A stretch of DNA of 32,797 nucleotides. Source: Candidatus Omnitrophota bacterium. Its GTDB lineage: Bacteria > Omnitrophota > Gorgyraeia > Zapsychrales > Zapsychraceae. Made by a program: the position numbers and the translations under genes. Below are positions 1 through 32,797 of this stretch, one piece after another. The stretch is taken from positions 1 to 32,797 of the forward strand of contig JACRHP010000028.1 of assembly GCA_016212005.1 (NCBI GenBank), given 5' to 3'. Each line of letters starts with the position of its first letter. The stretch's first letter is position 1. The notes below the pieces were generated by a model. The model worked only from the letters and a program-made list of their open reading frames with translations. It was not told the origin of the DNA and made no database searches.

Positions 1-33
1 GATTTTCTCCCATTGTTCATCGGTCAATTTCAT
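1..33 (-). CDS. 5' end of an IS5/DUF4096-type transposase, truncated by the window edge
   Basis: Minus strand reads MKLTDEQWEKI with GGAGG about 8 nt upstream of the ATG. It resembles the N-terminus of IS5-like (DUF4096) transposases, but only 11 codons are visible. Confidence 0.45.
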   Translation of the reverse strand, partial: MKLTDEQWEKI

Positions 34-284
34 ATCGGCCTCCAGGTTTTATGTCCCTGAGGCCATTGTATATCCAACATCGACGGTCCGCGACCACCGA
101 TTAAATTATTTCAGACGAACGGTTTTGGGATGACTTCTAGTAGCCACATGCGCTTTGGCAGTAACCATATGTGATTAAATACATATTCTTTTTGTTGGGC
201 AGTATAATGACCGCCCTCACCGAGGACATAACGAAAACATTCTCCTCTCTCGTCGTTAAAAAAAGGATAATGAAATATAAAAGT

Positions 285-602
285 TTAAGAATCGTCATTG
301 TCAATATTATCGTAATAATATCTTAAAGCTATCTGCCGATTAACTTCATCTCGCGCGGCCCTGGCCAAAAGAAAGAAAAACAATGCCCATGCCCAATGGC
401 CATAACAAAAAAATATCAAACTAATAACATAACAAATAAAGATTATCATCGATAACGTAATTGTTCCTGCAATATCAACACCTGCGTTTTTGTTGTCACC
501 CAGCCCATAAAAATCGCTCGAACAACTATAATCTGTCCGTTTGATGGGTTGATTAAGATTATTTAAAGAACGTTGTTGCCGAAATTTGTGGGCGCATAAA
601 AT
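285..602 (-). pseudogene. Possible small membrane protein without a good in-frame start (remnant or frameshifted gene)
   Basis: Open minus frame reads ...HKFRQQRSLNNLNQPIKRTDYSCSSDFYGLGDNKNAGVDIAGTITLSMIIFICYVISLIFFCYGHWAWALFFFLLARAARDEVNRQIALRYYYDNIDNDDS*. It has a convincing transmembrane stretch but no ATG/GTG/TTG upstream of the hydrophobic segment. A nearby ATG is in another frame. Confidence 0.35.
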
Positions 603-617
603 CTTCTTTTTGTTCTA

Positions 618-1733
618 TTAAGAAAACACTGTAATTTTCCGATGCGACTTTCTAAACATTAAGATAGGCAACCCAACTCCGAGTAAAAGAAATGTTGCTG
701 GTTCTGGAATTGCACTTGATTGATCTACCGTCGCAAGATATATTTCCTTGTCGTTCTCGCCCCCTCGCCAAACGATATGATTCCCGAAAATTTTTGGATC
801 AGCATCTCCAAAATTATTATTTGTAAGTTGTGTTACGCTAAATCCATCCCAAAAATAGATTTCTTCATCATTGCCATCAAATCCTACCCACACGATATTA
901 TTGCCAGAAATTTGGGGGGCATTGACATAAAGATTGTGGTGAGGTATTTGATGGATGTTTGAGCCATCGTAATAAAATAGCTCATTGGAATCGGTTTTCT
1001 TCCAGACAATATTATTGCCTGAAATCTGGGGGGTGTAATTACTCCCATTAAAGGTCAATTGGTTGACAGCAAGGCCATCAAAAAAGAAAATTTCCATGTC
1101 GTTGCCATCGAAGCCTTCCCAAACAATTTTATTATTTGATATTTTAGGCTGTCCTACATCTATGCTATTTTGAGTTAGCTGAAAAGTTATAGAGCCGTCG
1201 AAATAGAAAATCTCTCCCGGGTTTGCACCACGCCATGTTATGTTGTTGCCAGATATTCTAGAATTACCATCAGATGTATTATTGTTGGTTAACTGGTTAG
1301 TGGTGGAACCGTTAAAAAAGAAGATCTCATAATCGTTGCCATCATTTGTTTGCCAGACAATATTGCTGCCGGAAACTTGAGGATTAGCACCATTGGCCAG
1401 TTTAGTTGTTGTTAAACCATTATACAAAAATATTTCATGTGGATTAACCGTCGTCTTTTTTTCTCCCCACCAGACAATATTATTGCCTGAAATCTGGGGG
1501 AATAAATCTTCGTAGTGATTATCTGTTAATTGAATTGTGGTTGAGCCATTATAAAAGAAAACTTCTGTATCCTCACCATTGAAATATTGATCCCAGACAA
1601 CATTATTCCCGGATATTTGTGGGTAGGCATCATCCCAGTTATTATCTGTAAGTTGAATGATTGAGAATGGGAGAGCATAGGCATAAGACACAAGAAAAAA
1701 ATTCAAAAACAAGCAAAGTGTCAACTTTTTCAT
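618..1733 (-). CDS. Secreted beta-propeller-like repeat protein with C-terminal PEP-CTERM sorting signal
   Basis: Signal peptide MKKLTLCLFLNFFLVSYAYA. About 8 tandem ~38-aa repeats (QISGNNIVWxGxDGNDxEIFFFDGxxxxQLT). C-terminus SAIPEPATFLLLGVGLPILMFRKSHRK matches the PEP-CTERM layout. The start at 1733 (MKK) is preferred over 1754. Confidence 0.8.
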   Translation of the reverse strand: MKKLTLCLFLNFFLVSYAYALPFSIIQLTDNNWDDAYPQISGNNVVWDQYFNGEDTEVFFYNGSTTIQLTDNHYEDLFPQISGNNIVWWGEKKTTVNPHEIFLYNGLTTTKLANGANPQVSGSNIVWQTNDGNDYEIFFFNGSTTNQLTNNNTSDGNSRISGNNITWRGANPGEIFYFDGSITFQLTQNSIDVGQPKISNNKIVWEGFDGNDMEIFFFDGLAVNQLTFNGSNYTPQISGNNIVWKKTDSNELFYYDGSNIHQIPHHNLYVNAPQISGNNIVWVGFDGNDEEIYFWDGFSVTQLTNNNFGDADPKIFGNHIVWRGGENDKEIYLATVDQSSAIPEPATFLLLGVGLPILMFRKSHRKITVFS

Positions 1734-1838
1734 CACGTTTTTCCTCACAAACATTTTATTATTTTACTAAATTTACTAAAGCATAGCACCGTATCAACAA
1801 GGTGTCAAGACGCCCAAGTCTTTATGATAATACACCGC

Positions 1839-2060
1839 ATGGATACGGCTATTAAACTAAAATTGGCTAAACGCTTACGGCAATTAAGACAGAAATATGG
1901 TTACACTCAAGAAAAACTTGCTGAACTTTCTGGTGTGGACTATAAGCATATTCAATTACTGGAGAGCAGCAATCCCTCTACCGCAAAACTGGATACTATC
2001 GAAAAACTCGCCAAAGCCTTCAAAATAACCCCTTCAAAATTATTGGATTTTAAAAAGTAA
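1839..2060 (+). CDS. XRE-family helix-turn-helix transcriptional regulator
   Basis: LAKRLRQLRQKYGYTQEKLAELSGVDYKHIQLLESSNPSTAKLDTIEKLAKAFKITPSKLL is a canonical HTH_3 fold. Start at MDTAIK (1839). Confidence 0.85.
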   Translation: MDTAIKLKLAKRLRQLRQKYGYTQEKLAELSGVDYKHIQLLESSNPSTAKLDTIEKLAKAFKITPSKLLDFKK

Positions 2061-3080
2061 TTTATCCACCGCCTCATCTACATGCTTCTCCGTCAAATGG
2101 CTGTAGATCATCGTCGTGTCAATGTCCGCATGCCCCATCAATTTTTTGACCGTGGCCAGATCAACGCCTTTCATCACAAGGTGAGAGGCGAAGGTGTGGC
2201 GCAGGGAGTGGACGGTGTTCGCCTCGCCGAAATTCAGCTTCTTGGCCAGAGTTTTATATCTCTTCAGGAGGCGGTTTTTGTAAATCCTGTTTCCGTCCTC
2301 GTCCGGGAACACATACTGGCTGCCGTTGACTTTGGCCCGCTGATCCTTGAGGACCTTCAAAAGCCCGTCGTTAACGGGGATCTCCCGCTCGTTGGTCTTG
2401 GGCGTCCAGTCGTCTTTGACGGCGATCTTTATTTTCCGGCGGTCAAAGTCCACGTCCCGCCATTCGAGGTTTTCCAGCTCGCTTTTTCTCATGCCTGAAT
2501 TGAGAAACGCGAAGAATACCGGACGCAGCCAATCGTCGGACGCTTCCAAAAGCTGTTTGCATTGCTCTTCGGTGAGAAACTTGGGGGCAACGGTAGTGGG
2601 AACCCGGAGCCGGGACACGCCGTCCGTCGGGTTGGCTTTCTGATAACCCCACGTTATGGCCAGACGGAACATCATCCGGAGGACGATCATTTCAGCGTTG
2701 ACCGTCCGGTTTTCCGCGCCTTCCGACTTGCGAAACTGTTTAAAATCCTCAAAGGCTTTCGGCGCGAATTGCGATAATTTTTCCAAGCGGATCGGACTTT
2801 GGGAAAGAAACCTCAAAAAATTATCCAGGATGGCCCCGTATCTTTTCCGGGTGCTCGGGGCGAGGTTGGTTTGGCAATAGGCTTTAAATTCGGAGAGAAG
2901 CTTCTCAAAGGACTGATCGGCTTTGAGAAAGCCCAATTCGTTCTTGGCAAGTTTGACTTCGAGGTCTTTTAAAGCAAGCTCGGCGATCTTCCTGGAACGG
3001 CCAACACCCTTGCGGACACGTCTGCCATTGACCCGATAGTCGATAAAATAGGTGTTCCCTTTTTGACGGAGAGTAGCCAT
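2040..3080 (-). CDS. Tyrosine recombinase / phage-type integrase
   Basis: C-terminal catalytic pattern with LNSGMRKSELENLEWRDVD, HSLRHTFASHLVMKGVDLATVKKLMGHADIDTTMIYSHL, and an N-terminal SAM-like domain. Start at MATLRQKGNTYFIDYR (3080) preferred over 3188. Confidence 0.9.
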   Translation of the reverse strand: MATLRQKGNTYFIDYRVNGRRVRKGVGRSRKIAELALKDLEVKLAKNELGFLKADQSFEKLLSEFKAYCQTNLAPSTRKRYGAILDNFLRFLSQSPIRLEKLSQFAPKAFEDFKQFRKSEGAENRTVNAEMIVLRMMFRLAITWGYQKANPTDGVSRLRVPTTVAPKFLTEEQCKQLLEASDDWLRPVFFAFLNSGMRKSELENLEWRDVDFDRRKIKIAVKDDWTPKTNEREIPVNDGLLKVLKDQRAKVNGSQYVFPDEDGNRIYKNRLLKRYKTLAKKLNFGEANTVHSLRHTFASHLVMKGVDLATVKKLMGHADIDTTMIYSHLTEKHVDEAVDKLLFKIQ

Positions 3081-3081
3081 A

Positions 3082-3609
3082 TTACGGATGCTGGTGAAAA
3101 CCGATTTTTCCCTTCGGCTTTTCGGGCTCTGAAATAAGCCGTTTAATAATTTCAACGATTGCGATAATCTCTTTATCGTGCTTACCAACTTTTTCTTCCA
3201 GCTCCTTCATTCTTTGAGCAAGCTCTTTATGAGTGTTTATAAATTCTCTTAAGCGGATAAAGGTTTTAACAATATGGATGCTTATTTTCACGGCTCTTTC
3301 GCTTTTAAGGACACTGGCTAACATGGCGACGCCGTGTTCCGTAAACGCTCTTGGTCTTACCGTCGAATGCTTCAAGCTTTTGAACCGGTCACAATTTGTG
3401 ACCAGTTCCTTTGTTTCTTCTTCACTTAACCGGAACATAAAGTCCGGGAACCTCTCCTCATTTCGATTAACGGCCTGGTTCAAGACTTTTGTTCCTACAC
3501 CATAAAGTTCCGCCAGATCTCGATCAACCATCACTCTTTGACCACGAATTAAGAATATTCTGCTCTCGACCTCTCCTGATGCTATAAAAACGATTGATTT
3601 CTTATTCAT
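3082..3609 (-). CDS. ORF6N-domain protein
   Basis: IFLIRGQRVMVDRDLAELYGVGTKVLNQAVNRNEERFPDFMFRLSEEE...STVRPRAFTEHGVAMLASVLKSERAVKISIHIVKTFIRLRE is the ORF6N signature. RBS AGGAGACC precedes the ATG. Confidence 0.85.
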   Translation of the reverse strand: MNKKSIVFIASGEVESRIFLIRGQRVMVDRDLAELYGVGTKVLNQAVNRNEERFPDFMFRLSEEETKELVTNCDRFKSLKHSTVRPRAFTEHGVAMLASVLKSERAVKISIHIVKTFIRLREFINTHKELAQRMKELEEKVGKHDKEIIAIVEIIKRLISEPEKPKGKIGFHQHP

Positions 3610-3724
3610 AGGTCTCCTTTAAACAAAAGAAATAAAAAAAGACAATCTCCTCAAATAGAGAAGACTGCCTTATTGGTTTGCTTGACGAAATTCTCGGCCA
3701 CTATTTCCTCGCATCTTCAATCAG

Positions 3725-3817
3725 TCCCGATGCCGATCAATTGTTTTACTTCGTAAAACAGTAGGCATCGGGATAAACTCAATCAGCAATTTACGTTCGT
3801 TTCACTCCGTAAATTGC
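3725..3817. repeat. Pair of hairpins between the recombinase block and the ssrA 3' end
   Basis: TCCCGATGCC(3725-3734)/GGCATCGGGA(3764-3773) encloses TGTTTTAC/GTAAAACA. GCAATTTACG(3786-3795)/CGTAAATTGC(3808-3817) follows. Confidence 0.75.
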
Positions 3818-3922
3818 GATTTCGTTTTAGGCACCATTTGGGCACCAAAGCGTTAAAGAAATAGTAGCAAAATTACAAACTATTGTCAAATAATATATTT
3901 ACAACACATAAAAATAAAGAAG

Positions 3923-4329
3923 TGGAGGTGCCGGGAATCGAACCCGGGTCCTTGGGTCACTGGATATAAGCCTCTACATGCGTAGTCTATCTTTTGGTCT
4001 TACCCTAATTCCTCCGCTAGACAGGATCCTTAGGGCCAGTCTCTAGAGTCTTATTAAAAACGCCGAGACACTCGTTTCTAACCAGCCTGCTAGGGTCCCC
4101 TTGTCAAGCCCGCAGGCGAGACCTGCAAGAGGGCTTAGCTAATTATATAGCTAAGGCTGGTGCAACCGGAAGCATCGGAGCCGCGAAGATCGGGGCCACG
4201 ATGGCTTCAGCTGCCGCTAACGTTGGATCGTTTGCGTTTATTGTGTGCCTGGATTGTTAACGGGGCCGACCAAGCTTCCCCGGCATGCCACCTATACCCT
4301 ACTAACTCAAGTCGAAGCCGATCACCCCC
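3923..4329 (-). ncRNA. ssrA: Transfer-messenger RNA (tmRNA)
   Basis: 5' GGGGGTGATCGGCTTCGAC and 3' GGACCCGGGTTCGATTCCCGGCACCTCCA form the tRNA-like domain (7-bp acceptor with one GU). The tag reading frame begins GCA AAC GAT and its stop lies in the loop of a CTTAGCTA/TAGCTAAG stem. CCA is not encoded. Confidence 0.95.
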
Positions 4330-4383
4330 ATATCTAGAAATGAACGGATACGCAGTGTATGGTTTAGCTATGAAAAAGAACGG

Positions 4384-4609
4384 TTATCCCAAATTTTGCG
4401 AAAGCAAAATTTGCCCCGAAGGGGTTGCACGACAAAATCCGATTAGGATTTTGTCGGCTTGCAAGGTAATCCCAGATTTTTCGTCATAAAATTTTGTGAC
4501 TGCACAAAATTTGGGATGCCCCGCAAAACAGGACAAACTCTCGTTGAGTTTGTCCTTGCGGCCTCTCGCTGTCGCTCGAGGCAGATTTTTCTATCGAAAA
4601 ATCTGGGAC
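4384..4609 (+). repeat. Multi-hairpin repeat, left copy (inverted relative to 5158-5382)
   Basis: Consecutive stem-loops: TTTTGCgaaaGCAAAA, CCCCgaaGGGG, CGACAAAATCCgattaGGATTTTGTCG, GGACAAACTCtcgttGAGTTTGTCC, GCCTC/GAGGC, AGATTTTTCtatcGAAAAATCT. Confidence 0.9.
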
Positions 4610-4646
4610 AATTATAGCTGATTTTTCGATGGGAGGCAAACTTTTC

Positions 4647-5102
4647 TTACCGTCGGGACTTCTTCACCCGCCGGCTCAAGTCGCGCTGGAGATCTTTCTT
4701 TTTAATCGCCTCGCGCTTGTCGTAGGACTTCTTGCCCGTGCCCAGGGCTATCTCGACTTTGACAAACCCGCGATTATTGAAATACATTTTGGTAGGCACC
4801 AGGATCAGGCCGCGCTGGGTGGTGTATCCGAAGATCTTCTTGATCTCTTGTTTATGGAGCAGCAGTCGCCGCGGGCGCTCGGGCTCCTCATTAAGGTAAC
4901 TGGCCTGCCGGTAAGGCTCGATCTGCAGATTATAAAGGAACAACTGGCCTTCGGAAACCCGGGCAAAGCTGTCTTTAAAGTTGACATGCCCCGCCCGGAC
5001 GGACTTGACCTCCCCGCCCTTAAGCTCAATCCCGCATTCCCAGCGGTCGGTGAGGGCATAATCCCGGAACGCCTTCTTGTTGGTCGCGATCGTCTCTGCC
5101 AT
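4647..5102 (-). CDS. smpB: SsrA-binding protein SmpB
   Basis: NKKAFRDYALTDRWECGIELKGGEVKSVRAGHVNFKDSFARV...NEEPERPRRLLLHKQEIKKIFGYTTQRGLILVPTKMYFNNRGFVKVEIALGTGKKSYDKREAIKKKD is canonical SmpB. It lies upstream of ssrA on the same strand. Confidence 0.97.
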   Translation of the reverse strand: MAETIATNKKAFRDYALTDRWECGIELKGGEVKSVRAGHVNFKDSFARVSEGQLFLYNLQIEPYRQASYLNEEPERPRRLLLHKQEIKKIFGYTTQRGLILVPTKMYFNNRGFVKVEIALGTGKKSYDKREAIKKKDLQRDLSRRVKKSRR

Positions 5103-5157
5103 GGCGGGTCAATTATAACACAAAAGGTTCCGCGCTCCCCTAATTTAAATAAGGATA

Positions 5158-5382
5158 TCCCGGATTTTTCGATAGAAAAATCCGCCTCGAGCAATAGCGA
5201 GAGGCCGCAAGGACAAACTCGACGAGAGTTTGTCCTGTTTTGCGGGGTATCCCAAATTTTGTGGCCGCACAAAAGTGTACGACGAAAAATCCAGGATTAC
5301 CTTGCAAACCGACAAAATCCTCGTCGGATTTTGTCGTGCAACCCCTCCGGGGCAAATTTTGCTATTGCAAAATTTGGGATAA
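5158..5382 (-). repeat. Multi-hairpin repeat, right copy (inverted relative to 4384-4609)
   Basis: The reverse complement aligns along its full length with 4384-4609. Stems are nearly identical and most differences fall in loops or are compensated. Confidence 0.9.
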
Positions 5383-5391
5383 TACGAATTG

Positions 5392-5420
5392 TTGACACCA
5401 AAACCCTTTATGGATATACT
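5392..5420 (+). promoter_or_regulatory. Sigma70-type promoter, probably driving tRNA-Leu
   Basis: TTGACA (5392-5397), 17-nt spacer, TATACT (5415-5420). Confidence 0.65.
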
Positions 5421-5469
5421 GGGAACCATCTTTGCGGATTAAAAGGCGGGCCGTGGTACGCTTTGGCCG

Positions 5470-5600
5470 ATTCTGCTTCGCCCCAAAATTTTCATTGGGG
5501 GGCTACGCAGAATAACGCCCCATCATTTCTGTATTGCTTTCGCGTCGAATTTCCGCTCAAGCCTAAAGAGCAAGGCCCGGCGAAATCCAACGCGAAAGCC
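5470..5600. repeat. Two further hairpins in the tRNA-Leu leader
   Basis: ATTCTGC(5470-5476)/GCAGAAT(5507-5513) encloses CCCCAAAAT/CATTGGGG. GCTTTCGCGT/ACGCGAAAGC is the second stem. Confidence 0.65.
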
Positions 5601-5615
5601 TTTGGACGAAGACGG

Positions 5616-5699
5616 GCCGAAGTGGCGGAATTGGTAGACGCGCGGCGTTCAGGGCGCCGTGGGATCACTCCCATAAGAGTTCAAATCTCTTCTTCGGCA
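5616..5699 (+). tRNA. tRNA-Leu (CAG anticodon)
   Basis: GCCGAAG...CTTCGGC acceptor with A73, long variable arm TGGGATCACTCCCA, anticodon loop TTCAGGG, T arm AGAGTTCAAATCTCT. CCA not encoded. Confidence 0.95.
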
Positions 5700-5806
5700 T
5701 TAATTTCCCAGAAGGAAATTAATGCCCCCCCCCACGCTTGTTTTGTCCCAGTAAAGGCAAGCCTTTACTGGGATTAATCCCCGAAATTGCAAAGCAATTT
5801 CAGGGG
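5696..5806. repeat. Three consecutive perfect or near-perfect hairpins 3' of tRNA-Leu
   Basis: GGCATTAATTTCC/GGAAATTAATGCC (13 bp, overlapping the tRNA 3' end), TCCCAGTAAAGGC/GCCTTTACTGGGA (13 bp), CCCCGAAATTGC/GCAATTTC-A-GGGG. Confidence 0.85.
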
Positions 5807-5907
5807 ACGACTTACTATCAATATCAAGGAGCAAAACAGTGGGGACAACCCGAGACATACAAAAATAGTTGTCCAACACAACCGTCGCAGCACAGAAAAG
5901 GAACCAT

Positions 5908-8589
<2,682 letters not shown>

Positions 8590-8619
8590 AAGTGTCAAAA
8601 CCGCATCTTGGAGAAGACC

Positions 8620-10134
8620 GTGATTAAGCTTCCCCTCCGGGCCCAGGCTTTCGCCACACCCCTGTTTTTGTTCCTCGCGAGTTTTCTCCTGCGCTTGGCT
8701 CTGATCAGTAAAGGGCCCTACCACATTGATGGCCTCGGTCTGGCGATCCAGTCCGAAGCCACGCTGGCGATGGGCCAACTCCAGCCCTTCCTGTGGATAG
8801 GGTACACCATGACTTTGCTCCTGGGAACGTTTTCTGTCTGGCTGGCCAAACTGTCAGGACAAAACGACCCCGTCGCGGCCGTCAATCTGATGACGGTGAC
8901 GCTCAGTTCCTTGACCATCCCCACCGCTGGGGTATTCATCAGAAAGGTTCTCAATCCGCAGGCCGCATTCACAGCCTGCGTTCTGCTCTCGGTGTTCCCC
9001 CTGTTCCTCAGCCTTTCAACGTTTGCAAACAGCCATATCCCGACGCTATTCTTCCTGTTCCCTGCGCTGATCGCCTTGACGGAATATAAAACAACAAACC
9101 ATCCGGCAGGCCTTCTCCTTGCCGGTATCCTCCTGGGGCTGACGGGTGCAAGCCGCCTGCAGGACATCGTCCTTCTGTTTGTGCCAATCAGTTGCTTTTT
9201 CTTTATGCCCCTGGAGGGGCGCCGGGATCATGGCCGTCAGATATTGCCGTTCGCGGGACTCTGGGGCTTGGCAGGTCTCACGATTCTACTGGTCTACTTG
9301 CCGATGCAATTGACCAGCGGAACACCGGGTTATCTCCCCTTTTTCAACGCCTATCAAAAGGCGTGCCTGCATACCAACACCTTCCTCCCGAAATTCAACA
9401 TTCACATGATCCAGAAAAGCCTGTTAATTATCAAGAACGAACTCTCTTTTCCGGGAATCGCGGCGGCCGCCGCCGGGCTCGTCCTCATGGGAAGACACAA
9501 ACCAGGAGCCCTGTGCTTCTTTTTGCTCTGGTTCCTCTGCCCCCTGGCCTTTTACGGAAACATCTTCACCGCGACTTCCCGTTACCTCATGCTTTCCCTG
9601 CTACCGCTCATCATCGGCGCCGGGTATGCTTTCTCTTTTCTCCTCTCATCCCAAAACCGGGTCAACCGGATCGCCGCTCTTACCCTGTTTCTATTCTTGA
9701 ACATCGCATTTCTCGTCAAAGCCATCCCCGTCTTGTACTTCCGCCATCAATACGCCCTCACCCCGGATTTTGCCCGATGGGTAGGGACCGTCACCGAACC
9801 GCAGGCGGTCATTGTCGGAGAAGACGAGAATTATTTTGTAAGCCATTATGCGGAACGCGCAACCTTCCCCTGGCCCCACGAGGCCCCGGGCCGCATTGAT
9901 CCGGCCCCCTTCGCCGCCTGGCTCAACGGCCAACTCGCCCGACAACAGCCCGTTTATGTCACCGTCACCAACAACATCAGAGTCCCGGAGGACAGGGATT
10001 TTTATCATTTCCTGAAGAATCATTACCGTTTGACCCTCATCGGCCGGCCCCTCTATGAAGACTGGCACCATTCCACGACCAGCCTTCAAATCGAACGAAT
10101 CTGCTTTTATAAGATTGAAGGCCCCAACCCCTGA
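8620..10134 (+). CDS. Polytopic membrane protein, GT39/ArnT-like glycosyltransferase family
   Basis: Many hydrophobic helices in a GT-C layout with the ASRLQDIVLLFVPI loop. GTG at 8620 with GGAGA upstream is preferred over TTG 8608. Confidence 0.6.
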   Translation: MIKLPLRAQAFATPLFLFLASFLLRLALISKGPYHIDGLGLAIQSEATLAMGQLQPFLWIGYTMTLLLGTFSVWLAKLSGQNDPVAAVNLMTVTLSSLTIPTAGVFIRKVLNPQAAFTACVLLSVFPLFLSLSTFANSHIPTLFFLFPALIALTEYKTTNHPAGLLLAGILLGLTGASRLQDIVLLFVPISCFFFMPLEGRRDHGRQILPFAGLWGLAGLTILLVYLPMQLTSGTPGYLPFFNAYQKACLHTNTFLPKFNIHMIQKSLLIIKNELSFPGIAAAAAGLVLMGRHKPGALCFFLLWFLCPLAFYGNIFTATSRYLMLSLLPLIIGAGYAFSFLLSSQNRVNRIAALTLFLFLNIAFLVKAIPVLYFRHQYALTPDFARWVGTVTEPQAVIVGEDENYFVSHYAERATFPWPHEAPGRIDPAPFAAWLNGQLARQQPVYVTVTNNIRVPEDRDFYHFLKNHYRLTLIGRPLYEDWHHSTTSLQIERICFYKIEGPNP

Positions 10135-10193
10135 CGTCCTTCCTGAATGCGCCCGTCCCAATATCTTTTTCCTTTCCCGGAAAGAATTTCTCC

Positions 10194-10222
10194 TTGCGCA
10201 CGAATTTATTCCGTAATACAAT
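10194..10222 (+). promoter_or_regulatory. Possible internal promoter for aceF-lpdA
   Basis: TTGCGC, 17-nt spacer, TACAAT, ahead of the AAAGGAA RBS and the aceF ATG. Confidence 0.4.
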
Positions 10223-10266
10223 AAACAAGTTTTTATTTTGGTTACGCACAATTAAAGGAATCCCTA

Positions 10267-11556
10267 ATGATCGATTTTAAATTACCCGAGGTTGGTGAGA
10301 ACATCAAATCCGGTAGCATCGTTGCCGTCCTGGTGGCGGCCGGCGATGTGGTCAAAAAAGACCAGCCGCTTCTGGAGATGGAAACGGACAAGGCCTCGCT
10401 GGAAATCCCTTGTCCCTGCGACGGGACCATTAAAGAGATTTTGATCAAAAAAGGCGACGACGTTAAGATCGGCCAGGTGGTGATGCGCATTGATGAGGGA
10501 AAGACCTCCAACGCTGCCAAGACCGCGCCAAAACAAGCCGCTCAACCCGCGCCGATCGGCGCCGTTACCGGGGCAAAAGAAAGTCCCCGGCCTGCCGTTG
10601 CGCCAGCTATTTATGCCGCGCCGGTGCAAACAGCGGCCGCTGTTCTGCCGGAAACTCCCATCGATGTCCCGGCCGCGCCTTCCGTACGACGTTTCGCCCG
10701 CGAGATCGGCATTAATATCGCCCAGGTTTCCGGGACAGGCCCCGGAGGCAGGATCTCCATTGAAGACGTCAAAGCCTTTGCCAAAGCGCTCAACACTTCC
10801 CGCGCAACCATGGCGCCGGCGGGTGTCGCGGTCAAGCCATTGCCGGATTTCAGCAAATGGGGCGCGATCGAACGCCAGCCGATGAACAACATCCGCAAAA
10901 AAACCGCGGAACACATGACACTGTGCTGGACAACGATCCCGCACGTCACCCAATTCGACAAGGCGGACATCACCAGCCTGGAACAATTGCGCAAAAAATT
11001 CTCCACGCCCGAACGCAAACTGACCGTCACACCGTTCCTTTTAAAGGTCATCGCCGCGGCCCTGAAAACATTTCCCGAATTTAACGCCTCAATCGACATG
11101 ACGGCCCAGGAAATCATTTATAAAAAATATTGTCATATCGGTGTCGCCGTTGATACCGACCGCGGGCTGATCGTGCCGGTCATCCGGGACGTCGAGCGCA
11201 AGACCATCTTGCAGCTGGCGGATGAACTTAACGCGACCGCCCAGCGCGCGCGGGACAAAAAAATCTCTCTGGAGGAACTTCAGGGCGGATCCATGACGGT
11301 CACCAATCTCGGCGGCATCGGGGGAACGCAGTTCACCCCCATCGTCAACTGGCCCGAGGTCGCGATCCTCGGTGTAGCGCGCGCGCAATGGGAACCGTAT
11401 TATGTAGACGGCAAGCTGTCACCTGCGCCGCGCTTTATGCTGCCTCTTTCTCTTTCCTACGACCACCGCCTCATCGACGGCGCCAACGGCGCGCGCTTCC
11501 TGCGCTGGGTCTGCGAGGCCGTCGAACAGCCTTTTACGACGGAACTTGAAAAATGA
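10267..11556 (+). CDS. aceF: Dihydrolipoamide acetyltransferase, E2 of pyruvate dehydrogenase
   Basis: Lipoyl domain ETDKASLEIP, peripheral subunit-binding domain PSVRRFAREIGINIAQVSGTGPGGRISIEDV, catalytic LSYDHRLIDGANGARFLRW. Confidence 0.95.
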   Translation: MIDFKLPEVGENIKSGSIVAVLVAAGDVVKKDQPLLEMETDKASLEIPCPCDGTIKEILIKKGDDVKIGQVVMRIDEGKTSNAAKTAPKQAAQPAPIGAVTGAKESPRPAVAPAIYAAPVQTAAAVLPETPIDVPAAPSVRRFAREIGINIAQVSGTGPGGRISIEDVKAFAKALNTSRATMAPAGVAVKPLPDFSKWGAIERQPMNNIRKKTAEHMTLCWTTIPHVTQFDKADITSLEQLRKKFSTPERKLTVTPFLLKVIAAALKTFPEFNASIDMTAQEIIYKKYCHIGVAVDTDRGLIVPVIRDVERKTILQLADELNATAQRARDKKISLEELQGGSMTVTNLGGIGGTQFTPIVNWPEVAILGVARAQWEPYYVDGKLSPAPRFMLPLSLSYDHRLIDGANGARFLRWVCEAVEQPFTTELEK

Positions 11557-11565
11557 ACCTCGCCA

Positions 11566-11643
11566 AGTCACAATGTCGTAGAATCACCACGTCACACATA
11601 AAAGCTTTAACTGGTGACCTTGTGACCTGGTGACATTGAGACC
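11566..11643. repeat. Heptad/octad array, aceF-lpdA junction
   Basis: GTCACAATGTC..TCACCACGTCACA opposed to CTGGTGACCTTGTGACCTGGTGACATTGAGAC. Confidence 0.7.
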
Positions 11644-11652
11644 AGATAATTT

Positions 11653-13071
11653 ATGAACGATCAAAAAACACAACTTGTTGTCATCGGCGCCGGGCCCGGC
11701 GGTTACGCGGCCGCGTTTTACGCGGCGGACCTGGGGATGCAGGTCACCGTCGTTGACATGGAGCAAAATCCCGGCGGCGTTTGCCTTTACCGCGGCTGCA
11801 TTCCCTCCAAAGCTCTGCTTCATGCCGCTAAAGTCGTCAGTGAATCCAGGGACGCCAAAGAATTCGGCATCACCTTCAATGAGCCCCGCATCGAGGTCGA
11901 AAAATTACGCGCCTGGAAAAATAACATTGTATCAAAAATGACGGGCAACCTGGGATTGTTGGCCAAAAGCCGCAAGGTCACATTCCTCCAGGGTAAAGCA
12001 ACCTTTGTTGATTCCAATACCGTCAAAGTGCAAAAGACGGACGGCTCATCGCAAAACATACAGTTTGAACACGCGATCCTGGCGACGGGTTCACGTCCGA
12101 TCACTCTACCTAATGTACCGGATTCGCCGTTCGTCCTTAATTCCACAACGGCCTTGGATCTCCAGAATATCCCTGCCTCGCTTTTGGTCGTCGGCGGCGG
12201 GTACATCGGGCTGGAGTTGGGGACGGTCTACGCCGAATTAGGCAGCGCGGTTTCCGTCGTGGAAATGACGCCAGGACTTCTCCCCGGGGCCGACCGTGAC
12301 CTGGTCACGGTGCTGGAAAAGCGCCTAAAGACCATCTTCAAGTCGACCATGCTCGGCACAAAAGTCGCCAAAGTGGAGCCAACGGCCAAGAACGTGAAGG
12401 TTACCTTCGAAAATCCGGATGGTAAAACCAGCCAAGAGATATATGACAAAATTTTAATAGCCGTCGGCCGCAAACCGAATTCCAGCGATCTAGGGTTGGA
12501 GAATACGAAAGTAAAAATTACTCCAAAAGGATTTGTCCAGGTGGACCTTCAGCGGCGAACGACGGACCCGGCGATCTTTGCCATCGGCGATGTGGCTGGA
12601 GAACCCATGCTCGCGCACAAGGCCTCGCATGAAGGGCGCGTGGCTGTCGACGCGATCGCCGGCAAAAAAACCGTTTTTGAACCTAAAGCTATTCCCGCGG
12701 TCGTTTTTACCGATCCGGAGATCGCCTGGTGCGGCTTGACCGAAACGCAGGCCAAACAGGAAAACCGCAACGTCGCGGTCGCCAAATTCCCGTGGGGCGC
12801 GTCCGGGCGGGCCATGACCTTAAACCGAACGGATGGATTGACAAAACTGATCCTTGATCCGGACACCCAGCGCGTTTTAGGGATGGCGATTATCGGGCCC
12901 GGCGCCGGGGAATTGATCTCGGAAGGTGTCCTCGCCGTTGAAATGGGCTCCGTCGCCGAGGACGTCAAGCTGGCTATTCACCCTCATCCCACCACCTCGG
13001 AGACGATCATGGAAGCCGCCGAAAGCTTCTTCGGCCACGCCACGCACATCCACCGGCCTAAAAAGCATTAA
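11653..13071 (+). CDS. lpdA: Dihydrolipoamide dehydrogenase, E3
   Basis: GAGPGGYAAAFYAADLG, redox disulfide GGVCLYRGCIPSKALLH, IGDVAGEPMLAHKASHEG, C-terminal HPHPTTSETIMEA. Confidence 0.96.
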   Translation: MNDQKTQLVVIGAGPGGYAAAFYAADLGMQVTVVDMEQNPGGVCLYRGCIPSKALLHAAKVVSESRDAKEFGITFNEPRIEVEKLRAWKNNIVSKMTGNLGLLAKSRKVTFLQGKATFVDSNTVKVQKTDGSSQNIQFEHAILATGSRPITLPNVPDSPFVLNSTTALDLQNIPASLLVVGGGYIGLELGTVYAELGSAVSVVEMTPGLLPGADRDLVTVLEKRLKTIFKSTMLGTKVAKVEPTAKNVKVTFENPDGKTSQEIYDKILIAVGRKPNSSDLGLENTKVKITPKGFVQVDLQRRTTDPAIFAIGDVAGEPMLAHKASHEGRVAVDAIAGKKTVFEPKAIPAVVFTDPEIAWCGLTETQAKQENRNVAVAKFPWGASGRAMTLNRTDGLTKLILDPDTQRVLGMAIIGPGAGELISEGVLAVEMGSVAEDVKLAIHPHPTTSETIMEAAESFFGHATHIHRPKKH

Positions 13072-13522
13072 GACGAAATTCCGCTGTCTCTCCAAGTTGC
13101 AATCCCAATCTTACAGCGTATCCAGCATTGATCTCCAAGACGTAAAGCGCTTCGTGCCCCGGAGGGTATCGCGGACAAGGATCCGCCACGCACGGCGGGA
13201 CGTTATGTTCGACATGGACAATCCTTCGGCCGGAATCTATCCAAATCATATCTAAGGGGATCAGCGTGTCTTTCATCCAGAACGTGTATGGTTCACTTTT
13301 CTGAAAAACAAACAACATCCCGCTACCGGGATCGAGGGATCGTCTAAACTGCAGCCCGCGATGTAACTCCTCTTCTTTCTGCACAACCTCCACCTTGACG
13401 CATTTGTCCTTAAAACAGACTTGACCAATCCTGGAAGAAGTATTTTGAGAACAACTTATGCTGGAAATCCCAAACAACAAACCACAAATTACAAACAATA
13501 AACTGGATTTGTTCATTACCAT
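13058..13522 (-). CDS. DUF192-family lipoprotein
   Basis: Lipobox ISSISCSQN. LHRGLQFRRSLDPGSGMLFVFQKSEPYTFWMKDTLIPLDMIWID is the DUF192 signature. Confidence 0.85.
   Translation of the reverse strand: MVMNKSSLLFVICGLLFGISSISCSQNTSSRIGQVCFKDKCVKVEVVQKEEELHRGLQFRRSLDPGSGMLFVFQKSEPYTFWMKDTLIPLDMIWIDSGRRIVHVEHNVPPCVADPCPRYPPGHEALYVLEINAGYAVRLGLQLGETAEFRLNAF
13469..13505. repeat. Single-arm heptad array inside the DUF192 signal peptide
   Basis: CCAAACAACAAACCACAAATTACAAACAATAAACTGG. Confidence 0.7.
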
Positions 13523-14406
13523 TATTCCCCCATCAAATTCAAATAATCCTTAAAATCCAGTTTGCCCGTGATAGCCTGGTTGACCGCGGAGATCCTCTGC
13601 GGAATAAACGGGTGCGTGCGCCAGTAACTGTACTCGCGGCTGGGTTGTTTGTCCTCTTCCTTCTTTAATTTCTTAAGAAACGTGACCATGGCATCGGGGT
13701 TATATCCGGCGAGCCTCATGTATTTGACGCCCAGACGGTCGGCTTCGAATTCATCCTGCTGGGAATAGGCCGAGAACAAGGAAAGCAGCGCGAAGTTCAC
13801 CCCCTGCGCGACCCGGGTGCTGGATTGCGTCGCCAGGCCCTGGAGGATCAGCGCCCCGTAAGCGTTCTGGATGCGTTTGACGGCGTGCCGGGCGGTGATG
13901 TGGGCGACTTCATGGGCGATCACCCCGGCCAATTCGTCATCATTCTCCGCTTTATCCAGTACGTCCTTGAAAATGTAAACGTACCCGCCGGGCAGGCTGA
14001 CCGCGTTCATCAGGTCTTTGTCGATCACTTTGATAAAATAGACGATGTCTTTACGGTCGCAGACGGCAACGACCCGGCCGAGGATTTTTTGCACCCGTTC
14101 GTTGAGATCCACATCGGTCGCGGTTTCATACTGCGCTTCCATTTTCGCGGCCACGGCCTCGCCGATGGCGACCTCCTTGTCGGTCCCGTAGATCAGCGTT
14201 TCCTGTTGCTGGGTCGCGAGATTGTATTCAGTCGAACAACCAGCCAGCGCACAACAAAACAACATCAAGATAAAACTCGAAATCCGAAATCCGAAATCCG
14301 AAACAATTTTCAAATTCAAAATCCAAACAAACAAACTGTTTTGAACATTTGAATTTAAGGCTTTGAATTTGTTTCGGGTTTCGTGCTTCGAATTTCGGAT
14401 TTTCAT
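13522..14406 (-). CDS. M48-family metallopeptidase, lipoprotein (BepA/YfgC-like)
   Basis: HEVAHITARHAVKR (HEXXH), EADRLGVKYMRLAGYNPDAM, lipobox CCALAGCSTEYN. The start overlaps the maf stop as ATGA. Confidence 0.9.
   Translation of the reverse strand: MKIRNSKHETRNKFKALNSNVQNSLFVWILNLKIVSDFGFRISSFILMLFCCALAGCSTEYNLATQQQETLIYGTDKEVAIGEAVAAKMEAQYETATDVDLNERVQKILGRVVAVCDRKDIVYFIKVIDKDLMNAVSLPGGYVYIFKDVLDKAENDDELAGVIAHEVAHITARHAVKRIQNAYGALILQGLATQSSTRVAQGVNFALLSLFSAYSQQDEFEADRLGVKYMRLAGYNPDAMVTFLKKLKKEEDKQPSREYSYWRTHPFIPQRISAVNQAITGKLDFKDYLNLMGE
14276..14406. repeat. Two-armed heptad array inside the M48 lipoprotein N-terminus
   Basis: CGAAATCCGAAATCCGAAATCCGAAAC..., opposed to ...TTTGAATTTGTTTCGGGTTTCGTGCTTCGAATTTCGGATTTTC. 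Confidence 0.85.
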
Positions 14407-14981
14407 AGTATCGAAATACCTACTTTCTTAAGCATGCTGGCCAATTTCGCCATCGGGAGGCCGATGACGTTCGCGTAGCAACCTTCAATGCGGTGGATAA
14501 AAATGCTCCCCCAGCCTTCGATCTGAAACCCGCCCGCCTTGTCGAAAGGATTGACCCGGCGGTGATATTGGGTGATTTCTTTCTCCGTGAGGGGGATCAT
14601 GAAAACGCGGGTTTTTTCATAATCCACCAGCGTCTTGCCGCGCGCCGCGTCGATGACCGCCACCCCCGTGTAGACCCACGAAGGGCGGGAAAAAAGGATT
14701 TTTAATATCCGCCGGGCGTCCGCGGAATCGCGGGGCTTGCCGATGATCTGTTTGTTGCCGGCGTAAACAAGCGTGTCCGCGCCGATGACAACTCCGCTCT
14801 TAAGGCGCGCCGCGACATCTTGGGCCTTGCGCCGGGCGTTCTCCATGACCAGCGCCGCGCACGTCGTTTTGATGTTGTGGAGTTCCGCCGCACGGCTGGG
14901 CTTGACGGTAAATCGCAGACCAAGAAATTTGAGCAACTTTCGCCGCTGCGGAGATTGCGAGGCGAGAATGAGTTTTTTCAT
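14403..14981 (-). CDS. maf: Maf-family nucleotide pyrophosphatase
   Basis: ILASQSPQRRKLLKFLGLRF, VIGADTLV, RPSWVYTGVAVID, PFDKAGGFQIEGWG. Confidence 0.95.
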   Translation of the reverse strand: MKKLILASQSPQRRKLLKFLGLRFTVKPSRAAELHNIKTTCAALVMENARRKAQDVAARLKSGVVIGADTLVYAGNKQIIGKPRDSADARRILKILFSRPSWVYTGVAVIDAARGKTLVDYEKTRVFMIPLTEKEITQYHRRVNPFDKAGGFQIEGWGSIFIHRIEGCYANVIGLPMAKLASMLKKVGISIL

Positions 14982-14986
14982 TGATT

Positions 14987-15052
14987 CGGTAAATAGTAAA
15001 TGGTCAATGGTGAATGGTCGTTTTTCCTATTTACCATTAACTATTAACCATG
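14987..15052. repeat. Two-armed heptad array, pyrE-maf junction
   Basis: GGTAAATAGTAAATGGTCAATGGTGAATGGTC opposed to CTATTTACCATTAACTATTAACCATG. Confidence 0.85.
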
Positions 15053-15055
15053 CAC

Positions 15056-15610
15056 CTACGGATGGATTTCAGAAATGTTAAAGAGTGCCACAAGTGGAAC
15101 ACCTTTTTGGGCGAGGGCTTGTTTAGCACCCTCGTTACGGTCGAGCACGCATACGGCCTTGAGGACGTGAATCCCCATCGGCGTCAGGACATCCAGCGAC
15201 TCCAAGAAGGCCTTGCCGGTTGTGGCGACATCATCAATCAAGATAACCCGGCCCCCTTTTCTTAATTCAGGGCCTTCGACCTGCTGCTGTTTGCCGTGGG
15301 TTTTCGGCGCTTTGCGGATGATGAACGTGTTGACCGGGTTTCCGGCCTGAAGACTCACCACACCGATGGCGCCCACCATCGGGTCCGCGCCCAGCGTCGG
15401 GCCGCCGATAGCATCGTACGATTCCCCCCTGACCGCGTCCAGGATCAGGCGCGCGCACAGATACGCGCCCCTGGCCGTCAAGGTCACCCGCCGGGCGTCC
15501 ACGTAATAATCGCTTTCTTTGCCCGAGGAAAGGATGACCTTGCCTTTGGCGTAAGCGTCTTTAGTCAGAAGATCGAGGAGATCCTGACGTTCTTTGTGTA
15601 GCTCAATCAT
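15056..15610 (-). CDS. pyrE: Orotate phosphoribosyltransferase
   Basis: ILSSGKESDYYVDARRVTL, GGPTLGADPMVGAI, GGRVILIDDVATTGKAFLESLDVL. ATG at 15610 preceded by GGAGAG is preferred over GTG 15634. Confidence 0.95.
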   Translation of the reverse strand: MIELHKERQDLLDLLTKDAYAKGKVILSSGKESDYYVDARRVTLTARGAYLCARLILDAVRGESYDAIGGPTLGADPMVGAIGVVSLQAGNPVNTFIIRKAPKTHGKQQQVEGPELRKGGRVILIDDVATTGKAFLESLDVLTPMGIHVLKAVCVLDRNEGAKQALAQKGVPLVALFNISEIHP

Positions 15611-15623
15611 TAAACTCTCTCCG

Positions 15624-15652
15624 TTACCTATCACCCATCAACTATCACCCTT
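15624..15652. repeat. Short single-arm heptad array, pilT-pyrE junction
   Basis: TTACCTATCACCCATCAACTATCACCCTT. Confidence 0.5.
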
Positions 15653-16733
15653 ATGAATCGGTATACCGCTTGAGCCCTTTGAGCTCCAGGTCAAACTCGT
15701 CCTTGCTGTCGGCGTAATTGCGCGCCTCCGCGGCGTCCACGAGGCCGTCTTTGACAAGCTTGACCAGCGATTTCTTGAACGACTGCATGCCGAAGAGCTC
15801 CCCCTCGTCGATGTACGTCTGGATCTCGCGGATCTGGCCGTCGCGGATCAGGCGCGCGACCGTGGGAGTCACCACCATCGTCTCGGTCGCCGGGACGCGG
15901 CCCTTGCCGTCGCGCCGCGGTAAAAGCCGGATCGAAAGCGTGCCTTTTAAAATGAGCGAAAGCTGCATGCGCACCTCATCGTGCAGGTGGGGCGGAAAAA
16001 AGTTCACCATCCGGATGATCGTCTGGACCGCGTTGATCGTGTGGAACGTCGTAATGACGAACGTCCCCAGCTCGGTGGCCGTGATGGCCGCCCGCATGGT
16101 CGGCTCGTCGCGGATGTTGCCGATAAAAATAATGTCCGGGCTCTGCTGGGTGACGTGCTTGAGGGCCATCGGGTACGACTGGACGTCGAGGCCCAGCTCG
16201 CGCTGGTTGATGATGCTTTTCTTGTCCTGGAACAGGAACTCGATGGGGTCCTCGATCGTGATGATATGTTTGGCGTACAGGACGTTGATGTATTCGATCA
16301 TGCTGGCGATGGCCGTCGATTTGCCGTTACCCGCCGGCCCGCAGACCAAAAACAACCCCTTGGACTCCTCGCAAAATTTCTTCAGGACATCGGCGGGAAG
16401 GTTGAGCTGGTCGAAATTCTCGACCTGCATGTGGACGTGCCGGGCGACGATGGCGGGGGTCCCGCGCTGCATGAAGATGTTGACCCGGAAACGCCCGATA
16501 TGCGGCTCTTCATGGATAAAATCGATATCGCAATTTTCCAAAAAATGTTTTTTGCGGGATTCGCTGACCAGCAGGAGGTTCGTGATGCCCTGCATGTCGC
16601 TTTTGGTCAGGGGTTCCGTCGCGATCGTCTCGACCTTGCCGTTGATACGCGCGCGCGGGATGGCGTGGGTCCTCAAATAAAGGTCCGAAGCCTCTTTTTC
16701 GCACATGAGCTGGAATAATTGCTGGATATTCAT
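15651..16733 (-). CDS. Type IV pilus PilT/PilU-like retraction ATPase
   Basis: Walker A LVCGPAGNGKSTAIASMIEYIN, ITIEDPIEFLFQDKKSIINQRELGLD, IIFIGNIRDEPTMRAAITATELGTFVITTFHT. Confidence 0.93.
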   Translation of the reverse strand: MNIQQLFQLMCEKEASDLYLRTHAIPRARINGKVETIATEPLTKSDMQGITNLLLVSESRKKHFLENCDIDFIHEEPHIGRFRVNIFMQRGTPAIVARHVHMQVENFDQLNLPADVLKKFCEESKGLFLVCGPAGNGKSTAIASMIEYINVLYAKHIITIEDPIEFLFQDKKSIINQRELGLDVQSYPMALKHVTQQSPDIIFIGNIRDEPTMRAAITATELGTFVITTFHTINAVQTIIRMVNFFPPHLHDEVRMQLSLILKGTLSIRLLPRRDGKGRVPATETMVVTPTVARLIRDGQIREIQTYIDEGELFGMQSFKKSLVKLVKDGLVDAAEARNYADSKDEFDLELKGLKRYTDS

Positions 16734-17110
16734 ATTGTCTTTCGTCGGTTCAGATGTCGATTCTTTTTTATTGTACTTCGCGCAACCGGTTGATTCAACA
16801 GAAAAGGCTTCGTTTTTTCTATTTCCGCTGCTATCCGGCGTTCCCGGGCAAGCAGCCGCGCCTTGCGTGTGCCGTAACGGCCCGCGTAAGCCCCCAAAGA
16901 CCCGTCTTCATGGATGACCCGGTGGCACGGGATGATCACGGGATACGGGTTGCGGCGCAAGGCCTGCCCGACGGCACGCACCGCTTTGGGCGAACCAATT
17001 TTTCGGGCGACCCATTGGTAAGACCTGGTTTCTCCCAATGGGATCGTCATGGTCGCCGCCAGGACTTTCCATAGGAACTTTGTTAGCGTGATTTCTGATT
17101 TATTGTTCAT
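16730..17110 (-). CDS. ogt: Methylated-DNA-protein cysteine methyltransferase
   Basis: IPLGETRSYQWVARKIGSPKAVRAVGQALRRNPYPVIIPCHRVIHEDGSLGAYAG, with active-site PCHRV. ATGA overlap with the pilT start. Confidence 0.93.
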   Translation of the reverse strand: MNNKSEITLTKFLWKVLAATMTIPLGETRSYQWVARKIGSPKAVRAVGQALRRNPYPVIIPCHRVIHEDGSLGAYAGRYGTRKARLLARERRIAAEIEKTKPFLLNQPVARSTIKKNRHLNRRKTI

Positions 17111-17118
17111 TCTGGCCT

Positions 17119-17167
17119 CCAGTCTTCAGACAAAATCTGACGACTGAAGTCTGATGTCTGATGACTC
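17119..17167. repeat. Heptad array, uvrC-ogt junction
   Basis: CAGTCTTCAGACAAAATCTGACGACTGAAGTCTGATGTCTGATGACT. Confidence 0.75.
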
Positions 17168-18443
17168 AAACTCCAAATACATTCTTATGCCGCAGCTTAC
17201 GGTGATACGAAACCGCGAAGCGGTGCGCCTCGTCGCGCACGCGCTGCAAAAGCTGCAGGGCCAGGGAATCCGGCGGCAGCTTCAGGGAATCTCTTTTACG
17301 CGGGACAAAGATTTCCTCCTCCCGCTTGGCAATCGATACGACCGGGATCTCCACCTGCAGCGCTTCCAGCGCGCGGCAGGCCGAGGACAACTGCCCCTTG
17401 CCGCCGTCGATGACGACAAGGTCCGGAAAGACCCGGCCCTCCCTTTGAAGCCGGCCGTAGCGGCGCCGGACGACCTCGGCGATCATTTCGAAATCATCGA
17501 TGCCCGCCACGTCCCTAATACGGAACCGCCGGTAATTACTCTTGTCCGGCCGGCCGTTCCAGAACGCCACCATCGCCCCGACGGCCTGGTCGCCCATGAT
17601 GTTGGAGATATCAAAAGTTTCGATCCTCTCCGGCATCCGCGGCAGACCCAGGACCCGCTGCAGCTGCTCGGCCTCTTTGAAATAGTTGATGTCTCTGGTC
17701 CCGGAATACAAGGCGCCGATGGCCCGGATCTGGTCGCGGACCTTGGCCGCCTGCTCGAACTGCTGCTCGCGGGCCATTTCTTCCATGTCCTGCTTCAGGC
17801 TTTTGTAGAGCGTGTCCTTTTTGCCCTCCAGGACCAACCGCACCCGGCGGATGTTCCTGGCGTAATCCCGACGGCTGATATTTTGGATACACGGGGCGTC
17901 GCAGAGCCCGATATGATAGTCCAGGCAAGATTGATGGGGAAACGGGTCGCAGGTGCGGAAATGAAAAATCTTGCGGATGATGGCCAGCGCTTCGCGGACC
18001 AGCCCCGCGCTGACGTAAGGCCCGTAATAGACGCTCGCTTTCTTGCGGCGGTCGTTCGGTCCCGGCACGCCGCCACGGACAAGGGCGATGCTGCGCACCA
18101 GCGCGACCCGCGGGAACGGCTCCGCGGTGATCTCGATGTACGGATAACTTTTATCGTCCTTGAGCTCGACGTTGTATTTGGGCCGGTATTTCCTGACGAG
18201 GCTCGCCTCCAGCAGAAGCGCCCCGGCCTCGCTGGGCGTGAGGATATAATCGATATCGGCTATTTCGGCAACCAGCATCTGTGTCTTGCCGAAAGCGGCC
18301 GGGCCGCGGGGACGAAAATACGACTGCACGCGCTTGCGCAGCGAAACGGCCTTGCCCACATAGATGACCCTGCCGGCGGCGTCCTTCATCAGATACACGC
18401 CGCTAGTCAATGGCAGCGCGTTGATCTTTTCTTTGATATCCAT
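17166..18443 (-). CDS. uvrC: UvrABC system protein C, lacking the C-terminal HhH domain
   Basis: GIY-YIG SGVYLMKDAAGRVIYVGKAVSLRKRVQSYF, UVR motif, FDISNIMGDQAVGAMVAFWNG, VVIDGGKGQLSSA. The ORF stops right after RFAVSYHRKLRHKNVFGV. Confidence 0.93.
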   Translation of the reverse strand: MDIKEKINALPLTSGVYLMKDAAGRVIYVGKAVSLRKRVQSYFRPRGPAAFGKTQMLVAEIADIDYILTPSEAGALLLEASLVRKYRPKYNVELKDDKSYPYIEITAEPFPRVALVRSIALVRGGVPGPNDRRKKASVYYGPYVSAGLVREALAIIRKIFHFRTCDPFPHQSCLDYHIGLCDAPCIQNISRRDYARNIRRVRLVLEGKKDTLYKSLKQDMEEMAREQQFEQAAKVRDQIRAIGALYSGTRDINYFKEAEQLQRVLGLPRMPERIETFDISNIMGDQAVGAMVAFWNGRPDKSNYRRFRIRDVAGIDDFEMIAEVVRRRYGRLQREGRVFPDLVVIDGGKGQLSSACRALEALQVEIPVVSIAKREEEIFVPRKRDSLKLPPDSLALQLLQRVRDEAHRFAVSYHRKLRHKNVFGV

Positions 18444-18453
18444 GCTGCGTATT

Positions 18454-18513
18454 TCGTGAAGCGTGAAACGTGAAGCGCAAGCTAGATACTCTTCACGAGA
18501 TACTCTTCACGCT
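18454..18513. repeat. Two-armed heptad array, murJ-uvrC junction
   Basis: CGTGAAGCGTGAAACGTGAAGCGC opposed to AGATACTCTTCACGAGATACTCTTCACGC. It overlaps the murJ C-terminal codons. Confidence 0.75.
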
Positions 18514-20076
18514 TTTTATCCAGTCCCATATCTTGCGTGCCTGTTCGATCTTCAGGGCCAGACAAACCGCTCCGTAAAGGCAAACCCAGACCACGGCGAT
18601 TATCCCCAGCCGGACGGCCTCCGGGACAAAACCCAGGTAATACCAAAGCCCGAAGCCGACCAGACCCGTGGCGACGGAAGCGGCGAGCACCTTGACAAAA
18701 TACCGGCGCAGATCACCGTCAAACCCGCCGAGCCGCCGGTTCAGGATATAAAAGAGCATCAAAAAATCGACCGTGCCGGCGACCGCGCTGGCCAGGGCGA
18801 TCCCCCCCACCTTCAGCGGGAACATGAGGATAAAATTCAGGGCCGCGTTGATCGTCAGGCAAAACGCCGCGACTTTCACGGGCGTTTTCGTATCCTGCAG
18901 GGCGTAAAAGGCCATCACCAGGATCTTGATCCCGCCGAAACTGAAAAGCCCCAGCGCGTAATACGCCAGCGCCGAGGCAGTGATCGTCGTCGAATAGACA
19001 CCGAACTCGCCGCGCTCGAAAAAAACCCGGATGACGGGGTCCGCCAGCAGAACAAGCGCGATCGTGCTCGGACACATGACAAAGAATATATTCTCCAGGG
19101 AGAACATGACCGTGCGCTTGAATGAACCGGTCTCTTGGCGCTGGACAAAACCGGAAAGGGTCGGCAACAGCGCCGTGGCCATCGCCACCCCGAAGATCCC
19201 CATCGGGCACTGGATGATCCGGTTGGCGTAATAGACGGCGGAGATCCCGCCCTGCCCGACGATCGAGGCAAGCGACGCGCAAAAGGTGTCCAGCAGGACC
19301 GACAGCTGGTACACCCCGCCCCCTACCATCCGCGGGACCAACAGCTTCCCCATCTGCGCGGCGCCCGGATGATACAGCTTCTTCGGCCAGCCGCGCGGCA
19401 TGCCGACGGCAACCAAAGGTTTTAATTGAACAACCAGTTGCAGGACGCCGCCGATCAGGACCCCCACCGCCAGGCCCAGGACGGGGTCGTCCATCGTCCG
19501 CGTATAGATCAACGCGCAAACGATCATGGCGATGTTCAACAGGCACGGGCTGAACGCGGGCACGGTAAACGAACGGAAGATGAAAAGGACCGCCATGCTG
19601 TAGGCGATCAGCCCGATGAAAACCAGATACGGGAACACGAACCGCGTCAGGTTGATGGTCAGCGCCAATTTTTGGGGGTCGACGATAAACCCGGGCGCCA
19701 TCACCCGGACAATGACCGGGGCGAACACGATCCCCAGGATGGTGATCGCGCTTAAGATGATCAAAGCGAGCGCCAGCAAGACGCTGTTAAGCTCCCAAAA
19801 ATCCCTGGTGTCTTTTTTCTCCTTGTATTCGGAAAGGACCGGGACAACGGCCGCGTTGGCCGCCCCCTCACCGACCAGATCCCGGAAAAGGTTGGGGATC
19901 CTGAAAGCCACGAAAAACGCGTCCGCCCTGAACCCGGTCCCCAGGAGCTTCGCCGTGATGACGTCACGCGCGAAACCCAAAACGCGGGAAGTCAGGGTTC
20001 CCAGCGATAAAATGGAGGTCGATTGGATCAGCGAACGATGAGAGTCCGGGTGGGGCAATTTATTGGTTGACATCAA
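18493..20076 (-). CDS. murJ: Lipid II flippase MurJ (MviN)
   Basis: STSILSLGTLTSRVLGFARDVITAKLLGTGFRADAFFVAFRIPNLFRDLVGEGAANAAVVPVLSEY is canonical; polytopic throughout. Confidence 0.95.
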   Translation of the reverse strand: MMSTNKLPHPDSHRSLIQSTSILSLGTLTSRVLGFARDVITAKLLGTGFRADAFFVAFRIPNLFRDLVGEGAANAAVVPVLSEYKEKKDTRDFWELNSVLLALALIILSAITILGIVFAPVIVRVMAPGFIVDPQKLALTINLTRFVFPYLVFIGLIAYSMAVLFIFRSFTVPAFSPCLLNIAMIVCALIYTRTMDDPVLGLAVGVLIGGVLQLVVQLKPLVAVGMPRGWPKKLYHPGAAQMGKLLVPRMVGGGVYQLSVLLDTFCASLASIVGQGGISAVYYANRIIQCPMGIFGVAMATALLPTLSGFVQRQETGSFKRTVMFSLENIFFVMCPSTIALVLLADPVIRVFFERGEFGVYSTTITASALAYYALGLFSFGGIKILVMAFYALQDTKTPVKVAAFCLTINAALNFILMFPLKVGGIALASAVAGTVDFLMLFYILNRRLGGFDGDLRRYFVKVLAASVATGLVGFGLWYYLGFVPEAVRLGIIAVVWVCLYGAVCLALKIEQARKIWDWIKSVKSIS

Positions 20077-20154
20077 TACCCTGATTTGTTATATTTAGCC
20101 TTCTCAAACGCGCCCCCAAAGGGCCGCGGAAGTCTAAAAAAAGGAGTTATCCCA

Positions 20155-20418
20155 GTGCCACAAAGAAGAACAGCCATCAAGGCCCTGCGCCAGAACCGGG
20201 TCAGACATCTGCATAACCTTGATATCGCCACGGATCTGAAGAAAACCACCAAAAAATTCCTGGCTTTGATTAAGGACAAAAACACGGCGGAAGCCCAATC
20301 GGCGTTGAAACTGATCTATAAAAAGCTGGACAAGGCCGCCAAACGGAATTTGATGCACGATAACACGGCGGCCCGTCGCAAGGCGCGTTTCAGCCGGTTA
20401 GTCAACAGCATCTCGTAA
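20155..20418 (+). CDS. rpsT: 30S ribosomal protein S20
   Basis: (V/M)PQRRTAIKALRQNRVRHLHNLD...KLIYKKLDKAAKRNLMHDNTAARRKARFSRLVNSIS. GTG start with AAGGAG upstream; the track start at 20086 is too long. Confidence 0.93.
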   Translation: MPQRRTAIKALRQNRVRHLHNLDIATDLKKTTKKFLALIKDKNTAEAQSALKLIYKKLDKAAKRNLMHDNTAARRKARFSRLVNSIS

Positions 20419-20447
20419 CCCGCCCGGCATCCCCGGCCTTTTTCACG

Positions 20448-21149
20448 TCAAATCATCCCGGAAAGTTTTACGACCAGAAGCTCCAGGGCCTGTTCAGGTT
20501 TCAGACGGCTGCGTTTGATGTTCAAGTCCGCTTCCTCGAGGGCAACCAGCCCTTTGTGAAAATTCTCGCCGGAAATCCCCGACCGCGACTTTCCCCAGAA
20601 CCAGACGAGCCCCCCCATGATCTGCAGCGGATGGTCCCCCTGGCTGAGCAAACTGTCCAAAATTTTACACGCCCCGGCCGGATCGCGCGCCGAAAGCGCG
20701 TTGGTCATGTCAAAAACGTTCTGCTGTTTGGGGGCGGGAATAACGGTGACCTGGGCGTAACCGGCCAGCTTTTTTAAAAAAGGGTTCTTGTCCCCGGCGT
20801 CGCCGGATTCCAGGATGATGTCCTGGTCTTCCTCCCCCCGGCCAAAGGCTCCCCGCGGGGAGGGAGCCTCTGGCCGTTTTTGCCGCCCGGATCGGGTAAG
20901 GAACTGAAGGAGGGCTTCTTTCCCGGAGGCATCAAGCTTATGGACGTTGCGCAGGACGACCAGCCGTTTGGCGCCGGCAACCGGCAAGGCAAGGAGCGTT
21001 TTGCGCAGGGCCTGGACGTCCGTGTCGCAGGCGTCCAGGTTATCATAGTCAAATAGAAGAGCTTCAGAAGAGAAAGCTGCCTTCGCCTTTAATTCCGCGA
21101 TTTTTTGATCTTTGACGGCGCCGTCCGGGCCCAGCACAAGATAAATCAT
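20448..21149 (-). CDS. holA: DNA polymerase III delta subunit-like (short)
   Basis: IYLVLGPDGAVKDQKIAELKAK..., AKRLVVLRNVHKLDASGKEALLQFL, NALSARDPAGACKILDSLLSQGDHPLQIMGGLVWFW. Shorter than typical HolA. Confidence 0.8.
   Translation of the reverse strand: MIYLVLGPDGAVKDQKIAELKAKAAFSSEALLFDYDNLDACDTDVQALRKTLLALPVAGAKRLVVLRNVHKLDASGKEALLQFLTRSGRQKRPEAPSPRGAFGRGEEDQDIILESGDAGDKNPFLKKLAGYAQVTVIPAPKQQNVFDMTNALSARDPAGACKILDSLLSQGDHPLQIMGGLVWFWGKSRSGISGENFHKGLVALEEADLNIKRSRLKPEQALELLVVKLSGMI
20839..20876. repeat. GC-rich palindromic element inside holA
   Basis: CGGCCAAAGGCTCCC (20839-20853) pairs with GGGAGCCTCTGGCCG (20862-20876) with one mismatch. Confidence 0.8.
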
Positions 21150-21159
21150 AAAGCAGAAA

Positions 21160-21267
21160 TATGGTGAATGGTTAATGGTAAATGGTTAATAGACGACATC
21201 GTTAATTTTCCTGATTCAAATTTTAAAACGACTTACTATACACCATTCACCATTTACTATTTACCAG
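21160..21267. repeat. Two-armed heptad array, lptE-holA junction
   Basis: ATGGTGAATGGTTAATGGTAAATGGTTAATAG opposed to CTATACACCATTCACCATTTACTATTTACCAG. Confidence 0.85.
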
Positions 21268-21863
21268 TCTTCGACCGTACGTTCCACGATCCGGCGGGCA
21301 AGGTCTGTGATGGCGTCATCGACGGTGGACTCTTCGGATTTGGCCTGGGCCCCGGTCGTAAAATACGTCGCTTCCCCGACAAAGCCCGGTTCCGTCCATG
21401 CGGGTCCCTGTTTGCGGGTGTTCCACAACTCCAGAAAGACCGTGATGTGGATACGGTATTCCTGGACGTCGTCGTTGTCCGTGTATCTTAAGGCGGTGCG
21501 GTCATAACTCAAAAGCTCACCCTTGAGGACCAGGTCCGCCTTGTCCTCATCGGCGATCTTCAGGTTGCCGTCGAACAAAAAGCGGCTGGCGATGGCGTTT
21601 TTGACCTTTACTTCCAGCAAGGGAAGATAAAGATTGCGTCGGCCCTCCGCGGCAAAACTGATGCTGTTTTTAAACGTCTGGATATGGACCGTCTTGAAAT
21701 CGGAAGGAAGCGTGGAACGGGTGGTGTAGCCGCAACTTGAAAGAATGACCATGGACAATAGACCATAGACCATAGACTTGAAGAATCGGGACGCCGGCCG
21801 CGGCCCATGGTCGATGGTCCATGGTCGATGGTCTAGGGTCGACGGTCTATGGTCTCTTGTCAT
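21261..21863 (-). CDS. LptE-like outer-membrane LPS-assembly lipoprotein
   Basis: Lipobox MVILSSCGYTTRSTLPSDFKTVHIQTFKNSISFAAEGRRNLYLPLLEVKVKNAIASRFLFDGNLKIADEDKADLVLKGELLSYDR. The ATG at 21863 overlaps the upstream TGA as ATGA. Confidence 0.75.
   Translation of the reverse strand: MTRDHRPSTLDHRPWTIDHGPRPASRFFKSMVYGLLSMVILSSCGYTTRSTLPSDFKTVHIQTFKNSISFAAEGRRNLYLPLLEVKVKNAIASRFLFDGNLKIADEDKADLVLKGELLSYDRTALRYTDNDDVQEYRIHITVFLELWNTRKQGPAWTEPGFVGEATYFTTGAQAKSEESTVDDAITDLARRIVERTVEDW
21745..21863. repeat. Two-armed heptad array inside the LptE-like N-terminus
   Basis: GACCATGGACAATAGACCATAGACCATAGAC opposed to CATGGTCGATGGTCCATGGTCGATGGTCTAGGGTCGACGGTCTATGGTC. Confidence 0.85.
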
Positions 21864-22822
21864 TGGACTTTCCGGCTGAGTTCCTGGATCTTCTTCAACG
21901 CCTCGACGGCCCACTTCGAATTCTGGAAATCATCGACGACCGTCTGGTAATAGATCAACGCGGAGCTGTACCTTTGCGTCTTTTCGTAGAACTGGGCGAT
22001 GTGGAAGTTGCTTTCGGCCTCCTTGTCCTTGAGCGTCTGGATTTGTTTCCGGGCGTTGTCGGAGAGTTCCGCGTCAGGGTAGTTCTTGACGAAATCGTTA
22101 AATTCTTTGCTCGCTTCCTGCGTCGTTTTCTGGTCATACGGGGCGTCGGTGGAGCGTTTGGCGTCACAGATGGCGATCTGGTATTTGGCCGCCCTGGCCC
22201 ATTCACTCTCGGGATAATCGTTGACGGCCTTCTCAAATTCGTCCCGGGCCTCCTGGTACAAGCCGTTTCCCAGTAAATATAACCCGATCTTGTAGCGGGA
22301 AGGCGCGGCCAGATCCCCGTAAGGGGCGTTCTTGATGACGGCCTTGAACATATCGACGATCGCGTAATCGGCGCCGGATAAAGTTTTAGCGAGCAACCCC
22401 TGCTTGTCTTTTCCCTCCATCATCCCCACGGCAATATCATACTGTTTTTTGACGATCTCGGCGGAACGCTCGCTGAACGGATATTTGTCGACGACTTCCT
22501 GGTAACTCTTGAAGGCCTCCTGGGGGTTCCCCATGGCCTGCTGGCAGACGCCGATGTAATACTGCGCGTCGGCCGCTTCGCGGGCGCGGGGATAATGCGT
22601 GATCAACTTCCGCAACTCCTGGATGGCTTCCTTGCACTTGGCTCCCTTGTAGAAGCCCAGGGCAAACTCCAATTGCTCGGCAGGGGTATCTTTAACGGCG
22701 TATTTAGGGTTGACCCAGCGGTTGGTCTCCGGCGTCCAGACCCAGAAAGCCAGTCCTTCCCTGACGCCCGGAGCAAAAAAAGACAATAAGAAGATAAATA
22801 CTAATATTCTTAGGAAATACAT
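21860..22822 (-). CDS. BamD-like tetratricopeptide outer-membrane assembly protein
   Basis: Repeated TPR-like units (AIQELRKLITHYPRAREAADAQYYIGVCQQAMGNPQEAFKSYQEVVDKYPFSERS). Start MYFLRILVF at 22822 preferred. Confidence 0.8.
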   Translation of the reverse strand: MYFLRILVFIFLLSFFAPGVREGLAFWVWTPETNRWVNPKYAVKDTPAEQLEFALGFYKGAKCKEAIQELRKLITHYPRAREAADAQYYIGVCQQAMGNPQEAFKSYQEVVDKYPFSERSAEIVKKQYDIAVGMMEGKDKQGLLAKTLSGADYAIVDMFKAVIKNAPYGDLAAPSRYKIGLYLLGNGLYQEARDEFEKAVNDYPESEWARAAKYQIAICDAKRSTDAPYDQKTTQEASKEFNDFVKNYPDAELSDNARKQIQTLKDKEAESNFHIAQFYEKTQRYSSALIYYQTVVDDFQNSKWAVEALKKIQELSRKVQ

Positions 22823-22830
22823 ATGGGTCA

Positions 22831-22860
22831 ACTTTAACACACCGCCCCGGGACTTGTCAA
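22831..22860 (-). promoter_or_regulatory. Sigma70-type promoter for the bamD-like gene
   Basis: Minus strand TTGACA (22860-22855), 18-nt spacer, TAAAGT (22836-22831), with the ATG at 22822. Confidence 0.6.
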
Positions 22861-22862
22861 CA

Positions 22863-22897
22863 TTTCCCTATGGGAATCCCTATGGGAATCCCATAGA
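22863..22897. repeat. Short tandem 12-bp palindromic repeat upstream of the bamD-like promoter
   Basis: CCCTATGGGAATCCCTATGGGAATCCCATAG. Confidence 0.7.
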
Positions 22898-22942
22898 ATC
22901 CAAAAAATTTTGACCGGGCAGGGCTTGTGGGAAGTGGGGTGA

Positions 22943-22977
22943 CGCCCAAGGTATCCGCCGAACGCTACCTTGGGCGG
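22943..22977. repeat. Hairpin downstream of the toxin-antitoxin pair
   Basis: CGCCCAAGGTA/TACCTTGGGCG, 11-bp stem without a T tract. Confidence 0.7.
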
Positions 22978-23035
22978 ATAATGACCGGCGCAAAGCCGTC
23001 AATGCCGGCGTCGAGATTGCCTGCAGCTCAAAACC

Positions 23036-23302
23036 TTATGCCTCTTTAAAATTCCCTGTCACAAATTTGTGGATGATGCTGGAAACGAGGGTTTGATAAG
23101 GCATGCCGTCGCGCGCGGCCCTGGCCTGGATCCCCTCAAGGTCTTTTTGAGAAAGACGGATATTGATGCGTTTGTCCTTGCGCAGGGTCTCCCGGGCCGC
23201 TTCCCGGTAATATTTTTGGGCATGAGAAAGGCCCTTAACCGATTTCCATTCTCCGCGTTCGAAAGAGGCCAGCAGTTCCTTCTCGTTTTTATCCAATTTC
23301 AT
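23036..23302 (-). CDS. CopG/BrnA-like ribbon-helix-helix antitoxin
   Basis: KRINIRLSQKDLEGIQARAARDGMPYQTLVSSIIHKFVTG. ATGA overlap with the upstream toxin ORF. Confidence 0.75.
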   Translation of the reverse strand: MKLDKNEKELLASFERGEWKSVKGLSHAQKYYREAARETLRKDKRINIRLSQKDLEGIQARAARDGMPYQTLVSSIIHKFVTGNFKEA

Positions 23303-23622
23303 GATTTTCCCCCTCCCTGAAGATATTCCCGGGTCGCCTTTCGGCTCGGAAAAACAGTTTTCAAAAAATAGCTTTCGCTTGTTTCCGTAAACGGGACGAG
23401 GTAAACATACCCCCCGATATCCAGGATAAGCATTTTTTGATGCCGGTATTTTGGGTTAGGATTGTCGACGATATCCAGGACCCGCCCCTGTTCGATAAAA
23501 AACACAACTTCTTCAAAAGAGATGTCCCGCCCTTGAATAAGCTTTTTATTCTTGTCGATGTCCCAATCGAATCTTTTCATCCGCCATGGAAAGTATATCA
23601 TTTGTGTGCCTTTTGTCAACAA
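23299..23622 (-). CDS. BrnT-like type II toxin
   Basis: KRFDWDIDKNKKLIQGRDISFEEVVFFIEQGRVLDIVDNPNPKYRHQKMLILDIGGYVYLVPFTET resembles BrnT. Start may be internal (MKRFDWD). Confidence 0.7.
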   Translation of the reverse strand: MLTKGTQMIYFPWRMKRFDWDIDKNKKLIQGRDISFEEVVFFIEQGRVLDIVDNPNPKYRHQKMLILDIGGYVYLVPFTETSESYFLKTVFPSRKATREYLQGGGKS

Positions 23623-23684
23623 GACTTCGGGGAGAATTCATGTCTGATCGGGGGATTGGAACAAACGGCTCGGGGATGCGCCGG

Positions 23685-26600
23685 CTAGTTCAAACTGGAC
23701 ATTTCTAGCTCATCTTCTTTTCTCTGCGGCTCAAGGCCAAGCAGGGGTAAAACGCTCGGTAGCGGCGTGATATTGATAATGACCGGGGCGAAGCCGTCAA
23801 TGCCGGTGTCAATAAGCTCCTGCAATTCCGCGGGATCAAACTGGATATCCACTCCGGCGCCTTGACGGTCGAGGTCGATTGCGTTCATGTCGATCCCGCC
23901 GACGTCCTCGGTGTTCATATTTCGCGAAGGGTATCTCGATGTATTAGACGCTTCACTCTCTACAAGCGACGTTTCACGCTCGGCCACCGGTGAGCTGGAT
24001 ATAGCAAAGTCGTCCCCTTTTTCAGCTCGCAGATCAACGAATATCGTATCGGGAGTCGCGAGCGTGCCGCTTTCCTCTATTTCGATTCCTCTGCCCTTCA
24101 ATCCCAATATTTTAGTCACTTTTTTAAAAGGGTCTTCCTCCTCTTGAAAAACTTCCTCCAAATCTTGGGGAGAAAGATGATTTATTCCTTCAACAATTCT
24201 TTCGATAACATTAAATTCCGAATCAGAGCTGGTATCTAATTCATGGGAGAATTTAAGAACGTGTATCAGTTTTTTCTTGCTTTCTTTGACATGAACGTTC
24301 TGATAGTATTCTTCAAGACGCGAAAGAATATAAAGAAAGCGAAATACGGTTAATTTATGCGTCGGCCTTTCGGAAAATTTTCTAAGGTTCCAGATCCCAT
24401 TTTTTATATTGATCCGGGAAAGGAAATCTTCAAAATTCTTCAAATGCTTTTCCGAGACACCCCTGATTCGTTCCAACTCCGAGCTAATTTCAGAAAGATC
24501 GCCCGAAACCTCCCTGAGAACATTGGTCATGGCATTTTCCTGCATTAGCTTCCCAATAATATTGGATAAATTTCTCACCTTGGGAGTTACTATTTTCTTT
24601 TCATTGACATTCTCGGTATCGAATTTTGGAACCATTGTTCTTAACATAACTTCACCACCATCAATTTCAATAATTGAAGCAATAAACTCATTGATGGTCA
24701 ATTTTCCCCATTGAGTTTTAGCCATTTCGGTATAATGCGTGCTTATAAAACTCAACAAAATAACCATTTCTTCAAGCGTTACGCCGTCAAAAAGCTTTGA
24801 GGCCTGCTCAAGATTGATCGCATCGCGGCTCCGGCCAAATAATCCTAGAAATAACCGTATCTTACTCCAATTTTTTTCCAACAACCTGTATTTGGGCAAT
24901 TTTGTTAAATCATGCAGAAATACTAAACTTTCAATGTGATTATCGGTCGTGACACTCCTTCCCTTGGAAATCAACCAGGCGGCTGCCGTAATAGCGGCAA
25001 TTTTAATATACCGGTTCATATCCGCTAGCCGCTTGTTATCAACAATCAATTTAGAGCTGCCGGGGTCATATCCCATGTGCAGATTCCCATGGTCCTCTAG
25101 GTTTTTCATAATGGTTGCCGAATCGTTTTTGGTAAAATCGTGGATCCTTGGGATAGTATAATTTTTCATAATTTCATTGATCGGATCCGCGCTAAAAGGC
25201 GCTAGGTTTGACGGTGCTGTGAACTTAATGATATCAAAACGCTTGTTTTCATTCCCCAGACGATCACTTATGACACTTAATAAATACATCAATTTGACCA
25301 TATCCTCTGCTCGTAAGGATTGAAAAAAGAAAATGCCATAATCAAGGACTTTATATCGATCGGCATTGCCAAAATTTTCTACAATTCTCTCATAGTCCTT
25401 GGGGCGCTGGCTTTTGATTTTTCCAAGAACCTCCTTAACCTTCTGGAATTTAGGTCGGTCAAGCTCTCCCAGAGGGTCTGACGACCAGATCCGCATCCTG
25501 CGGCCGAATAGTCCCTCGCTAAATTCTCTTTCAAGATACTGATCATCAACAAGAATACCCATAAAATAATCAAAATGATCTTGATTCAAATTTAATCCGT
25601 TCCTGGTCCCGTAAACATCGGCCGTGTTAACGAGGCTCAACGCCTTTACCCATTTTGTTCTTTCTTTTGCGCCTTGTTTTGGGTCTCTAAATTTATTCTC
25701 AAAAAGTTTGCCGACAGTTCGTTCTCCAAAGCGAATGGTCCCCAGTTCGACATGACTAAGTGCCAGCCATTTGATAAAGTCCACCTCTTGCTCATTAAAA
25801 AGCAGGCCGCTTTTATCTTCCGTGTCCTGACGCACAAGCCCTAGTTGTTTCAAGATTTGAGCGATAAAAATCGCGCTTTTTTCTTCGTGCATTTCACCAG
25901 CCCCGCGGATTAATTCATATTCGCCGGTATCATGCAAGAATGCCGCCAAATAAATCAACCTGCGTTTCTTTATCCGCTCTGTACCCTCTTCCCCAAGCCA
26001 CTTATGAAATTCATTATGGTATGTATTAAAAACTTCCTGCGCAATCAATCTTCCTTCCTTATTTTTATTGATCGCATTATAAGCCTCGTGATCCCCTTTT
26101 TCGATCAGCGTAAGAAATTTTACCAATTCCATAGTATGATCAAAAATTGAAACGCCCGGACTCTTCATAAACCGTTTCTCATCTGCCAAATCCTTCATAA
26201 AAGGCATTAACGTAAACAGCCCTCCCGCCGGGATTTCTTCATTGTTTTTATCCTTTCCGAAACGAAATTTAGCTAATCCGGCATACACGTCATTAGAATC
26301 AAGGATATTGATGAATGAGCGTATCAGGGTTTCGTTGTCGCTCAGCCAAACCTCTGTTACGGGCGTCTTATTGATCCCTTTCCCTCCCTCAATTTTTGAC
26401 AGGCGGTCCTTGACTTGTTCAAAGGAAAAATTCGTGAACGAAGGGCTTCCCTCCCCGAAATAAAGCGTCCCGAAATTTCTGTGTAACGAAGTTAACGCCA
26501 TCACCTGCTCACGTTCTGAATCATTTAAACCTAATTTCACCAATAATTTTGGAATAATTTCCCAAGCATCTAATGACTCGTCCCCATGCAATATCCTTGC

Positions 26601-29600
26601 GTATTGCTGTAGGATAACGGCCAACCGCAGGATCTTTTTGGTCGAATCGTTTTTACGCGTACTGTCGTCTTTGGTCAAAGATCGGTACGTTGCGATGAAT
26701 CGTTTAATCGGCTCTTCCTTCAGCTTGTCTTTTTGGAGGCGTTTCTCGTTTAAATAATTAATAAAATCTTCTTCCTCAACTGTAGGGTTATATGCGACGG
26801 CAACGCTGTCCAAATAATTCAAAAATGTGATCGCCTCATCGACCTGGTCAAACCTTGTAGCAACGATCCCGCTTCTGTCTAAAGACTCTGGCAAGTATTT
26901 CAATTCGTCAATAAGGCTTATTTTCTTGATTTTATCCCACATTTCACTGGCCCTGGAGGAAGGTTCCTTCCATATTCTTCCAAAATCTTTGGCATCATCT
27001 TCTGCGATCGCGGCGACAAAAGCGTCAACTGTTTTGACCACTTTAGCGCGGAACCGTTCATTGTGCGGCTCGTAAAATAGTCCGTGGGAATATTGCCGGA
27101 TCGCCCCTCGATAATCGCCATTTTCGTAATAAAAATCCCCCAAAGCCATGAGCATCCGGGTAATCGCCACCCTTTCATCTTTGCGGATATATTGATCTTG
27201 ATACAAGTTTTCCAAATGAGTGTTGATGATCGCGATTTCTTCCACGGGCACCTGGACATCATTGACGATTTCTTTAAGCCGTTTTTCCTTATATTTCTTT
27301 ATTGTTGCCAGCATCGGATCAGCGATGCGATTCACGCTGCCGCTTTCCAGAAGCTTTATCAATTTATCTCGATTGCGGTTATAGTGAATAAACTCCAACT
27401 CCTTTAGAAGAATAAAAGCCTGCATGGTTTTTTCATCGACGTCATTTATATTTTGAATATATTTTAAAACATACCCAAGACCGAGATTGAGTAGTTGGGA
27501 TGCCAAGAGCAGCACGCTTCCCTCGTGATCACCGGTAGAACCGTTGCCAAGGGTAGATTCCTCGACAGTGAATATAAGACGGCTATCTTCCACTTGGCTT
27601 CTTGCCGAAACAGACCGCTTCCCCTCGTCAACAAATACATTTCTTTGCAGACGAATGATCAATTCCCGCCCGGATTGACTACCAAAGATTTTTTCTCCAA
27701 TTTTCGTTATCTTAAGATTCTCAATCGCATCTTTCAGGACTTTCGCCTTCTCTTTCCTTTGCTCCTCTGCCCCGGAGAGAGCTGCCCCCTGATACTGCGC
27801 TAAATCTTGCAAGGAAGTGAATTCTCCCAACACTAATTCTTCCTTTTTGCCATCGCCGTAAGGCCAAACACGCCAAGAAGTGACATGCTGGCCGTCATCT
27901 ATAACCGGCGAGCTGGATGGGATGATTTCAATATATTCGTAAATTGCAACATCATCCCAATTCCCTTCCCACCCCTTAGAGTATTTATCTGTGTCAACTA
28001 ATAAACGAATTTTAGGTATCCACGATTCAGGTGGCGCCCCATCAATGCCTCCAACATAATCAGCCATATTACCAATAGTTTCATAATCAACTCCTTCCTC
28101 AAAGGATCTATGGTATGATCTGTTAACAACATTAAATTTATCACTTCCAATTTGCACAACTTGCTTTACATGTTCATTCCTTATCAGATGATGATACTGT
28201 GGATCCAATTTTCCTTTAATCATCGCCTCTGCCTCTTGAGGCGTAATCGGCGAGCTGGAGCGATAATCAAAAACCGCTTCGGCAAAAGCTTTGATGTGGG
28301 GAGAAAGGCCTCGATATAAGACCTCACGGTCGTCAACGCCCATATTCCGCGCGTTTGTCTGCATGATGGCAACGAGCTTCTCTTGCTGCTCAACCGGCAA
28401 GCTGTCAAAAAGCGTTTTGGAATCTATCCAATTTTGTTTCGGGATGGATTCAAGCCCCCCTTCAAATTCCCAATCACGTCTTTGCGTAGCGGGGTCTATC
28501 TTCTGCGCGTTGGCGATGATGCGAAACATCTCCGCCACGATTTCGGTGGGGGTATTTTCTTGAGGATGGTGATCCGCCGCGAAGCTTACTCCCTGGATCT
28601 TTCCGCGGGCGATTTGCTCGGCAAAGACACTGTTGAATTGGCCTTTGGTGCGCAATTGCTGTAGTGTTTTGGGGATATAAAGAATCTTGAATGTTTTTAC
28701 TTCTCCCAGAAGGCCTTTGTTTTTAAGTAACGTCTCCGTCTTCGTGAAGTTTTCCACCGTGTAGCGGGCTTCTTTTTCCAAGAGCACGATTTTATCGTCT
28801 TGGAGTTTGCCAACCAACCCCGCCCACCGTGGGTTGCGTTGTGCCATCTGGATCATGATCGAACGGATCATCTCCGCCTCGCTGGCCATTGCGACGGAAA
28901 AACCGTTGGCATCCGCTGTCCTTTTGATATCTTCGATGAGCCTTCCTCTCCCGCCGGAAATCGCGATGTACCGCCCAATGCCTTTGCTGAACAGATCGAG
29001 GACTTTTTCATAGACCGCCAGCTCATCGTTGCCCGGGACCATCAGGACATCGATCCCCGCCTGCGCGAGCTGGTCCTCCGGCACGTCCCTGCGCGCCAAC
29101 AGCGAGACCAAAGAATCCACGACCGGTGAGCTGGATTTGGGCGTGTCCGAGGGGCCTGCCTCAGGCGAAGTCGAAGGGCTAGATTGATTGATAATTTCGA
29201 TTTTCGGAGGCTCGTAGTCGTCTCCTTTTATTTCATCCCAGTCCTCTTCACTTGTAGTGGTTCCATAAAAGCCAAGCCCACCTGCTTTATAATGATATGT
29301 TATGTTTCCCTTTTCCTTATGATACACAACATCAAATTTAACCTCTTCTTTAGGTTTATCTTTAGCAATTTCAGCAACCTGTTGCTTATGCGCATCCGTT
29401 ATTAAATTAGCAAACTCTGGATGTCCTGGATATTTCTGCGCTAATTTTTTCTTGATCATCGCTTCTGCTCCGTTGTGAGTCATATTGCCACGAACGATTT
29501 CGATTTTTTCAGGGACATCAACGACCCATTCTTCCCCATCATAAATAGGACCATTAGTGGAATATAGAGTTGGACCCCAGCTTGACGGAGAATTGGATCC

Positions 29601-31163
29601 TTGAGCCCCATCCCCCCAATATCCCCCAACTGCAGGATCATACCCTGGCACTTCTTTTGGTTTCAACTCACCGTTCTCTTTTTGATATAAAATTTCAAAA
29701 TCATATCCCTCGCCTTGGAACTTTCTTGCATCTGGTAAAAATTCAACTGTCTTATTTTCAATCCTATAGTGTTTTCCCTCTGGGATACGTTCACGCAGGC
29801 GTGTAGCTAATTTAACAATAGCACGGGCATCTGGCGTATCGAGTTTTGTAAGTATGTTAAAGCTTTTTTTACGCTTCACCAAAATTTCATTCGCATCAAA
29901 CAAAATCCTAACATGCCGCCGCGTTCTCCACTCCGCCAATATCGGTGAAGCGGCTGCGTCTTGCTTTTGCGGGGTAATGCCAAGTGCCAATTTAAAGTTC
30001 CTACCAACCCGGCCGGATTCGACGACGCTTGGATTAGTAACTCGATTGAGTGTGATTGTTTTAAAGTTCATCAGTCGATCGATGCCGCCCGAGAAATACT
30101 TGCGCGGAATGGGTTGGGTGCTTAGCTGGTCGTAGTCTTCTTTGATGTAGTTAAAGACGCCTTTTTTGTAGGCTTCCATATATTGGGCGTAGATCTGGTC
30201 TTTGAGGGTGGCGTCGTCGAGGTTGACGCCGGCGATCTTCTTTTGGTCGATATAGATCTTCGAAAGCAGGCTGTTTTTGATGGTTTCTTTGTACCATTTG
30301 GCGAGGATGAGCGAATGGTAGATCTGGCGCAGGGGCGCGAAGTTTTGGCCTTCGTTGACTTCTTTTTCGATGGCGGGAAGAATGATTTCCTTAATAATTT
30401 CACTGGGGACTGAAGACTGAAGACTAACGACTGAAGACTTTTCCCCGTTAGACTGAAGGTCTTTTGTCTTTAGTCTTTGGTCTTTAGTCTCATATTGCAT
30501 CGCTTCATAATCGCTATCCAACATCACCCGCAGTTTGGCATCCACAATATAAACCGTCTGCCCGTGCTCGTAGACGGTCGCGGTTTCGGGCAGGATCCAG
30601 ACCTTGTTAAAGGTGTTGACCGGAATTTCGGTCGTGCCGTACTTCTCTTTGGCTTGTCTGTAAACCTTGTCCCAGAACTCCTTGCCGAGCTCTTTCTCCG
30701 GGTACATCAGCGAGGCGGTCAATTGTTTGAGGATATAATCCTGCGCGAGCATGTCGCGGCCGAGTTCGGTCTTGCCCAATTCGTCGGGGATAATGCGGTC
30801 TTTTTCGTACGGTGAAAGGTTGACCCAGAGGTCGTCTTTGGGGATGGTCATGGAGGCCAGAAAATATTTGACCAGTCGCTGTGATTCGGTCTTGATTTGG
30901 TTTTCTCTGAAATTGGTATTGCCGCTGTCGATGATGAAGTCGAATTGCAGAGGATTCTCGGGGTGGATGGTCATGCCCTTCAAGAGAACCGGCACGAATG
31001 TTTGGCTGGGGCCGACCATCGCTCCCGGCACCGGAAGATTCAGCGACGCGATCGATTGGGCGTACGCCGGCGGTAGAACGGAAGTAAAGACAAACGCAAA
31101 GATGATCAAGGCAGATACCGAACGACGGGCAAAACGGGTACGGCGAGATGTCATCATTTTCAT
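23685..31163 (-). CDS. Giant exported multidomain protein (2492 aa): N-terminal scaffold, repeated small module, DUF218/YdcF-like segment, TPR-like and HD-like segments
   Basis: Signal peptide RRSVSALIIFAFVFTSVLPPAYAQS. DVLMVPGNDELAVYEKVLDLFSKGIGRYIAISGGRGR. ALGDFYYENGDYRGAIRQYSHGLFYEP. FDHTMELV...LAAFLHDTGEYE. A single uninterrupted ORF. Confidence 0.85.
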   Translation of the reverse strand: MKMMTSRRTRFARRSVSALIIFAFVFTSVLPPAYAQSIASLNLPVPGAMVGPSQTFVPVLLKGMTIHPENPLQFDFIIDSGNTNFRENQIKTESQRLVKYFLASMTIPKDDLWVNLSPYEKDRIIPDELGKTELGRDMLAQDYILKQLTASLMYPEKELGKEFWDKVYRQAKEKYGTTEIPVNTFNKVWILPETATVYEHGQTVYIVDAKLRVMLDSDYEAMQYETKDQRLKTKDLQSNGEKSSVVSLQSSVPSEIIKEIILPAIEKEVNEGQNFAPLRQIYHSLILAKWYKETIKNSLLSKIYIDQKKIAGVNLDDATLKDQIYAQYMEAYKKGVFNYIKEDYDQLSTQPIPRKYFSGGIDRLMNFKTITLNRVTNPSVVESGRVGRNFKLALGITPQKQDAAASPILAEWRTRRHVRILFDANEILVKRKKSFNILTKLDTPDARAIVKLATRLRERIPEGKHYRIENKTVEFLPDARKFQGEGYDFEILYQKENGELKPKEVPGYDPAVGGYWGDGAQGSNSPSSWGPTLYSTNGPIYDGEEWVVDVPEKIEIVRGNMTHNGAEAMIKKKLAQKYPGHPEFANLITDAHKQQVAEIAKDKPKEEVKFDVVYHKEKGNITYHYKAGGLGFYGTTTSEEDWDEIKGDDYEPPKIEIINQSSPSTSPEAGPSDTPKSSSPVVDSLVSLLARRDVPEDQLAQAGIDVLMVPGNDELAVYEKVLDLFSKGIGRYIAISGGRGRLIEDIKRTADANGFSVAMASEAEMIRSIMIQMAQRNPRWAGLVGKLQDDKIVLLEKEARYTVENFTKTETLLKNKGLLGEVKTFKILYIPKTLQQLRTKGQFNSVFAEQIARGKIQGVSFAADHHPQENTPTEIVAEMFRIIANAQKIDPATQRRDWEFEGGLESIPKQNWIDSKTLFDSLPVEQQEKLVAIMQTNARNMGVDDREVLYRGLSPHIKAFAEAVFDYRSSSPITPQEAEAMIKGKLDPQYHHLIRNEHVKQVVQIGSDKFNVVNRSYHRSFEEGVDYETIGNMADYVGGIDGAPPESWIPKIRLLVDTDKYSKGWEGNWDDVAIYEYIEIIPSSSPVIDDGQHVTSWRVWPYGDGKKEELVLGEFTSLQDLAQYQGAALSGAEEQRKEKAKVLKDAIENLKITKIGEKIFGSQSGRELIIRLQRNVFVDEGKRSVSARSQVEDSRLIFTVEESTLGNGSTGDHEGSVLLLASQLLNLGLGYVLKYIQNINDVDEKTMQAFILLKELEFIHYNRNRDKLIKLLESGSVNRIADPMLATIKKYKEKRLKEIVNDVQVPVEEIAIINTHLENLYQDQYIRKDERVAITRMLMALGDFYYENGDYRGAIRQYSHGLFYEPHNERFRAKVVKTVDAFVAAIAEDDAKDFGRIWKEPSSRASEMWDKIKKISLIDELKYLPESLDRSGIVATRFDQVDEAITFLNYLDSVAVAYNPTVEEEDFINYLNEKRLQKDKLKEEPIKRFIATYRSLTKDDSTRKNDSTKKILRLAVILQQYARILHGDESLDAWEIIPKLLVKLGLNDSEREQVMALTSLHRNFGTLYFGEGSPSFTNFSFEQVKDRLSKIEGGKGINKTPVTEVWLSDNETLIRSFINILDSNDVYAGLAKFRFGKDKNNEEIPAGGLFTLMPFMKDLADEKRFMKSPGVSIFDHTMELVKFLTLIEKGDHEAYNAINKNKEGRLIAQEVFNTYHNEFHKWLGEEGTERIKKRRLIYLAAFLHDTGEYELIRGAGEMHEEKSAIFIAQILKQLGLVRQDTEDKSGLLFNEQEVDFIKWLALSHVELGTIRFGERTVGKLFENKFRDPKQGAKERTKWVKALSLVNTADVYGTRNGLNLNQDHFDYFMGILVDDQYLEREFSEGLFGRRMRIWSSDPLGELDRPKFQKVKEVLGKIKSQRPKDYERIVENFGNADRYKVLDYGIFFFQSLRAEDMVKLMYLLSVISDRLGNENKRFDIIKFTAPSNLAPFSADPINEIMKNYTIPRIHDFTKNDSATIMKNLEDHGNLHMGYDPGSSKLIVDNKRLADMNRYIKIAAITAAAWLISKGRSVTTDNHIESLVFLHDLTKLPKYRLLEKNWSKIRLFLGLFGRSRDAINLEQASKLFDGVTLEEMVILLSFISTHYTEMAKTQWGKLTINEFIASIIEIDGGEVMLRTMVPKFDTENVNEKKIVTPKVRNLSNIIGKLMQENAMTNVLREVSGDLSEISSELERIRGVSEKHLKNFEDFLSRINIKNGIWNLRKFSERPTHKLTVFRFLYILSRLEEYYQNVHVKESKKKLIHVLKFSHELDTSSDSEFNVIERIVEGINHLSPQDLEEVFQEEEDPFKKVTKILGLKGRGIEIEESGTLATPDTIFVDLRAEKGDDFAISSSPVAERETSLVESEASNTSRYPSRNMNTEDVGGIDMNAIDLDRQGAGVDIQFDPAELQELIDTGIDGFAPVIINITPLPSVLPLLGLEPQRKEDELEMSSLN
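25780..26160 (-). other. HD-domain-like segment of the giant protein
   Basis: FDHTMELVKFLTLIEKG...RRLIYLAAFLHDTGEYELIRGAGEMHEEKSAIFIAQILKQLGL. Confidence 0.6.
28265..29120 (-). other. DUF218 (YdcF/SanA-like) domain segment of the giant protein
   Basis: QAGIDVLMVPGNDELAVYEKVLDLFSKGIGRYIAISGGRGRLIEDIKR...SEAEMIRSIMIQ...KIVLLEKEARYTVENF. Confidence 0.6.
30406..30491. repeat. Two-armed heptad array translated in frame inside the giant ORF
   Basis: GACTGAAGACTGAAGACTAACGACTGAAGAC opposed to GTCTTTTGTCTTTAGTCTTTGGTCTTTAGTCTC. Encodes ETKDQRLKTKDLQSNGEKSSVVSLQSSV. Confidence 0.85.
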
Positions 31164-31232
31164 TTCAAGAAAATCCTCCCTGGGCTTTCGGGGGAAAGCG
31201 CTTTCCTAAAACGGGGTTGCTTGAAGTATAAA

Positions 31233-32795
31233 CTATTTTTCGGCAAAAGGCAAATTTAGCGCGGTTTGCCCGGCCTTCCGGCGCCAAAGATACAGGACCG
31301 CGCAAAGGGCCGCGTAATAAAGAACAATGACCGGGACCGGCACCCCCGGCACCCGGAAATACGCCCCGGGGATCTGGACGCACCAAAAGACAAATTTGAC
31401 CATCAACGCCAGCAGGACCCGGATGCAATCGGCAAATAGAAACGTCACGCCCGGCAGCACCAGGCCGGTCAATAAAACCCCCAAACCCAGGACAACGATC
31501 AGGGAAGACAACGGAATGACAACCAGGTTGGCAAGAATAGCGACCGGCGTGACAAACTCAAAATAATAGGCGATCATCACCGCCACCCCTCCATAGGCGC
31601 AAAAGGAAAGGATGAACGATTGGCCGATGTATTTCAAAACGGACATCACGGCACCGATCGTCTTGCCGCGCCCGGCGGCTTTAGCATCCAGCATGGATAA
31701 CACGCTTGCACATTTCGGATAAAAGACAATGATCGCCAGCACGCTCACAAAGGACAATTGAAACCCGACGTCAAAAAGGTTCACCGGATTCACGAAAAGA
31801 ATCAAGAGCGCCGCGCAGGAGAGCGTGTTGAGGGATTCCGGCTCACGTTCCAGGATAAACCCGGCCAGAAAGACCGTAGCCATGATGGCGGCGCGCACCA
31901 CCGGCGGCTGGGCGCCGGTCAAGACCGCGTAGGCCGCCAGGATCAGGATCGTCAGGATATAATGCCACCGACGGCCCAGCGGGAATATTTTGAGGAACAA
32001 AAATATCACGTACGCGACGATCCCCACGTTAAAACCCGATATGGCCAGGATGTGCACGACCCCGGCCCTTTGGAAGAGGTCATTAATATGTCGGGGGATA
32101 TTGTACCGGTCCCCCAGTAGAAACCCTTCCATGATCCCTTTCTCTGCTCCGATAAAATGATCCGCCAGAATGGCGTTGAGCCGGTGCTTGAACCGGATCA
32201 CGTGCCGGTGGAGCGGATCGCCGCGGTCCTTCCCCAAGACTTCCACCCGTCCCTGTTTCTTGACGCTCAAAATATATTTTATCCCTTTACGGTCAAGGTA
32301 GTCGCGGTAAGAAAATTTGCTGTCCGCGGAGAAGTTAAATGGTTTGTGCAGCTTCCCCTCAAGGACCAGACCATCGCCGTACTGGACGTCCTGCGCCCGG
32401 AAAAGGTTGACGAGCACCTCGCCCCGGCTTTCCTGCCAGCCTCTTTTTCCCTTGAGCCGCTTGACCTCAAGCCGAAACGTGGTTTTGCGTGCGTTCCCGC
32501 GCCGGCGCAGTTCCACGTCGGAGACGACCACACCTTCCACCAGGACGGGGGCACCGTAATAAAACCCGGCGACGCGGGAAATATGTCCGTCCGGCAAAAT
32601 TTTATGCGTCCGGAAATGGATGCCGCCCAGCAGGACAAAGGCAAAAAAAATCAAAACAAGAAAGCCGCGCGGTTTGTGAAACAGCAAACAACACAAAACA
32701 ACGCACAGGGCCGCCGCTGCGTACGCGGCAAGAACCGGGACCGGGACGTACGCGCCCAGCAAAATGCCGCCGCCAAAACACAGCGTAATCCACAA
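31233..32795 (-). CDS. ComEC/Rec2-family competence membrane protein without a C-terminal metallo-beta-lactamase domain; 5' end at the window edge
   Basis: DUF4131-like N-terminus, GFLLGDRYNIPRHINDLFQRAGVVHILAISGFNVGIVAYVIFLFL, LTGAQPPVVRAAIMATVFLAGFILERE. Stops after the membrane domain. Confidence 0.88.
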   Translation of the reverse strand: MWITLCFGGGILLGAYVPVPVLAAYAAAALCVVLCCLLFHKPRGFLVLIFFAFVLLGGIHFRTHKILPDGHISRVAGFYYGAPVLVEGVVVSDVELRRRGNARKTTFRLEVKRLKGKRGWQESRGEVLVNLFRAQDVQYGDGLVLEGKLHKPFNFSADSKFSYRDYLDRKGIKYILSVKKQGRVEVLGKDRGDPLHRHVIRFKHRLNAILADHFIGAEKGIMEGFLLGDRYNIPRHINDLFQRAGVVHILAISGFNVGIVAYVIFLFLKIFPLGRRWHYILTILILAAYAVLTGAQPPVVRAAIMATVFLAGFILEREPESLNTLSCAALLILFVNPVNLFDVGFQLSFVSVLAIIVFYPKCASVLSMLDAKAAGRGKTIGAVMSVLKYIGQSFILSFCAYGGVAVMIAYYFEFVTPVAILANLVVIPLSSLIVVLGLGVLLTGLVLPGVTFLFADCIRVLLALMVKFVFWCVQIPGAYFRVPGVPVPVIVLYYAALCAVLYLWRRKAGQTALNLPFAEK

Positions 32796-32797
32796 CA

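Follow-up and report, generated by a model that had tools for sequence, protein, structure and literature searches.

A lineage-worded peptide seam between the modules of giant Omnitrophota proteins as a candidate processing site

What does it mean when one bacterial gene writes the same short peptide at several distant places, and at four of them spells it with the same codons in the same order? The window analyzed here, 32,797 nucleotides at its full length (contig JACRHP010000028.1 of a Candidatus Omnitrophota bacterium), contains such a gene. The peptide is SSSP(V/I), and the first-pass annotation took it for a DNA seam copied from one module boundary to the next. We find that the seam is the signature of a whole family of giant proteins, that it lies between domains and brackets whole enzymes, and that it is reworded from lineage to lineage. 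On balance we lean, with some reserve, towards the seam being a site, specific to each lineage, at which exported bacterial polyproteins are processed, with both the cleavage and the protease presumed from how the sequences are arranged.

The seam in the window gene

The gene occupies positions 23685-31163 of the minus strand as a single open reading frame of 2,492 amino acids (7.5 kb), laid out as an N-module, a series of variable modules, and a C-module. The N-module (residues 1-360; 30084-31163) has a signal-peptide-like start (...LPPAYAQ) followed by a conserved domain of about 330 amino acids that ends in YFSGG. A Pfam search with the N-module gave no match, and its AlphaFold2 model, which is weak (pLDDT 61), matched no PDB fold at E ≤ 0.001; on the latter result we dropped the idea that it is a known protease. 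The C-module (23688-23903; VGGIDMN...PVIINITPLPSVLPLLGL) is conserved across the giant-protein family.

The four SSSP(V/I) sites are present where they had been reported, all in frame within this reading frame. They are SSSPV at residue 677 (TCCAGCTCACCG GTC; 29121-29135), SSSPI at residue 969 (TCCAGCTCGCCG ATT; 28245-28259), SSSPV at residue 1083 (TCCAGCTCGCCG GTT; 27903-27917), and SSSPV at residue 2389 (TCCAGCTCACCG GTG; 23985-23999), and each uses the ordered codons TCC AGC TC(A/G) CCG, that is, TCCAGCTC(A/G)CCG. The inventory of four was incomplete: a fifth seam, AASPI (GCC GCT TCA CCG ATT; residue 404, 29940-29954), follows shortly after the N-module, which ends at about residue 360, and a looser, uncertain seam-like QSSPS is found at 29172-29186. 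That the sites fall at module boundaries, which had been claimed for three of them, is true of all the seams in the window. The one at residue 404 comes after the N-module, the one at 2389 stands 32 residues ahead of the C-module (residue 2421), and those at 677 and 969 bracket a module of about 290 amino acids (28260-29120), which has homologues in three other genomes and no match in searches of PDB, Pfam, and NCBIfam. Between the next two SSSP seams lies a module of about 110 amino acids (27918-28244), with weak similarity to part of the first module (residues 558-616; 39% over 59 amino acids, E = 9e-7). A long module region (24000-27902) follows, in which a TPR-like stretch and, at residues 1731-1804, an HD domain below threshold were seen.

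Chance is excluded as the origin of the seams. In dinucleotide shuffles of the window, allowing at most one mismatch, the mean number of matches was 0.29 and four was never reached; and the probability of such agreement among the four SSSP sites, computed from the gene's own codon-use counts, is about 1e-8. Pattern searches of the genome assembly (1.81 Mb, 86% complete) found seven copies of TCCAGCTCRCCG, six of them in frame in the window gene or in a paralogue that shares its N- or C-module: four in the window gene, one in the paralogue on contig C44, and one in that on C4 (as SSSPL). The seventh, on C37, is out of frame, opposite an unrelated reading frame.

Elsewhere in the window, a ComEC-like competence gene adjoins the giant gene (31233-32795), and the neighborhood holds a type II/IV secretion ATPase (15651-16733) and a tyrosine integrase (2040-3188); a weak PEP-CTERM-like C-terminus is seen at 618-1754. 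DNA uptake by way of the ComEC-like gene could feed the acquisition of modules.

A family of giant modular proteins

Of the taxonomic family's 32 genomes, 31 have the N-module; it is found throughout the order and occurs more weakly elsewhere in the class. A genome may have up to 45 matches to it, and reading frames of the family exceed 6,000 amino acids. The gene plan recurs: a conserved exported-type N-module, variable modules, and a C-module with a GGID...PVIINITPLP ending. The named relatives of the N-module are almost all from Candidatus Omnitrophota, and among the catalogues searched the family is restricted to that phylum bar two odd labels, one record called Planctomycetales and one called merely 'bacterium'. 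The Planctomycetales record (L170, SBBM01000020) carries an Omnitrophota N-module and seams of the same serine type as the window gene, and its label is probably wrong.

The longest relatives reach 26 kb (8,779 amino acids), compared with 7.5 kb for the window gene. As an example, a 48 kb contig (G026:C83) has two reading frames of 8,779 and 7,286 amino acids, with 21 and 18 seams. The same contig shows longer in-frame repeats within its giants (SHSRGVILITPRECDFRSHPGSV; APQRKTKGYETGSPAE; loci L053-L055) that resemble inserted elements. Some giants have few or no recognized seams (L128, and several genomes of families f5-f7). A sister giant from the same genus (L056) has an ankyrin-repeat module at about residues 440-740 and a shikimate-dehydrogenase-like module at 811-1074.

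Seams lie between modules and bracket whole enzymes

Across 14 proteins with 43 Pfam matches, none of 149 seams falls inside a match, where 17.6 would be expected, and none of 5000 shifts gave so few. Blocks of homology between different giants tell the same story. Their ends lie within 10 amino acids of a seam in 24.8% of cases, against 4.1% in the null (maximum 11.0% of 500), their starts in 12.8% against 4.2%, and 20 seams lie within blocks against 70 in the null.

Some of the bracketed units are enzymes. Several independently folding proteins can share one uninterrupted reading frame: FBPase, TIM, and a full-length GAPDH in one giant (L059), galactokinase (GalK) in another (L079), PGM and FBPase in a third (L049). 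In L059 the order is FBPase, ASSPV, TIM, ASSPV, GAPDH, where the GAPDH-I match covers the full model (1-330), begins about 9 amino acids past the seam, and keeps ASCTTN and GHSE/EPVWAIG. The galactokinase is bracketed by seams of the DNAM type, and in genome G025 a PGK reaches its natural C-terminus two residues ahead of DAAM. Normal stand-alone PGK and TIM also occur in most of the sampled genomes, although the assembly of the window shows neither. In a tree the PGKs of giants are placed separately, on long branches, and the enzyme modules are second, diverged copies of metabolic enzymes. Catalytic signatures are retained in some modules (such as the GAPDH ASCTTN) and absent in others. Because many modules are strongly diverged and some lack such signatures, enzymes released from the chain need not be active. 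Two modules may be circular permutations: a TIM match (L067, residues 2402-2771) begins at model position 46-52 and is followed by a PFVAGNNKTKK stretch whose likeness to the TIM N-terminus is not significant, and in L071 (residues 1423-1855) the C-domain of glutamate dehydrogenase stands ahead of the N-domain.

Signal- or membrane-like stretches occur directly after 4.5% of seams, versus 0.7% before. Tat- or lipoprotein-like signals stand right after in-chain seams in several giants (G026C83, L050, L081, L094, L148), for example MGRRTFLRNLVVGLGLVCSAGGC. Together with the near-natural enzyme termini at seams, the stretches after seams are supporting hints that the chain may be processed. Polarity around seams is only slightly above average. 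A structure model of the TIM unit with both its seams (pLDDT 56) was too poor to fix the position of the seams, although they lie in low-confidence tails.

Seam wording and module reshuffling

In a motif search without prior choice, every four-residue pattern was enumerated, genome by genome, in reading frames with the N-module. For the own genus and its sister genera, the strongest pattern outside the N- and C-modules was SSPV/ASSP, and for many others it was D.AM[LT]; some genomes are dominated by repeats or offer too few data. We call the two wordings dialects: [SA][SA]SP[VIL] (the S dialect) in the own and sister genera, and D-x-A-M-[LTV] in most others. A further dialect may be used in family f6, in which [ASV]SSx[VIL] occurs 15 times against 3 in shuffles. 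The seam dialect tracks the species tree. In a tree of stand-alone PGKs the S dialect forms one supported clade (98/97) plus genome G009, and the tree needs 2 dialect changes, against 6.2 in shuffles. Paralogues in the own genome have other codons or residues at like sites (GCC GCC TCG CCG, TCC TCC TCG CCG), and in D-x-A-M the second position is free, the motif being set by its amino acids.

Modules are reshuffled relative to relatives, as had been predicted. The 677-969 module is found in four genomes at differing positions; it is the second module in this gene and, in G005, the final one ahead of the C-module. Its homologue in G005 (44% identity) is ended by SSSPV, that in G015 (24%) has SSSPI before and SSSPV after it, and that in G010 (38%) ends at DKAM, a seam of the other dialect. 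Three more pairs of homologous modules cross the dialects, one genome having S seams and the other seams of the D-x-A-M type. Since module boundaries are kept while the seam is reworded, the constraint acts mainly on the protein. Inherited position with changed wording is the hallmark of a peptide that a factor shared by the lineage reads.

Is the seam copied DNA, a linker, or a site that is read?

The codon identity is not explained by serine codon bias, the seam codons being, in several genomes, far from the gene's own usage. In G026 the third serine is TCG in 33 of 44 seams (7.4 expected); in G012, GCG is used in 18 of 20 cases (4.9 expected) and CTG in 16 of 18 (2.6 expected). General selection for accurate codons was dropped as an explanation, as seam codons are unlike those at conserved sites of the N-module. 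Seam DNA is slightly more alike within genes than between them (G012, p=0.0005; G026, p=0.028; G027, p=0.055; own genome, p=0.10). This excess, the codon match beyond bias, the departure from N-module codons, and the reshuffling of modules are what one would expect of a seam defined at the DNA level, 12-15 nt copied between genes or serving as short homology for module exchange, with the peptide as a by-product. But no DNA conservation is seen outside the five seam codons, where the information is about zero, which also led us to drop an extended repeat or palindrome in the DNA; AT-rich genomes (G024, JADFYF) show no rise in GC3 over the seam and lack the codon effect; and it is amino acids that define the motif. 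A copied 12-mer is insufficient alone, because the boundary position persists while the amino acids are replaced lineage-wide, a pattern for which protein-level function does account. So of the original proposal the codon identity and the reshuffling stand, and the copied DNA seam as the whole story does not; the seam is not a private DNA scar, and we think it unlikely that DNA alone defines it. As the seam codons are non-random, DNA copying is a plausible second layer, and we read the codon pattern as seam copying during module gain on top of selection on the protein. The pattern might also come from selection at the level of mRNA.

Could the seam be a passive linker, a short joint of small residues and proline favored between domains, with no reader? 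Seams do always lie between domains, and the S dialect is made of small residues, but the wording is near-fixed per lineage and changes in a coordinated manner across dozens of genes, whereas normal linkers are variable in sequence, and D-x-A-M is untypical of them. A mere joint seems slightly less probable still than a DNA-defined seam. The dialects and the boundary position would be explained equally well by a motif that is bound or modified (for export, assembly, or glycosylation) while the chain stays uncut. That is improbable in our view: modification of a serine cluster is impossible for D-x-A-M, and cutting fits better with near-complete enzymes lying, near their natural termini, between seams. 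Finally, a translational role for the seam codons, whether to slow the ribosome between modules, to restart it, or to make it skip, is very improbable, and internal starts were dropped, for despite the codon constraint, the ATG in D-x-A-M, and the GTG often found as the fifth codon of SSSPV, no Shine-Dalgarno-like conservation was found upstream, position 5 can be CTC, ATA, or GCC, which are not starts, and AT-rich relatives lack the constraint.

Under the favored reading of a processed polyprotein, the giant chain would leave the cell by means of the secretion signal in its N-module, carrying first a variable run of modules that each fold on their own and are often metabolic-enzyme copies that have diverged, and then the conserved C-module. 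SSSP(V/I) would be the local wording of a short inter-module peptide, read at the protein level, at which a lineage-wide protease would cut, releasing many proteins from a single exported chain. Modules would be gained and swapped at seams, and the seam DNA copied during such swaps would explain the codon identity; codon constraint inside the motif is not expected for a protease site alone. We know of no protease family that recognizes both D-x-A-M and S-S-S-P. Also speaking against this reading are the giants with few or no recognized seams, the strong divergence of many enzyme modules, and the barely raised polarity around seams. A bolder version we put forward only tentatively, as rather doubtful: a whole bacterial order exports polyproteins built from parallel, diverged versions of the enzymes of central metabolism, one protease cutting a lineage-specific password, and modules being spliced at these passwords so that a memory is kept in the DNA.

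Comparison with known systems

Giant reading frames of more than 20 kb have been described in Omnitrophota, with few annotated domains and poor conservation, as possible adhesins (Seymour et al. 2023, PMC10066038), and poorly annotated giants of the phylum may have surface, adhesive, or predatory roles (PMC12057145; also PMC11573180). The proteins described here are like those of PMC10066038 in being very long, poorly annotated, and apparently exported chains of the same phylum; the sections of that article available to us do not report the shared N-module, the seam motif, its dialects, or the enzyme modules. Nor were the seam, the dialects, the enzyme modules, or an Omnitrophota polyprotein architecture found in the literature searched, a scope that leaves out bioRxiv preprints. 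The seam provides a key for splitting otherwise unannotatable giant reading frames into units and suggests what those frames are. It makes the cutting of Omnitrophota giant proteins, and by what, a testable question, for which the switch between SSSP and D-x-A-M is a natural comparison in the search for the motif's reader.

Rickettsia palindromic elements and other in-frame inserted repeats also place short repeated DNA in frame within coding regions. The seam shares this with them, but it is only 12-15 nt, is confined to one gene family, always lies between domains, and is reworded between lineages. Closer in plan are the polyproteins of viruses and of euglenid plastids, where one reading frame gives several folded products separated by a short recurring junction motif, behind a leader for export or targeting. 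The giants have the same elements: one reading frame, folded units, a junction motif, and a leader. They differ in being bacterial, where polyproteins are rare, in having dozens of paralogues per genome, in their metabolic-enzyme modules, and in using at least two lineage dialects. We know of no bacterial polyprotein in which a secretion leader precedes joined copies of glycolytic and other metabolic enzymes and which has tens of paralogues in a genome.
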